From Candidatus Blautia intestinavium (GTDB taxonomy: Bacteria; Bacillota; Clostridia; Lachnospirales; Lachnospiraceae), in the NCBI GenBank assembly GCA_019113745.1, contig DXGV01000036.1:38152-102151 (forward strand): DNA of 64,000 nucleotides. Reading direction: 5' to 3'. Positions 1 through 64,000 of this stretch are shown here, piece by piece. The notes beneath the pieces were generated by a model. That model made no database searches, had not been told where the DNA came from, and saw nothing but the letters and a program-made list of their open reading frames with translations. The position numbers were made by a program, and so were the translations under genes. Each line of letters opens with the position of its first letter. Within the stretch, counting starts at the first letter, position 1.

Positions 1-90
1 CATTGCTCCATGCCGGATGAAGAATTATATGAACGGACAGAAAGAGTACTGGAAAGAGGATTAAAAACACGTTACATCTCTCCGAAATAA
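1..90 (+). CDS. 3' end of a truncated CDS (HCSMPDEELYERTERVLERGLKTRYISPK*)
   Basis: Open frame 1 from the window edge to TAA at 88-90; too short to assign a family. Confidence 0.45.
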   Translation, partial: HCSMPDEELYERTERVLERGLKTRYISPK

Positions 91-188
91 TAAATGAAGA
101 TAAAGTTTATTTTCATAGGAGCCAAATTGACATATAAAAAAGACGCCAATATAATAGATATAGAAAGCAAACAAGGAGAGGAACAGAC

Positions 189-1244
189 ATGGCTACAATG
201 ACAGATGTTGCAAAGGCGGCAAAGGTTTCAGTAATGACCGTGTCGCGGGTTTTGAATAATAGCGGCTATGTGAAAAAAGAAACAAGAGAGGCAATAGAAA
301 AGGCAATCGAAGAATTGGGGTATCGTCCGAATCTGGTGGCTAAAAGTCTGGTGACGGGAAGAAGCAGGCTGATTGCGTATGTTCTCTCTGATATTAGTGA
401 TCCTTTTTACGGAAGCGTCTGTAAGGGGGTAGAAAATGTTTGTTTTGCCAATGGATATACAGCTTTGATTTGTAATGCAAATACACCGAACAGCATTCAT
501 ACATATATAGACCGGATTATAGACCGGAAATTAGACGGAGTAATTTTTCATCACATGGCAGTGACAAAGGAACAAGTGCAGATACTGGAGGAAAATGGGA
601 TAAGATGTGTGACTGTAGATAATGAAATTCAGCTTGATAATATAAGCAGTGTAGACAGTGATGATTATATGGGAGCTGTAAAAGCTGTCCGTTTTCTGAA
701 AGAATGTGGATATGAAAATATAGGGTGTATTTGTGGAGAAGATAACCACTTAGATGATGCAAGGAAGTCTTACCTGGAAAAATATCAACATAAAATATGG
801 GAGGATCGTACTCGTGGATATATTAAGGGGATGAAAGACAATAAGATGATTCCAGCAGAAATATTCTATGGACGGGGATCGGCAGATATGCAGACAAGCG
901 CAGAAAGCGGAAAGAAAATCGCTTTGGAAATTATGAAAGCAGGAAAAAACATAGATGCATTGTACTGTCAGAGCGATATAATTGCCTCAGGTGTAGTAAA
1001 TGCTTTTTACCGGCAACATCTTCTGGATACGCCTATAGGAATAATAGGACATGATGGGTTGGATATGTGTTGTCTGTTTTATCCTCGTATTACAACTGTG
1101 GTACAGCCGAAGTATGAGATGGGAATGGAGGCGGCTGAACTGCTTCTAAAAAAAATTACAGATCCAGACAGTATGCCAGAACATAAAGTTATAGAGAGTC
1201 ATATATTTGTTGGTGATACAGCGTGTAAATGTAATAAAAATTAA
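189..1244 (+). CDS. LacI family transcriptional regulator
   Basis: N-terminal HTH MTDVAKAAKVSVMTVSRVLNNSGYVKKETREAI plus periplasmic-binding-like effector domain; RBS aggagag upstream. Confidence 0.95.
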   Translation: MATMTDVAKAAKVSVMTVSRVLNNSGYVKKETREAIEKAIEELGYRPNLVAKSLVTGRSRLIAYVLSDISDPFYGSVCKGVENVCFANGYTALICNANTPNSIHTYIDRIIDRKLDGVIFHHMAVTKEQVQILEENGIRCVTVDNEIQLDNISSVDSDDYMGAVKAVRFLKECGYENIGCICGEDNHLDDARKSYLEKYQHKIWEDRTRGYIKGMKDNKMIPAEIFYGRGSADMQTSAESGKKIALEIMKAGKNIDALYCQSDIIASGVVNAFYRQHLLDTPIGIIGHDGLDMCCLFYPRITTVVQPKYEMGMEAAELLLKKITDPDSMPEHKVIESHIFVGDTACKCNKN

Positions 1245-1320
1245 AAAAATTAAAGAGCGTCACTTTTGCGAATAAAATAGATTGACAAAAATAAAATAAT
1301 AGGATAATATTAAGATAAAG

Positions 1321-1336
1321 ATGTTAACGATAACAT
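1321..1336. promoter_or_regulatory. Candidate LacI-type operator A1 (ATGTTAACGATAACAT)
   Basis: Near-palindrome with central CG; 15/16 match to the perfect palindrome at 1410-1425. Confidence 0.65.
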
Positions 1337-1409
1337 AAAAGAAACTAAATAACATGTGAAGAAGTAAAAAAGAATGAGAGGTAAAACTCTCGTCTATTTT
1401 TACCATAAT

Positions 1410-1425
1410 ATGTTAACGTTAACAT
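1410..1425. promoter_or_regulatory. Candidate LacI-type operator A2 (ATGTTAACGTTAACAT)
   Basis: Perfect 16-bp palindrome with central CG upstream of the M24 gene. Confidence 0.75.
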
Positions 1426-1480
1426 CAAAGGCGCCTTTTATTGTGTTACTAATAAAAATAAGTTTAAAAAGGAGAATGGT

Positions 1481-2656
1481 ATGAAAGATATCGGTATTCC
1501 GAAATATGAATTTGAAGAGAGAATAAGGAAAATTAGAGAAAAAATGAACCAGAGAGCGCTGGACGCTGTATTTGTTTATGGAGATGAATACAGAAAGGAA
1601 AATCTAAGATATGTATCGAATTACTGGCCTATTTTTGAGCGGGGCGGAATGCTGTTGGGGCTGAATGGAGATCCAATTGTTTTGTGTGCTCCAGAAGGGG
1701 AAAAAGTAGCAAGGGAAATGAGTGCATGGGAAGATATCCGTCTGCTTCCGGATTTTCTTTGTGTAACAGTACCGGATGAAATTGAATATCCATATGCACA
1801 CTATACCAGTTTTAAAAAGCTGGCGAAGGAGCTTGGCAATGTAAATAGATTGGGAATTGCAGGTTTGGATGCCATGCCAAAAGGTCTGTTTGATATTATT
1901 TCGGAAGCTTTTTCCTGTGAGACGGAGGATATTAACGATATTCTGTATGAACTTCGACGGACAAAAAGCAACAATGAAATTGCCTGCCTAGAGGAAGCTG
2001 CCAGAATTGCAGACGAGAGTATGAAGGCTGTTATGGAAGCGGATCTGATTGGAAAGACAGAAAGGCAAGCCTGCGGCATTGCGGAGGGAACTGCCAGAAA
2101 GGAGGGGGCAGAGCATATCATATTCACTGTTTTTGGTTCAGGTGAAAGAACAAACACAATTGTTGGAAGGCCATCTGAAAAGATCATTGAGGACGGAGAC
2201 ATGATTATGCTGGCTTTAGCTGTTCAATATGAAGGATATGTCGCCACATGTGAAGCGCCATTTGCAGTAGGAAATATAAGTAAAGAGACAAGGCGTGTGC
2301 TTGATGTGCTTATAAAGGCAAGCGCTGCAGGAATCCCGTACTTAAAACCCGGGGTAAAAATGAAGACATTTGTGAAAGCGATCCGTCAGTATTTCAGAAA
2401 TGAAGGTTTGGAAGAATATGACGTATATCCACCTCTCCATGGTATCGGATGCGCGGAAGCAGAAAGCCCTTATCCGGATGAAAATACAGAGCAGGTTTTT
2501 GAAGTTGGGATGACAGTGAATACAGATATCAGTCTTTTTGGCTTGCCGGGAGGTTCCTGCAGAATCGAAGAAGGATTTGTTATTACAGAAAAAGGGGCAA
2601 GAACTTTGTCCCCATTTGTTAGAAAATATTGCGAAGAATGGATGAAAAATAAATAA
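1481..2656 (+). CDS. M24/creatinase-fold (pita-bread) hydrolase, non-canonical metal site
   Basis: N-terminal creatinase-like domain plus C-terminal pita-bread motifs (HGIGCAEAESPYPDE, CRIEEGFVITEKG). Confidence 0.85.
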   Translation: MKDIGIPKYEFEERIRKIREKMNQRALDAVFVYGDEYRKENLRYVSNYWPIFERGGMLLGLNGDPIVLCAPEGEKVAREMSAWEDIRLLPDFLCVTVPDEIEYPYAHYTSFKKLAKELGNVNRLGIAGLDAMPKGLFDIISEAFSCETEDINDILYELRRTKSNNEIACLEEAARIADESMKAVMEADLIGKTERQACGIAEGTARKEGAEHIIFTVFGSGERTNTIVGRPSEKIIEDGDMIMLALAVQYEGYVATCEAPFAVGNISKETRRVLDVLIKASAAGIPYLKPGVKMKTFVKAIRQYFRNEGLEEYDVYPPLHGIGCAEAESPYPDENTEQVFEVGMTVNTDISLFGLPGGSCRIEEGFVITEKGARTLSPFVRKYCEEWMKNK

Positions 2657-2690
2657 AAGATAAGATTTTTCAAGAAAAACCTTGAATTAT

Positions 2691-2702
2691 ATACTCGAGT
2701 AT
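2691..2702. promoter_or_regulatory. Candidate LacI-type operator B1 (ATACTCGAGTAT)
   Basis: Perfect palindrome; same motif at 2718-2729 (one mismatch) and 9322-9333. Confidence 0.75.
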
Positions 2703-2717
2703 AGTATAATCAGAAAT

Positions 2718-2729
2718 ATACTCGAGTAC
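2718..2729. promoter_or_regulatory. Candidate LacI-type operator B2 (ATACTCGAGTAC)
   Basis: One mismatch from the B1 palindrome, 27 bp downstream of it. Confidence 0.65.
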
Positions 2730-2832
2730 ATAATGAACGTATACATTTATAACGAAAGGAGGTACCAAAAGAAAAGACACAGGTAGAAAGATAACTGCAA
2801 ATTATAAAATGAACAGAAAGGAGAAGAGTAAC

Positions 2833-3861
2833 ATGAAAAAAAGAACAGTTACATGGATAATGGCATCTCTTATGGTACTGGCAGGTATGCCGGCTCAGAT
2901 AGTACTTGCTGAGGAATCAGAGCTCACGGATTTTACGATTGGGTATGCTGGCCTGGATGAATCGCAGGAACATCTTGTACCGGTGGGAGAAAATATCGAA
3001 AAAGTAGCGGCAGAAAAGAGCGAAGAGCTGGGAATCGATATTAAAGTGGTCAAGGTTGATAATGCCGGAGATGGAGCTAAGGCAGTTGAGAATGTAGACA
3101 ATTTAATTCTTCAGGGAATTGATGTACTGGTGGAATTTAATTCAGATGCTGCAGTGAATGATACAATATGGCAAAAGTGCCAGGATGCAGATATTCCTGT
3201 CATTGCTGTAGATATCCCGGTAGGAGACGCTCCATATATGGGCGCGAATAATGAGTTGGCAGGACAGCTTTGCGGTGAAGCGCTGGCAAACCTGGCAAAT
3301 GAGGAATGGGACGGACAGATTGATGCGATCCTTTTTGAACATACACCGGAAGCTGGAGAAACTGTACAGATCCGTATGGACAGCATCTGGGATGGATTGG
3401 CTGAAAATACAGATTATACACGAGAAGAACTGGAAGCAATGACAACGACAGTATCTATGGATGACGATGCTATCCTCGCACAGCAGTTATGTGCGGATTT
3501 CCTGACGGCAAATCCTGATAAAACTCACATTTTAATCGGATCTATCAATGATATAGGCGCGCAGGGAGCCTTTGCGGCAGTTCAGGCAGCAGGCCGGGAG
3601 GATGACGTATTTATCGTAAATCATGGCGTATCCGTTTCTACCAGAGAAAATCTTTATAATCAGGAAAACAGTGGTGAGACAAACTGTTGGAGAGGCGGAG
3701 TTTCTTATTTTCTTGAGCGATATGGCGAATATATCGTGCCTGGATGCATTGAACTTGTGCAGGGGAAAACACCTGACGCAGAAAGCCTTTTGATGGATCA
3801 TATCTATATTGATGTTAATAATATTGAAGAGTACTATCCGCAGAGCGAATGGGCACAGTAA
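2833..3861 (+). CDS. Sugar-type ABC transporter substrate-binding protein (RbsB-like)
   Basis: Signal peptide MKKRTVTWIMASLMVLAGMPAQIVLA; periplasmic binding protein fold; start set by AGGAG upstream of ATG 2833. Confidence 0.9.
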   Translation: MKKRTVTWIMASLMVLAGMPAQIVLAEESELTDFTIGYAGLDESQEHLVPVGENIEKVAAEKSEELGIDIKVVKVDNAGDGAKAVENVDNLILQGIDVLVEFNSDAAVNDTIWQKCQDADIPVIAVDIPVGDAPYMGANNELAGQLCGEALANLANEEWDGQIDAILFEHTPEAGETVQIRMDSIWDGLAENTDYTREELEAMTTTVSMDDDAILAQQLCADFLTANPDKTHILIGSINDIGAQGAFAAVQAAGREDDVFIVNHGVSVSTRENLYNQENSGETNCWRGGVSYFLERYGEYIVPGCIELVQGKTPDAESLLMDHIYIDVNNIEEYYPQSEWAQ

Positions 3862-3895
3862 TTTCTTTTCGTATAAAACATCAGTAAATTGATAA

Positions 3896-3943
3896 GCAAA
3901 GCGGACACTTAGATGAAGAAAAAGAGCAAGGTGTCTGCTTTGC
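3896..3943 (+). terminator. Intergenic hairpin after the SBP gene (partial terminator)
   Basis: GCAAAGCGGACAC...GTGTCTGCTTTGC inverted repeat followed by a T-containing tail. Confidence 0.6.
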
Positions 3944-3974
3944 TCATTTCTGAAAAAGAATTGGGGGAATTTAT

Positions 3975-5012
3975 ATGGCAGTAATGACTGTATTGGGAAA
4001 AAAAGAAGCATCTGAATTGGGGATTTGCGCACCTCATGAACATATTTTTATTGATATGAGCGTTTTTTTTACTCCGCCGGAAGAAATCGGTATGAAGAAT
4101 ATAGCGTATAATCCGGTTTCTATGGAATCTTTGGGAATCCTAAAGAGAAATCCATTTGCGGTTCTGGATAATGTACAGATGATGGATGAAGTCACGCAGA
4201 CAGAGGAAGTACTGGCATTTAAAAGTGCGGGAGGAAAGACAATTGTAGATGCATCTACAGTAGGGTTGGGCAGAGATCCAGAATTGCTTGCCCGTATATC
4301 AGCCCGTACTGGCCTTAATATTATTGCGGGAGCTGGTTTCTATGTAAAAGACGCCCAGAACTCAAGAACCTTAGAGATGAGTGTGGAAGAGATTGAAAAC
4401 CAGATTGTACGAGAGATAGAAGTGGAAATTGGGCATAGTGGAATTCGGGCAGGCTTTATAGGTGAGATAGGTGTCAGTCATGTAATGTATCCTTTTGAGA
4501 AGACATCGCTGACAGGTGCCTGCCGTGCCCAGGTAAGAACAGGAGCACCGTTGATGGTGCATATCAATCCCTGGTCCACGCAGGGTATCGAGGCAATGAA
4601 AATTATAAATGAGCATGGCGTCAGACCAGAAAAAACTGTGATTTGCCATAGTGATGTGGAAAATAGAGAGGACTATATTTTTAAGCTTCTGGATATGGGC
4701 GTTTATGTAGAATTCGATAATTGGGGAAAGGAAATGTTTACAGACCGATGGGATGTAAAACCGGGTTCAGGTAGGTTTGTCACAGATTGGGAAAGGGCTA
4801 TTCTGGTAAAGAAGATTGTTGACAGAGGATATGAAGACCAGATGCTTTTGTCTACAGATCTTTGTTTAAAATCGTTGCTTCATAAATATGGTGGATGGGG
4901 ATATGATCATATCCTGAAACATATTGTTCCCATGCTGGACGAAGTGGGAGTGACGAAAAAGCAGATAGATAAAATGTTGATCGAAAATCCAGCAAGATGG
5001 CTGGATGAATAA
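3975..5012 (+). CDS. Phosphotriesterase-family (amidohydrolase superfamily) metal-dependent hydrolase
   Basis: HEH motif, GEIGVS, VHINP, ICHSD and STDLC match the PTE-family metal-ligand pattern. Confidence 0.85.
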   Translation: MAVMTVLGKKEASELGICAPHEHIFIDMSVFFTPPEEIGMKNIAYNPVSMESLGILKRNPFAVLDNVQMMDEVTQTEEVLAFKSAGGKTIVDASTVGLGRDPELLARISARTGLNIIAGAGFYVKDAQNSRTLEMSVEEIENQIVREIEVEIGHSGIRAGFIGEIGVSHVMYPFEKTSLTGACRAQVRTGAPLMVHINPWSTQGIEAMKIINEHGVRPEKTVICHSDVENREDYIFKLLDMGVYVEFDNWGKEMFTDRWDVKPGSGRFVTDWERAILVKKIVDRGYEDQMLLSTDLCLKSLLHKYGGWGYDHILKHIVPMLDEVGVTKKQIDKMLIENPARWLDE

Positions 5013-5025
5013 AGGAGGCCGGACT

Positions 5026-6519
5026 ATGGATGAAGCAATCTTGAAAATGCAGGGGATTACGAAGCGCTTTCCTGGAGTACTGGCATTGGATCATGTTAAT
5101 ATTACCCTGAATAAAGGCGAAATACTTGCATTAGTAGGAGAAAACGGTGCAGGGAAATCTACTCTGCTAAAGATTTTGTCCGGGGCGTATACGAAAGATG
5201 AAGGTACGATAGAATATCAGGGACAGGTGTTGGGAGTTTATACTCCGAAAGAAGCCATTGATATGGGAATCAGTATTATTTACCAGGAACTGGACAATTA
5301 CGGAACACTTTCAGTTACAGAAAATATTCTGGTAAATGCGATGCCACGAAAAAAAGGAAGTCTCGGTCCTATTGACTGGAACGCTGCCAGAAAAAGGGCC
5401 AGAGATATCATTGGACAGATTACGGATGAAATAGACGTGGATGCGCCGGTATCATCATTGACGGCAGCACAGCAACAATTGGTAGAAATAGCGAAAGCAA
5501 TGAGCCGTAATATGAAAGTACTGATCATGGACGAGCCTACATCGGCTTTAAACAGAGTAGAAACGGAGCAGCTTATAAAAATTGTAAAAGATCTGGCTTC
5601 TCATGGAATCAGTATTATTTATATTTCTCATAGAATGGATGAAATTTTCTCTCTGTCAGACAGAATACAGGTAATGCGAGACGGAAAAAGTGTAGGATGC
5701 TTTCAGACAAAAGAAGTGGACGAAGAGACTATTGTTAAGGAAATGGTAGGACGGACGCTCGACAGCATGTATCCTCATGTTCCACAAAAACCAGGAGAAT
5801 GTATTTTAAAGGTAGAGCATCTTAGTTGCGGAAAGGCAAAAGACATCAGTTTTTCCCTTCACAGGGGAGAAATTCTGGGACTGTTCGGACTGATGGGAGC
5901 TGGGAGGACAAGTGTTGTCAGAGGAATATTTGGAGACGCTTACGTCAGAGAAGGGCATATTGAAATGAATGGTACTTTACTGAGAAATAACTCACCTCAG
6001 GATGCCATAAGACATAAAATTGCATATGTCCCGAATGAGAGAAAAGTAGAGGGACTTATGCTAAGCGAATCTGTATGTTCCAATATCAGTATTTCGGTTA
6101 TCGGCAGATTAATGAAACATTTCAAAATCGACAGCAGGGAAGAGAAAAAAATGTCCGATCAGTGGATTAAACGTCTGGGGATACGGACGCCTTCAGGCGA
6201 AACAAAAGTAGAAACGTTAAGCGGAGGTAATCAGCAGAAAGTGGTAATTGCCCGTTGGTTGGAGACTGCGCCGGATATTCTGATTTTAAATGATCCAACA
6301 AGAGGAATCGACGTAGGGGCAAAAGCAGAAATCTATAGTCTGATGGAAGATCTCTGCAAACAGGGGATGGGAATTATTATGATTTCTTCTGAGCTTCAAG
6401 AAACGCTGTCTATGTCAGACCGTATTTTAGTAATGAGTGAAGGAAGAATGGCAGGAGAGGTAACAAGAGAAGATGCCACACAGGAGAACCTGATGAAATT
6501 AGCAGTGGGAGGGATTTAG
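5026..6519 (+). CDS. Sugar ABC transporter ATP-binding protein, duplicated ATPase (RbsA/MglA type)
   Basis: GENGAGKST, LIMDEPTSAL, LSGGNQQKVVIARWL; RBS aaaggagg before ATG 5026. Confidence 0.95.
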   Translation: MDEAILKMQGITKRFPGVLALDHVNITLNKGEILALVGENGAGKSTLLKILSGAYTKDEGTIEYQGQVLGVYTPKEAIDMGISIIYQELDNYGTLSVTENILVNAMPRKKGSLGPIDWNAARKRARDIIGQITDEIDVDAPVSSLTAAQQQLVEIAKAMSRNMKVLIMDEPTSALNRVETEQLIKIVKDLASHGISIIYISHRMDEIFSLSDRIQVMRDGKSVGCFQTKEVDEETIVKEMVGRTLDSMYPHVPQKPGECILKVEHLSCGKAKDISFSLHRGEILGLFGLMGAGRTSVVRGIFGDAYVREGHIEMNGTLLRNNSPQDAIRHKIAYVPNERKVEGLMLSESVCSNISISVIGRLMKHFKIDSREEKKMSDQWIKRLGIRTPSGETKVETLSGGNQQKVVIARWLETAPDILILNDPTRGIDVGAKAEIYSLMEDLCKQGMGIIMISSELQETLSMSDRILVMSEGRMAGEVTREDATQENLMKLAVGGI

Positions 6520-6520
6520 A

Positions 6521-7486
6521 ATGGAGAAAAGTACGGTCAGACATAATATTTTTAAAAACGGAGGAAGCGAATTTACAATATTGATTGCATATATAGGTTT
6601 ATGTGCAGTGTTTTCAATTTTGTCTTCAAATTTTTTGTCGATAAAAAATTTTATAAACATCGGAATATATTCTTCGATTATGGGAATTACTGCAGCAGCT
6701 ACAACCTTGGTACTTATTAGTGGTTGCATTGATATTTCAGTGGGATCTGTGATGGGACTGACTGGAATGATCAGCGCTCTGATGTTGAAACAGGGAATAC
6801 CGATTGTAATAGTGGTGGTTACTTCTCTGCTGGCAGGAGCTGCTGTAGGAATTCTGAACGGCCTTCTTGTGGCAAAAGGAAAAATTGTACCTATGATAGC
6901 CACTATGGGTACCATGTCTATTGTCAGAGGCATTGCATATCTTACTAATGGCGGAATTTCTATTGTAATCAGTGATCAGAATTTTACATGGCTGGGACGG
7001 GGATATATCGGGCCTGTTCCGTTTATACTGCTTGTACTTCTGATGGTATATATAGGTGTTTATTATTTATCAAAGTATACAGCATACGGAAGAAAGCTGT
7101 ATGCTACCGGCTCTAATCAAAGAGCGGGATATCTTGCCGGAATCAATACAGACAGAACAATTTTAACAGTATATATTTTAAATGGAGTATTTGCAGGACT
7201 ATCTGGCATTTTGATGGCGGCACAGTCCGGTGCAGGACTTCCAACGGCGGGAGATACATACGAAATGACGATTATTTCGGCCTGTGTGCTGGGGGGAACA
7301 TCCATTAATGGAGGAAAAGGTAATGTCTGGGGCACTTTGATCGGCGTTCTGCTGTTGACTACGATCAGTAATGGACTGACTATGCTTGGAATCTCCAGTT
7401 TTTGGCAGCAGATCATTAAAGGTACGATACTGGTAGTGGCAGTTTTGATAGACGCATGGAGAAATGGAAGCTATAAAAAAGTATAA
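6521..7486 (+). CDS. Sugar ABC transporter permease (RbsC type)
   Basis: Hydrophobic helices, GLSGILMAAQSGAGLPTAGDTYEM, INGGKGNVWGTLIGVLLL; abuts the ATPase gene. Confidence 0.95.
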   Translation: MEKSTVRHNIFKNGGSEFTILIAYIGLCAVFSILSSNFLSIKNFINIGIYSSIMGITAAATTLVLISGCIDISVGSVMGLTGMISALMLKQGIPIVIVVVTSLLAGAAVGILNGLLVAKGKIVPMIATMGTMSIVRGIAYLTNGGISIVISDQNFTWLGRGYIGPVPFILLVLLMVYIGVYYLSKYTAYGRKLYATGSNQRAGYLAGINTDRTILTVYILNGVFAGLSGILMAAQSGAGLPTAGDTYEMTIISACVLGGTSINGGKGNVWGTLIGVLLLTTISNGLTMLGISSFWQQIIKGTILVVAVLIDAWRNGSYKKV

Positions 7487-7522
7487 CTTGATAAAAAAAT
7501 ACAATGCAAAGGAGTAAAAAAG

Positions 7523-7894
7523 ATGAATGGAAAAAAGTCCTGGTATATTGTTGATGGATACAGACCTCCTGAAAATAAAGGAGGAGCGGAAGATTATGTG
7601 GGACATGAATGTATTATGATCTTAAACTGTAATGACGAAGAGGCTCACGTAGAGATTGACGTATATTTTCCGGATCAGGAGCCGGTAAAAGGAATTCCCT
7701 ATCAGGTTCCCGCAAGACGAATCAGGGCTTTCCGCACAAACGACAGGAATGTATTTAAGGATCTTGAGTTGGATGTTGGAAGACAATATTCATTAAATAT
7801 AAGAAGTGATGTGGATGTTGTAGTACAATATGGACGACTGGATATCAATCAGGACAATATGGCCTATATGGCTACATTGGGATATTCTGATTAA
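7523..7894 (+). CDS. Anabaena sensory rhodopsin transducer (ASRT)-family small protein
   Basis: GKKSWYIVDGYRPPENKGGAEDYVGHECIMILN...VPARRIRAFRTND...SDVDVVVQYGRLDINQDNMAYMAT matches the ASRT-family pattern as I recall it. Confidence 0.8.
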   Translation: MNGKKSWYIVDGYRPPENKGGAEDYVGHECIMILNCNDEEAHVEIDVYFPDQEPVKGIPYQVPARRIRAFRTNDRNVFKDLELDVGRQYSLNIRSDVDVVVQYGRLDINQDNMAYMATLGYSD

Positions 7895-7902
7895 AACTTA
7901 AA

Positions 7903-7955
7903 AAGGGATAAAATCTGCGGCCATTTGTTTTGGCGGACAGGAGATTTTATCCCTT
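7903..7955 (+). terminator. Intrinsic terminator after the ASRT gene
   Basis: AAGGGATAAAATCT...AGATTTTATCCCTT perfect stem. Confidence 0.75.
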
Positions 7956-8132
7956 CTTGATATTAGAAGAGCATATATCACAGGAGAAGGTACTGTGTGA
8001 TGTCATGCAAATAGAATATTTTTCCAAAAAAATTAGACTCGTATAGTTTATTTATGTTACTATATAAAAAGTACATGATCTTAGACACAGAACTTAAGCA
8101 AAGATGAAAAAGTAAAGTACGGGGGATTCTAT

Positions 8133-9089
8133 ATGGTTTCTATGAAAGATATCGCCAGGGAGTTAAATTTATCCCGGTGTACGGTTTCCAATATTCTGAA
8201 TAATAAGCTGGATCGTTACAGCTATCGTCAGGAAACCATTGATATGGTGAGAGCGAAAGCAGAAGAGATGGGATATGTGGTAAATAATCTTGCACAGTCC
8301 CTGAAAACAGGCTTTGCTAATATGATTGCTTTAGTTATTCCAGATATATCCAGTACATTTTATATAAAAATAATAAAAGAAATAGAGAGGCTGACATTTG
8401 AAAATAACTATGGTCTGCTTGTATGTGTGACGGAAGAAAGTTTGGATAAAGAGCGGAGAATGTTAGAGACTTTGAAAAAACGCCGTGTGGACGGAGTGAT
8501 TATAGCAGGCGTCTCTTATACGGAATCTGTGATTGACGAAAGTGCATATAAGGTTGTTATGTTTGACCGTATTATAAAAGATGTACAGGTTCCCACAGTG
8601 ACAGTGGATGACAGGAAGGCATCTTATGATCTTACCCGCCGTATTCTGGACAAAGGATACAGGCATCCGTTATTTATTGCTACATCATCTTGGGATTACA
8701 CTGTACAATGCCGTTTAAGGGGATTTCAGGATGCACTGCAGGAGTATGGTCTGACCTTTCGGCAGTCAGATGTTTTTTATAACTGCTTTAATGAATTTGA
8801 TTCTTATGAGCTGATAACAAAATTACAAAAAGAAGAAAGTGACAGATTTGATTCTATTGTCTCTACTACCAATGAAATTGTATTTGGAATTATGAAAGCT
8901 CTGGGAGATTCTTTTTCAGAGATTGGATATGGTGGATTCTATTCCTTTAATGGCTCTTCCTTCATGGGAGAGAAAATCTTAAACGTAATTCCTCCTCCGG
9001 ATATGGCAGAAAAAGCGTTTACGATTTTAATGGACCGGATTAAAGGAGAAACTGGTTATAATGCAGTTTTAGATGTAAAAATAGTATAA
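8133..9089 (+). CDS. LacI family transcriptional regulator (second)
   Basis: MVSMKDIARELNLSRCTVSNILNNKLDRYSYRQETI HTH; LacI effector domain. Confidence 0.93.
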   Translation: MVSMKDIARELNLSRCTVSNILNNKLDRYSYRQETIDMVRAKAEEMGYVVNNLAQSLKTGFANMIALVIPDISSTFYIKIIKEIERLTFENNYGLLVCVTEESLDKERRMLETLKKRRVDGVIIAGVSYTESVIDESAYKVVMFDRIIKDVQVPTVTVDDRKASYDLTRRILDKGYRHPLFIATSSWDYTVQCRLRGFQDALQEYGLTFRQSDVFYNCFNEFDSYELITKLQKEESDRFDSIVSTTNEIVFGIMKALGDSFSEIGYGGFYSFNGSSFMGEKILNVIPPPDMAEKAFTILMDRIKGETGYNAVLDVKIV

Positions 9090-9170
9090 TGGAGAGGGAA
9101 GCTTTATAAAGATAATTTTGAAATAAAACAGTATTTAGATCGATGCGTGGATATATACATATATGAAAAA

Positions 9171-9262
9171 ACGGCAGATCGGTGATTATTTTACAGAGTA
9201 CCAGTAGTTTAAGCTGTTGGCAGTTAATTCTGTAAAAGATAACTCCGTTCTGCCGTATATTT
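9171..9262 (+). terminator. Long nested hairpin with T-rich tail
   Basis: Outer ACGGCAGA/TCTGCCGT, inner TTTTACAGA/TCTGTAAAA, followed by atatttttt. Confidence 0.65.
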
Positions 9263-9321
9263 TTTAGTGAAAATTTTAGGGAATACTATTGAAACTTTGC
9301 CAAAACTATATTACAATTAAT

Positions 9322-9333
9322 ATACTCGAGTAT
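9322..9333. promoter_or_regulatory. Candidate LacI-type operator B3 (ATACTCGAGTAT)
   Basis: Identical to the 2691-2702 palindrome; 53 bp upstream of the second M24 gene. Confidence 0.75.
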
Positions 9334-9385
9334 ATTATGAAAAATGGAACGCTGAAAGATGAAAATGTATTGCAGGAGGTAGAAA

Positions 9386-10564
9386 ATGAAACCTAAAATT
9401 GAACGTGCTGAGTTTTTAGATAGAATCAGAAAAACTCAGGAATTAATGAAACAGCAAGGAATAGATCTTCTTTTTGCTTATGGAAATGAAGCAGAGCCTC
9501 AGTTTATACGTTATTATAGCAATTACTGGCCAAATTTTGAACTGGCAGGTGTGCTGATTCCGGCAGAGGGGGAGGCTACTCTGATCATAGGGCCGGAAAG
9601 TGAAACTTTTGCATCATCCGTATCGCAGATTGAAAGAATACGCCGGGTTCTTGTTTTTCGAGAGTCTTCTGAACCGGAATACCCGGGCGCTGTATTATGG
9701 ACACTTACTGAGGTGATGAAAGAAGCTGTTGGAAGCATCAATGTTCATAGAATTGGTATTGTGGGGGGCTGCCTGATTTCTCACGTGGTCTATATGGCTT
9801 TGGAGGAAGCGCGGATACAGTTGGGTTCTCCGGAGTTTGTAAAAGCAGATACGCTAGTATCCAAGCTTCGGGCAGTGAAATCGCCAGCGGAAATCGCATG
9901 TATGAGAGAAGCATACAGAATTACACAATGCGCTATGAAAAAAGTGCTGGATACTATTCAGGTTGGAATGACAGAGGAACAGACCCGTGGCATTGCAGTG
10001 AGTACTATGTATAGTGAAGGCGCAGAAGGAGAGGCATATCCATGTTGGATTCTTGCCGGAGAGGGATCTAATCTTGCTATAGGACGCTGCCGGGGAAGAG
10101 AAATACATAACGGGGATCTGGTACAAATTCAGATAGGTGCAAGATATCAGGGATATGCTTCTACCATGGGACGCGCAGTAGTTATGGGAAAAGCGTCAGA
10201 TGTGCAGAAAAAACTGATAGAGGCAAGTCTGGCCGGACAGAAAGCCATTTTAGAAACAGCACGGGCCGGAATTTCCGCAAAAGCAGTTAGTGATGCTCAT
10301 TATCAGGCAATTCAAGCGCTGGGACAGGAAAAAAATATATTGTATGGCCCCTGTCATGGAACAGGACTGATGGAAGGGGAATACCCGTGGATCGAGTCTG
10401 ATTCAGATTTTCTCCTGGAAGAAGGAATGACATTCTGCAGTTGCGTTTATCTGGGTGATAATGAACACAAAATGGGAGTCCGGTTTGAGGATGGTTTTAT
10501 TGTAACAAAAACAGGAACGGAATCCTTTTCCGATTATCGAAGAGAACTTATTGAGATTGCCTAG
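9386..10564 (+). CDS. M24/creatinase-fold hydrolase, non-canonical metal site (second copy)
   Basis: Same domain organisation as 1481-2656 (FIRYYSNYWPNFELAGV; HGTGLMEGEYPW; VRFEDGFIVT). Confidence 0.85.
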   Translation: MKPKIERAEFLDRIRKTQELMKQQGIDLLFAYGNEAEPQFIRYYSNYWPNFELAGVLIPAEGEATLIIGPESETFASSVSQIERIRRVLVFRESSEPEYPGAVLWTLTEVMKEAVGSINVHRIGIVGGCLISHVVYMALEEARIQLGSPEFVKADTLVSKLRAVKSPAEIACMREAYRITQCAMKKVLDTIQVGMTEEQTRGIAVSTMYSEGAEGEAYPCWILAGEGSNLAIGRCRGREIHNGDLVQIQIGARYQGYASTMGRAVVMGKASDVQKKLIEASLAGQKAILETARAGISAKAVSDAHYQAIQALGQEKNILYGPCHGTGLMEGEYPWIESDSDFLLEEGMTFCSCVYLGDNEHKMGVRFEDGFIVTKTGTESFSDYRRELIEIA

Positions 10565-10677
10565 CTGCCCTAAAACCGCATTTTTTGCAATATATCCCGC
10601 ATTTTATCCTATGTACATTGGAAAAGAAACAGATATAATAGAAAATAAAGAATAACTGTGAAAGGAAGGACGCGGCT

Positions 10678-11526
10678 ATGGCAGATTGTTTGACTATGAT
10701 GAAATATCAGGGACTGGGGAATGACTATCTTGTGTTGGACCCCAATAAAAATGCGGCACATCTTCATGGAAAGAAGATCGCGCTTATGTGCCAGAGAGGT
10801 TTTGGACTTGGGGCGGACGGAGTGCTTTACGGTCCGGTGGATATCAATGGGAAAATGGGCGTGCATATTTATAATTCAGATGGAAGCGAGTCGGCCATCA
10901 GCGGCAATGGCGTTCGCATTTTTGCCAAATATCTGATGGATCACGGTTATGTAAAAGAGCAGAAATTCAGCATTGAGACTCTTTCAGGATCTATTGAAGT
11001 GGAATGCCTGAATAGCCGTGCTACAGAGTTCAGGGTAAATATGGGAAAGGCGTCCTTCCTTTCCAGAGAGATCCCGGTAACGGGAGAAGTCCGGGAAGTA
11101 ATTAATGAGGATTTTACTTTCCATCAGAAGGAGTATAAGGCCACCTGTCTTACGGTGGGAAATCCGCACTGTATTATTTTTATGGATCAGGTAAACGCAG
11201 AGATTGCCAGAGAGCTTGGCCCCTATGTAGAAAACGCGGATGAATTTCCAGAGAGGATGAATCTCCAGATCTGCCGCCGGATCGATTCCGGAAACCTGGA
11301 TATTGAAATCTGGGAGCGGGGTTCCGGTTATACAAAGGCTTCCGGAACAGGAAGCTGCGCGGCTGCGGCTGCGGCTTACCGTCTGGGTCTGGTAGAGAGA
11401 CGGGTCAATGTGAATCAGCCGGGCGGGATGATCCAGATTGATATTCAGGAAGACGGAACCCTTTATATGACGGGAAGCGTGGGATATGTGGCGGATATCA
11501 GCATCGCGGAAAGCTTCTTTTCCTGA
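10678..11526 (+). CDS. dapF: Diaminopimelate epimerase
   Basis: KYQGLGNDYLVLD, SAISGNGVRIFAKYL, ERGSGYTKASGTGSCAAAAAA motifs. Confidence 0.93.
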   Translation: MADCLTMMKYQGLGNDYLVLDPNKNAAHLHGKKIALMCQRGFGLGADGVLYGPVDINGKMGVHIYNSDGSESAISGNGVRIFAKYLMDHGYVKEQKFSIETLSGSIEVECLNSRATEFRVNMGKASFLSREIPVTGEVREVINEDFTFHQKEYKATCLTVGNPHCIIFMDQVNAEIARELGPYVENADEFPERMNLQICRRIDSGNLDIEIWERGSGYTKASGTGSCAAAAAAYRLGLVERRVNVNQPGGMIQIDIQEDGTLYMTGSVGYVADISIAESFFS

Positions 11527-11565
11527 ACCGACCGTAAATTGATAGAGAAAGGAACAGAGACTGCA

Positions 11566-12366
11566 ATGAAAATTACCATGCTTGGAACCGGAAATGCGCT
11601 GGTGACAGAGTGCTATAATACCTGCTTTGTCCTTCAGGATAGTGGGAGATATCTGCTGGTGGACGGAGGCGGCGGAAATACGATTTTGAGACGTCTGAAA
11701 CAGGCGGACTTTAACTGGATGGACATGCGGGAGATTTTTGTTACCCATAAGCATGTAGATCATTTGATGGGTATTGTCTGGATGATCCGGATGATCTGTC
11801 AGTATATGCGCCAGGGACAGTATCAGGGAGAAGCGTGGATATACGGACACGATGAGGTAACTGCCATTCTGAGCGAACTGGCGGATAAGCTTCTGTCTTC
11901 AAAGGATACCCGATTTATCGGTAAACGCCTGCATATGGAAACCGTCAGCGATGGGGAAGAGCGCCTGCTGCTGGGAAGAAAGACGACGTTTTTTGATATC
12001 AGGTCTACAAAGGCAAAACAGTATGGTTTCTGTATGGACATAGGCGGGGGCGATAAGCTGACCTGCTGCGGAGACGAACCCTGCAGCCCCTTTACGGAGA
12101 GTTATGCCAGAGGAAGTAAATGGCTGCTCCATGAAGCGTTCTGTCTTCATGATCAGGCGGATGTTTTTCATCCCTATGAAAAACATCATTCTACAGTTAA
12201 GGACGCCGGCGAACTGGCAGAAAGACTGGAGGTCAGGAACCTTCTCCTCTATCATACGGAGGATAAGAACATTATGAGAAGGAAAGAGCTTTACACTGCC
12301 GAAGGAAAGAGATATTTTCACGGGAATATTTTCGTTCCGGAGGATCTGGAGACAATTGAACTGTAG
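11566..12366 (+). CDS. Metallo-beta-lactamase fold hydrolase (ribonuclease Z-like)
   Basis: MKITMLGTGNALVTECYNTCF, FVTHKHVDHLMGIVW. Confidence 0.85.
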   Translation: MKITMLGTGNALVTECYNTCFVLQDSGRYLLVDGGGGNTILRRLKQADFNWMDMREIFVTHKHVDHLMGIVWMIRMICQYMRQGQYQGEAWIYGHDEVTAILSELADKLLSSKDTRFIGKRLHMETVSDGEERLLLGRKTTFFDIRSTKAKQYGFCMDIGGGDKLTCCGDEPCSPFTESYARGSKWLLHEAFCLHDQADVFHPYEKHHSTVKDAGELAERLEVRNLLLYHTEDKNIMRRKELYTAEGKRYFHGNIFVPEDLETIEL

Positions 12367-12525
12367 GCAGACTTGCCTCATCCCTTGCAGTTTTCTCCAT
12401 GATATGGTATGCTAACCGCAGGCGCGCAGAGGCGACGGCCGAAGCTGCGCGTATTTTTCGCCGGAATATCTTCTGCGGCGCAGAAGGGCGGGAAAAACAC
12501 AAATATTAAGAAAGAAGGTGAAGCT

Positions 12526-13645
12526 GTGGTTGAATTAGATCAGTTCAAGAGTATTCTTGCAACGTACACAGAACCATTAGTGGAAGTGAGGGATTCACTT
12601 TGACCTGGCTAATAAAGAGCAGAGGGTCGAAGAATTAGAGCGCGAGATGGAAGCGCCGGATTTCTGGGACGACGCGGAACAGTCTCAGAAAAAAATGAAG
12701 GAACTGAAAAGCCTGAAAGACGATATGGAAACTTATCAGAATCTGGTATCACAGATGGAGGATATGGAGACCATGATCGAGATGGGCTATGAAGAAAATG
12801 ATCCGGAACTGATACCGGAAATCCAGGAAATGCTGGATCAGTTTCAGAAAGATTTTGATAACATCCGGGTAAAAACTCTGCTGTCAGGGGAGTATGACAG
12901 CGAAAACGCTATTATTAAGCTGAACGCGGGAGCGGGCGGAACGGAAGCCTGCGACTGGTGCGGTATGCTGTACCGTATGTACAGCCGTTGGGTGGATCAT
13001 AAAGGCTTCAGCATGGAAGTCCTGGACTATCTGGACGGGGAAGAAGCGGGAATTAAATCTGTAACCTTCCAGGTAAATGGAGAAAACGCTTACGGTTATC
13101 TGAAGTCAGAGAAAGGCGTACATCGTCTGGTAAGGATCTCGCCCTTCAACGCCGCGGGCAAGAGACAGACTTCCTTTGTATCCTGCGACGTAATGCCGGA
13201 TATCAAGAAGGATCTGGACGTGGAGATCAATGACGAGGACATCCGCATTGATACTTACCGAAGCAGCGGCGCAGGCGGACAGCATATCAACAAGACGTCT
13301 TCCGCTATCCGTATCACTCATTTTCCGACAGGAATCGTGGTACAGTGCCAGAATGAGCGTTCCCAGCATATGAATAAAGACAAGGCCATGCAGATGCTGA
13401 AAGCAAAGCTTTATCTGCTCAAGCAGCAGGAAGAGGAAGAGAAGCTTTCCGGCATCCGCGGAGAAGTGACAGACATCGGCTGGGGCAACCAGATCCGTTC
13501 TTATGTTATGCAGCCTTACACAATGGTGAAGGATCACCGGACAAATGAAGAAACAGGAAATGTGGACGCAGTACTGGACGGCGGCATCGATATCTTTATC
13601 AATGCCTATTTGAAGTGGATCGCTCTGTCCAGGAAGCAGGCCTGA
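12526..13645 (+). CDS. prfB: Peptide chain release factor 2 with programmed +1 frameshift
   Basis: GTG start; frame 1 reads VVELDQFKSILATYTEPLVEVRDSL then CTT TGA C at 12598-12604; +1 frame continues DLANKEQRVEELEREMEAPDFWDD; GGQHINKTSSAIR motif. Confidence 0.95.
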
Positions 13646-13691
13646 CGGCAAAGCGGAGTGCCTGACCGGGGTCTTTACAGCAAAAAAAAAC

Positions 13692-13720
13692 TTGCAGACT
13701 TTATTCAGGTATGATAATAT
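13692..13720 (+). promoter_or_regulatory. Candidate sigma-A promoter (TTGCAG-N17-TAATAT)
   Basis: -35 at 13692-13697 and -10 at 13715-13720, immediately upstream of a hairpin. Confidence 0.5.
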
Positions 13721-13779
13721 ATCCCTCGTAGGAAAACAGGTGTCTTTTATAAACGGACATCTCCTGCGGGGGATTTTTT
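13721..13779 (+). terminator. Strong hairpin plus T-run between prfB and the ACT-domain gene
   Basis: ATCCCTCGTAGGA...TCCTGCGGGGGAT followed by TTTTTT. Confidence 0.75.
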
Positions 13780-13828
13780 GTAAAGAGCCTGTGATTGGAC
13801 ATGGATTTTCAGGAATAGGACGAACATC

Positions 13829-14281
13829 ATGGAAAAACCAACAGAAAAAAAGAAATATTATGTAGTAAGAGAGCGGGCGGTGCCGGAGGTGCTTCTGAAA
13901 GTGGTGGAGGCTAAAAAGCTGCTGGATTCCGGAAGGGTACAGACGGTGCAGGACGCGGCGGAGCAGACAGGTATCAGCCGCAGCTCTTTTTACAAATATA
14001 AAGATGATATTTTTCCATTCCACGAACAGACCAGAGGGAAAACGATCACCTTTATTATTCAGATGGACGATGAACCGGGATTATTGTCCGGCGTGCTGCA
14101 GACGATCGCGCGATTTCACGGAAATATCCTGACGATCCATCAGAGTATCCCTATTAATGGAATTGCGACCCTTACCCTCAGTGTGGACATTCTTCCGGGC
14201 GAGGGAAATGCGGAAGCAATGGTAGAAGAAATTGAGCAGAGGGAAGGAATCCATTATCTGAAGATCCTGGGAAAAGAGTGA
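13829..14281 (+). CDS. ACT domain-containing protein (PheB/UPF0735 type)
   Basis: KYYVVRERAVPEVLLKVVEAKKLLDSGRV N-terminus and C-terminal ACT domain. Confidence 0.85.
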   Translation: MEKPTEKKKYYVVRERAVPEVLLKVVEAKKLLDSGRVQTVQDAAEQTGISRSSFYKYKDDIFPFHEQTRGKTITFIIQMDDEPGLLSGVLQTIARFHGNILTIHQSIPINGIATLTLSVDILPGEGNAEAMVEEIEQREGIHYLKILGKE

Positions 14282-14331
14282 AAATGGATTTCTGCCGGAA
14301 ATCAAAATAAGAGACAACAGTGGAGGGAAAT

Positions 14332-15546
14332 ATGGTAAATATCGCAGTATTAGGCTATGGTACAGTAGGAAGCGGCGTAGTGGAGGTTATCAATACCAAC
14401 CACAAAAGCATCAATAAGCGCGCCGGCGCGGAAATTAATATTAAATATGTTCTGGATCTGAGAGATTTTCCGGGAGATCCTGTGCAGGAGATCCTTGTGC
14501 ACGATTATGAGATCATTGCCAACGATCCGGAGGTAGATATCGTTGTAGAGGTCATGGGCGGAATCGAACCGGCGTATACCTTTGTGAAGCGGGCGCTGGA
14601 GTCCGGAAAAAGTGTCTGCACCTCCAATAAGGCTCTGGTAGCCAAACATGGTCCGGAGCTTATGGAGATTGCCAGGGAAAAAGATATCAACTTTCTGTTT
14701 GAGGCAAGCTGCGGAGGAGGAATCCCTATCATCCGTGCGCTGAATTCCTCGCTGACAGCAGACGAAATTGACGAGATTACCGGAATCTTAAATGGAACCA
14801 CCAACTATATGCTTTATAAGATGAGCACGGAAGGTTCAGATTTTGACACTGTTCTGAAAGAAGCTCAGGAGAAGGGGTATGCGGAGGCTGATCCTACCGC
14901 GGATGTGGAAGGATACGACGCCTGCCGGAAGATTGCTATTCTTTCTTCTCTTGCATATGGTAAATTTTTGAATTATGAAAATATTTACACGGAAGGGATT
15001 ACAAAGATCACTCCGGAGGATATGGCTTATGCCGCCGAACTGGGAATGTCGATAAAGCTTCTGGCAACCAGCCGGAAGGTAGGCGGCGATTCCTTCTATG
15101 CAATGGTTGCGCCTTTCCTGGTTGGCAAAGAAAGCCCTCTTTACAGCGTAAACGATGTATTTAACGCTGTTTTTGTACATGGAAACGTTCTCGGAGACGC
15201 CATGTTTTACGGAAGCGGCGCAGGCAAGCTTCCCACCGCCAGCGCTGTGGTGGCGGATGTTGTGGACGAGGCAAAACATCTTCACAGAAATATCATGACA
15301 AACTGGACAAGCCGTCCTCTGGAGCTGATGGACTTAAGCCAGGTGGAAGGCAGATTTTTCGTCAGGGTAAAAGAAGCTACCGTAGAACAGGTGAAGGATA
15401 TTTTTGAGGACGTCCAGATTGTAAATCTGAAACAGCTTCCGGGCGAATTTGCGTTTATCACTTCCAAAATGAAACAGGGCGAATACCAGGAAAAAGTGAA
15501 AAAGCTGAATGGTAAAGTGATCACAATGATCCGCGTGAAGGACTGA
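14332..15546 (+). CDS. hom: Homoserine dehydrogenase
   Basis: VAVLGYGTVGSGVV-type Rossmann motif (NIAVLGYGTVGSGVVEV), ILNGTTNYMLYKM, C-terminal ACT. Confidence 0.95.
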   Translation: MVNIAVLGYGTVGSGVVEVINTNHKSINKRAGAEINIKYVLDLRDFPGDPVQEILVHDYEIIANDPEVDIVVEVMGGIEPAYTFVKRALESGKSVCTSNKALVAKHGPELMEIAREKDINFLFEASCGGGIPIIRALNSSLTADEIDEITGILNGTTNYMLYKMSTEGSDFDTVLKEAQEKGYAEADPTADVEGYDACRKIAILSSLAYGKFLNYENIYTEGITKITPEDMAYAAELGMSIKLLATSRKVGGDSFYAMVAPFLVGKESPLYSVNDVFNAVFVHGNVLGDAMFYGSGAGKLPTASAVVADVVDEAKHLHRNIMTNWTSRPLELMDLSQVEGRFFVRVKEATVEQVKDIFEDVQIVNLKQLPGEFAFITSKMKQGEYQEKVKKLNGKVITMIRVKD

Positions 15547-15577
15547 AACTCAGGCACAGAGGAGGAATGAGATTATT

Positions 15578-16777
15578 ATGAAATATGTAGTGGTTTTGGG
15601 AGACGGAATGGCTGACTGGCCGCTGGAGAGCCTGAACGGCGGAACGCCTTTGTCCTGTGCGAAAACACCGGCGATGGATGAGCTGGCGGGAATTTCGGAG
15701 ATCGGTATGGTCGCCACTATTCCGGAAGGAATGGCGCCGGGAAGCGACACGGCAAATCTGTCTGTAATAGGATATGATCCCAGAAAATATTATACTGGCA
15801 GATCTCCTCTGGAAGCACTGAGCATCGGTGTGGATATGAAGGACAGCGATGTGGTGTACCGCTGTAATCTTGTTACTCTGACAGAGGAGGACGCGCCATA
15901 CGAGGAGCAGACGATTCTTGATCACAGTTCGGACGAGATCAGCACCGAAGACGCGGAGATCCTGCTGAGAGACGTGTGCAGAGAGCTTGAAAATGAAACT
16001 TATCGTTTTTATACAGGGACAAGCTACCGTCACTGTCTTGTATGGGATAAGGGACAGGTGCTGGAACTGACGCCGCCCCATGATATTCTCACCAGAAAGA
16101 TCGGGGAATATCTCCCGCAGAACGAAACTCTCCGATACATGCAGAAGAGGAGTTATGAGATCCTGAAGGATCATCCGCTTAACAAAAAGAGAAAAGAGCA
16201 GGGACTGAATCCTGCCAACAGTTTCTGGTTCTGGGGCGCGGGAACGAAACCGATCCTTACCTCCTTTGAGAATATTTATCATAAAAGAGGCGTTATGATC
16301 TCCGCCGTGGATCTCCTCAAGGGAATTGCCGTAGGAGCGGAAATGGACCGTATTGAGGTGGAAGGAGCAAACGGAGGTCTTCATACCAATTACGAGGGTA
16401 AGGCGCAGGCCGCTGTAAAGGCTCTTACAGAGCAGGGATATGATTTTGCCTATATCCATGTGGAAGCTCCCGATGAGATGGGACACCAGGGAAGTGTGGA
16501 AAAGAAAATACAGGCCATTGAATATCTGGATCAGAGACTGATCCGTCTGGTAAAAGAGGGCCTGGACGCTTCCGGAGAGGATTACCGGATGCTGATCCTG
16601 CCGGATCATCCCACGCCCATTAAAGTGCGCACTCATGTGGCGGAGCCGGTTCCTTATCTTCTCTATGACAGTACGAAGCCACAGGAGCATACCTGGCATT
16701 ATAATGAAAAAGAAGCCGCAGAAAGCGGGAATACAGTGGCTCATGGATGGGATATGATGAAATATCTGTTTTCATGA
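15578..16777 (+). CDS. Cofactor-independent phosphoglycerate mutase family (ApgM; possible homoserine kinase)
   Basis: KYVVVLGDGMADWPLESLNGGTPL, PGSDTANLSVIGYDP, HVEAPDEMGHQG, ILPDHPTP. Confidence 0.9.
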   Translation: MKYVVVLGDGMADWPLESLNGGTPLSCAKTPAMDELAGISEIGMVATIPEGMAPGSDTANLSVIGYDPRKYYTGRSPLEALSIGVDMKDSDVVYRCNLVTLTEEDAPYEEQTILDHSSDEISTEDAEILLRDVCRELENETYRFYTGTSYRHCLVWDKGQVLELTPPHDILTRKIGEYLPQNETLRYMQKRSYEILKDHPLNKKRKEQGLNPANSFWFWGAGTKPILTSFENIYHKRGVMISAVDLLKGIAVGAEMDRIEVEGANGGLHTNYEGKAQAAVKALTEQGYDFAYIHVEAPDEMGHQGSVEKKIQAIEYLDQRLIRLVKEGLDASGEDYRMLILPDHPTPIKVRTHVAEPVPYLLYDSTKPQEHTWHYNEKEAAESGNTVAHGWDMMKYLFS

Positions 16778-16860
16778 GCGAAGGGATGACTCTGTCCCTG
16801 GAAGAAAGAAAATAAGGTGCTGCCGCTGATGAAAGCATTGTCCGGCAGCAGGAGGAAATT

Positions 16861-18069
16861 ATGTTAGTGGTGAAGAAATTCGGCGGTACTTCGGTGGCGG
16901 ACAAGAAGAGAATATTTAATGTCGCCAGAAGATGCGCGGAAGAATATAAAAAAGGAAACGACGTGGTGGTTGTTCTTTCCGCCATGGGAAAATATACAGA
17001 CGAGCTGATCGCTATGGCGGAGGATATCAACTCCAAACCGCCTAAGCGGGAAATGGACATGCTGTTTACTATAGGAGAGCAGATGTCTGTAGCTTTGATG
17101 AGTATGGCTCTGGACAGTATGGGAATCCCGGCGGTATCCCTCAACGCTTTTCAGGTGGCGATGCACACGACGAGCGTTCACGGCAATGCCCGTCTGAAGA
17201 GAATTGATACGGAGCGTATCCGAAGAGAACTGGAAAGCCGCAGGATCGTAGTGGTCACCGGCTTCCAGGGAATTAATAAATACGACGATTATACCACGCT
17301 CGGAAGAGGGGGCTCCGATACAACAGCAGTGGCTCTCGCGGCGGCGCTCCATGCGGACGCCTGTGAAATTTATACGGACGTGGACGGTGTTTACACTGCG
17401 GATCCGAGAAAAGTGCCAAATGCCAGAAAACTTAAAGAGATCACCTATGACGAGATGCTGGATCTGGCGACTCTGGGGGCGGGGGTACTCCATAACCGTT
17501 CCGTGGAGATGGCGAAAAAATACGGAGTGCCGCTGGTGGTGCGCTCCAGTCTGAATGACAGTGAGGGAACTGTGGTAAAGGAGGAAGTTACAGTGGAAAG
17601 AATGCTGATCAGCGGAGTGGCTCTTGATACAGACGCCGTGAGGATTGCAGTAATCGGCTTAAAGGATGTGCCTGGAATGGCATTTAAATTATTTGATGTT
17701 CTGGCCAGAAAACATATTAATGTGGATGTGATCCTGCAGTCTATCGGACGTGCCGGCACAAAGGACATTTCTTTTACCGTAGATAAAAAAGATCTGGACG
17801 ACGCGGTAGCGGCCCTTGAAGAAAATCAGGCAAGGCTGGGATATAAGGAGCTTCATTCAGAGAGAAATATTGCCAAGCTTTCCATCGTAGGAGCGGGAAT
17901 GATGAGCAATCCGGGCGTGGCTGCAAAAATGTTTGAGAGCCTTTATAACGAAGGGGTCAACATTAATATGATTTCTACTTCAGAAATCCGCGTAACCGTT
18001 CTCATAGATGAAAACGACGGCGTCCGCGCCATGAACGCAGTGCATGACGCTTTTAATCTGGCTGACTGA
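16861..18069 (+). CDS. lysC: Aspartate kinase
   Basis: VVKKFGGTSVADKKRI, GRGGSDTTAVALAA, two C-terminal ACT domains. Confidence 0.95.
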   Translation: MLVVKKFGGTSVADKKRIFNVARRCAEEYKKGNDVVVVLSAMGKYTDELIAMAEDINSKPPKREMDMLFTIGEQMSVALMSMALDSMGIPAVSLNAFQVAMHTTSVHGNARLKRIDTERIRRELESRRIVVVTGFQGINKYDDYTTLGRGGSDTTAVALAAALHADACEIYTDVDGVYTADPRKVPNARKLKEITYDEMLDLATLGAGVLHNRSVEMAKKYGVPLVVRSSLNDSEGTVVKEEVTVERMLISGVALDTDAVRIAVIGLKDVPGMAFKLFDVLARKHINVDVILQSIGRAGTKDISFTVDKKDLDDAVAALEENQARLGYKELHSERNIAKLSIVGAGMMSNPGVAAKMFESLYNEGVNINMISTSEIRVTVLIDENDGVRAMNAVHDAFNLAD

Positions 18070-18108
18070 AAAAGTAAGAAAAGATATATTTGAATGGAAA
18101 CAACGCAT

Positions 18109-18144
18109 AAACAGCAGTGAGGGAAAAGTTCCAAACTGCTGTTT
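18109..18144 (+). terminator. Intrinsic terminator after lysC
   Basis: AAACAGCAGT...ACTGCTGTTT. Confidence 0.65.
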
Positions 18145-18241
18145 GTGTAAGCGGAGAAATTAATTCTGAACTTGACGATTTTGGGAGTATCTGGTTTAAT
18201 AAGGACAAATCCTATTTTTTCAGGAAAGACTGGAGACAAAA

Positions 18242-19042
18242 ATGAGTAAAAACAGAAAATACTGGAAATTGCACGCAAAGGAAAGCTTAAGAGGGAACTG
18301 GGGACTGGCCGTAGGAGGACTGCTTCTCTCATCAGCAGTAAATCTGATAGGAAATTATATGGCTTCCGGGCTGTTTCCCGGGGAGACGATTCCGGCCCTT
18401 CTGATGAGCCAGGCATTCCTGTTCATTGTATCTCTGATCGGAATGATTTTTTCCACAGGGTACAGTTATATGCTTTTGAATATGTCAAGGGGCAGAAAAT
18501 TCGGGCTTGGGGATCTGCTCTATCTGTTCCGGAACCAGCCGGACAGGGTGCTGGTGGCAGGTCTTGTGCTGTCGTTGATTGATACGATTCTGATGCTGCC
18601 CCTTAACTACTGGACGATCATGACAAGTCCTGAAGCCCAGACCTTAGACGCGCAGGTGTCCTGGCTTCAGACGGCCATGGCGCTTCTTGTTCTGGGAATG
18701 GTTCTGGGCGTGATCTTTAAGATCCCGCTGGTCCTGACATTCTATCTCCTGGCGGACAACGGGGAAATGGGCGGTCTGGAAGCGCTGAAAACCAGTGTCA
18801 GGCTTATGCGCGGAAAGAAATGGAAGTATTTTGTTCTTGAACTTAGTTTCCTGCCTCTGATCATTTTATCCGCTTTCACGCTTTATATCGCTCTTTTGTG
18901 GCTGCTGCCCTATATGCAGGCGGCGGAGACAGCTTTTTATATGGACGCTTTAGGAGAATTTGACAGACCGCAGCCGGAGGAATATCCGGAAAACAGCCTT
19001 CCGGAAATCCATCCGGAAGACGATTATAACGCAGAGGCATAA
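18242..19042 (+). CDS. DUF975 family membrane protein
   Basis: Multiple TM helices with the DUF975-like pattern (AKESLRGNWGLAVGG...GYSYMLLNMSRG). Confidence 0.75.
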   Translation: MSKNRKYWKLHAKESLRGNWGLAVGGLLLSSAVNLIGNYMASGLFPGETIPALLMSQAFLFIVSLIGMIFSTGYSYMLLNMSRGRKFGLGDLLYLFRNQPDRVLVAGLVLSLIDTILMLPLNYWTIMTSPEAQTLDAQVSWLQTAMALLVLGMVLGVIFKIPLVLTFYLLADNGEMGGLEALKTSVRLMRGKKWKYFVLELSFLPLIILSAFTLYIALLWLLPYMQAAETAFYMDALGEFDRPQPEEYPENSLPEIHPEDDYNAEA

Positions 19043-19063
19043 CAAATCTACTTGGAGGAAGAC

Positions 19064-21217
19064 ATGGATATTATTCTGGAAATTACAAAGGAGCTGTCTG
19101 TAGAGCGCTGGCAGGTGGAAGCGGCGGTAAAACTGATCGACGAAGGATGTACGATCCCGTTTATTTCCCGTTACCGCAAGGAGGTCACAGGTTCTCTGAA
19201 TGACGAACAGCTCCGCTCGCTTCATGAAAGGCTCCTGTATCTTCGCAATCTGGAAGAGAAGAAGGAGCAGGTTCTTGGCAGCATCGAGGAGCAGGGCAAA
19301 CTGACTGAAGAGTTGAAAAAACAGATCATGGAAGCCCGGACACTGGTGGTTGTAGAGGACTTATACCGCCCTTACCGGCCGAAACGCCGGACCCGCGCCA
19401 CGATCGCGAAGGAAAAGGGACTGGGACCTTTGGCGGATATCCTGATGCTACAGATGACGAAAAAATCCATGCAGGAGGAGGCGAAAGCCTTTCTGTCTGA
19501 GGAAAAAGGCGTAGAGACAGAAGAAGACGCCATAAACGGCGCCAGGGATATTCTGGCGGAGTACATCTCCGACGAGGCGGATTACAGAATATATATCCGG
19601 AAACTGACGGCAAAAAAAGGAACGGTAGTCTCAGTTGCGAAGAAGCCGGAAGAAGCTTCTGTGTACGAAATGTACTATGAATTTGAGGAGCCGGTGAAAA
19701 AACTGGCAGGGCATCGTGTTCTCGCCCTGAACCGCGGGGAGAAAGAAAAGATACTTACCGTAAAGATCACTGCTCCGGAAGAGGAAATCATTGGATGGCT
19801 CTGCCGCCAGGTGATTAAAAAGGATAATCCCAACACCACCCCTGTACTTAGGGAAGTCGTGGAGGACAGCTATAAGCGTCTGATCGCTCCCGCTATCGAG
19901 AGGGAGATCAGAAACGACCTTACGGAAAAAGCGGAAGACGGAGCGATCCGTGTATTCGGCAAAAATCTGGAACAGCTTCTGATGCAGCCTCCTATTGCGG
20001 GAAGAGTAGTCCTGGGATGGGATCCGGCGTTCCGTACCGGATGCAAGCTGGCGGTAGTGGACGCCACAGGAAAAGTACTGGATACTACTGTCATTTATCC
20101 TACGGCTCCCACCACGGAAACAAAAATACGCGCCGCAAAGGACACACTGAAAAAGCTGATAAAGAAATATAACATTTCTCTGATCTCTCTTGGAAACGGA
20201 ACTGCTTCCAGGGAATCCGAACAGATCATAGTGGAACTTCTGAAGGAGATCCCGGAGAAGGTTTCCTATGTGATCACTAACGAGGCCGGAGCTTCCGTAT
20301 ATTCTGCCAGCAAGCTGGCTACAGAGGAGTTCCCCAATTTTGACGTAGGGCAGAGAAGCGCCGCGTCTATTGCAAGAAGGGTTCAGGATCCGCTTGCGGA
20401 GCTGGTAAAAATCGATCCCAAGTCTATCGGCGTTGGACAGTACCAGCACGACATGAACCAGAAGAAGCTGGGTGAAGCTCTTACGGGAGTTGTTGAAGAC
20501 TGTGTAAACAAAGTGGGAGTAGACCTGAACACCGCGTCAGCTTCCCTTCTGGAGTATATTTCCGGAATAAGCAAAGCTATTGCGAAAAATATTGTGCTTT
20601 ATCGCGAGGAAAACGGAAGATTTGAAAGCAGGCAGGAGCTTCTTAAAGTGGCGAAGCTGGGGCCGAAGGCGTTCCAGCAGTGCGCCGGATTTATGAGGAT
20701 CAACGGAGGAAAGAACCCTCTGGATTCCACCAGCGTACATCCGGAAACTTATGAGGCGGCTGAAAAGCTTCTGATAAAGCTGGGATTCACACCAGAGGAT
20801 GTGGCGGAGAGAAAACTTTCCGGCATTTCCCGTCAGATCAGGGACTATAAGAAGATGGCGGAAGAGCTGGGAATCGGGGAGATCACTCTCCGGGATATCG
20901 TAAAAGAGCTGGAAAAGCCTGCCAGAGATCCCAGGGACGAAATGCCAAAGCCTATACTCCGCACAGACGTGCTGGATATGAAGGATCTCAAAGAGGGGAT
21001 GATCCTGAAAGGGACAGTGAGGAATGTGATCGACTTCGGCGCTTTTGTGGATATCGGCGTTCATCAGGACGGTCTTGTCCATATTTCCGAGATCAGCGAT
21101 AAGTTTATCAAACATCCCCTGGAGGCAGTAAGCGTAGGAGACGTGGTTGACGTCCGGGTCCTGGGCGTGGATCTGAAGAAAAACAGGATCAGTCTTTCCA
21201 TGAAAGGAATTAAATAA
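19064..21217 (+). CDS. tex: Tex-like RNA-binding protein (S1 domain, YqgF-like core)
   Basis: VEAAVKLIDEGCTIPFISRYRKEVTGSLNDEQL, GQYQHDMNQKKLGEAL, C-terminal S1 GTVRNVIDFGAFVDIGVHQDGLVHISE. Confidence 0.95.
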   Translation: MDIILEITKELSVERWQVEAAVKLIDEGCTIPFISRYRKEVTGSLNDEQLRSLHERLLYLRNLEEKKEQVLGSIEEQGKLTEELKKQIMEARTLVVVEDLYRPYRPKRRTRATIAKEKGLGPLADILMLQMTKKSMQEEAKAFLSEEKGVETEEDAINGARDILAEYISDEADYRIYIRKLTAKKGTVVSVAKKPEEASVYEMYYEFEEPVKKLAGHRVLALNRGEKEKILTVKITAPEEEIIGWLCRQVIKKDNPNTTPVLREVVEDSYKRLIAPAIEREIRNDLTEKAEDGAIRVFGKNLEQLLMQPPIAGRVVLGWDPAFRTGCKLAVVDATGKVLDTTVIYPTAPTTETKIRAAKDTLKKLIKKYNISLISLGNGTASRESEQIIVELLKEIPEKVSYVITNEAGASVYSASKLATEEFPNFDVGQRSAASIARRVQDPLAELVKIDPKSIGVGQYQHDMNQKKLGEALTGVVEDCVNKVGVDLNTASASLLEYISGISKAIAKNIVLYREENGRFESRQELLKVAKLGPKAFQQCAGFMRINGGKNPLDSTSVHPETYEAAEKLLIKLGFTPEDVAERKLSGISRQIRDYKKMAEELGIGEITLRDIVKELEKPARDPRDEMPKPILRTDVLDMKDLKEGMILKGTVRNVIDFGAFVDIGVHQDGLVHISEISDKFIKHPLEAVSVGDVVDVRVLGVDLKKNRISLSMKGIK

Positions 21218-21242
21218 CAGGCAGCATGGAGCTGCCAAAAAC

Positions 21243-21311
21243 AAAAACCCTGCCATATTTCATTTCCATCCTTTTTCAAAAACGGATGTTCTGAAATATG
21301 GCAGGGTTTTT
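21243..21311. terminator. Bidirectional intrinsic terminator between convergent genes
   Basis: Perfect 20-bp inverted repeat AAAAACCCTGCCATATTTCA/TGAAATATGGCAGGGTTTTT. Confidence 0.9.
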
Positions 21312-21335
21312 CTGCTCTGTATTTGCCGGGTTATA

Positions 21336-22130
21336 TCAGCTTAACAATGCGGCGTCGTTGGAAAATTCCTGTCCGCTGGCTTTTTCAAACTGATCCAGAA
21401 GATTCCGCACAGTCAGCTTTTTCTTTTCCTCTCCTTCGATATCCAGAATGATCTTTCCTTCCATCATCATGATCAGGCGGTTGCCGTGTACGATAGCGTC
21501 GTGCATATTGTGTGTGATCATTAATGTGGTGAGGTGGTCGCGGTTTACAATTTTTTCGGTGATCTCCAACACCTTTGCCGCTGTTTTCGGGTCCAGGGCT
21601 GCCGTGTGTTCGTCCAGAAGCAGAAGCTTCGGCTTCTTAAGAGTGGCCATCAGAAGCGTCAGCGCCTGTCTCTGACCGCCGGAAAGCAGTCCTACTTTGG
21701 ATGTCAGACGATCCTCCAGACCAAGATCCAGAATCTTCAGAAGCTCTTTGTATTCTTCGCGCTCGCTCCGGGTAATGCCGGCGCGGAGTGAGCGGAACTT
21801 TCCACGGCGTTTGGCAAGCGCCAGATTTTCCTCAATTTCCATGGTGGCTGCTGTTCCGGTCATAGGATCCTGGAAAACACGGCCGAGATAAGCGGCTCTT
21901 TTATGCTCGGAAAGCCTGGTGACGTCGTTTCCGTCGATAATGATCTGGCCTTCATCCACCAGCCAGGTTCCGGCAACGGCGTTCAGCATGGTGGACTTGC
22001 CGGCTCCGTTTCCGCCGATGACGGTAACGAAGTCTCCCTCCTTCAATGTAAGCGAAAGGCCGTTTAAAGCCACTTTTTCGTTGATTGTTCCAGGATTAAA
22101 AGTTTTGTATATGTTTTTCAGCTCAAGCAT
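21336..22130 (-). CDS. ABC transporter ATP-binding protein (TrpZ-like)
   Basis: GGNGAGKSTMLNAVAG, LSGGQRQALTLLMATLKKPKLLLLDEHTAALDPKTA; ATG after GGAGGAAACAAGA. Confidence 0.92.
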   Translation of the reverse strand: MLELKNIYKTFNPGTINEKVALNGLSLTLKEGDFVTVIGGNGAGKSTMLNAVAGTWLVDEGQIIIDGNDVTRLSEHKRAAYLGRVFQDPMTGTAATMEIEENLALAKRRGKFRSLRAGITRSEREEYKELLKILDLGLEDRLTSKVGLLSGGQRQALTLLMATLKKPKLLLLDEHTAALDPKTAAKVLEITEKIVNRDHLTTLMITHNMHDAIVHGNRLIMMMEGKIILDIEGEEKKKLTVRNLLDQFEKASGQEFSNDAALLS

Positions 22131-23049
22131 TCTTGTTTCCTCCCCGTTTGATTGGTTTTGAGAAGTATTTTGCCTTCCAGTAAGGCACTGCAAGGAAGAT
22201 AGCTACAACAATGGCGGAGAGCATCTTGAGCAGATCTGTGTCGATACCCATCCAGATAACCGCCTGCAGAACCAGATAGTAAAGAATCGAACCGATTACC
22301 ACGCTTACAAGACGCAGGGCAAAATTGCGGAAGATCCGGCTGAAAATTGCTTCGCCGATGATCACTGCCGCAAGGCCGATAACGATAGCTCCCCGTCCCA
22401 TATTAACGTCCGCAAATCCCTGGTATTGGGCGAGAAGCGCGCTTGAAAGTGCAACAAGCCCGTTGGAGAGCATAAGGCCGAGAACCTTGCTCACGTCAGT
22501 ATTGATTCCCTGTGCCCTGGACATGTTGGGATTGCATCCGGTAGCGCGCAGGGAACAGCCAAGCTCCGTACCGAAAAACCAGTAGAGAAGGGCGATCAGA
22601 ACAACGATAAAAATCGCCACGATCAGAATTGTATTCTGATAAAAAGGAACGTCCTTGATATAGCGCAGTGAGACAAGAAGATCATATTTGTTCACGTTGA
22701 CAGCCTGATTTGCCTTTCCCATGATCTTCAGGTTTACGGAATAGAGGGAAAGTTGCGTCAGGATTCCGGCCAGGATAGCGGGAATTCCCATGACTGTGTG
22801 AAAGATCCCGGTGGCCAGTCCGGCCAGCATTCCGGCTCCGGTAGCCGCCAGCATAGAGATCCAGATATTATGTCCGCTCATCAGCATCATGATGCAGACG
22901 GCGCCTCCGGTACACATGGTTCCATCCACGGTAAGATCCGCGATATCCAGGATACGGAAGGTAAGATAAACGCCGATCGCCATAATGCCCCAGATAAGCC
23001 CCTGGGCGGCGGCTCCCGGCAGCGCGTTTATTAAGCTCATAATTTCCAT
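22123..23049 (-). CDS. ABC transporter permease (TrpY-like, branched-chain type fold)
   Basis: AAAQGLIWGIMAIGVYLTFRILDIADLTVDGT; overlaps the ATPase start. Confidence 0.9.
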   Translation of the reverse strand: MEIMSLINALPGAAAQGLIWGIMAIGVYLTFRILDIADLTVDGTMCTGGAVCIMMLMSGHNIWISMLAATGAGMLAGLATGIFHTVMGIPAILAGILTQLSLYSVNLKIMGKANQAVNVNKYDLLVSLRYIKDVPFYQNTILIVAIFIVVLIALLYWFFGTELGCSLRATGCNPNMSRAQGINTDVSKVLGLMLSNGLVALSSALLAQYQGFADVNMGRGAIVIGLAAVIIGEAIFSRIFRNFALRLVSVVIGSILYYLVLQAVIWMGIDTDLLKMLSAIVVAIFLAVPYWKAKYFSKPIKRGGNKNA

Positions 23050-23177
23050 TGGGATGTCCTCCTGTATGAACGCACAGACAGCGAGAAAGGAAAACCCCTT
23101 CTCGCTGAGAGTGTTTATATGTTTTCATATCTTATTTCTTTCATTGTCTGACAGTAACGGTTTCTGTCGGCAGGCGA

Positions 23178-24362
23178 TTATTCGGCTTCTGCGGCTGCGT
23201 CTTCCTCAGCGCCGCCTTCCTCCGCAGTTTCCTCTGTCTCTGTAGTCTCCGTTGTGTCCTCTTCAGCGGTTTCCCCGTCTGCGGCTTCTTCTGTCTCTGC
23301 AGCCTCTGTTGTGTCCTCCGCAGCAGCGGCATCTTCACCTGCAGCTTCTTCTGTCTCTGCGGTATCGGCAGTTTCTTCCGCAGCCTCATCGTCAGCTTCC
23401 GCTTCTTCGCCGATGGGTACATAATCGTCCGGAACCTCTACGCCGAGTTCTTCACAGAGGGCGGGATTATATTTTTTGGTAAAGTTCGGAGCGTATTCAA
23501 TAGGCATTGTGGAAATATCTTCGCCATCCTGAAGGATGCGCACAGCCATTTCTCCAGTTGCGACGCCGAGATCATAGTAATCAATGGACAGAGTTGCAAC
23601 GCCGCAGCCCTCGCAGATTCCTTCTTCGCCTGCAATGATCGGAACTCCGGCGGGCGCACAGATATTATTAATGATCTCTGTATTGGAAGCTGCCGTGTTG
23701 TCTGTAGGTACATAAATTACGTCGCATTCAGAAGCTGCCGAATTTACAACGGAAGAAAGGTCGTTGGAATCGGAGAACGCGTAGTATTCGCAGGTATATC
23801 CCAGTTCCTCCAGAGCGGCTTTGACAGTATCCACCTGATACTGTGAGTTGGCTTCTGCGGAGCAGTAAAGAAGTCCTACGTTTTTCGCGTCGGGAAACAG
23901 CTCGTTCAGCATAGCGGCCTGCTGATCCAGCGGAGCCAGGTCAGATGTACCGGAAACATTGCCGCCGACTGTACCGTCAAAATCGTCAAGATCCAAAGCA
24001 ACGCCGTATTCTGTTACAGAAGTTCCCAAAATAGGAATATCGCTGGTTCCCGCAACGGCTGCCTGAAGAGCGGCGGTGGCATTGGCAAGAATCAGATCGA
24101 CTTCATCAGACACAAAATCGTTGATGATGGTGGAACAGGTATTGGAATCCCCCTGGGCATTCTGTTCGTCAAAAGTAACCTTGTCCCCGAACGCATCTGT
24201 CAGAGCGTCTTTAAATCCCTGCGTTGCAGCGTCAAGAGCCTCGTGCTGTACAAGCTGGCAGATACCGACGGTGTATGTATCGTCTGCAGCATAAACGCTG
24301 ACGCCGCTTAATCCTGCAGCCATGGAAGCGGACAGGGCCACTGCTAAAATTTGCTTTTTCAT
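23178..24362 (-). CDS. ABC transporter substrate-binding protein (TrpX-like) with long acidic C-terminal low-complexity tail
   Basis: Signal peptide MKKQILAVALSASMAAGLSGVSVYA; VGICQLVQHEALDAATQGFKDAL; tail of D/E/T/A repeats. Confidence 0.9.
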   Translation of the reverse strand: MKKQILAVALSASMAAGLSGVSVYAADDTYTVGICQLVQHEALDAATQGFKDALTDAFGDKVTFDEQNAQGDSNTCSTIINDFVSDEVDLILANATAALQAAVAGTSDIPILGTSVTEYGVALDLDDFDGTVGGNVSGTSDLAPLDQQAAMLNELFPDAKNVGLLYCSAEANSQYQVDTVKAALEELGYTCEYYAFSDSNDLSSVVNSAASECDVIYVPTDNTAASNTEIINNICAPAGVPIIAGEEGICEGCGVATLSIDYYDLGVATGEMAVRILQDGEDISTMPIEYAPNFTKKYNPALCEELGVEVPDDYVPIGEEAEADDEAAEETADTAETEEAAGEDAAAAEDTTEAAETEEAADGETAEEDTTETTETEETAEEGGAEEDAAAEAE

Positions 24363-24556
24363 TCTGAAATCCTCCTCTTTTATACCCTTTATACCTTACA
24401 TATAAAATATAAGGAATGGTTCTGATTTTTGTAGTATAACGCTTTAAAGCTCAAAAGTCAAGGCGGAAAGAAGAACTACAAAAAAAATTAGCTGCACTTA
24501 AAAAAAGTAAGAATCTTCTAATTATATTGACAATTTTCGTTGTTTTCGGTATGATA

Positions 24557-24720
24557 AAAGTACTTACAGAGAGGCGTAACGCGGTGGGTGTTGGGCCTCT
24601 TTTGTTTCCTTGTGCTCTGACGGCGAAGCCCGCGCGCAAGAACGGAGACTTTTTCATTCCGTATAGCCGCAGGCTTACGGAAACAGGGCCGGGATGAAGT
24701 ATTGAAGCGGAAAGACCCGC
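24557..24720 (+). ncRNA. Candidate structured 5' leader upstream of the BMP-family gene (unassigned)
   Basis: AGAGGC...GCCTCT + ttttgttt; TTCCGTA/TACGGAA stem competing with upstream ACGGA; AAGCGG/CCGCTT stem. Confidence 0.4.
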
Positions 24721-24765
24721 TTTATTCTTACCTAAAAATTACTCGTAAAGAAGGAGGAAAGAAGG

Positions 24766-25944
24766 ATGAAGAAATTATTAGCAATTGGTCTCGCCGCAGC
24801 CATGGCTGTGACAATGGCAGCACCTGTGTACGCATCTGAAGGAGAGGGCATTGCCAAGGAGGACCTGAAAATCGGAATCATCTACATTGGAGATGAAAAT
24901 GAGGGATACAGCGCAGCCCATATGGCAGGTATCGATGAGATGGTGGAGAATCTGGGACTGGATGATTCCCAGGTTATTGAGAAGACTCTGATCGGTGAGA
25001 ACGAAGCATGCTATGATGCGGCTTGTGACCTGGCTGACCAGGGAGCCCAGATCGTTTTTGCCAACAGCTTCGGACATGAGACTTATATCCTGCAGGCAGC
25101 GGGGGAATATCCGGAGGTACAGTTCTGCCATGCTACAGGAACACAGGCTGCGTCCAGCGGACTGTCCAACATGCACAACTATTTTACCAACATCTATGAA
25201 TCACGTTATGTATCCGGTGTGGTAGCCGGCATGAAGCTTAATGAGATGATCGAGGATGGCACGATTACGGAAGATGAAGCGAAAATGGGATATGTAGGCG
25301 CATTCCCGTATGCAGAAGTTATTTCCGGATACACCTCTTTCTACCTGGGCGCCAAGAGCGTATGCCCCTCTGTGACAATGGAGGTAAAATACACCAACAG
25401 CTGGGCAAGCTTTGACCTTGAAAAAGAATGTGCGGACGCTCTGATCTCCGACGGCTGCGTACTGATCAGCCAGCACGCGGATACCACAGGCGCTCCTACT
25501 GCCTGCGAAGCGGCAGGCGTACCCTGCGTTGGATACAACATTGACATGACTTCTGTTGCTCCGAATACGGCTCTGACTTCCGCATCCATCGACTGGGGCG
25601 TATATTACACATATGCGGTACAGTGCATGATCGACGGAACTCCTATCGACGTTGACTGGTGCAAGGGCTTTGCAGAGGGCGCAGACAAGCTGACTCCTCT
25701 CAACGAAGCGGTTGTTGCCGAAGGTACTGCAGAGAAGGTTGAAGAGGTAGAGAACGCGATCATCGACGGATCTCTTCATGTATTTGATACTTCTACATTT
25801 ACCGTGGACGGCAAAGAAGTTACCACATATGAGAAGAATGGCGTCGAATATATTTCTGACGGATATTTCCATGAATCCGAGTACGGTTCCGCTCCGGCAT
25901 TTGATCTTGCCATCGACGGAATCACTTCTATCGTAGAAGAATAA
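24766..25944 (+). CDS. BMP family ABC transporter substrate-binding protein
   Basis: Signal peptide; KIGIIYIGDENEGYSAAHMAGIDEM; VGYNIDMTSVAPNTALTSASIDWGVYY. Confidence 0.92.
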   Translation: MKKLLAIGLAAAMAVTMAAPVYASEGEGIAKEDLKIGIIYIGDENEGYSAAHMAGIDEMVENLGLDDSQVIEKTLIGENEACYDAACDLADQGAQIVFANSFGHETYILQAAGEYPEVQFCHATGTQAASSGLSNMHNYFTNIYESRYVSGVVAGMKLNEMIEDGTITEDEAKMGYVGAFPYAEVISGYTSFYLGAKSVCPSVTMEVKYTNSWASFDLEKECADALISDGCVLISQHADTTGAPTACEAAGVPCVGYNIDMTSVAPNTALTSASIDWGVYYTYAVQCMIDGTPIDVDWCKGFAEGADKLTPLNEAVVAEGTAEKVEEVENAIIDGSLHVFDTSTFTVDGKEVTTYEKNGVEYISDGYFHESEYGSAPAFDLAIDGITSIVEE

Positions 25945-25957
25945 GCATAAAAATGGG

Positions 25958-25986
25958 CGGAGCTGCTTGCCAGCAGCTCCGTTTTT
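25958..25986 (+). terminator. Intrinsic terminator after the BMP gene
   Basis: CGGAGCTGCTtgccAGCAGCTCCG + TTTTT. Confidence 0.8.
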
Positions 25987-26133
25987 CTGATAAAATTCAA
26001 ATATCAGAGGCTTTCGGAAAAGAAGGCTTTTGATCTTTGGATTCTATCCTGTTTTCGATAGGAGTTCTGCCAATAATAGAATACCGGACAGTGCAAAGCG
26101 CACTGCAGGAATACACAGAAGGAGGGAATGGAA

Positions 26134-27666
26134 GTGGGAGACAATTATGCTCTTGAACTGAAACAGATCACAAAGCGTTTCGGTTCTGTGCTGGCGAATG
26201 ACCATGTGGATCTCACTCTGAAGAAATCAGAGATCCTTGCGATCCTGGGAGAAAACGGAAGCGGCAAGACAACGCTGATGAATATGATCTACGGGATTTA
26301 TTATCCGGATTCCGGGCATATTCTGGTAGACGGCAAAGAGGTGACGATCCGTTCTCCGAAGGATTCGTTTGCTCTTGGAATAGGTATGGTACACCAGCAT
26401 TTTAAACTGGTGGACGTGCTGACAGCAGCAGAAAATATTATTCTCGGCCTTCCGGGAAAACAGATGCTGAATATGAAGAAGGTTACGGAGGAGATCCAGG
26501 TGCTTCTGGACAAATATGGATTTGATCTGAACCTTTCCGAAAAAATCTACCAGATGTCCGTTTCCCAGAAGCAGACAGTAGAAATTGTGAAGATGCTTTA
26601 CAGGGGAGCCCGTATCCTGATCCTGGACGAGCCTACCGCGGTGCTGACGCCTCAGGAGGCAGACCGCCTTTTTGATATTCTGCGCAATATGAAAAAAGAC
26701 GGCTGTTCTATTATTATCATCACTCACAAACTTCAGGAAGTTCTGGCTCTTTCCGACAGAGTGGCAATCCTTAGAAAAGGACGTTACATAGACACGGTGG
26801 AGACTGCAAAAGCAAATGTGCAGAGCCTCTCCGAGATGATGGTGGGAGCCAAAGTGGATCTGGACATTGAGCGGCCGGATCCGGAGAATACGAAAAAGCG
26901 CCTGGAAATCAAGGGACTTACCTGTAAAGATAAAGAAGGCGTGAAGACTCTGGACGATGTGGACGTTACTGTAAACAGCGGAGAGATCCTCGGTATCGCA
27001 GGCATTTCCGGAAGTGGTCAGAAAGAGCTTCTGGAGGCTGTAGCCGGCCTGCAGGGATCAGAAAGCGGCCAGATTATTTTCTATGACGATGACGGAAGCC
27101 AGAAAGATCTGGCAAAGATGAATTCCGTAGAGATCCAGGAGCTGGGCGTCAGCCTTGCCTTTGTGCCGGAGGACCGTATCGGTATGGGGCTTGTGGGCGA
27201 TATGGACATGACGGACAATATGATGCTCAGGAGCTATCACGACGGCAAGGGCGCTCTTCTGGACCGGAAAGGCCCACGGAAGCTGGCAACGGAGATCAAG
27301 GATCAGCTTGAGATCATGACGCCCAGCATTTCCGCTCCGGTCCGCCAGATGTCCGGCGGAAACGTACAGAAGGTCCTGGTAGGAAGAGAGATTGCCCAGA
27401 ATCCCAAAGTCCTTATGGTTGCGTATCCAACCAGGGGAATTGATATTAATTCTTCCCACACCATATACCGGCTTTTGAACGAACAGAAAAAGCACGGCGT
27501 GGCAGTGATCTGTGTGATCGAGGATCTTGACGTTCTTCTTGCGCTCTGCGACAGGATCACGGTACTCTGCGGCGGCAGAGTCAGCGGCGTGGTGGACGGA
27601 AGAACGGCTACAAAAGAGGGAATCGGACTTCTGATGACGAAACATGAAAAAGGAGGGGAAGAGTAA
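26134..27666 (+). CDS. ABC transporter ATP-binding protein, duplicated ATPase (nucleoside/BMP type)
   Basis: GENGSGKTTLMNMIYG, ILILDEPTAVLTP, MSGGNVQKVLVGREI; GTG 26134 (ATG 26128 is possible but too close to the RBS). Confidence 0.92.
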   Translation: MGDNYALELKQITKRFGSVLANDHVDLTLKKSEILAILGENGSGKTTLMNMIYGIYYPDSGHILVDGKEVTIRSPKDSFALGIGMVHQHFKLVDVLTAAENIILGLPGKQMLNMKKVTEEIQVLLDKYGFDLNLSEKIYQMSVSQKQTVEIVKMLYRGARILILDEPTAVLTPQEADRLFDILRNMKKDGCSIIIITHKLQEVLALSDRVAILRKGRYIDTVETAKANVQSLSEMMVGAKVDLDIERPDPENTKKRLEIKGLTCKDKEGVKTLDDVDVTVNSGEILGIAGISGSGQKELLEAVAGLQGSESGQIIFYDDDGSQKDLAKMNSVEIQELGVSLAFVPEDRIGMGLVGDMDMTDNMMLRSYHDGKGALLDRKGPRKLATEIKDQLEIMTPSISAPVRQMSGGNVQKVLVGREIAQNPKVLMVAYPTRGIDINSSHTIYRLLNEQKKHGVAVICVIEDLDVLLALCDRITVLCGGRVSGVVDGRTATKEGIGLLMTKHEKGGEE

Positions 27667-28742
27667 TGCATAAAGAACCTTTCTTAAAAATGTCAAAGCG
27701 TGATCACATCGGCTGGCAGAAACGGCTTCTGATCCGCATTATTGCTCTGATTCTGGCGTTGATCGTCTGTGCGGGCGTGATCTTTGCCCTGGTAAAGATG
27801 AATCCCATGGACGTCTATAAAGCGATCTGGGACGGCGCCCTGGGCTCCGAGCGCCGTGTGTGGCAGACGCTTCGTGATACGATGGTGCTTTTATGTATTT
27901 CCATCGGTTTGGCTCCTGCTTTTAAGATGCGCTTCTGGAATATCGGAGCCGAGGGGCAGATCCTCATCGGAGGCGCCTGCGCCGCGGCGGCCATGATCTA
28001 TGCGGGAGACGCCATGTCTCCGGTGCTGCTCCTCATCGTAATGTTTATAGCCAGCGCTGTCGGAGGAATGATCTGGGGAATGATCCCGGCTGTATTCAAG
28101 GCATACTGGAATACAAACGAGACGCTGTTCACCCTGATGCTGAACTATGTGGCCATGCAGGTGGTTACCTACTGTATCGTTTTCTGGGAGAACCCCAAGG
28201 GCTCCAACACGGTTGGAATCATCAACCAGGCCACTCAGGCCGGATGGCTTCCTGAGCTGTTCGGACAGAGATATGGATGGAATATCCTTATTGTCATGGT
28301 TTTCACCGTAGTAATGTTCATTTATCTGAAATACAGCAAACAGGGATATGAGATCGCCGTAGTGGGCGAAAGTGAGAATACGGCGAGATACGCCGGTATC
28401 CATGTGAAAAGAGTCATCATCCGCACCATGGCTATCTCCGGCGCGATCTGCGGTATCGCGGGCTTTGTTATCGTCAGCGGCGCAAGTCATACGATCTCCA
28501 CAATGACGGCGGACGGAAGAGGATTTACCGCCATTATCGTGGCGTGGCTTTCCAAGTTTAATACTTTTATCATGCTGGCGGTATCCTTCGGTATCGTATT
28601 CATGCAGCAGGGAGCAGTGCAGATCGCTTCCCAGTACGGACTGAACGAGAACGCTTCCGACGTTATCCTGGGAATCATCCTGTTTTTCCTTATCGGAGCG
28701 GAATTCTTTATCAACTACAGACTTGAGCGTACAAAGAAATAG
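27666..28742 (+). CDS. ABC transporter permease (nucleoside type)
   Basis: FKMRFWNIGAEGQILIGGACAAA; ATG follows the overlapping stop of the ATPase gene. Confidence 0.92.
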   Translation: MHKEPFLKMSKRDHIGWQKRLLIRIIALILALIVCAGVIFALVKMNPMDVYKAIWDGALGSERRVWQTLRDTMVLLCISIGLAPAFKMRFWNIGAEGQILIGGACAAAAMIYAGDAMSPVLLLIVMFIASAVGGMIWGMIPAVFKAYWNTNETLFTLMLNYVAMQVVTYCIVFWENPKGSNTVGIINQATQAGWLPELFGQRYGWNILIVMVFTVVMFIYLKYSKQGYEIAVVGESENTARYAGIHVKRVIIRTMAISGAICGIAGFVIVSGASHTISTMTADGRGFTAIIVAWLSKFNTFIMLAVSFGIVFMQQGAVQIASQYGLNENASDVILGIILFFLIGAEFFINYRLERTKK

Positions 28743-28754
28743 GAGGAAGATGCG

Positions 28755-29735
28755 ATGAGTGTACTTATTATCTTTATTCAGAAAGCTATTGTACAGGGCA
28801 TCTGTATCCTGTACGGCACGCTTGGCGAGATCATGACGGAGAAATCCGGCAACCTGAACCTGGGTATCCCGGGAATTATGTATATGGGCGGTATCTCCGG
28901 TCTGATGGCCGCTTTCCTTTATGAGAAAGATAATCCGGATCCAAACGCTTTTATCGGCGTGTTGATCTCGTTTCTGTGCGCCTTTGCCTGCGCGGCGCTG
29001 GGCGGTTTGATCTACAGTGTGCTGACCATTACCCTTCGCGCGAACCAGAACGTTACCGGTCTTGCCCTGACGATCTTCGGAACCGGGTTCGGCAACTTCT
29101 TCGGCGGCTCCATCTCCAAGCTGGCAGGCGGCGTAGGACAGATTTCCGTGAAGGTTACAGGCGGAGCCTACACGGCGAAGATTCCGGGATTATCGAAGAT
29201 CCCGGTGTTGGGCGATCTTCTTTTCAGCTATGGTTTTATGACTTATCTTTGCGTTATTGCGGCGGTGGTGCTTTCTGTTTTCCTGTTCCGTACAAGATAC
29301 GGGCTGAACCTGCGCGCTATCGGTGAAAGCCCGGCTACAGCAGACGCTGCGGGCATTAACGTAACCAAGTATAAATACCTTTCCACCTGCATCGGCGCAG
29401 GTCTTGCGGGTCTGGGCGGTCTGTACTTCGTTATGGAGTACTCCGGAGGAACCTGGACGGACAATGGTTTTGGAGACAGAGGATGGCTTGCGGTTGCCCT
29501 TGTAATCTTCGCTCTGTGGAAACCGTTAAACGCAGTCTGGGGCGCTTTCCTTTTCGGCGCTCTCTATATCCTTTATCTGTACATCCCCGGACTGGGAAGA
29601 AGTATGCAGGAAGTTTTCAAGGCTCTGCCTTATGTGGTTACCATCATCGTTCTTGTGATCACCAGCTTCCGTAAGAAGAAGGAGCACCAGCCTCCGGCGG
29701 GACTGGGACTTCCGTACTTCCGTGAGGAGCGATAA
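28755..29735 (+). CDS. ABC transporter permease (nucleoside type)
   Basis: TLGEIMTEKSGNLNLGIPGIMYMGG; ANQNVTGLALTIFGTG. Confidence 0.92.
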   Translation: MSVLIIFIQKAIVQGICILYGTLGEIMTEKSGNLNLGIPGIMYMGGISGLMAAFLYEKDNPDPNAFIGVLISFLCAFACAALGGLIYSVLTITLRANQNVTGLALTIFGTGFGNFFGGSISKLAGGVGQISVKVTGGAYTAKIPGLSKIPVLGDLLFSYGFMTYLCVIAAVVLSVFLFRTRYGLNLRAIGESPATADAAGINVTKYKYLSTCIGAGLAGLGGLYFVMEYSGGTWTDNGFGDRGWLAVALVIFALWKPLNAVWGAFLFGALYILYLYIPGLGRSMQEVFKALPYVVTIIVLVITSFRKKKEHQPPAGLGLPYFREER

Positions 29736-29763
29736 AAAAATACTTTGTATGTGCAGACAGAAG

Positions 29764-29795
29764 CCTGCGGGATGATCTCCCGCAGGTTTTCTTTT
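29764..29795 (+). terminator. Intrinsic terminator
   Basis: CCTGCGGGAtgatcTCCCGCAGG + TTTTCTTTT. Confidence 0.85.
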
Positions 29796-29867
29796 GGACT
29801 GACAGGAGATCGGGCGCTGTTTTTTGCATTACTTTCCTTTTGTATGAGGATTCAGATATAAAACAAG

Positions 29868-29897
29868 TGTCAACCATATAAAATAAATAAGTTGACA
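29868..29897. promoter_or_regulatory. BirA-like biotin operator
   Basis: TGTCAAC-N16-GTTGACA inverted repeat directly upstream of bioB. Confidence 0.8.
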
Positions 29898-29945
29898 ATT
29901 GCAGGCGCATATGTTATTCTTTGGCCATTGGAGGCGAAAGGATCA

Positions 29946-30926
29946 ATGTATAATTTACAGGCAGATAAAAATTCTATAGAGAAACTGACGGAAAAAATCC
30001 TTGACGGATACCGTATGGGGCGGAAGGATGATTTTGGGGTTCTTCTGACCGCCCCGCTGGAGGCCGTATGTGAAGGAGCAGACGCCATCCGCCGGAAATT
30101 CTGCGGGAATAAGGCGGATCTGTGCACTATTGTCAACGGCCGCAGCGGACGCTGTAGTGAAGACTGCCGTTTCTGCGCCCAGTCCCGACGGTATCCTACC
30201 AGCGCCCGGGAGTATCCTTTTCTTGATCCGGGGGAAATCCTTGCGGAAGGGAAGCGAAACGAGGCTGCCGGTGTGCACCGTTATTCCATTGTGACTTCAG
30301 GACGCGGGATCCATGGGGAGGAACTGGAAAAAGCGCTGGCCGCCTACCGGCTTCTCCGCCGGGAAACAGGGCTGAGATTATGCGCTTCCCACGGACTGCA
30401 GACAACGGAAGAATTCCGGAGACTGAAAGAAGCAGGCGCGGAGCGGTATCACTGCAACCTGGAGGCGTCAGAAAGATACTTTCCCCAGGTATGCACTACC
30501 CATACGTTTGAGGATAAAGTGGAAAATATCAGACGGGCACAGGAGGCCGGCCTGGAAGTCTGTTCCGGAGGGATCCTGGGTATGGGCGAGAACTGGGAAG
30601 ACCGGATCGCTATGGCCTGCAGCCTTTCGGAACTTGGCGTCCGTTCTATTCCGCTGAATATCCTTCAGCCGATTCCGGGAACACCTTTCGGAGATCTTCC
30701 GCCAGTATCCAGGGAGGATATCCTCCGGACGACCGCCGTCTTCCGTTACATAAATCCGGGCGCCTGGATCCGGATGGCTGCAGGGCGCGGGCAGTTTCCC
30801 CGGGGCGGGGCAGAACTGTTCCGGGCGGGAGCGAATTCTGCCATCACGGGCGATATGCTGACCACTACGGGGACAGGTATTGCGGAAGATATAAAAATGC
30901 TGGAGCAGCTTGGCTACGAGCTGTGA
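29946..30926 (+). CDS. bioB: Biotin synthase
   Basis: Radical SAM CSEDCRFCAQSRRY; GMGENWEDRI; start set at ATG 29946 after GGAGGCGAAAGGATCA. Confidence 0.93.
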   Translation: MYNLQADKNSIEKLTEKILDGYRMGRKDDFGVLLTAPLEAVCEGADAIRRKFCGNKADLCTIVNGRSGRCSEDCRFCAQSRRYPTSAREYPFLDPGEILAEGKRNEAAGVHRYSIVTSGRGIHGEELEKALAAYRLLRRETGLRLCASHGLQTTEEFRRLKEAGAERYHCNLEASERYFPQVCTTHTFEDKVENIRRAQEAGLEVCSGGILGMGENWEDRIAMACSLSELGVRSIPLNILQPIPGTPFGDLPPVSREDILRTTAVFRYINPGAWIRMAAGRGQFPRGGAELFRAGANSAITGDMLTTTGTGIAEDIKMLEQLGYEL

Positions 30927-30949
30927 GCAGAAAGAAAGGAAAGAGTAAA

Positions 30950-31510
30950 ATGTACGAGACTGCAACAAATATAAATGAGGGCAGGAAGAGCAGGATTTAT
31001 ATTCTGTGCGTAACTGCCGTGATGACGGCGGTGACCTGTGTTCTGGCGCCTTTTTCCATTCCCATCGGACCGGTGCCCATTTCCCTTACCAATCTGGTGA
31101 TCTATATTTCCCTGTATCTTCTTGGGTGGAAGATGGCTACAGTAAGCTATATAGTATATATCCTCATCGGCCTGGCAGGACTGCCTGTGTTTTCCGGATT
31201 TTCCGGCGGTCCGGCAAAACTGGCCGGACCTACCGGAGGCTATATCGTTGGATTTATTCCCATGGCAATCATCGCCGGACTGACGATCCGTTATTTTAAA
31301 AACCGGTTTGTTCAGTTTGTGGGAATGGTTGTGGGAACGGCTGTCTGCTATGTTTTTGGAACCGCCTGGTTCTGCGTGCTGATGGATTCCACCGTGGCAG
31401 TCGCGCTGAGTACCTGCGTGATTCCCTTTATTCCGGGAGATATCCTGAAAATGATTGCGGCTCTGGCGGTAGGGCCTGCTGTAAAAAAATCCTTGAAATC
31501 TGCTTTTTAA
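30950..31510 (+). CDS. bioY: Biotin transporter BioY (ECF S-component)
   Basis: TAVTCVLAPFSIPIGPVPISLTNLVIYISLYLLGWK; GLPVFSGFSGGPAKLAGPTGGYIVGF. Confidence 0.93.
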   Translation: MYETATNINEGRKSRIYILCVTAVMTAVTCVLAPFSIPIGPVPISLTNLVIYISLYLLGWKMATVSYIVYILIGLAGLPVFSGFSGGPAKLAGPTGGYIVGFIPMAIIAGLTIRYFKNRFVQFVGMVVGTAVCYVFGTAWFCVLMDSTVAVALSTCVIPFIPGDILKMIAALAVGPAVKKSLKSAF

Positions 31511-31562
31511 GGAGCTATGATCCAGTTTTCGATACTTAAAAGAACCAAAAAATTTTTTTGAT

Positions 31563-31595
31563 CGGCAGACGAACGTTTTCGTCTGCCGGTTTTTT
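31563..31595 (+). terminator. Hairpin terminator H1 (CGGCAGACGAAcgttTTCGTCTGCCG)
   Basis: 11-bp perfect stem plus T-run; nearly identical to the hairpin at 41233-41267. Confidence 0.85.
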
Positions 31596-31690
31596 CATTT
31601 GGTATTTTTGCTTTTTGTTATGAATTTTGGGTTTGAATACAGTCGGAATATTTTAAAATATATTTAGGAAATGTAAAAGGAGTTTGAAAA

Positions 31691-32620
31691 ATGATTGTAA
31701 CGGTAACTATGAATCCGGCAATTGATAAAACAATAGAAATCGATAGGTTAAACAGGGGCAACCTGAACCGTATTGAAAAAATAGAATACGATGCAGGTGG
31801 AAAAGGTATTAATGTGTCAAAAACGATACGTGAACTCGGCGGGGAAAGTATCGCAACGGGATTTCTTGGCGGAAATGCAGGAAGAGTAATAGAGGAGGTT
31901 CTTGATTCCAGAGGCATAAAGCATGATTTTGTCTGGGTAGATGGAGAAACAAGAACCAATACAAAAGTGTGTGAACAGGACGGAACAGTCACTGAACTGA
32001 ATGAAAAGGGGCCGGAAATAACTCCTGAACAGCTGACAAATCTTCTGGAAAAACTGGATGATCTTGCAGATGACAATGTTCTGTTTATTCTTGCCGGGAG
32101 TATTCCGGGAAATATGGAAAAGGACATTTATGCGAGAATTATTGAAAGAGTGCACAAAAAAGGGGCAAAGGTTCTTCTGGACGCAGATAGAGAGCTTTTT
32201 CGTAAAGGACTGGAACAAAAACCTGATATGATCAAACCGAATCAGTGGGAGATAGAAGAACTTCAGGGATTTTCTCATGGCGTATCAGATAAAGAACTGA
32301 TAAATGTGGCGGAAAAAATGCAGAAAGACGGTATTGATACAGTTGTGATCTCTCTTGGTAAGAACGGAGCACTTTTTGTTTTGGAAAATTATGTGGCGAA
32401 GGGGATGCCTCTTAAGGTAGATGTTCATTCTACAGTAGGCGCCGGAGATGCTATGGTAGCTGCAATGGCGTATTCTTTCGAGAAGAAGATGGAACCCCGG
32501 GAAACTGCCCGGCTCTGTATGGCGGTTTCGGCAGGCGCGGTTATGACTGTTGGAACAAAACCGCCTGAAAAACAGATGGTGGAACAGTTGATGAAACGGG
32601 TGATTCTGGAAGAAGTATAA
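31691..32620 (+). CDS. PfkB family 1-phosphofructokinase / hexose-phosphate kinase
   Basis: MIVTVTMNPAIDKTIEID, AGGKGINVSKTI, STVGAGDAMVAAMAYS. Confidence 0.88.
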   Translation: MIVTVTMNPAIDKTIEIDRLNRGNLNRIEKIEYDAGGKGINVSKTIRELGGESIATGFLGGNAGRVIEEVLDSRGIKHDFVWVDGETRTNTKVCEQDGTVTELNEKGPEITPEQLTNLLEKLDDLADDNVLFILAGSIPGNMEKDIYARIIERVHKKGAKVLLDADRELFRKGLEQKPDMIKPNQWEIEELQGFSHGVSDKELINVAEKMQKDGIDTVVISLGKNGALFVLENYVAKGMPLKVDVHSTVGAGDAMVAAMAYSFEKKMEPRETARLCMAVSAGAVMTVGTKPPEKQMVEQLMKRVILEEV

Positions 32621-32646
32621 ATTATATTACGTGGGAGGGATGTAAG

Positions 32647-33912
32647 ATGAAAACTAAAGCAGTAAGAATGTATGGGACCAGGGATATCCGGCTGGAGGAA
32701 TTTGAATTGCCGGAAATAAAAGAGGATGAGATTCTGGCAAAAGTTATGAGCGACAGTATATGTATGTCGACATATAAACTGCTGGAACAGGGTAAGAAAC
32801 ATAAGCGTGCTCCTCAGAATATTGATACCAATCCCATCATTATCGGACATGAATTTGCCGGAGTTATTGTTCAGGTGGGAGAAAAATGGAAAGATCAGTT
32901 TGCTCCGGGAATGAAATTCGCGCAGCAGCCTGCATTGAACTATAAAGGCAGTCTGGCTTCTCCGGGATATTCCTATGAATATTTCGGCGGAGCATGTACA
33001 TACTGCATTATACCCCATGAAGTCATGGAACTTGGATGCCTGATGCCTTATGACGGGGACAGTTTTTTTGAAGCATCTCTGGGAGAGCCCATGAGCTGTA
33101 TTATTGGAGGATACCGGGGAAATTATCACACAAATAAAAGGAATCATGATCTTAAAACAGGAACAAAAGAAAACGGAGATATTATAATTCTCGGTGGCTG
33201 TGGTCCAATGGGCCTTGGCGCTGTCAGCTATGGAATTCAGTTTGAGAATAAACCAAAAAGAATTGTAGTGACAGATATTGACGACGGGAAGATAGCGCGG
33301 GCGAAAGAAGTTATTACTGAAGAATATGCAAAAAGCCACGGTGTTGAACTGTTATATGTAAATACAGCGAAGATGGCAGATCCTGCTGAGGAACTGAGAG
33401 CGCTCACCGGCGGTAAAGGATATGACGATGTTTTTGTTATGATTCCAAACAGGCAGGTGGCGGAACTTGGCGACAGACTTCTTGGGTTTGACGGCTGTAT
33501 GAATTTCTTTGCCGGACCTACGGACAGTCAGTTCAGGGCGGACATCAATCTTTATAATTGTCATTATACAAGTACGCATATTCTTGGCACCACAGGAGGA
33601 AATAATGACGACCTGATCGAAGCGAATACGCTTGCCGCAAAGGGCGCTGTTGAGCCGGCTGTCATGGTGACCCATGTCGGCGGGATTGACAGTATTGTTG
33701 ACACAACACTGCATCTGCCGGAGATTCCCGGAGGTAAAAAGCTTACATATACGCAGTTTGATATGCCCCTTACGGCAATTGCTGATTTTGGAACCCTGGG
33801 TGAAAAAGATCCCCTGTTCAGAAAACTGGATGAATGCTGCCGGCGGCACCGCGGTCTCTGGAACGCAGAAGCGGAGAAAATATTATTTGAACATTTTGGA
33901 GTTACAATGTAA
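32647..33912 (+). CDS. Zinc-type medium-chain dehydrogenase, sorbose-1-phosphate reductase (SorE)-like
   Basis: MDR fold GHEFAGVIVQVGEKW, GGCGPMGLGAVSYGIQ; 421 aa and motifs resemble SorE. Confidence 0.75.
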   Translation: MKTKAVRMYGTRDIRLEEFELPEIKEDEILAKVMSDSICMSTYKLLEQGKKHKRAPQNIDTNPIIIGHEFAGVIVQVGEKWKDQFAPGMKFAQQPALNYKGSLASPGYSYEYFGGACTYCIIPHEVMELGCLMPYDGDSFFEASLGEPMSCIIGGYRGNYHTNKRNHDLKTGTKENGDIIILGGCGPMGLGAVSYGIQFENKPKRIVVTDIDDGKIARAKEVITEEYAKSHGVELLYVNTAKMADPAEELRALTGGKGYDDVFVMIPNRQVAELGDRLLGFDGCMNFFAGPTDSQFRADINLYNCHYTSTHILGTTGGNNDDLIEANTLAAKGAVEPAVMVTHVGGIDSIVDTTLHLPEIPGGKKLTYTQFDMPLTAIADFGTLGEKDPLFRKLDECCRRHRGLWNAEAEKILFEHFGVTM

Positions 33913-34073
33913 TATAGTTGTCATATTAATGAATTTGGATTTCTTTGATGACAGGCAGACAGAGAGCCCTTATGAAAATGTGCTCTCTGTTTCTGCTTAA
34001 TGTAGCGTATTGCCTCCTTATGTGCTGGCGCTATGAAAGACAAATTTCCGGCAAAAGAAAGGACAGCTATAGT

Positions 34074-35822
34074 ATGGAGCTTAATAGTAAAGAAAATATA
34101 CAGCAGAACAGTCCGCGTACGTTTACTGCCAATCTGTTTATCGCCCAGCTTCAAAAAAGAGTATATAAAAGAATATTTATCCAGATAGGACTGGGTATCA
34201 TACTTTTTTTGGTGGGATTTCTTTTTGTTACTGATTTCACAAATGAGATTAACGCAGAGCAGAATCTGTCCATGCTCAAAGAGACTTATCTGGAGCTTTA
34301 TAATAATAACTGTGACTTTTTAAACTCAGAGCAGACGCTTCAGGATGCAGTGAACGCACTGTCAGAGGGAAACGTAAATAATTTTGAACGGAGATTTAAC
34401 CGGTTTAATCTGAAGAACCCGGTTAATAACGAGGTGATACTTGCGGACGCGGATTACAATGCAGTCTATTCAAGTTTTTCTCAGGAGGAACTGTCGGATT
34501 ATCTGCTGGGCTATAATGGAGCTGTCTGCAATAATGCCAGGAATACAGACACTGATAATGTATACACAGCGGTATATTTTTCTACAGGTTCATATTCTGA
34601 TTATCTCTTTGTAAAGCCGCTTCTTTCAGGAGATGAAATCGTCGGATATATCAGTCTTTTTCTGATAGGTACAGACTGGGATTATTATCTTTCCGACGAG
34701 AATTTTGAAGGCGTTATTATTGATGAGAGAGATAATGTAATATACAGGAGCAAAGCCGGTTTTGCAAATCAGTCGGGGAAATTTTATCCGCAGAAGAAAA
34801 GGATAGCGGTATATAATAACGAACGTTACTGGACAAAAACTGAACGTCTGGACGGTTATGACGCGACAATATATTCCATGGTGTATTATCCGGAAAATCA
34901 TATAGCAGTAGTGGGACTTGGAGTTATTCTGATATTGGGGATTTCCTGGTTTTTTATCGCCCGCTGGATGAGTCGGACAATGGCGGAGTATAATGCCGGA
35001 CAACTCAGCACATTGGTAAAGGAAATCCGCATGATCCAGGACGGAGCCCATGATCACCGGATTCATATGAATACGAATGATGAATTTGACGAAGTTGCGC
35101 ACAGAATAAACAGGATGCTGGACAGTGTGAGAGCGCTGAATAACAGAAATATGGAGCTTGTAATGCTGAATACTGCTTTGGAGACGGGGCAGCTGGAGGC
35201 TCAGATGAATCCACATTTTCTGTATAATACACTGGAAATAATAAGAAATCTTGTGATCATGGATCCTGATATTGCAGGAGAACTGATCGAAAAACTCGTG
35301 TATATATTAAGATACAGCGTGAACAGTTCATACCGGGAAGTACGTCTGCGCGAGGATATGGATTATATTAACGCTTATCTGTACATTCAGAAGCTGAGAT
35401 TTGGCGACAGATTCCAGTGTGAGATCGATCTTCCGGAATCCTGTATGGAGTGTGTCGTGCCGAAGCTTCTGTTTCAGCCTCTGATTGAAAACAGTATCAA
35501 ATATGGATACCAGGATCAGATGAAACTACGTGTTGATATTACATCCGAGCTGAAGTCAGGAATACTGCTGATTTCTGTGTGTGATAATGGTCCCGGAGTA
35601 TCTGAAGAAAAATTAAAAGAATTATCGGAATCACTGAATATAGTGGATTATCATGAAAAGTCGCTGGGACTTCATAATATTTCCAGAAGACTGAGGCTTC
35701 TTTATGGGGAGAAAAGCGGCGTTACGGTAAAAAACAGATTGGAGGGCGGATTTGAGGTAATACTGGCGATCGATCAGAACTTTATTGACAACAGCGGGAC
35801 AGGAGGGACTACAGATGTATAA
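34074..35822 (+). CDS. Sensor histidine kinase (YesM/LytS-type)
   Basis: Two TMs, HAMP-like segment, QMNPHFLYNTLEIIRNL, CDNGPGVSEEKL. Confidence 0.92.
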   Translation: MELNSKENIQQNSPRTFTANLFIAQLQKRVYKRIFIQIGLGIILFLVGFLFVTDFTNEINAEQNLSMLKETYLELYNNNCDFLNSEQTLQDAVNALSEGNVNNFERRFNRFNLKNPVNNEVILADADYNAVYSSFSQEELSDYLLGYNGAVCNNARNTDTDNVYTAVYFSTGSYSDYLFVKPLLSGDEIVGYISLFLIGTDWDYYLSDENFEGVIIDERDNVIYRSKAGFANQSGKFYPQKKRIAVYNNERYWTKTERLDGYDATIYSMVYYPENHIAVVGLGVILILGISWFFIARWMSRTMAEYNAGQLSTLVKEIRMIQDGAHDHRIHMNTNDEFDEVAHRINRMLDSVRALNNRNMELVMLNTALETGQLEAQMNPHFLYNTLEIIRNLVIMDPDIAGELIEKLVYILRYSVNSSYREVRLREDMDYINAYLYIQKLRFGDRFQCEIDLPESCMECVVPKLLFQPLIENSIKYGYQDQMKLRVDITSELKSGILLISVCDNGPGVSEEKLKELSESLNIVDYHEKSLGLHNISRRLRLLYGEKSGVTVKNRLEGGFEVILAIDQNFIDNSGTGGTTDV

Positions 35823-36597
35823 AGTGGTTGTGATTGAAGACGAGGATATTATCCGGAAAGGACTGTTATTTCTTATTGACTGGGCAAAACATAACTGTTC
35901 AGTTGTGTCTGACTGCGCCAATGGTCAGGAAGGGCTTGCAGCTATTCAGACATTTCGCCCGGATATAGTAATTACTGATATCAGTATGCCGATCATGGAT
36001 GGGCTGGAGATGATCCGCCGTACCTATGAATCATATGACTATTCGGCAATCATACTATCCAGCTATTCTGATTTTGAATATGCACAGAATGCGATCAGAT
36101 ATGGTGTTCTCAGATATCTGCTGAAACCGCTAAAAAAAGCTGAACTGGAAGAAGCTATTGACAAAGCTGTAACAGAGTGTGAAAAGAAGCGATATTATAC
36201 ATCCTCCTCTTTCTCTATGAGAGAATCGGCGGAAGAGTTTTTGCAGGAAAATTCTCAGAGTTATTCAGGGAGTGATGTGCTGATCACTGAAATTATGGAT
36301 TTTATTCATGAGAACTATCAGAAGAAAATTCTGATGAGCGATCTCGTGAAGAAAATGAATTACAGTGATACATTTCTGAATAAAAAATTCAAGGAAGCTG
36401 TGGGAACAACGTTTATGGAATATGTAAACCGTTACCGCATCCAGAAAGCGGTATTGATGCTGATGGATCAGGAACTTCCCGTACAGGAAGTTGCCTGGAA
36501 GTGTGGTATTGGAGAGTATAAATATTTCAATACTGTTTTTAAAAAATATCTGGGCTGCAGCCCGAAAGAATTTATGGCGGGAATTAAAAATAAATAA
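35815..36597 (+). CDS. Response regulator with AraC HTH (YesN-type)
   Basis: MYKVVVIEDEDIIRKGL, DIVITDISMPIMDGLEMI, C-terminal AraC HTH VAWKCGIGEYKYFNTVFKKYLGCSPKEF. Confidence 0.93.
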   Translation: MYKVVVIEDEDIIRKGLLFLIDWAKHNCSVVSDCANGQEGLAAIQTFRPDIVITDISMPIMDGLEMIRRTYESYDYSAIILSSYSDFEYAQNAIRYGVLRYLLKPLKKAELEEAIDKAVTECEKKRYYTSSSFSMRESAEEFLQENSQSYSGSDVLITEIMDFIHENYQKKILMSDLVKKMNYSDTFLNKKFKEAVGTTFMEYVNRYRIQKAVLMLMDQELPVQEVAWKCGIGEYKYFNTVFKKYLGCSPKEFMAGIKNK

Positions 36598-36607
36598 GAA
36601 TATTGAA

Positions 36608-36654
36608 AAAATACCAGACAATGGATAATATATTCTTTCTGTTTGGTATTTTTT
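36608..36654 (+). terminator. Intrinsic terminator after the response regulator
   Basis: AAAAAATACCAGACA...TGTTTGGTATTTTTT. Confidence 0.75.
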
Positions 36655-36782
36655 CTTTTTGTTTTGGATTTTGGGTATATTAAAACTGTGAAAATATATA
36701 AAATTTGTGATAGATAAACAAGAAAGATAGTCGATTATCACAGTGGAATATGGATTGTGTTTCAGATATGGAGGAGGGTACT

Positions 36783-37928
36783 ATGAGTGTCGGAATTAAT
36801 ATCAGCCATGCGCTGAAAAAATATGGAAATACTACAGTAATCCCGGATCTTTCACTGAAGATCAATAACGGAGAGTTTTTTACTCTGCTTGGACCGTCCG
36901 GATGTGGAAAAACTACGCTGCTGCGAATGATAGCAGGGTTTAACAGTATCGAAGGCGGGGATTTCATGTTCAATGAAACCCGAATCAATGATATGGATCC
37001 GGGCAAAAGAAATATTGGCATGGTATTCCAGAATTATGCGATTTTTCCAAACATGACAGTAAGAAAAAATGTAGCGTTCGGACTAAAAAACCGCGGCATC
37101 AACAAAGAAAAAATCAAGGAAGAAACAGATAAATTTTTGAAGATCGTGCATGTCGATCAGTATGCGGACCGCATGCCGGAACGTCTGTCAGGCGGTCAGC
37201 AGCAGAGGGTGGCGCTTGCCAGAGCTCTTGTAATAAAACCGGACGTCCTTCTGATGGACGAACCGCTGTCAAACCTGGACGCAAAACTGCGTATCGAGAT
37301 GCGTACGGTAATAAAAAACATCCAGCGTGACGTGGGGATTACAACGGTTTATGTGACTCATGACCAGGAAGAAGCGATGGCGGTTTCAGACCGTGTCGCT
37401 GTTATGAAAGATGGAGTTATTCATCATTGTGGAAAGCCTAAAAATATTTATCAGAGACCGGCGGATCTGTTTGTTGCAACATTTATCGGTAAATCCAATC
37501 TTCTTTCGGCAAAACTTGCTTCGAAGAATGGAAAGAACATAGTAACCTTCAAAAACGGTTATTCTGTAGAATTCCCAAACATAAAAGAAGATGCTGATAC
37601 GGAAGATGTAGTTGTATCAGCCAGACCGGAAGAACTGATCATACATAAGTCTGCCGGGGAAGAAAAAGAAGGCATCTGGGCAACCGTTACGGACAGCGTT
37701 TTTCTTGGCCTGAATACACATTATTTTGCCAGATTAGAGACAGGAGAAGAAGTTGAGATCGTACAGGAATCCGATGTTGACGAGATCATTTCAAGAGGAA
37801 GCAGAATTCTGCTCACTTTGAATGAAAAAAAGGCGAATGTGTTTGAAAAAAAAGGTTCCGTCAGTATTATGCAGGGAGTTCAAAGCGATGTGATTCCTCC
37901 AATGGAAACATTTACAGAGGAGGTGTGA
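36783..37928 (+). CDS. ABC transporter ATP-binding protein (FbpC/AfuC/PotA-like)
   Basis: GPSGCGKTTLLRMIAGF, LSGGQQQRVALARALVIKPDVLLMDEPLSNLDAKLR, C-terminal TOBE-like. Confidence 0.92.
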   Translation: MSVGINISHALKKYGNTTVIPDLSLKINNGEFFTLLGPSGCGKTTLLRMIAGFNSIEGGDFMFNETRINDMDPGKRNIGMVFQNYAIFPNMTVRKNVAFGLKNRGINKEKIKEETDKFLKIVHVDQYADRMPERLSGGQQQRVALARALVIKPDVLLMDEPLSNLDAKLRIEMRTVIKNIQRDVGITTVYVTHDQEEAMAVSDRVAVMKDGVIHHCGKPKNIYQRPADLFVATFIGKSNLLSAKLASKNGKNIVTFKNGYSVEFPNIKEDADTEDVVVSARPEELIIHKSAGEEKEGIWATVTDSVFLGLNTHYFARLETGEEVEIVQESDVDEIISRGSRILLTLNEKKANVFEKKGSVSIMQGVQSDVIPPMETFTEEV

Positions 37929-37931
37929 TTT

Positions 37932-39578
37932 ATGCATAAAACGAAAAAAGCGGATGGATGGAGTGGTATTTCCATACTTCTGATGGTAATTTTTTTGATA
38001 TTTCTCGTATGGCCGCTGGGAAATCTTCTGAAGGAATCGGTATATCTTGACGGGAAGTTTTCACTTGACGCATTCCAGGAGTTTTTCGGGAAATCCTATT
38101 ATTACGGATCTATCTTTAACAGCCTGAAAGTTGGAATTGCCGTTATGGCAGTAAGCCTGCTATTGGGAATCCCATTTGCTTATTTTTACTCTTTTTACCA
38201 GTTAAAAGGAAGAAAAGTCCTGTTTGTAATGTGTCTTCTTGGAACAATGTCAGCTCCTTTTTTGGGCGCGTATGCATGGATCCTTCTGATGGGGAACTCC
38301 GGCCTGGTGACTACAATGCTGAAATCAATCGGTATCCGTGGGATCACTATTTACGGATTTGGCGGAATTGTTTTTGTACAGGCGCTGAAACTGTTTCCTC
38401 TTGTGGTCATCTATATGAACGGAGCGTTCCGGGACATCGATAATTCTCTGTTGGAAGCAGCCGAAAGTATGGGCTGCAAAGGCGTAAAAAGGTACTTCCG
38501 GGTGATCATGTCGTTGACTATGCCGACAATTCTGGCTGCCGCGCTGCTGGTTTTCATGCGTTCGTTCGCGGACTTCGGTACGCCGGTATTGATCGGAAGA
38601 GGATACTCCACATTTCCGGTTTTGATCTATAATCAGTACCTGGGGGAGAATGGCGCGGATTATCATTTTGCGGCTGCTATCAGTGTTATTGCAGTCGTTG
38701 TGACTGCTATTATCTTTCTGATACAGAAATTTGCAACAAATAAATTTAAGTTTACTATCAATTCGCTTCATCCGATAGAACCCAAAAAGGCGAAGGGAAT
38801 TGGCGGAATTCTGATGCATATTTACTGTTACGGAGTAGTGGCGCTTGCACTTCTGCCACAGCTGTATATCATAAATATGTCTTTCAGAAATTATAATAAC
38901 AGTATTCTTCAGCCGGGATATTCGTTTGTCAACTATGAGAAAGCGGTTGAAAAAAATCTTTTCAGAGCTATAGGCAATACATTGATAGTCAGTATTGTTG
39001 CTCTGGCGATCATTATTGTGATAGCTGTTCTTCTTTCTTATCTGGTAGTCAGAAGAAGCAACGCATTTAATAATGCGATTGATGTAATCTCCATGATGCC
39101 GTATATTATGCCAGGAGGCGTAATTGGTATATCATTGATCATTACATTCAGCAAAAGACCTTTTGTACTGACAGGTTCTCTGCTCATCATGATCATAGCG
39201 CTTTCAATACGAAGAATGCCTTTTACGAGCAGATCGGCAACGGCGGCAATGATGAAGATACCTACGAGTATAGAAGAGGCCGCTATCAGTCTTGGGGCAT
39301 CCAAGGCAAAAAGCTTTATCAAAATCACTGTTCCGATGATGTCCAGCGGTATTATATCCGGCGCTATTCTCAGCTGGGTTTCGATTATTACAGAAATGTC
39401 TTCCGGTGTCATCTTGTATAACAACCGGACGATCACACTGACAATAGGAACCTATTCCGCAATTACAGGAGGCATATATGGCGTAGCGGCTGTATTTGCG
39501 ACAATCACGACTATATTTACTATTATATGTCTGGTACTCTATTTAAAGGTAACGAAATCAGAAGATATACAGGTATAG
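37932..39578 (+). CDS. ABC transporter fused permease (FbpB/AfuB-like)
   Basis: Two permease modules; EAAESMGCKGVKRYFRVIMSLTMPTILAA and EAAISLGASKAKSFIKITVPMMSSGI. Confidence 0.9.
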   Translation: MHKTKKADGWSGISILLMVIFLIFLVWPLGNLLKESVYLDGKFSLDAFQEFFGKSYYYGSIFNSLKVGIAVMAVSLLLGIPFAYFYSFYQLKGRKVLFVMCLLGTMSAPFLGAYAWILLMGNSGLVTTMLKSIGIRGITIYGFGGIVFVQALKLFPLVVIYMNGAFRDIDNSLLEAAESMGCKGVKRYFRVIMSLTMPTILAAALLVFMRSFADFGTPVLIGRGYSTFPVLIYNQYLGENGADYHFAAAISVIAVVVTAIIFLIQKFATNKFKFTINSLHPIEPKKAKGIGGILMHIYCYGVVALALLPQLYIINMSFRNYNNSILQPGYSFVNYEKAVEKNLFRAIGNTLIVSIVALAIIIVIAVLLSYLVVRRSNAFNNAIDVISMMPYIMPGGVIGISLIITFSKRPFVLTGSLLIMIIALSIRRMPFTSRSATAAMMKIPTSIEEAAISLGASKAKSFIKITVPMMSSGIISGAILSWVSIITEMSSGVILYNNRTITLTIGTYSAITGGIYGVAAVFATITTIFTIICLVLYLKVTKSEDIQV

Positions 39579-39593
39579 GAACAAATGTGAAGA

Positions 39594-40042
39594 AAATTGG
39601 ACAGATCCAATTTAAAAAGATTTAAAAAAGTCCCGACACCGGGAGTATCTCCGAAAGGGAAACCACTGAGGATTGCATAAAGAGGAGATTCCCGGAGCAT
39701 GCGGCACCAGACGGTGATGGAAGTTACTTTCAGCTTTAAAGCAAGCAGATAGGAACGCAGCATGCAGGAAGGAAGCCTTGGTTCCGGACCAAAGACAGAA
39801 TAGCAATCCTGCATAAGGGAATCCGTCAGGGAAAGATCAAGATACCAGAACTGCACGATATAGTCCCAGGTGCTTTTGGGAAGTACAAAGGGATCAGGAT
39901 AAAAATTCAGGAAATTGGATACGAAAGTATCCTGATAGGCGGCATGGCCGCCAGAATTACAAGGTAACAAAAAATCGCCTCCCGTCGATTGAAATAAAAT
40001 ATAATCAATCGGCTTCGCCGCAAATTTTGAGCGATTTGTCAA
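39594..40042 (-). mobile_element. Truncated transposase remnant (N-terminal part)
   Basis: DPFVLPKSTWDYIVQFWYLDLSLTDSLMQDCYSVFGPEPRLPSCMLRSYLLALKLKVTSITVWCRMLRESPLYAILSGF resembles a transposase N-terminus; no catalytic domain; opposite strand to the operon. Confidence 0.7.
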
Positions 40043-40153
40043 GCGTTTTTTGAAAAAAAGTGGGTGATTTTTTGAAATAGGGGTCAGAAAGCCTTATAAA
40101 ATCAGGGCTGAAGATTCCGAGAAGTTATATTTATAAAAAAGGAGGAATATGAA

Positions 40154-41206
40154 ATGAACAAAAAAATGGTAATCGCTTTAGGAATGGCGGCAGTTATGTC
40201 AGTGACAGCGGGCGGCGCAACTTTCGTATATGCGGAAGAGGAGGAACGTCCGGCATATGTGCATGATGAAAGTGAAGTGACAGGAACTATTACAGTTTAT
40301 ACCACCATGGAACAGACCCAGCAGGAAGTTCTGGAAGAACTGTGGAGTAAATATTATCCGGACTGTAATATGGAAATCCAGGCAGATTCCGTAGGAACTC
40401 TGGCTACCAGAATCCGCGGGGACGAATCCTGCGACGCCGATGTGGTGATCGGCGGATTATTTGAAGCAGACGGGGACAGCTATCATGATATCCTGCAGCC
40501 ATATACCTCAGTGATCGATGATGAACAGGCTTATCATGATGAATCCGGATACTATACATATTATGACGTACAGGTAATGTGTCTTGTAGTAAACCCGGAA
40601 CTGAGAGATGAACTTGGTATTGAAATCAACGGATATGAAGATCTTCTTCAGCCGGAGCTGGAAGGCAAGATCATACTTGCTGCACCGGATGCGTCCTCTT
40701 CAGGATATCGTCAGTTACAGACTATACTTGCCACAATGGGAGATTCTTTTGATGATGAAAAAGGCTGGGAATATATTAAAGAACTGATGCCTTCCTGCTT
40801 CAGTACAACATCCTCCAGTGACGTTTATAATCTGGTTATCAATGGGGAATATGTAGTGGGCCTTTCCTATGAGTCAACAGTAGACGCGCTTATTAAAGAC
40901 GGCGCGCCAGTGGAATGTGTATATATGGAGGAAGGAAATACGGCGATGGCCGGAGGAGCGGCGATTGTTAAAAATGCGCCTAATCTGGAAGCCGCAAAGG
41001 CTATGATGGACCTTCTGGCATCAAAAGAATTCCAGGACGCCCGCGCGGAAGAATCCTCCGGACGTGGTTCCAATGCAGGCGCCGATCTGAACGGACTTCC
41101 GGAAGAAGACACTCTGGGACTTGTACCGCTCGACTATGATTATCTGATCGAGAATAAAGACGCCCTTTACACAAAATGGAATGATATGTGGGCAGAAGTG
41201 CAGTAA
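40154..41206 (+). CDS. Extracellular solute-binding protein (ferric/AfuA-type, cluster D fold)
   Basis: Signal peptide; TGTITVYTTMEQTQQEVLEELWSKYYPDCNMEI; RGSNAGADLNGLPEEDTLGLVPLDYDY. Confidence 0.9.
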   Translation: MNKKMVIALGMAAVMSVTAGGATFVYAEEEERPAYVHDESEVTGTITVYTTMEQTQQEVLEELWSKYYPDCNMEIQADSVGTLATRIRGDESCDADVVIGGLFEADGDSYHDILQPYTSVIDDEQAYHDESGYYTYYDVQVMCLVVNPELRDELGIEINGYEDLLQPELEGKIILAAPDASSSGYRQLQTILATMGDSFDDEKGWEYIKELMPSCFSTTSSSDVYNLVINGEYVVGLSYESTVDALIKDGAPVECVYMEEGNTAMAGGAAIVKNAPNLEAAKAMMDLLASKEFQDARAEESSGRGSNAGADLNGLPEEDTLGLVPLDYDYLIENKDALYTKWNDMWAEVQ

Positions 41207-41232
41207 AGAAACAGGCAGAACAGAAATATGCA

Positions 41233-41267
41233 GCCGGCAGACGAATGTTTTCGTCTGCCGGCTTTTT
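41233..41267 (+). terminator. Hairpin terminator H2 (GCCGGCAGACGAAtgttTTCGTCTGCCGGC)
   Basis: 13-bp perfect stem plus TTTTT; near-identical to H1 at 31563. Confidence 0.88.
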
Positions 41268-41362
41268 CGTGAAGCCCGGTATATTTCTTGCGTGGAAACC
41301 GGGAATGTTTTATACTTTATTACAGAAGGAATTCAATAAGAATATACCGGAGGAGAACAGGT

Positions 41363-41746
41363 ATGAATTTATCGAGAATACATCACATCGCGATCATCGT
41401 ATCAGATTATGAAGCGTCAAAGGATTTTTATGTGAATAAATTGGGATTTCAGATCGTTCGGGAAAATTTCCGACCGGAACGGAACGACTGGAAGCTGGAT
41501 CTGAAAATAAACGAGACCACAGAACTGGAGATTTTCGGGGTGGAAAATCCTCCGGCGCGTGTGACTAGGCCGGAAGCGGCGGGCCTTCGTCATCTGGCGT
41601 TTTTTACGGATAATATTGAGAAAATAGTGGCGGAACTGAAAGAGAAAGGGATTGTAACGGAACCAATCCGCGTTGATGAGTTTTCGGGGGAAAAGTTTAC
41701 TTTTTTCGCAGATCCCGACGGGCTTCCCATCGAGCTTCATGAATAG
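41363..41746 (+). CDS. VOC family (glyoxalase/SMU1112c-like) protein
   Basis: IHHIAIIVSDYEASKDFYVNKLGFQIVRE; FFADPDGLPIELHE. Confidence 0.9.
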   Translation: MNLSRIHHIAIIVSDYEASKDFYVNKLGFQIVRENFRPERNDWKLDLKINETTELEIFGVENPPARVTRPEAAGLRHLAFFTDNIEKIVAELKEKGIVTEPIRVDEFSGEKFTFFADPDGLPIELHE

Positions 41747-41844
41747 GGAGCGTCAGAGAACCGGCCAGTCTGGTGATCAGCAGTCATGAACACAGGGAGT
41801 ACAATGACAGAGAATTAAGGCAGAGAATAAAGGATGGAAATCAT

Positions 41845-42585
41845 ATGGCATTATACGCGCTCGGCGATCTGCATCTCAGCTTCCAGGCTGACAAAACCAT
41901 GGATATTTTCGGGAGAGTCTGGAGACACCATGAAAGAAAGATTGAAAAGTATGTAAACAAAATCGTAAAGCCGGAGGACACCCTTGTGCTTACCGGCGAT
42001 CACTCCTGGGGAAGAAAACTGGAAGAGTGCCGGGAAGATCTTGCGTTCATCCAGAACCTTCCAGGAAGAAAGATTCTGCTCAGGGGAAATCATGACATGT
42101 TCTGGGACGCGAAAAAAACAAAACATCTGAATGAAGAATACAGAGACCGACTGTTTTTCCTTCAGAATAATTTTGCCGTCTATAAGGATTACGCCCTTGT
42201 GGGAACAAAAGGATTTACATTTGAAGGTCCATTTTATCTGAACAGAAGAGGAGAGATCATCGGCTGGGATGAGGAGAAAGAAGCCCATGCCCGTAAACTG
42301 GTGGCAAGGGAAACGGAACGGCTGCGGGACTCTTTCGATCAGGCGGAGAAAGCCGGTTTCCGTAAATTCATCATGTTTCTCCATTATCCGCCAACCAGTA
42401 TACTGGAAGAAACCTCGCCATTTACAGAAATTGCGAAAGAATACGGCGCCGAAGCCGTGGTATATTCCCACTGCCACGGGGAAAGCCGTTTCGGCGACAG
42501 CATCCGGGGGGATTTTCAGGGGATCAGATACATGCTTGTATCAGGAGATTATCTGAATTTCCGTCCCGCGTTGGTGATGAAATAG
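41845..42585 (+). CDS. Metallophosphoesterase
   Basis: LYALGDLHLSF, GDHSWG, LLRGNHDMFW, YSHCHGES. Confidence 0.9.
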   Translation: MALYALGDLHLSFQADKTMDIFGRVWRHHERKIEKYVNKIVKPEDTLVLTGDHSWGRKLEECREDLAFIQNLPGRKILLRGNHDMFWDAKKTKHLNEEYRDRLFFLQNNFAVYKDYALVGTKGFTFEGPFYLNRRGEIIGWDEEKEAHARKLVARETERLRDSFDQAEKAGFRKFIMFLHYPPTSILEETSPFTEIAKEYGAEAVVYSHCHGESRFGDSIRGDFQGIRYMLVSGDYLNFRPALVMK

Positions 42586-42616
42586 AATATGAAACGAAGA
42601 AAGACCGGGTGATGAT

Positions 42617-42847
42617 ATGTTTTCTGTATTCAAAAGGAAAAGAAAAAATGAAGAACGGACGGTGAAATATAACCCGGAGAAGCAGAAGGCGGTCTTACGC
42701 TGCAGCATCTGCACCGGAGAACAGGTCGCCGGTTTCATGGATGTGGAAACAGGAAAAATCGAAGAAGTGATGCTGATCCGGAATGAAACGGACCTGGAAC
42801 AATTCAGACAGCAGTATGGAATTGCGGAAATAACAAAAATATATTAG
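42617..42847 (+). CDS. Small conserved hypothetical protein (76 aa)
   Basis: Intact ORF with CSICTGEQVAGFMDVETGKIEEVMLI; family not recognised. Confidence 0.6.
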   Translation: MFSVFKRKRKNEERTVKYNPEKQKAVLRCSICTGEQVAGFMDVETGKIEEVMLIRNETDLEQFRQQYGIAEITKIY

Positions 42848-42884
42848 AATATTAATCAAAATACGATATCGGAGGAATCAGATA

Positions 42885-43733
42885 ATGAAAATCGCAGTAA
42901 CTTATGACAACGGAAACATCTTTCAGCATTTTGGAAAGACAGAGTATTTCAAGGTGTATGAGGTTGAGGATAATAAAGTGGTTTCCAGTGAAGTGATCGG
43001 ATCCAACGGCACGGGACACGGCGCGCTGGCGGGACTTCTTGCAGACCAGTCTGTGGACGTGCTGATCTGCGGAGGTATCGGCGGAGGAGCCCAGAGCGCC
43101 CTTGCAGAAGCCGACGTTGAGCTTTGTTCCGGCGCGCAGGGTGACGCTGATCAGGCGGTGGAAGCATATTTGAAAGGCGAGCTGGTGTCAACAGGGGCAA
43201 ACTGTGATCATCACCATGAAGAAGGACACTCCTGCGGAGATCATGGAGACGGACATTCCTGCGGCGGTAACTGCGGAGGGGGATGTGGAGCGGCTCCGAC
43301 CCTCAAGGGACGAAATGTAGGAAAAACCTGCCGCACACATTACAGAGGCACCTTTAATGACGGAACACAGTTCGATTCTTCCTATGACCGCGGCGAACCG
43401 CTGGAGTTTATCTGCGGCGCAGGCATGATGATCAGAGGATTTGACGCGGCGGTGGCAGATATGGAAGTGGGCCAGATCGTGGATATCCATCTGACTCCGG
43501 AAGAGGCGTATGGCCAGCCGGATCCCAACGCCATTTTTACGATTGAAACCGCGCAGCTTCCCGGTTCCGAGGATCTGGAAGTGGGCCAGCAGGTATATCT
43601 TTCCAACCAGATGGGACAGCCTTTCCCGGTTAAAGTCACAGCAAAAGAGGGAAGCACCATCACGTTTGACGCCAACCATGAAATGGCGGGCAAGGAACTG
43701 AACTTCAGAATCGAACTGGTTGAAGTGAAATAA
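42885..43733 (+). CDS. Fusion: NifX/NifB-like (dinitrogenase Fe-Mo cofactor) domain + His/Cys-rich linker + FKBP/SlyD-like peptidyl-prolyl isomerase
   Basis: MKIAVTYDNGNIFQHFGKTEYFKVYEVED...ICGGIGGGAQSALAEADVELCSGAQGDADQAVEAYLKG; CDHHHEEGHSCGDHGDGHSCGGNCGGGCG; YRGTFNDGTQFDSSYDRGEPLEFICGAGMMIRGFDAAVADMEVG. Confidence 0.9.
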   Translation: MKIAVTYDNGNIFQHFGKTEYFKVYEVEDNKVVSSEVIGSNGTGHGALAGLLADQSVDVLICGGIGGGAQSALAEADVELCSGAQGDADQAVEAYLKGELVSTGANCDHHHEEGHSCGDHGDGHSCGGNCGGGCGAAPTLKGRNVGKTCRTHYRGTFNDGTQFDSSYDRGEPLEFICGAGMMIRGFDAAVADMEVGQIVDIHLTPEEAYGQPDPNAIFTIETAQLPGSEDLEVGQQVYLSNQMGQPFPVKVTAKEGSTITFDANHEMAGKELNFRIELVEVK

Positions 43734-43793
43734 TTATTCAAATTCATCTTTTGCCGTTTCTGTATCAAACGTCATTCAGAGAAAGGATTTTTT

Positions 43794-44128
43794 ATGAAAA
43801 GGATGTTTTATACGGAAGCGGCATATTTTATTGGACTGGTCACGCTTTTTCATTTATAACGGCTTTTATCTATGGAAACGTGCTTGATATTATGATGAAA
43901 GTGGCTGGCCTGGTCCCGGGAACCGGGATTTTCCCAGGAACAGTGTGTTACGTTACGGGGCTTATAACCTGCGCAATTGGGGTATCTTTTCTGTTTCATA
44001 CATATATTTCACCGGAGGCGTACGAATTATTTGTAAAAGAAATATCTGCAAGATTTAATATTGACAGCAGATTTTTTGAGAAACACTTTGATTTCGTGGA
44101 TGGATTGAGGTTAAGAAAGTTTTTCTGA
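43794..44128 (+). pseudogene. Degraded DUF6198/YitT-like membrane protein gene (internal deletion + frameshift)
   Basis: Frame 1 MKRMFYTEAAYFIGLVTLFHL* then the other frame FSFITAFIYGNVLDIMM...GVSFLFHTYISPEAYELFVKEISARFNID. Confidence 0.6.
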
Positions 44129-44250
44129 GGGAAAGTGCTGTGATAATTGAATAACCGGAAGCGGATGAAAAATCAATCGCAAAAATTTGCAGTTGATTGA
44201 AAGAGCAGCATATAAAATTCAGATTCATATGATTTAAGGAGGAACAGGCT

Positions 44251-44781
44251 ATGAGTTTTCATATTCAGACGGTACTGGGAGATATCACAAAGGTTGATGA
44301 TCTGGAAGCCATTGTAAATGCGGCAAATAACAGTCTGCTAGGCGGAGGTGGAGTCGATGGCGCCATCCACAGGGCGGCAGGGCCGGAGCTTCTGGCGGAA
44401 TGCCGCACCCTGCACGGATGCGAAACAGGGGAGGCGAAGATTACGAAGGCATATTGGCTGCCCTGTAAATACGTGATTCACACCGTTGGACCGGTCTGGC
44501 GCGGTGGAGATCATGGAGAGCCACAGCTCCTGGCAAACGCTTACAGAAATTCGCTGCAGTGCGCTGTGGATCATGGGATTAAAACAATTGCTTTTCCGTC
44601 GATTTCTACAGGGGTTTACCACTACCCACTGAAGCAGGCGGCTTCGATTGCTGTGAAAACGGTGAGAGATTTTTGTGCGCAGAATCCAGGAAAGATTGAG
44701 ACGGTACGTTTTGTGCTGTTCAGCGACGATGCGCTGGCTGCGTATGAAAAAGCAGTTGGGGAGATTCCTGATAGAATATAA
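44251..44781 (+). CDS. Macrodomain protein (O-acetyl-ADP-ribose deacetylase-like)
   Basis: [48 protein letters not shown]. Confidence 0.95.
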
Positions 44782-44842
44782 GAAAAAAATCTTGAAATTA
44801 ACGTTGTAAAGCTTTATAATACATAGCAGGTAAAAGAAAATT

Positions 44843-45010
44843 CTTCGGGGCAGGGTGACTGCAGGCTGTGAAGATGCGCAGCAGGTGGAATTCCCTACCG
44901 GCGGTAAAGTCCGCGACCCGCGAAAGCGGCTGATCTGGTGACCGGAAAGACTGCAGAAGCAGTACGGATGGAATTCCAGAACCGACAGTATAGTCTGGAT
45001 GAGAGAAGAA
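44843..45010 (+). ncRNA. FMN riboswitch (RFN element)
   Basis: tTCGGGGCAGGGTG...ATTCCCTACCGGCGGTAAAGTCCGCGACCCGC...GATCTGGTG...ATTCCAGAACCGACAGTATAGTCTGGATGAGAGAAGAA. Confidence 0.97.
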
Positions 45011-45035
45011 CACGAAATATTTTAAGTGCTCAGTT

Positions 45036-45061
45036 CCCCGGGAGTATTCCCGGGGATTTTC
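45036..45061 (+). terminator. Riboswitch expression-platform terminator
   Basis: CCCCGGGAgtatTCCCGGGG + ATTTT. Confidence 0.8.
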
Positions 45062-45067
45062 CTTTTG

Positions 45068-45210
45068 CGCGATAAGCCCGTCGGACGGCCGCCGTGCTTG
45101 CACGTGCGGACACCCGACGGGCAACGGACAGCGAACAGTATTGCCGTGAGCTGCACGTAGTATCGCGTGAGTCGGCCAGAGGAAGGAGCTTCCCTGGCCG
45201 ATCGGGAATT
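45068..45210. repeat. Palindrome-rich insertion-like element between riboswitch terminator and ribU
   Basis: Outer CGCGATA/TATCGCG; inner CCCGTCGG/CCGACGGG; CCGTGC/GCACGTGCGG; then TCGGCCAGaGGAAGgagCTTCCcTGGCCGA. Confidence 0.5.
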
Positions 45211-45251
45211 TTCTTTTATACGGAAATTTTTCAAAAAAGGAGAGGACAATT

Positions 45252-45887
45252 ATGAGTGAACAGGTATTAAGAAGTGGAAATGCAATGGACAGGAGCCGGA
45301 CGAGGACCATTACCCAGGTGGCTATGCTGGGAGCGGTGGCCGGCGTACTGATGAATCTGGAGTTCCCTATTCCCTTCCTGGCTCCGTCCTTCTATCAGTT
45401 GGATTTCTCGGAGATTCCGGTGCTTGTAGGAAGTTTTGCCATGGGACCGCTGGCAGGAGTGATTATTGAGCTGGTAAAGATTCTGGTGCATCTGGTGACG
45501 AAGGGAACATTAACTGCTGGCGTGGGTGATCTGGCCAACTTTATATTCGGCTGTACTTTTGTGGTTCCGGCAGGGCTACTGTACCGCCTGCATCATGTGA
45601 AGAGCAGGAGACACGCAGTAGAAGGAATGGCTGTAGGTACGGTTCTTACAACGGCGGCAGCCTGCCTGATGAATGCGTTTGTTCTGCTTCCGGCTTACGG
45701 CAAGGCTTTCGGAATGCCGATCGAGGCTTTTATCGAGATGGGATCCGCAGTGCATTCCTCTGTTGACAGCCTGCTTGGATTCGTGGCGCTGATCATCGTG
45801 CCCTTTAATCTGTTTAAATACACCCTGACTTCCGTGATCGTATTCTTTATTTACAAGAGGATCCGCGTAGTCCTGAAGGGCGACTGA
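45252..45887 (+). CDS. ribU: Riboflavin ECF transporter S-component
   Basis: ITQVAMLGAVAGVLMNLEFPIPFLAPSFYQLDFSEIPVLVGSFAMGPLAGVIIELVKI; FMN riboswitch upstream. Confidence 0.93.
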   Translation: MSEQVLRSGNAMDRSRTRTITQVAMLGAVAGVLMNLEFPIPFLAPSFYQLDFSEIPVLVGSFAMGPLAGVIIELVKILVHLVTKGTLTAGVGDLANFIFGCTFVVPAGLLYRLHHVKSRRHAVEGMAVGTVLTTAAACLMNAFVLLPAYGKAFGMPIEAFIEMGSAVHSSVDSLLGFVALIIVPFNLFKYTLTSVIVFFIYKRIRVVLKGD

Positions 45888-45906
45888 GAAATACTGAGTT
45901 TATATG

Positions 45907-45947
45907 GCGTTATGGAGACTGGACCAGAAGTTTCCATAACGCTTTTT
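45907..45947 (+). terminator. Terminator hairpin T1 (GCGTTATGGA...TCCATAACGC + TTTTT)
   Basis: 10-bp perfect stem, T-run; duplicated at 46629-46671. Confidence 0.85.
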
Positions 45948-46058
45948 GTTTAAGCAGAGAATCCTGTGGGCAGGATTCCTTTATAAAAATTTCACAGTTT
46001 GTCTGTTGTGATAGAGACATAATAATGGTATTATAAAGGTATAAAGGAGGTGTGAATT

Positions 46059-46319
46059 ATGCCGCAGATAATACCTATCAAAGAATTGAAAAATACCGCA
46101 GATATTTCGGAACTGTGTCATTGCACAGATGAACCTATCTATATTACCAAGAACGGATATGGAGATATGGTTATTATGAGTATGGAAAATTATGAGCGCA
46201 TGTTAAGGCGCCTGAAAGTATATGAAGATATACTTGCTTCTGAGAAACAGATCGAAGAAGGAAGGGTAAAAGACGCAAAAAATTCTCTGGCTGCCATGAG
46301 GAAACAATATGGCTTATAA
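46059..46319 (+). CDS. Phd/YefM family antitoxin
   Basis: IIPIKELKNTADISELCHCTDEPIYITKNGYGDMVIMSMENYERM. Confidence 0.92.
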   Translation: MPQIIPIKELKNTADISELCHCTDEPIYITKNGYGDMVIMSMENYERMLRRLKVYEDILASEKQIEEGRVKDAKNSLAAMRKQYGL

Positions 46320-46620
46320 TCTCATTGTTACTGAGCGTGCAGAAAATCTGCTGGATAAAATCATAAATTATATGCTTTATCATTTGAAAAATGAGCAGGC
46401 AGCTTCTCATTTACTTGACAGCGTTGAAAAAATATATGAAAGACTGGAAGAAAATCCGTGTCAATTTGTGAAAAGTAAAGATCCATATCTGAAACAGAAA
46501 GGATATCGTGAAGCGGTATTAACAGATATGAATTATATGATAGTATTTCGGGTTGAAGGCAGGAACGTTTATATAATGGGGATTTTTCATCAGTTGGAAG
46601 ATTTCAGAAGAAACATATAG
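46309..46620 (+). CDS. RelE/ParE family toxin
   Basis: Overlaps the antitoxin; AYNLIVTERAENLLDKIINYML...YREAVLTDMNYMIVFRVEGRNVYIMGIFHQLEDFRR. Confidence 0.92.
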   Translation: MAYNLIVTERAENLLDKIINYMLYHLKNEQAASHLLDSVEKIYERLEENPCQFVKSKDPYLKQKGYREAVLTDMNYMIVFRVEGRNVYIMGIFHQLEDFRRNI

Positions 46621-46628
46621 ATTTTATG

Positions 46629-46671
46629 GCGTTATGGAGTTTGAGTCAGAGATTTCCATAACGCTTTTTTT
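46629..46671 (+). terminator. Terminator hairpin T2 (GCGTTATGGA...TCCATAACGC + TTTTTTT)
   Basis: Same stem sequence as T1 at 45907. Confidence 0.85.
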
Positions 46672-46761
46672 ATGAAAAATTATGAGACAGGGAACCATCG
46701 GATCAGCGGAATGGTCTAATATATAGATAAAACAGACAGAACAGCACAAAGGAGACTGTGT

Positions 46762-47268
46762 ATGGACAGAAAAGAATTCGGGAATCTGATCCTGGAGAAT
46801 GAACGGCAGCTTTACCGGATCGCGAAATCCATTCTGAGAAGCGACGAGGACTGTGCGGACGCAGCCCAGGAGGCGGTGATGAAAGCGTTCGAGAAGCTGC
46901 ATACCCTGCGTGACGACAGATATGCGAAGACCTGGCTGATCCGGATCCTTATCAACGAGTGCTTCCGTATGGCAGATAAACAGAAAAGGGAGCGGATGCT
47001 GGCAGATAAGGTAAAAAGCTGTGAAAAACAGGCGCATAAAGAACAGACGCCGGGAAATGTCCGGGAGGAAGAGTACAGTGAACTTTATCAGGCGCTGGCG
47101 CAGCTTCCGCGGGAATTCCGTATTATACTGGAACTTTATTATCTTGAAGAGTTTTCCGTAAAAGAAATATCGGAACTTATGGGAATCCCGGAAGGCACGG
47201 TGAAAAGCCGGCTGGGAAGAGGCCGGGAAAAACTGAAACAGCGTCTGTGTCAGAAGGAGGGGAAATAA
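46762..47268 (+). CDS. Sigma-70 family (ECF) RNA polymerase sigma factor
   Basis: DEDCADAAQEAVMKAFEKLHTL; YYLEEFSVKEISELMGIPEGTVKSRLGRGREKL. Confidence 0.94.
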   Translation: MDRKEFGNLILENERQLYRIAKSILRSDEDCADAAQEAVMKAFEKLHTLRDDRYAKTWLIRILINECFRMADKQKRERMLADKVKSCEKQAHKEQTPGNVREEEYSELYQALAQLPREFRIILELYYLEEFSVKEISELMGIPEGTVKSRLGRGREKLKQRLCQKEGK

Positions 47269-48398
47269 TGGATAAGAAAATCTGGGAAAATCAGTATCCG
47301 AAAATGCCGGAACTCTTTCATCTGGCAGTGGAACAGGCGGTGAACAGAGCGGTTGAGAACGAAACAGTATACACCGGCGGTGAAACTGTGGAGAGGGGAC
47401 GCTCCGACCAGAATATCCGTGGAGCCGCATCCTTAAATAAAAGGAAAAACTGGCGTCTGCTCATTCTTGCGGCGGTTCTCTGCAGCGGCCTGATATCTGC
47501 GGCGGCAGTTTCCGGACGGAAACCGGTGAGGACAGCGGAAGTGGATTTTCAGGAAAAACTGGGACTTGGAGAAAGGTCAGATCTTGAGGAAGTCTGGTTC
47601 ACAGACGTTGAGGTGGGCATAGCGGAAGAACCCCGATATGTAAATGAACTGCATCCGGAAATCCTGGAGGATATGAAAGAACTGAAGGCGGACGGACCGC
47701 TGATCACCATAGACCGGATAATGTATGACGGCCTTCAGCTTGCGGTATGTGCCTATCCCACAGAGGAGATGGAAGGATATACGATAGAATCCTGGTCCAT
47801 GACGGTCAACGGGCAGAAGACCGGCCCAAATGAGATGGACGACAACATGGGAAAGCAGGATTACTTTATCTTTACCGCGCAGCTTTATGATATGGAGCCC
47901 GCGGACCGGATGGAGGTTGTCCTTCCGCTGAGCGTATACAGAGATAATGAACGATACGAAAACCAGGAGCTTCTTTTTACCGTAGAAGGAAAGACGGCGG
48001 AACAGATCCCGGATCAGGAGTTTGATCTGGAGAGCTGCACGGTGAAGCTGACGGAAATGCGCAGGTCACTGACGGCTTTTGCCGGAAGGATCCAGATCGA
48101 AAGGACGCCGGAACAGCAGAGCAGTTATGAAAAAGAAGACCGGGAGATCATACATATGGTTCTGGAAGGAACGGATGGGATCAGGTGGGAAGAACTTCCG
48201 CTAAATGAAAATACAAAGACATTGAGCACAGATGAAAAACATGAGGAAGGATATTTTTACTATGAGATCCCTGAAGACGGACAGACGCAGGTGAATCTGC
48301 AGCTGATGAGCTGTCTTAAAAGCGAGAGATGGGAGAAATGGGATTCTTCCGATCTGGCCAACCGGTACGGAGAAGTCCTGACTGTTGATCTGCGGTGA
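47268..48398 (+). CDS. DUF4179-like membrane-anchored putative anti-sigma factor
   Basis: Overlaps the sigma gene at TAATG; single TM NWRLLILAAVLCSGLISAAAV; extracellular domain. Confidence 0.75.
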   Translation: MDKKIWENQYPKMPELFHLAVEQAVNRAVENETVYTGGETVERGRSDQNIRGAASLNKRKNWRLLILAAVLCSGLISAAAVSGRKPVRTAEVDFQEKLGLGERSDLEEVWFTDVEVGIAEEPRYVNELHPEILEDMKELKADGPLITIDRIMYDGLQLAVCAYPTEEMEGYTIESWSMTVNGQKTGPNEMDDNMGKQDYFIFTAQLYDMEPADRMEVVLPLSVYRDNERYENQELLFTVEGKTAEQIPDQEFDLESCTVKLTEMRRSLTAFAGRIQIERTPEQQSSYEKEDREIIHMVLEGTDGIRWEELPLNENTKTLSTDEKHEEGYFYYEIPEDGQTQVNLQLMSCLKSERWEKWDSSDLANRYGEVLTVDLR

Positions 48399-48553
48399 CT
48401 GGATACAGAATGTAACAGCGAAGAGGGGGCTGGTACATGGAATAGAGGGGGAGTCTGGTATATGGACGCTATACAAACAGCGGCAAATGGGATATAATCT
48501 GAATATATGACGGACAGCGCCGGGCGGCAGTACAGTCCGGCTCTTCTGTATGC

Positions 48554-48626
48554 GTAGCGCCAGTGTATAAGGGGCAACACGCCAGCCCTTTGTCGACCGG
48601 GTTGGCCCTCTGTATACTGACGCTAC
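48554..48626. repeat. Large imperfect inverted repeat (hairpin)
   Basis: GTAGCGcCAGtgTATAaGGGGCAAC...GTTGGCCCtctgTATACTGaCGCTAC. Confidence 0.55.
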
Positions 48627-48654
48627 AAATTTAAAATATACGGGGGAAATATTC

Positions 48655-49269
48655 ATGGGAGAAATACATCATGTGGAAAAACTGACGGACAATCGTTTTG
48701 TAAACCTTTATCATGTGGACGCTACCAGCGTGCATAATACGCCGGTGTCCTACTATGTGGCTTCCCGGGCGAAGAGCGTAGAGGAACTAAAACTGAAAAC
48801 AGGAAAAAATACGCCGGACGGAGTGATTATTTACAGTATTTATGGAGAGAAAAGAGATAAAGTGGTCCTGATCCGCCAGTACCGCTATGCTCTGGGCGGA
48901 TATATTTATGAGTTCCCCGCAGGGCTGGTGGAAGCGGGAGAAGATTTTCATCAGGCAGCGATTCGGGAGATGAAGGAAGAAACCGGGCTTGACCTGGAAC
49001 CGCTGCAAGTGGATGAGGCTTATGAAAAACCGTATTTTACTACTATCGGAATGACGGACGAATCCTGCGCCACTGTATACGGATATGCTTCCGGCGAAAT
49101 AAGTAAAGCCGCCCAGGAGGCTTCCGAGGAAATAGAGATTGTCCTGGCGGACAGGGAGAAAGTCAGAAGGATACTGAAAGAAGAACGTGTGGCGATCATG
49201 TGCGCCTATATGCTGATGCATTTTCTGGAGGATGAGGAGCCCTTCGGTTTTTTGAAGAAAGAATTGTAA
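48655..49269 (+). CDS. NUDIX hydrolase (ADP-ribose pyrophosphatase-like)
   Basis: Nudix box GLVEAGEDFHQAAIREMKEETGLDL. Confidence 0.93.
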   Translation: MGEIHHVEKLTDNRFVNLYHVDATSVHNTPVSYYVASRAKSVEELKLKTGKNTPDGVIIYSIYGEKRDKVVLIRQYRYALGGYIYEFPAGLVEAGEDFHQAAIREMKEETGLDLEPLQVDEAYEKPYFTTIGMTDESCATVYGYASGEISKAAQEASEEIEIVLADREKVRRILKEERVAIMCAYMLMHFLEDEEPFGFLKKEL

Positions 49270-49326
49270 AACAGCGTACTGCCTGCATTGTGAAATAAAA
49301 TCAGAAAAAGAAAGGAACTGCGACAT

Positions 49327-49965
49327 ATGAATATGGTAAAAAGAAGAGACGCAGGCCTGGCCTATGTCTCAGATGAAAAAGTAATGGAAGAACAGGCGGC
49401 GGCCAGAAAAATCCTGCAGAAACTGAATTTTATGGACCGTTCTGATTTTGAAGGGATTGCCGGAGTGGTGAAAGAACTTCTGGGAAAATCGGAGAACGCA
49501 ATGATCAATCCGCCCTTTTACTGCGATTATGGAAGCCATATCGAAGTTGGGAAAAACTTTTTTGCAAATTATAACTGCACAATTCTGGATGTGGCGAAGG
49601 TGAAAATAGGAGATAACTGCCAGATGGCGCCTAATGTGGCTGTCTATACGGCAGGCCATCCTGTTTATCCGGATACTAGGAACACGGCCTATGAATATGG
49701 AAAAGAGGTTACGATCGGGGATAATTGCTGGATTGGCGGAAATACGGTGATCTGTCCGGGAGTCCATATCGGTGACAATGTGGTGATCGGAGCAGGAAGC
49801 GTGGTAACGAAGGATATTCCGGACTGGAGCATTGCCGCCGGAAATCCCTGCCGTGTCATCCGGAAGATCACAGAAGCGGACAGACGGAAGCTTTTCCGCA
49901 ACGAAGAAATTGACGACGAAGCCTGGGAAGATATTCAGAGCCGTATTTCGCAGAATCGCGGCTGA
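49327..49965 (+). CDS. Sugar O-acetyltransferase (maltose/galactoside acetyltransferase family)
   Basis: Left-handed beta-helix repeats; GDNCWIGGNTVICPGVHIGDNVVIGAGSVVTKDIPDWSIAAGNPCRVIRKI. Confidence 0.93.
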   Translation: MNMVKRRDAGLAYVSDEKVMEEQAAARKILQKLNFMDRSDFEGIAGVVKELLGKSENAMINPPFYCDYGSHIEVGKNFFANYNCTILDVAKVKIGDNCQMAPNVAVYTAGHPVYPDTRNTAYEYGKEVTIGDNCWIGGNTVICPGVHIGDNVVIGAGSVVTKDIPDWSIAAGNPCRVIRKITEADRRKLFRNEEIDDEAWEDIQSRISQNRG

Positions 49966-50004
49966 AAGCCGTTTTTTGGGAAATCGTTTTTCTTTTTCCG
50001 CATC

Positions 50005-50119
50005 TTGACAAATATCTGTTGTTCATGTTATAGTCGAGACAGTTGTAGTGTGTAACTCATAAGGAGGCATTAACTATACATAACAAGGAGTGTTTATGTG
50101 TATTAGTGCCTCTTTTTTT
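50005..50119 (+). promoter_or_regulatory. ptsG leader: promoter, candidate RAT site and terminator (antitermination)
   Basis: TTGACA (50005) N18 TATAGT; long stem GAGGCATTAACTATACATAA...TTATGTGTATTAGTGCCTC + TTTTTTT; BglG-family gene downstream. Confidence 0.65.
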
Positions 50120-50198
50120 GTACAGAAACCGGTGAAAACGGGGTCTGATCACATAGCCTCTTCTTGGAATCTTAAGGAAAGAGAAGGAGTGAAGTTAC

Positions 50199-52370
50199 AT
50201 GAAAGACAGGATTTTCAGTGTCCTGCAGAGAGTGGGACGGAGCTTTATGCTCCCAATTGCGATCCTTCCGGTAGCAGGTCTTCTGCTGGGAATCGGAAGT
50301 TCCTTTACAAATGCCACGACAATTGAGACATACGGTCTCACGGCGGTTCTCGGAGAGGGTACCATCCTTCACGCGCTGCTGGTGATCATGAACAAAGTAG
50401 GCAGCGCCGTATTCGACAATCTGCCGCTGATCTTTGCCGTGGGAGTCGCTATCGGTATGGCGAAAAAGGAGAAAGAAGTATCCGCGCTTTCGGCGGTTAT
50501 TTCCTATTTTGTTATGAACACGGCGATCAACGCCATGCTTACGATCAACGGACAGATCCTGGATAATGGCGAGATCGCGGAATCCGTTCTGGAAGGAACG
50601 ATTACATCTGTGTGCGGGATCCAGTCTCTGCAGATGGGGGTTTTCGGCGGTATCATCGTAGGACTGGGAGTGGCGGCTCTCCACAACCGGTTTTACAGGA
50701 TCCAGCTTCCGAATGCCCTGTCCTTCTTCGGCGGGACAAGGTTTGTACCGATTATTTCCACTATTGTTTATATGTTTGTGGGAATCCTGATGTTTTTTGT
50801 ATGGCCGGTGGTACAGAATGGTATTTACGCGCTGGGAGGTCTTGTCACAGGCTCCGGATATGTGGGAACCCTGATCTTCGGCCTTATTAAGAGAGCCCTG
50901 ATTCCTTTCGGGCTTCATCATGTGTTCTATATGCCCTTCTGGCAGACTGCGGTGGGCGGAACCATGGAAGTAGCGGGACAGATGGTGCAGGGAGGACAGA
51001 ATATCTTCTTTGCGCAGCTTGCGGACTCCGCGAATATCGCTCATTTCAGCGCGGACGCCACAAGATATTTTTCGGGTGAATTTATCTTTATGATCTTCGG
51101 ACTTCCGGGCGCGGCCCTGGCCATGTACCAGTGCGCGAAACCGGAGAAGAAAAAAGCGGCGGGCGGTCTGCTTCTGTCCGCGGCGCTGGCATGTATGGCT
51201 ACCGGCATTACGGAGCCTCTGGAATTTTCCTTCCTTTTTGTGGCTCCGGCTCTGTTTGCGGTACAGGTGGTTCTGGCGGGAAGCGCCTATATGATCGCCC
51301 ATATACTGAATATCGCGGTAGGCCTGACCTTTTCCGGCGGCCTTCTGGACTTTTTCCTGTTTGGTATCCTCCAGGGAAACGAAAAGACCAGTTGGATGAG
51401 AGTTATTCCGGTGGGAATCATTTATTTCCTGCTGTATTACTTTATTTTTAAATTCATGATCAGAAAATTCAACTTCAAGACGCCGGGCCGGGAGGACGAC
51501 GACGTGGAGACGAAACTTTACACCAAAGCGGACGTAAACGCGAGAAAAGAGGCGCAGAAGACAGGAGAAGGTGCAGCCGGAGCAGAAGATCCTGTCAGCG
51601 AGGCTATTACCAGAGGTCTTGGAGGAAAGAAAAATATTTCCGATGTGGACTGCTGCGCCACAAGGCTTCGCTGTACTGTGAAGGACGCTTCACTGGTAAA
51701 CGACGGGGTGTTGAAAGCTACAGGCGCGTCCGGCGTGGTGCATAAAGGAAACGGCGTACAGGTGATTTACGGGCCAAATGTGACAGTGATCAAATCAAAT
51801 CTGGAAGATTATCTGGAAACGGCGCCGGACACACTGGCGGAGGCGGAAGAAACGCCGGAAATCCTGGAAGAAGAGAAAAATTCGGAAAATACAGAGAAAA
51901 AAGTAGTCGGCACAGTTACGATTTCCAGCCCCATCACAGGTATGGCGGCGGATCTTTCCACGGCTCCTGACGAAGCATTTGCCCAGAGAATGATGGGAGA
52001 CGGCGCGGTGGTAACTCCGGAAGATCCCATTGTGAGAGCTCCGGAGGACGGAGAAGTAGCGTTTGTGTTCGACACGAAACATGCGGTCGGTTTTGTGACA
52101 GACTCAGGGATCAGTCTTCTGATCCATGTGGGAATCGATACGGTAAAACTGAATGGGGAAGGCTTTGAAGCTCTGGTAGAGAGCGGACAGACAGTGAAGA
52201 AGGGCGATCCGATGCTGAAACTGGATCTGGATTATCTGAAAGCCCACGCGCCTTCCGTCACCTCTCCGGTTCTCTGCACAGAACTGGAGGACAATCAGAG
52301 AATACGCCTGCTGAAAGAAGGACCGGTAAAGGCAGGGGAAGCGCTTTTTGAAGTGGAAATTCTGGAGTAG
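50199..52370 (+). CDS. ptsG: PTS glucose-type EIICBA component
   Basis: EIIC helices, EIIB ISDVDCCATRLRCTVKD, EIIA GVGIDTVKLNGEGFE-like HVGIDTVKL. Confidence 0.93.
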   Translation: MKDRIFSVLQRVGRSFMLPIAILPVAGLLLGIGSSFTNATTIETYGLTAVLGEGTILHALLVIMNKVGSAVFDNLPLIFAVGVAIGMAKKEKEVSALSAVISYFVMNTAINAMLTINGQILDNGEIAESVLEGTITSVCGIQSLQMGVFGGIIVGLGVAALHNRFYRIQLPNALSFFGGTRFVPIISTIVYMFVGILMFFVWPVVQNGIYALGGLVTGSGYVGTLIFGLIKRALIPFGLHHVFYMPFWQTAVGGTMEVAGQMVQGGQNIFFAQLADSANIAHFSADATRYFSGEFIFMIFGLPGAALAMYQCAKPEKKKAAGGLLLSAALACMATGITEPLEFSFLFVAPALFAVQVVLAGSAYMIAHILNIAVGLTFSGGLLDFFLFGILQGNEKTSWMRVIPVGIIYFLLYYFIFKFMIRKFNFKTPGREDDDVETKLYTKADVNARKEAQKTGEGAAGAEDPVSEAITRGLGGKKNISDVDCCATRLRCTVKDASLVNDGVLKATGASGVVHKGNGVQVIYGPNVTVIKSNLEDYLETAPDTLAEAEETPEILEEEKNSENTEKKVVGTVTISSPITGMAADLSTAPDEAFAQRMMGDGAVVTPEDPIVRAPEDGEVAFVFDTKHAVGFVTDSGISLLIHVGIDTVKLNGEGFEALVESGQTVKKGDPMLKLDLDYLKAHAPSVTSPVLCTELEDNQRIRLLKEGPVKAGEALFEVEILE

Positions 52371-52399
52371 GATCCGGTCCGGATGGGGAAGAGATACGG

Positions 52400-53248
52400 A
52401 TGATTTTCAGGATAGCAAAAGTATTAAATCACAATTCATTTATTGGTATTGATGATGGAAAGACAACAGAATATCTTGTGATGGGAAAGGGCGTCGCTTT
52501 TGGCAAAAAGGTAAGCCAGACAGTGGAAACAGGCCAGGACGTAAGGGTATATTCTCTGAATGAGCTGACAGAACGGGGAGAGGCCCGGGACATTATCAGA
52601 TCGGTGCCTCCGGAGTGCCTGGAGCTTGCCGGAGAGGTTCTGGACCGGGCGGAAAAAGAATTCGGAGAACTGGATCGTTCCATTCTCTTTCCCATGGCGG
52701 ATCACATTGCTTTTGCCGTCCGCCGTATCCGGAACAAAGAACAGATCAGCAATCCTCTCACAGAGGACATCCGCGTTCTGTTCCATAAAGAATACAAGGT
52801 GGCGCAGTGCATGGAAGAACTCCTCCGGGAGCGTTTTCACCTGGAAATCGACGAACACGAGGTGGGATACATTGCTCTTCATATCCATTCGGCTATTGTG
52901 GATGAAAAAGTTTCCCAGGCCATGCAGATGGCCCGGTCAGTGAGAGAGTGTATCTCCCTTGTGGAAAAAGAAACGGGAAAGAAGATAGACGTAATGTCGC
53001 TTTCCTACAACCGTCTTATGAATCATGTGCGCTACATGGTAGCAAGAGCCGTCAGCGGGGAAAAGCTGAAGGTGAATATGAACGATTATATGGAGGTCAG
53101 ATTTCCGGAGGCATACAAAGCCTCCCGGCAGATCTGCCGGGAAATGGAAAAGAATCTGAAGCTTCCTTTTAACGAGGTTGAAATCGGGTATCTGGCTATG
53201 CATCTGGAGAGGGTAATGGATACGGAACTTCAGGAAAAAAATGCATAG
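52400..53248 (+). CDS. BglG/LicT family transcription antiterminator (CAT + two PRDs)
   Basis: FRIAKVLNHNSFIGIDDGKTTEYLVMGKGVAFGKK; PRD histidines DHIAFAVRR, HIHSA, HLERV. Confidence 0.94.
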   Translation: MIFRIAKVLNHNSFIGIDDGKTTEYLVMGKGVAFGKKVSQTVETGQDVRVYSLNELTERGEARDIIRSVPPECLELAGEVLDRAEKEFGELDRSILFPMADHIAFAVRRIRNKEQISNPLTEDIRVLFHKEYKVAQCMEELLRERFHLEIDEHEVGYIALHIHSAIVDEKVSQAMQMARSVRECISLVEKETGKKIDVMSLSYNRLMNHVRYMVARAVSGEKLKVNMNDYMEVRFPEAYKASRQICREMEKNLKLPFNEVEIGYLAMHLERVMDTELQEKNA

Positions 53249-53315
53249 AAGAATTTACATACAGGGAAAAATGTATTATTATTAGACTAATAAAGTGTAA
53301 AGGAGAGTTTGTACT

Positions 53316-53573
53316 ATGAAAACATTTGACTACACCATCAAGGATGAGCTGGGAATCCATGCAAGACCGGCAGGACTGCTTGTAAAAGAGGCGAAGAAAT
53401 TTACTTCTGACTGTACCATTACCAAGGACGGCAAGACCAAGAAGCTTACCCAGCTTATGATGCTGATGTCTCTGGGCGTTAAGAACGGCGATACTGTAAC
53501 CATTTCTGCGGAAGGTGAAGACGAGGACGCGGCTATTGAGGCGCTGAAGGATTTCTTTGAGAAGAATCTGTAA
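53316..53573 (+). CDS. ptsH: HPr phosphocarrier protein
   Basis: IKDELGIHARPAGLLVKEAKKF. Confidence 0.95.
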   Translation: MKTFDYTIKDELGIHARPAGLLVKEAKKFTSDCTITKDGKTKKLTQLMMLMSLGVKNGDTVTISAEGEDEDAAIEALKDFFEKNL

Positions 53574-53592
53574 TTAACAGGGGGGATAAAGT

Positions 53593-55221
53593 ATGCAGTG
53601 TTTCCAGGGTAAATCCGTTTATAAAGGGATTGTCCTCGGTCCTGTCGTTGTTCTGAAAAAGAACGACTATCAGGTGAAAAGAACGAGAACAGAGGATCCG
53701 GAAGCAGAGATCGGGCGTGTGGAGAAGGCTGTGGAGGAATCCAAGGCGCAGCTTCAGAAGCTTTATGACAAGGCTCTGAAAGAAGTGGGCGAAGCCAGCG
53801 CGGCAATCTTCGAGGTTCACCAGATGATGCTGGAGGACGACGACTATCTGGAAGCGATCCAGAATATGATCCGTACAGAATCCATTAACGCAGAGTATGC
53901 GGTGGCTGTAACGGGAGATAATTTTTCCGAGATGTTCACGTCTATGGACGACGATTACATGAAGGCCCGCGCGGCGGATATTAAAGATATATCAGAACGT
54001 GTTGTCCGCAATTTAAGCGGGCAGGGAGATATTGATCTGAGTTCTATCGATCCATCCGTGATCGTTGCCGATGATCTTACTCCCAGTGAGACGGTGCAGA
54101 TGGATAAGGAAAAGATCCTTGCATTTGTCACTGTTCATGGTTCCACCAACTCCCATACGGCGATCCTTGCCCGTATGATGAACATTCCGGCGCTGATCGG
54201 CGTACCCATGGATCTGGAGCAGCTTGAGAACGGAATGACGGCTGTTGTGGACGGGTTCAAAGGCGAAGTGATCTTTGATCCCGATGAGGAGATTCGTGAA
54301 GCCACTCTTAAGAGGATGCATGAAGAGGAGGAGAAACTGAAACTTCTCCAGGAGCTTAAGGGCAAGGAGAACGTTACCCTCGACGGACATAAGATTAATA
54401 TTTACGCCAATATCGGAAGCGTAGGCGATATCGGTTATGTTCTTGAGAACGACGCCGGCGGAATCGGCCTTTTCCGCAGCGAGTTCCTGTATCTGGGAAG
54501 AGACGACTTCCCCACAGAGGAGGAGCAGTTCCAGGCGTACCGCCAGGCTGTACAGATGATGGCCGGCAAGAAAGTGATCATCCGTACTCTTGATATCGGA
54601 GCAGACAAGCAGGTGGATTACTTCAACCTGGGCAAAGAGGACAATCCCGCCCTCGGATACCGCGCGATCCGCATCTGCCTGAAGCAGCCGGATATTTTTA
54701 AAACACAGCTCCGTGCCCTTCTGCGCGCCGCTGTCTACGGCAACCTGTCCATTATGTATCCCATGATCACATCTGTGGAAGAAGTGCGGCAGATCTACGC
54801 GATCGTGGACGAGGTGGAGAAAGAACTTCAGGAGCAGGAGATCCAGTACAGGATCCCGGAACAGGGAATCATGATCGAGACTCCCGCGTCTGTAATGATC
54901 AGCGATAAACTCGCTGAGGTTGTGGATTTCTTCAGTATCGGAACCAACGATCTGACCCAGTATACACTGGCTATCGACAGGCAGAACGAGAAACTGGATG
55001 ATTTCTATAATCCGCATCACGAAGCGATCCTTCGCATGATCAAAATGGTAACGGACAACGCTCATGCCCATGGCAAATGGGCGGGTATCTGCGGCGAGCT
55101 TGGCGCGGATACAGAGCTTACCGAAGAGTTTGTGCGCATGGGTCTGGACGAACTGTCCGTGGCTCCGTCCATGATACTGAAGCTGCGTAAGATCGTGCGT
55201 GAAATGAAGGTCGAAGAGTAA
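53593..55221 (+). CDS. ptsI: PTS enzyme I
   Basis: TVHGSTNSHTAILARMMNIPALIG; GIGLFRSEFLYLGRDDFPTEEEQF; FFSIGTNDLTQYTLAIDRQNE. Confidence 0.96.
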   Translation: MQCFQGKSVYKGIVLGPVVVLKKNDYQVKRTRTEDPEAEIGRVEKAVEESKAQLQKLYDKALKEVGEASAAIFEVHQMMLEDDDYLEAIQNMIRTESINAEYAVAVTGDNFSEMFTSMDDDYMKARAADIKDISERVVRNLSGQGDIDLSSIDPSVIVADDLTPSETVQMDKEKILAFVTVHGSTNSHTAILARMMNIPALIGVPMDLEQLENGMTAVVDGFKGEVIFDPDEEIREATLKRMHEEEEKLKLLQELKGKENVTLDGHKINIYANIGSVGDIGYVLENDAGGIGLFRSEFLYLGRDDFPTEEEQFQAYRQAVQMMAGKKVIIRTLDIGADKQVDYFNLGKEDNPALGYRAIRICLKQPDIFKTQLRALLRAAVYGNLSIMYPMITSVEEVRQIYAIVDEVEKELQEQEIQYRIPEQGIMIETPASVMISDKLAEVVDFFSIGTNDLTQYTLAIDRQNEKLDDFYNPHHEAILRMIKMVTDNAHAHGKWAGICGELGADTELTEEFVRMGLDELSVAPSMILKLRKIVREMKVEE

Positions 55222-55248
55222 TTTTGTAAATTATATGATCAGGATAAA

Positions 55249-55284
55249 AAACCTCCCGGAAGCGTTGTGCTTTCCGGGAGGTTT
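55249..55284. terminator. Bidirectional intrinsic terminator
   Basis: AAACCTCCCGGAAgcgttgtgctTTCCGGGAGGTTT. Confidence 0.88.
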
Positions 55285-55299
55285 CACATATATGGATTT

Positions 55300-56727
55300 T
55301 TATTTCTCGTCAACGTATGCGGACGGCGCGGGAGCAACTCCACGGCCCCACTCGATGAAGTTTACGATGAAGAATACCACAACGCTGACCGCGCAGCCGA
55401 ATACAACGGGCAGGATTCCGAACTTGAATCCGCCGCCGCTTAAGAACTGCCAGAAGCAGAAACCGATGGTTCCGCCGATCAGTGAGATGATACCGGAGTT
55501 TCTGGTGGCTTTCGGTACGATCAGTCCCAGACCATAGGCGGCGAAAGGACCGGCGCAGCGGATACCGAAGGCGAAGGTGTTCATGGTTACGATAGGAACG
55601 CCTGCCATGGAGATGATCATGGCGATCACTGCGGATACCACGTTACATGCCCTGGTATATGTAATAACCTGCTTGTCGCTGAGCTTCTTTCCGCCGTATT
55701 TCAGATACAGGTCGTTCATGATCATGGTGGACATACACAGAAGGTTGGAGTCCGCGGAGGACATGGTTGCGCAGATGATTGCTGCGGAGATGATTCCCAC
55801 GATAACTCCCGGCGCATGTGCTGTGGTAACTGCCATCATGGCGTTGGCGCCGCCGTCCGCCAGATCCGGCATGGTTGCCAGTGCGGCAAGACCAAGCAGG
55901 GTGGGGAAGATGGACATTGCAGCCATGAGGACTGCGGAAAGCCATGCCGCCTGTTTCGCTGTTTTTTCATCCTTGGCTGTCTCGAAACGGGATACCATTT
56001 CCGGACCGGCCAGGAAAGTGCAGAAATAATTAAATATGTAGCCGATGATCGTTACCCAGCCGATCTTTGTGAAGCTGAGCTGTACAGGAGGAAGCGCTTC
56101 TGAGATCGCTTCCCATCCGCCGCATCCGCTGATAACGATGGGGGTGGCGATTGCCAGACCTACCAGGATAATGGCAAACTGGATAAGGTCTGAGATCTGG
56201 TCTGCGATCATTCCTCCAAAGGTTGTATAAATGATGACAACGGCTCCGGCGATCACCAGGGCAACGTTTGTGGGGATCCCTGTCAGACTCGCTACAACCG
56301 TACCGGATGCGGCGATCTGGGAGGAAGTCAGACAGAAAAGTGAAAGCACGCTTAAGATCGCTGTAAGGGTGCTGGATACGTGACCGAAACGGCGTCCTAC
56401 GACCTCCGGGATAGTCACAGCCATGGTCTGGCGGATCTTCGGCGCGAAGTACGCCAGCGGTATCATTGCGATGGAAGCCGCGAGTACGTACCAGATGGCG
56501 CTCATTCCCCATTCACCGAAAGCCTTTTGCGCAAGGCCGGTGGTGGAACCGCCGCCGATATTATTGGCGGAAAGGGAGAAGGCTACCATGAACAGGCCCA
56601 TGCGGCGGCCTGCAAGCATATAGTCGCTGCTGTCCTTGATCTGGAGCTTGCCGACGATGAAACCGACAAGAAGCATACCTACCAGATATGCGACTACAAT
56701 GATAAGAGCTTGGGTTTGTAATACCAT
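55300..56727 (-). CDS. Sodium:solute symporter (SSS family)
   Basis: SDYMLAGRRMGLFMVAFSLSANNIGGGSTTGLAQKAF; about 13 TM helices. Confidence 0.9.
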   Translation of the reverse strand: MVLQTQALIIVVAYLVGMLLVGFIVGKLQIKDSSDYMLAGRRMGLFMVAFSLSANNIGGGSTTGLAQKAFGEWGMSAIWYVLAASIAMIPLAYFAPKIRQTMAVTIPEVVGRRFGHVSSTLTAILSVLSLFCLTSSQIAASGTVVASLTGIPTNVALVIAGAVVIIYTTFGGMIADQISDLIQFAIILVGLAIATPIVISGCGGWEAISEALPPVQLSFTKIGWVTIIGYIFNYFCTFLAGPEMVSRFETAKDEKTAKQAAWLSAVLMAAMSIFPTLLGLAALATMPDLADGGANAMMAVTTAHAPGVIVGIISAAIICATMSSADSNLLCMSTMIMNDLYLKYGGKKLSDKQVITYTRACNVVSAVIAMIISMAGVPIVTMNTFAFGIRCAGPFAAYGLGLIVPKATRNSGIISLIGGTIGFCFWQFLSGGGFKFGILPVVFGCAVSVVVFFIVNFIEWGRGVAPAPSAYVDEK

Positions 56728-56842
56728 AAACCAGTCCTCCTTAAATTATAAAAATATTGTGAAAAATATAAAAAAATTATAACTTATTTCAATCAAAAAG
56801 TAAATTAGTTTTTCTATTAATCTCCTCCTGTTCCTCTTTCAA

Positions 56843-56883
56843 GTAAAAAAAGCATCTCGGAAATGGTACCACTTTCCGGATGC
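56843..56883 (-). terminator. Leader terminator 2 of the symporter
   Basis: Minus strand GCATCCGGAAAgtggtaccatTTCCGAGATGC + TTTTTTT. Confidence 0.65.
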
Positions 56884-56910
56884 ACATCTTTGTACTTGTA
56901 AAAATATCTA

Positions 56911-56951
56911 TAAAAAAAGGATATCAGAGCAGCCGGAGCACTCTGACATCC
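56911..56951 (-). terminator. Leader terminator 1 of the symporter
   Basis: Minus strand GGATGTCAGAGTGCTCCGGCTGCTCTGATATCC + TTTTTTT. Confidence 0.75.
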
Positions 56952-56964
56952 TTGTCTGAATCCG

Positions 56965-56993
56965 ATAATAGCACATGAAACTGTAAAATTCAA
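56965..56993 (-). promoter_or_regulatory. Candidate sigma-A promoter (TTGAAT-N17-TATTAT)
   Basis: Read on the minus strand; directly upstream of leader terminator 1. Confidence 0.55.
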
Positions 56994-57125
56994 GAGAAAT
57001 ATTTCCGCATCAACACAAAATACCGTAAATTCCTTCTGTTTTTCTCATAGATTTATGAAAAGGGGAGTGCGCCGGCAGCCGGTTCCGCTGCCGGACGTCC
57101 CGGTAAAATATAGGGGGAAGAACGG

Positions 57126-57980
57126 ATGGAAGATCAGAAAATGGACAATCTTCTGAACCTGGCGTCTGATTCCACAGAAGAAGAGCGCCGGAAATCAGGG
57201 AATCTGAATGTTGGTTATACACAAGAAACAGGAATGTGGGATATAGTGATAAAATACAGTGGAGAAATCGGGGCGCTGTCCGGGGAAGGAGTGCGGGCAG
57301 CCCCCCTTTTGGGCGGATATGCGGTGGTAACGCTTCCGGAGCGGCAGTTGGAAAGCTTTGTGTCGCAGCCTCAGATTGAGTTCGCGGAAATGCCGAAGCG
57401 TCTCTATTTTCAGGTGGATCAGGGAACGGAAGCGAGTTGTATACGTCCGGTACAGAGAGAAATTGACGGAGAGCCGGGACTTACCGGGAAGGGAGTGCTG
57501 ATCGGAATTGTGGATTCCGGAGTGGATTACCGTCATCCGGATTTCCAAAGAGAGGACGTAACAAGCCGTATTCTGAAGCTGTGGGATCAGAGCGCGCCGA
57601 AAGAGGCGGGCCGTCCGCCAGAGGGTTATTTCCTGGGAGCAGAATATGGTGAGGAAGAAATCAACCGCGCTCTGGAGCTTCCGGAAGAAGAGGGCAGGCT
57701 TCTCGTGCCCCAGCAGGATCTCAGCGGGCATGGGACGGCAGTGCTGGGGATCGCTGCAGGAAACGGAAGGGCCTCCGGCGGCGTTTATCGCGGTGTAGCC
57801 TGTGAAAGCGATATCATTGCGGTGAAAATGGGAACACCAAGGGAGAATTCCTTTCCAAGAACCACTGAGCTGATGCAAGGAGTGGATTACCTGGTGCGTC
57901 AGGCGCTGAGACTGGGAAGGCCCATGGCTGTTAATTTAAGCTTCGGGAATAATTATGGTTCTCATGAACCTTATAATTAG
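57126..57980 (+). pseudogene. Truncated S8 (subtilisin-like) peptidase
   Basis: VLIGIVDSGVDYRHPDF (Asp) and DLSGHGTAVLGIAAGNG (His) present; ORF ends at NLSFGNNYGSHEPYN*, before any catalytic-Ser GTS motif. Confidence 0.75.
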
Positions 57981-58034
57981 GGGAAAGACAAAGAAAACAC
58001 TGATATTTCCTGCGTTTGCAGGCTGTATCAGTGT

Positions 58035-58205
58035 TTACTTTATATGAGAATCGGCTGTCGTTTTTACCTTGTAGTATTCGGTCAGGATCATATTAATCTG
58101 CTGGGAACGTGTGCGGAAATTCTCTTTTGCGTCCTTGTCGATTTCGGCTACCAACTCTTTTGAAAGAGTTGTATAAACCTGTATATTGTTGGAACTGATA
58201 GCCAT
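58035..58205 (-). CDS. Small ribbon-helix-helix (CopG/Arc-type) protein, 56 aa
   Basis: Not in the ORF track; minus strand MAISSNNIQVYTTLSKELVAEIDKDAKENFRTRSQQINMILTEYYKVKTTADSHIK*; RBS GGAGGTGCTAT. Confidence 0.75.
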   Translation of the reverse strand: MAISSNNIQVYTTLSKELVAEIDKDAKENFRTRSQQINMILTEYYKVKTTADSHIK

Positions 58206-58429
58206 ATAGCACCTCCGGTTAAAATTAATAACTGTATTTTATCATAAAAACAATGTATAAACAACTTTCAAGAAGTAATCAGGGCAGCGTAAAACTTCCG
58301 TTTCAATACTAATTAAATCTGATTGGTGGTATTTGTTGTTCTTTACTTTCCCAGATGTAACAGTAGTATACCGTGTCGAAATGGTGAAGTTGCTTTTTGG
58401 AAGGCGAGGTGTTATACTAAAGAAAACAC

Positions 58430-58443
58430 TTTAATAAAGTATA
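58430..58443. promoter_or_regulatory. Candidate ROK operator half (TTTAATAAAGTATA)
   Basis: Exact 14-mer repeated at 59756-59769, upstream of the regulator gene. Confidence 0.5.
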
Positions 58444-58454
58444 GGCGGTATAAC

Positions 58455-59582
58455 ATGGAAAGAAAGCAGACAACAAACATAGAGGTAAAGAAAAAAAACA
58501 GAAATCGCATTTTCCGCTATATCTGCAAGCATGGAACGGTTTCAAATCCGGAGATTTCGTATGATATGAAGATGAGCCTTCCCACTGTAACGCAGATTAC
58601 AAAGGAACTGATTGAGAAGGGATTAATTGAAGAAACCGGAGAATTGCAGTCTACGGGAGGAAGACGTGCAAAGGCGCTGTCGGTTGCGGTTAATGTAAAG
58701 CAGGCGGTTGGGGTGGATATTACAAAAAATCATATTGGTTTTGTACTTACCAACCTTACAGGTGAGATTTTAAAACATATGCGTATTTTTCTTCCCTATG
58801 CACATGAGGAGACGTATTATCGCAGGGTGAATGATGAACTGGAAGCTTTTTTGGAGGAAAGCAAGATTGATCGGAAGAGGATTTTGGGTATAGGAATTTC
58901 TTTCCCTGGAATTGTTGATTTAGACAGACAGTTGATTACATATTCACATATCCTTGGTGTAAAAATGATATCTTTTGGTTCCATAAGCAGCTTTTTTGCA
59001 TACCCCTGCTGTTTTTTAAATGATGCAAATGCAGGAGCTTATGCGGAAGGAATCTGTTCCGATGAACGGAAACGGTTTTTCTACTTGTCTTTAAGTAATA
59101 CAGTTGGAGGAGCAATTTTTGATCGTAATGGACTTGTACAGGGGGAGCATTTCCGATGCGGGGAAGTCGGGCATATGACTGTGATCCCTGATGGGAAAAT
59201 ATGTTATTGCGGAAAAAAAGGATGTCTGGATGCGTATTGCAGTGCAGCAATTTTGTCAGGTGCGGCAGAAGGAAAGTTAGGAAAGTTCTTTGAACTGTTG
59301 GAAAAGAAAGACCAAGGGGCAGCGGAAATATGGGATGTCTATACAGGTTATCTGGCTGTGGCATTGAATAACATCCATATGCTTCTTGACTGTGATATTA
59401 TTCTGGGGGGATATGTGGGAAGTTATGTAGAGCCTTATTTATTGGATATATGGAATAAAGTATCAGAGCGGAATACATTTACAGAGGATCGGCAATTTGT
59501 AAATAGCTGCAGATATCAGGTTGGGGCAGCTGCACTGGGAGCAGCACTTGAAGTAATTGAAAATTTTATAAAGCAGATATAG
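58455..59582 (+). CDS. ROK family transcriptional regulator (XylR/NagC-like)
   Basis: N-terminal winged HTH (NPEISYDMKMSLPTVTQITKELIEKGLI) plus ROK domain (CYCGKKGCLDAYCS). Confidence 0.93.
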   Translation: MERKQTTNIEVKKKNRNRIFRYICKHGTVSNPEISYDMKMSLPTVTQITKELIEKGLIEETGELQSTGGRRAKALSVAVNVKQAVGVDITKNHIGFVLTNLTGEILKHMRIFLPYAHEETYYRRVNDELEAFLEESKIDRKRILGIGISFPGIVDLDRQLITYSHILGVKMISFGSISSFFAYPCCFLNDANAGAYAEGICSDERKRFFYLSLSNTVGGAIFDRNGLVQGEHFRCGEVGHMTVIPDGKICYCGKKGCLDAYCSAAILSGAAEGKLGKFFELLEKKDQGAAEIWDVYTGYLAVALNNIHMLLDCDIILGGYVGSYVEPYLLDIWNKVSERNTFTEDRQFVNSCRYQVGAAALGAALEVIENFIKQI

Positions 59583-59755
59583 GAAGCACACGATGCTTTA
59601 AAAGGAGATTTCAGAAATGAAATCTCCTTTTTTGATGCAGTTTTACTAAAATATAGAATGTGTTTTTGAGTATAATGACGAAATACCACTTGATTGATAG
59701 GAATGCATTGACAAAATTGTATAGGGGATATAAAATAAAAAACATAATAAAACTA

Positions 59756-59769
59756 TTTAATAAAGTATA
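59756..59769. promoter_or_regulatory. Candidate ROK operator half (TTTAATAAAGTATA)
   Basis: Exact repeat of 58430-58443, upstream of the dehydrogenase operon. Confidence 0.5.
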
Positions 59770-59801
59770 AATAAAAGTAAGCAAAAAAGGAGGATGCGAC
59801 A

Positions 59802-60851
59802 ATGGAAGGAAAAATGAAAGTTGCAGTCATGCTGGGAATCGGAAAAATGGGTTTTGAAGAACGGGAGATTCCAAAAGTAAAAGATGACGAGGTATTGGTA
59901 AAACTGGAATACGTGGGTATCTGCGGAAGCGACCTGCATTATTACGAAACAGGGGCAATCGGGGATTATGTGGTAGAGCCGCCCTTTGTACTGGGACATG
60001 AGCCAGGTGGAACGGTTGTTGAAGTCGGGAAGAATGTAAAGCATCTGAAAGTTGGAGATAGAGTTGCACTGGAGCCGGGAAAGACGTGCGGCCATTGTGA
60101 ATTTTGTAAAACGGGGCGATACAATCTGTGTTCGGATGTGGTGTTCTTTGCAACGCCTCCTGTAGATGGCGTATTTCAAGAATATGTCGCCCACGAAGCA
60201 GAGCTGTGCTTCAAACTGCCGGACAATGTAAGTACATTGGAGGGGGCTTTGATCGAGCCTTTAGCAGTGGGATTCCATGCAGCAATCCAGGGAGATGCGC
60301 ATCTTGGGCAGAAAGCTGTTGTCATGGGTGCAGGCTGCATCGGTCTTGTTTCCATGATGGCGCTGAAAGCCAGAGGAGTATCTGAGGTATATGTGGTGGA
60401 CATTATGGAGAAACGTCTTGAGAAAGCATTGGAACTGGGGGCAACCGGAGTAATCAATGGGGCGAAGGAGGATGTCCTGGAACGGGTAAAGGAACTGACA
60501 GATGGAGCAGGTATGGATCTGGTAATTGAGACAGCAGGTACAGAAATTACAACAAGGCAGGCAATTCATATGGCTAAAAAAGGTTCCAACATTGTTCTTG
60601 TAGGATATAGCAAGACCGGCGAGATGACACTTCCCATGAGCCTTGTGCTGGACAAAGAACTGACCTTTAAGACCGTATTCCGGTACCGCCATATTTATCC
60701 GATGGCAATTGATGCGGTTGCGGCAGGAAAGGTAAACCTGAAAGGAATTGTAACGGATGTATTTAGGTTGGATGAAGCGCAGAAAGCAATGGACTACAGC
60801 GTGAATAACAAAGCTGATATTGTAAAGGCTGTTATTCGTATTGCAGAATAA
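59802..60851 (+). CDS. Zinc-dependent polyol dehydrogenase (L-iditol/sorbitol/xylitol dehydrogenase family)
   Basis: GICGSDLHYYETGAIGDYVVEPPFVLGHEPGGTVVEVG; CGHCEFCKTGRYNLC. Confidence 0.92.
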   Translation: MEGKMKVAVMLGIGKMGFEEREIPKVKDDEVLVKLEYVGICGSDLHYYETGAIGDYVVEPPFVLGHEPGGTVVEVGKNVKHLKVGDRVALEPGKTCGHCEFCKTGRYNLCSDVVFFATPPVDGVFQEYVAHEAELCFKLPDNVSTLEGALIEPLAVGFHAAIQGDAHLGQKAVVMGAGCIGLVSMMALKARGVSEVYVVDIMEKRLEKALELGATGVINGAKEDVLERVKELTDGAGMDLVIETAGTEITTRQAIHMAKKGSNIVLVGYSKTGEMTLPMSLVLDKELTFKTVFRYRHIYPMAIDAVAAGKVNLKGIVTDVFRLDEAQKAMDYSVNNKADIVKAVIRIAE

Positions 60852-60931
60852 GAGAAGAGTCAAAAGCAGGAAAGGCTGGCATGGCACCTGCATGGTCGTA
60901 TCCAACAGGTGCCTGAAAAGGATAGATAAAG

Positions 60932-61330
60932 ATGGAAAAGGATTTTAAAAAGTATATTACCGGATTACAGCATATAGGAATCCCTACAAATGACATTGAA
61001 AAAACAAAGGATTTTTATAGATTGCTGGGATTTCGGGTTGTTTTTCAAACTGTGAACCAGGAAGCAGATGAGAAGGTTACTTTCTTAAAGCTGGGTCATA
61101 CGGTAATTGAGACTTATGAAAATAAACATGCAGCGATGGAAAATGGTGCGTTGGATCATATTGCGCTGAATGTTACAGATATTGAAGATGTATACAAATT
61201 GGTAACGAAAGCAGGATTTTCAATTTTGGAAAAGGGAATCCAGTTTCTTCCATTTTGGGAACGTGGGGTAAGATTTTTTACAATTACCGGTCCCAACAAG
61301 GAAAAAGTAGAGTTCAGCCAGTATTTATAA
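60932..61330 (+). CDS. VOC family protein
   Basis: LQHIGIPTNDIEKTKDFYRLLGF; DHIALNVTDIEDVYKLV. Confidence 0.88.
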   Translation: MEKDFKKYITGLQHIGIPTNDIEKTKDFYRLLGFRVVFQTVNQEADEKVTFLKLGHTVIETYENKHAAMENGALDHIALNVTDIEDVYKLVTKAGFSILEKGIQFLPFWERGVRFFTITGPNKEKVEFSQYL

Positions 61331-61349
61331 GTGGTAAAGGGGGATTGTA

Positions 61350-62726
61350 ATGGATCAGAAAGATACAAACGTAAAAGTGCCGTTGATTAGTAAGATTGCA
61401 TACGGCATGGGTGATGTAGGATGTAATTTCAGTTGGATGTTTGTAGGAAATTTCCTGATGATTTTCTATACAGACGTTTTTGGGATTGGTATGGGAGCCG
61501 TAGCAGGTTTGATGTTGTTCTCACGATTTTGGGATGCGATTAATGATCCAGTTATTGGTGGGTTAAGTGATAAAACGCATACAAAATGGGGAAGATACAG
61601 ACCGTGGCTGCTGATTGCGGCACCATTGACAGCAATCGTATTGATTATGACATTTTGGGCACATCCGGATTGGTCGTCTACTGCCAAGATTATCTATATG
61701 GCAATTACTTATTGTATTCTTGTTTTGGGCTATACTTGTGTGAATATTCCTTATGGTACGCTGTGCGGAGCGATGACACAAAATATAGAGGAACGTGCTA
61801 AAATCAATACATTTCGATCTGTCAGCGCAATGGTTGCGATTGGCATTATCAATATCGTGACGGTTCCGCTTATTGAGACCCTTGGTAATGGAAATGATAA
61901 AAGAGGATATTTGCTGATTGCTGTTTTATATGGATGTATTTTTGCAGCATGTCATATCTTCTGTTTTGCAAAAACGAAAGAAGTGGTGGAAGTACCAGAG
62001 AAAGAAAAAATTTCCATAAAGGTTCAATTAGGAACGGTGATGAAAAATCGTCCATATATGATCGCTCTTGCTGGACAGTTTCTGTTTGGTGTGACACTTT
62101 ATGGAAGAAATGCGGATGCATTATACTATTTTACCTATGTGGAGGGAAACCAAGCACTATTTAGCACCTATTCCATGTTTATCATTCTTCCATCCATTAT
62201 TGGTGCAGCATGTTTTCCGTTTGTATTTCGGCTTACGAATAATAAAGGACGGTCTGCATCCATTTTTGCACTGTTGACAGGAATTAGCATGTTTTGCATG
62301 TATTTCTTTACAGTCAGAGAAACCCCTGTTCCATTTTATATATTTTCCTGCTTGGCACAATTTTTCTTTTCGGGTTTTAATACTGCAATCTATGCTATTG
62401 TTCCGGACTGTGTGGAGTATGGTGAATGGAAGACAGGGCTTAGAAATGACGGATTTCAGTATGCGTTTATTTCACTGGGAAACAAAATCGGAATGGCGAT
62501 TGGAACTTCCGTGCTTGCAGGAATTTTGGGTATGTTCGGATATGCTGCAAACCAACAGCAGAATGCAGCAGTACTGTCAGTTATTAAGCATTCGTTTACA
62601 ACGGTTCCGGGGATACTTTGGATTATAACGGCTGTAGTCTTGTATTTCTATCGTTTAAATAAGAAAACATATAATAAGATTGTGCATGAAATACAGGTAA
62701 GAAAGGGAGAGAACAATCATGTATGA
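61350..62726 (+). CDS. MFS/GPH (glycoside-pentoside-hexuronide) symporter
   Basis: KIAYGMGDVGCNFSWMFVGNFLMIFYTDVFGI; DPVIGGLSDKTHTKWGRYRPWLL. Confidence 0.93.
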   Translation: MDQKDTNVKVPLISKIAYGMGDVGCNFSWMFVGNFLMIFYTDVFGIGMGAVAGLMLFSRFWDAINDPVIGGLSDKTHTKWGRYRPWLLIAAPLTAIVLIMTFWAHPDWSSTAKIIYMAITYCILVLGYTCVNIPYGTLCGAMTQNIEERAKINTFRSVSAMVAIGIINIVTVPLIETLGNGNDKRGYLLIAVLYGCIFAACHIFCFAKTKEVVEVPEKEKISIKVQLGTVMKNRPYMIALAGQFLFGVTLYGRNADALYYFTYVEGNQALFSTYSMFIILPSIIGAACFPFVFRLTNNKGRSASIFALLTGISMFCMYFFTVRETPVPFYIFSCLAQFFFSGFNTAIYAIVPDCVEYGEWKTGLRNDGFQYAFISLGNKIGMAIGTSVLAGILGMFGYAANQQQNAAVLSVIKHSFTTVPGILWIITAVVLYFYRLNKKTYNKIVHEIQVRKGENNHV

Positions 62727-63678
62727 TGTTGTTGCATTAGGTGAACTGCTAATTGATTTTATTCAAAATAGCAGCAGTTCCAATGGAAATCCGATATTTG
62801 AAGCAAATCCAGGAGGAGCGCCATGTAATGTATTATCAATGTTGGCCGGTTTGGGCTATAAAACCGCTTTTATAGGGAAGGTGGGAGACGACTACTTTGG
62901 GAAAATGCTCGGGAATACGATCAAAAGGATTGGTATTTCTGATGAAGGCTTGATTTATGATAACGGAGCGAATACTACACTTGCAATTGTTCATACGATG
63001 GCAGATGGGGACAGAGACTTTTCATTTTATAGAAAACCAGGGGCTGACATCATGCTGGAGGAGAAAGACGTTTGTAAAGAATTGATTGAACATTGTCGTA
63101 TTTTTCATTTTGGCTCCCTTTTTTTGACCGACGAACCGGCCGCTTCAGCGACAAAAGCTGCTGTTACTTATGCAAAAGAGATAGGTAAATGGATTTCTTT
63201 TGACCCTAATTTAAGAAAACCATTGTGGATTGATTTGGAACAGGCAAGGGCAGCTATTTGGTATGGAATAAGAGAGTGTGACATTCTGAAGATTGCTGAC
63301 GATGAAATAAAATGGCTCACTGGAGTAAATGATTACGATCAGGGTGTAAAGATAATAAGGGAACATTCCAAGGCAAAACTGATTAATGTGACATTAGGTA
63401 AAAACGGAAGCATTTCATACTATTCCAATAAAAAAATCTTTGGTCAGCCGTTTCTCAGCAAAGATACAGTTGATACTACAGGGGCAGGGGATACGTTTTG
63501 TGCCAGTGTTCTTGCTTTTATATTGGAGAACGGATTAAATAATCTGGAAAAGGACCAATTGGAACAGATGCTGTTGTTTGCCAATGCTGCCGCATCTATT
63601 GTTACAACTCGGAAAGGTGCGATTTGTTCTATGCCAAATAAAGAAGAGGTCTGCGCTCTTATTGTTAATCGTATTTGA
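62719..63678 (+). CDS. PfkB family carbohydrate kinase (fructokinase-like)
   Basis: VALGELLIDFI, NPGGAPCNVLSMLAGLGYKTAFIGKVGDDYFG, DTTGAGDTFCASVLAF. Confidence 0.92.
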   Translation: MYDVVALGELLIDFIQNSSSSNGNPIFEANPGGAPCNVLSMLAGLGYKTAFIGKVGDDYFGKMLGNTIKRIGISDEGLIYDNGANTTLAIVHTMADGDRDFSFYRKPGADIMLEEKDVCKELIEHCRIFHFGSLFLTDEPAASATKAAVTYAKEIGKWISFDPNLRKPLWIDLEQARAAIWYGIRECDILKIADDEIKWLTGVNDYDQGVKIIREHSKAKLINVTLGKNGSISYYSNKKIFGQPFLSKDTVDTTGAGDTFCASVLAFILENGLNNLEKDQLEQMLLFANAAASIVTTRKGAICSMPNKEEVCALIVNRI

Positions 63679-63932
63679 TTAATTGGATGCAATACATAGG
63701 TAATCCGTTAAGTTGTAATGCAAATTAGAAAAGCAAATAAATGGATATGGTTGGAAGATTGGTTATGAAATAATTGAGTATAATGCTTAAATCCATTGCT
63801 CAAGTTAAAACATTTGTAAATGAAGTAGTCAACGCTGAAAGTACTGCTCATATATTAAGTAACAGGGGAGAGACCGTTTCAAGTTTTGTGTAAACTAAAA
63901 AAATTGATGTAAGATATGTCATTAGTTTCTTT

Positions 63933-63962
63933 GGGCAGGACCAATTTTTTGAGGTTCTGCCC
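63933..63962 (+). terminator. Hairpin near window end
   Basis: GGGCAGGACC...GGTTCTGCCC. Confidence 0.5.
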
Positions 63963-64000
63963 TTGCTTGTATTATAATGCAGTTTCCAGACATGTCAAGC

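Follow-up and report, generated by a model that had tools for sequence, protein, structure and literature searches.

On balance, we consider nine genes at positions 189–10564 of the window (the whole 64,000-nucleotide stretch of Candidatus Blautia intestinavium DNA analyzed here) to be a probably acquired set for the catabolism of a single small molecule, probably sugar-like, in which an amide, ester or lactone bond can be hydrolyzed. The set is characterized by shared operators, a neighborhood conserved among relatives, and the loss of metal ligands from its two M24 proteins, all read from sequence; the chemistry and substrate of the pathway we infer. All nine genes lie on the + strand in the order first described, and the families proposed for them agree with Pfam:

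189–1244, + strand: lacI1, LacI-family repressor, predicted to act on op1 (Pfam LacI, E 1.4e-22)
1321–1336: op1 operator copy, ATGTTAACGATAACAT; paired sites are kept in loci L013–L016
1410–1425: op1 operator copy, ATGTTAACGTTAACAT, a perfect palindrome with central CG
1481–2656, + strand: M24a, metal-poor pita-bread protein (Pfam Creatinase_N and Peptidase_M24)
2689–2704: op2 operator copy, ATATACTCGAGTATAG
2716–2731: op2 operator copy, ATATACTCGAGTACAT, 27 nt after the first copy
2833–3861, + strand: SBP, ribose-type substrate-binding protein (Peripla_BP_4, E 6.7e-28)
3975–5012, + strand: PTE-family hydrolase with a bridging Glu (PTE, E 1.9e-67)
5005–6519, + strand: RbsA-type double ATPase of the importer (Pfam ABC ATPase)
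6521–7486, + strand: RbsC-type permease (BPD_transp_2, E 8.7e-38)
7523–7894, + strand: ASRT-family protein (ASRT, E 1.4e-35)
7903–7957, + strand: terminator-like hairpin (stem of 14 bp) that follows ASRT where the SBP-PTE-ABC-ASRT operon ends
8133–9089, + strand: lacI2, LacI-family repressor, predicted to act on op2 (Pfam LacI)
9320–9335: op2 operator, ATATACTCGAGTATAT, a perfect palindrome, before M24b
9386–10564, + strand: M24b, metal-poor pita-bread protein (Pfam M24 and Creatinase_N)

The segment containing the hairpin (7893–7965) folds at -25.6 kcal/mol (z -4.95). The longest open reading frame for SBP begins at 2809, and the start at 2833, used in the preliminary description, is probably the correct one. 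The GC content of the gene set (0.40, versus 0.47 in the remaining window) and its patchy distribution suggest that it was probably acquired horizontally.

The operators divide the gene set into two predicted LacI regulons. Both op1 and op2 are even palindromes with a central CG, the usual form of a LacI operator (PMC4052901). At no more than one mismatch, op2 (ATATACTCGAGTATAT) occurs three times in the whole 2.7-Mb assembly, twice before SBP and once before M24b, suggesting that the SBP-PTE-ABC-ASRT operon and M24b constitute one regulon; by the sequence, M24b is tied to that operon in this genome only by the operators of lacI2. The op1 site lies before M24a, and none of 100 shuffles of the window yielded two such sites. 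Thus the set described earlier as a single cluster does appear to be co-regulated, but under two predicted repressors, with M24a assigned to op1, and M24b and the SBP-PTE-ABC-ASRT operon to op2. We took as chance matches both a site in the window (35290) that differs from op2 at three positions and lies inside a sensor-kinase gene, and the near-matches to op1 at C17:2018, within an aspartokinase gene, and at C52:3203, next to mnmA.

Both operators are conserved in two Diplocloster species. L013 and L014 show the op2 arrangement again, their paired sites 26–27 nt apart, and op2 was found only in loci carrying lacI2, being absent where that gene is absent. Relatives of lacI1 in L013–L016 accompany op1-type sites; in L015 and L016, both M24 genes are downstream of the ABC genes and only op1-type sites are present. 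A paralogous LacI/RbsABC/M24 locus with related operators (ACTCGTGT) is located on C11 of the same genome. Its LacI is 45% identical to LacI2, and one of its proteins joins an M24b-like half (59% identical) to an M20 part.

We collected 49 distinct loci by the PTE gene alone, counting as neighbors same-strand genes no more than 6 kb away. An M24 gene was found near PTE in 29 of these loci, where the density of M24 genes predicts about 0.5, and an ASRT gene in 20; the neighborhoods span at least eight Clostridia families. The grouping of PTE with M24 is far beyond chance, although we claim no exact probability because the loci are mutually related. The survey, which the preliminary description had proposed as a check, thus bears out a conserved neighborhood. 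As 20 of the 49 loci have no M24 gene nearby, the PTE reaction is not always M24-dependent. Diverged PTE loci have GH88, rhamnosidase-type, GH3 and AP_endonuc_2 proteins nearby, and in L027 and L029 PTE has an M20 gene next to it. Two further partners were considered: C4, conserved in the diverged loci, gave a TIM-barrel-like model of no clear family and hence no substrate clue, and c52, which may resemble a sugar isomerase, had no match in Pfam or the PDB. The annotated relatives that PTE and M24 have on Rhizobium and Priestia plasmids name no substrate.

The importer is of the RbsABC type, with a double ATPase, a BPD_transp_2 permease and a Peripla_BP_4 substrate-binding protein; against NCBIfam equivalogs, every score fell below the cut-off. 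The lipobox Cys seen in its relatives (alignment A3) has been lost from the window SBP, so uptake in this strain may be weakened. One relative, L020, has an LsrB/RhaS-type rather than an A3-type SBP, and the substrate may therefore differ between loci. The ASRT protein scores 122.3 bits against PF07100 (cut-off 25), matches PDB 2ii7 (E 2.7e-23) and carries the H/C/N pocket motif (HExxC..N) as GHECIMILN. De Souza et al. (2009; PMC2739507) proposed that the family binds sugar-like ligands, and described stand-alone ASRT proteins (ASRAH) that, like ours, adjoin a sugar ABC importer (there for monosaccharides) and retain the H and C that are conserved in the pocket motif. In contrast to the window set, no phosphotriesterase, peptidase, amidohydrolase or creatinase appears in their main text. 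Elsewhere in Firmicutes, ASRT adjoins RhaA, class II aldolase and glycosidases. The RhaA association and the SBP of L020 recall uptake of L-rhamnose or autoinducer-2; however, the cluster has no rhamnose isomerase, kinase, aldolase or Lsr kinase. The lack of any kinase, isomerase or aldolase implies that the products must enter common metabolism. Taken together, the transporter type, ASRT, and the glycosidases and sugar genes near relatives favor a sugar-like substrate.

The pita-bread fold with Creatinase_N was confirmed for the M24 pair by Pfam, and by AlphaFold2 (pLDDT 91.6 for M24b) with Foldseek (query TM 0.73–0.83 to prolidases). Xaa-Pro peptidases are the top sequence matches of both proteins, and prolidases and Xaa-Pro aminopeptidases also lead by fold, yet equivalents of the prolidase residues D209, D220, H192 and E313 are missing. 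At D209/D220/H284/E313/E327 (1PV9 numbering), M24a reads A/T/H/D/E and M24b Q/T/H/C/E, so that of the five ligands only the His and the last Glu are retained, as in their relatives; the His192 column holds V in M24a and I in M24b. The pair had been called metal-poor, and this was upheld: both Asp residues that bind metal in prolidases are absent, as is the active-site His; all 38 M24 proteins of the group are likewise metal-poor. The canonical controls, L158_3277 and L001 from this genome, retain the full ligand set, and one locus has a canonical prolidase nearby with every ligand intact. In a phylogenetic tree, good support was obtained for each of three groups, M24a, M24b and rumen; a single metal-poor clade lacked such support, its common ancestor scoring 0.39 and taking in two further metal-poor M24 proteins from another family.

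By its residues, the M24 active site is predicted to be metal-free, as in creatinase. Creatinase and ectoine hydrolase (DoeA) are M24-fold enzymes that act without a binuclear metal centre, and the M24 pair resembles both in fold, in length (about 390–400 aa) and in the loss of those ligands. It differs from them in genomic context, in sequence (16–21% identity by structural alignment) and in having lost the His192 equivalent. That column, which we take to be that of the creatinase catalytic His232, is occupied by V and I, and M24b scores 77.9 bits against the DoeA model (TIGR02993; cut-off 613). The two M24 proteins could be non-catalytic. It is unlikely, in our view, that they are ligand-binding or regulatory proteins and that PTE alone performs the chemistry: the fact that no family member keeps His192 or either Asp ligand, and the presence among the profile matches of Spt16, a non-peptidase M24-fold protein, are consistent with such a role, but two paralogs are kept within one gene set and their polar residues are almost invariant. 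H324, E332, R366, E368 and Y43 occur in 39 of 39 sequences, and E330 and E52, each in 38 of 39, are absent from the compared prolidases.

In the PTE-family hydrolase (PF02126), the binuclear metal site is complete (H21, H23, E164, H196, H225 and D295, with Glu164 bridging) and is invariant in 22 sequences. The enzyme's nearest PDB relatives are 3k2g and 9efa and include a PTER-type protein. PTER is an amide hydrolase of N-acetyltaurine, with substrate residues R204, R233 and H300 (PMC11374699), and shares with PTE the bridging-Glu subgroup and the complete metal site; in PTE, however, the substrate residues are replaced by P199, V228 and C297 (columns positioned by motifs of the 9efa alignment), which disfavors N-acetyltaurine as the substrate. 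The score against phospho-furanose lactonase (NF045706) was 78.2 bits (cut-off 630). For PTE and both M24 proteins alike, there is no closely related enzyme of known function that would define the reaction.

An ectoine-type logic, in which a metal-free M24 enzyme opens a cyclic amidine or amide and PTE (as a PTER relative), or an M20 enzyme elsewhere, deacylates the product, is quite unlikely. It would fit the finding that the metal-free M24 enzymes among the fold and profile matches are creatinase and DoeA, the amide hydrolase activity of PTER, the M20 part on C11 and the M20 genes in L027/L029, and the order of ectoine degradation, in which the deacylase DoeB follows DoeA (PMC3187862). Against it are the distance of the M24 pair from DoeA and creatinase, the missing His192, the unretained PTER residues, and a transporter, ASRT and neighbors that indicate sugars rather than a compatible solute. 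Creatine and ectoine are without support as substrates. Ordinary peptide scavenging by M24 dipeptidases next to an unrelated sugar importer, for which the Xaa-Pro peptidase matches speak, is highly improbable given the missing metal ligands, the operators that M24b has in common with the ribose-type importer operon, and the recurrence of the PTE-M24 neighborhood across families.

We return to the catabolic set for a sugar-like molecule. SBP and the RbsAC-type importer would take up the molecule, and the PTE-family enzyme would hydrolyze one bond. M24b, and probably M24a, would act on either the substrate or the product and would need no binuclear metal centre to do so, as is known of creatinase and ectoine hydrolase. 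ASRT may bind a sugar-like ligand, following the proposal of De Souza et al. LacI2 is predicted to repress the SBP-PTE-ABC-ASRT operon and M24b jointly, and LacI1 to repress M24a. The import-and-hydrolysis pathway first proposed is thus sustained as a dedicated, co-regulated and conserved gene set; its suggested amidine or guanidino conjugate is not specifically supported, as both M24 proteins lack the His at prolidase position 192. More tentatively, Clostridia of the gut and rumen may carry an undescribed catabolic pathway with PTE and metal-free M24 as its enzymatic core; M24 would then catalyze a novel hydrolytic or lyase step on a sugar derivative, and ASRT would serve as a ligand-binding accessory. 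The earlier statement that no described pathway has this set agrees with the searchable literature, where queries on the gene set, ASRT in gut bacteria, M24 in LacI regulons, and TM1070 returned nothing describing the cluster.

A conserved enzyme pair of gut bacteria, wired by two readable LacI operators, presents a testable assignment problem. If the proposal is true, it would lengthen the list of metal-free M24 enzymes, which is short so far, provide the poorly understood ASRT proteins with a defined partner set, and correct the homology-derived “Xaa-Pro peptidase” label of these M24 proteins.

An ORF list and Pfam scan bore out the preliminary description of nine genes on the + strand at window positions 189-10564. 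In order, these are the LacI-family repressor gene lacI1; M24a (1481-2656), the first of two pita-bread proteins; the binding protein (SBP) of a ribose-type importer; PTE (3975-5012), a PTE-family hydrolase (E 1.9e-67 against its family); the importer's RbsA-type ABC ATPase and RbsC-type permease; a small protein of the ASRT family; a second repressor gene, lacI2; and M24b (9386-10564). The next gene, for diaminopimelate epimerase, is unrelated in function. The GC content of the cluster (0.40) lies about three standard deviations below that of equal-sized stretches elsewhere in the window (0.47), and among named organisms its closest relatives belong to Diplocloster agilis and D. modestus (both Lachnospiraceae). 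Because ASRT and strong M24 matches were absent from two genomes of the same genus, the set is patchy in distribution and was probably acquired. The source assembly (2.73 Mb, 60 contigs) is ~83% complete. At 2833-2930, the SBP has no Cys at the lipobox-like Cys position of its five relatives, and a linker of ~30 residues present in them is missing; membrane anchoring may have been lost in this strain.

The neighbourhood, a survey of which had been proposed in the preliminary description, proved to be conserved. Used by itself as a query, the PTE protein yielded 28 loci in a genome scan, a class-wide search with a PTE alignment added more, and 49 were left once duplicates were removed. PTE was accompanied by M24 (within 6 kb, same strand) in 29/49 loci, by ASRT in 20/49, and by both in 18/49. 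Given ~5 M24 genes per genome, chance would pair PTE with M24 in ~1% of loci, although an exact probability is not meaningful for related loci; beyond the family of Diplocloster, PTE and M24 are paired in at least seven other GTDB families. Five loci (L013-L017) hold an almost complete set, with SBPs 59-80% identical, while in three others (L018-L020) the importer has two permeases, and one of these (L020) has an LsrB/RhaS-like binding protein. In diverged rumen and caecum loci, the importer is replaced by AraC regulators, glycosidases, and TIM-barrel proteins without a known family. Elsewhere in the phylum, ASRT adjoins L-rhamnose isomerase, class II aldolase, beta-galactosidase, and GH88 genes, in agreement with the proposal of De Souza et al. 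that ASRT is a sugar sensor (PMC2739507). Together, the importer and binding-protein types, the glycosidases, and these ASRT neighbours point indirectly to a sugar-like substrate.

Several loci showed further features. A conserved 260-aa protein (L022:9215-9994 and relatives) lies beside PTE/M24/ASRT in 14 loci; Pfam gave no match for it, and AlphaFold2 modelled a TIM-barrel-like fold that fits no clear family. In L160, L161, L162, and L167, two Amidohydro_2-type proteins follow PTE in place of M24, and L161 and L167 encode an additional 490-aa protein with no Pfam match. A broken-looking M24 gene (L019:4639-5268, several frames) precedes the importer genes; adjacent to it, the opposite strand carries FrlB/FrlD-like genes. 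On a conjugative Klebsiella pneumoniae plasmid (NZ_CP132652.1), ASRT adjoins a sugar porter, an SDR, a GntR regulator, and a mandelate racemase-type enzyme. A Priestia megaterium plasmid encodes an M24 whose metal site is partly degenerate (L088:8001-9173); its neighbours are LacI and a ribose-type ABC importer, and the surrounding region includes an inositol gene. By sequence reading, a metal-poor M24 of another family (L180:9122-10312, genome G458) follows sugar-type SBP and BNR/sialidase-like genes.

A palindrome search identified two types of predicted operator:

2689, 2716, 9320: op2, ATATACTCGAGTATAT
1321, 1410: op1, ATGTTAACGTTAACAT

These site counts were reached in 0/100 window shuffles, and at ≤1 mismatch op2 occurs in the whole assembly only at its three listed positions. 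LacI-family operators are usually even palindromes with a central CG (PMC4052901). In both Diplocloster species, op2 pairs (spacing 26-27 nt) lie upstream of SBP and of M24b, and op1-type sites upstream of M24a. L015 and L016 have neither lacI2 nor op2, only op1-type sites, and both of their M24 genes are downstream of the importer genes. From this co-occurrence, we infer that op2 is the LacI2 operator and op1 that of LacI1. A terminator-like hairpin lies 3' of ASRT, which makes the operon SBP-PTE-ABC-ABC-ASRT.

On another contig of the genome (C11), a LacI2 paralog (45% identical) is divergent from an RbsA-RbsC-RbsB set, with sites centred on ACTCGTGT in the intergenic region. The set is followed by a 557-aa ORF (L174:9413-11086) that consists of an N-terminal M20-type deacylase part, read from sequence rather than by profile search, and the C-terminal half of an M24b-like, metal-poor protein (59% identical). 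This locus is independent evidence for the association of a LacI2-type regulator and its operator type with a ribose-type importer and an M24b-type protein; the fusion itself may have arisen by deletion or by faulty assembly. EtfAB- and GlcD-like genes follow the locus.

The PTE metal site (HxH, bridging Glu164, H196, H225, D295) is kept in 22/22 aligned sequences, and the nearest solved structures are 3k2g and the PTER-type 9efa. Mammalian PTER is an N-acetyltaurine hydrolase for which R204, R233, and H300 have been proposed as substrate-site residues (PMC11374699). In the window PTE, these columns hold P/V/C, making N-acetyltaurine an unlikely substrate.

The M24 pair, by contrast with canonical prolidases, is metal-poor, as had been noted earlier. 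Numbered on Pyrococcus prolidase 1PV9, the ligands D209/D220/H284/E313/E327 correspond to A,T,H,D,E in M24a and Q,T,H,C,E in M24b, with His192 replaced by V and I, respectively. Across 38 metal-poor family members, only H284 and E327 of the five ligands are kept, and E313 is D or C in 38/38; a canonical prolidase near one surveyed locus (L158_3277) retains every ligand. D209 and D220 are absent from every member, so none would be expected to form a two-metal centre of the prolidase type. Near-invariant polar positions include Y43, E52, Y257, H324, E330, E332, R366, and E368, of which E330 and E52 are not shared with the compared prolidases. The confident AlphaFold2 model of M24b (pLDDT 91.6) matched prolidases best in the PDB, with creatinase and DoeA somewhat lower.

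The sequence itself shows family membership, operators, and neighbourhood; the substrate and the reactions we infer. In the best-supported reading, the RbsABC-type system would import the substrate, PTE would hydrolyse it, and M24b and M24a would carry out a metal-free reaction, with ASRT as a putative ligand-binding accessory and the two LacI repressors predicted to control the set. The M24 proteins may instead have a non-catalytic role; an ectoine-like logic of ring opening followed by deacylation is possible but not specifically supported. As the preliminary description had held, no described pathway with this gene set was found in the literature searched, which lay mostly outside subscription journals and preprints. 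Every part of the proposed import and hydrolysis route belongs to a known family.
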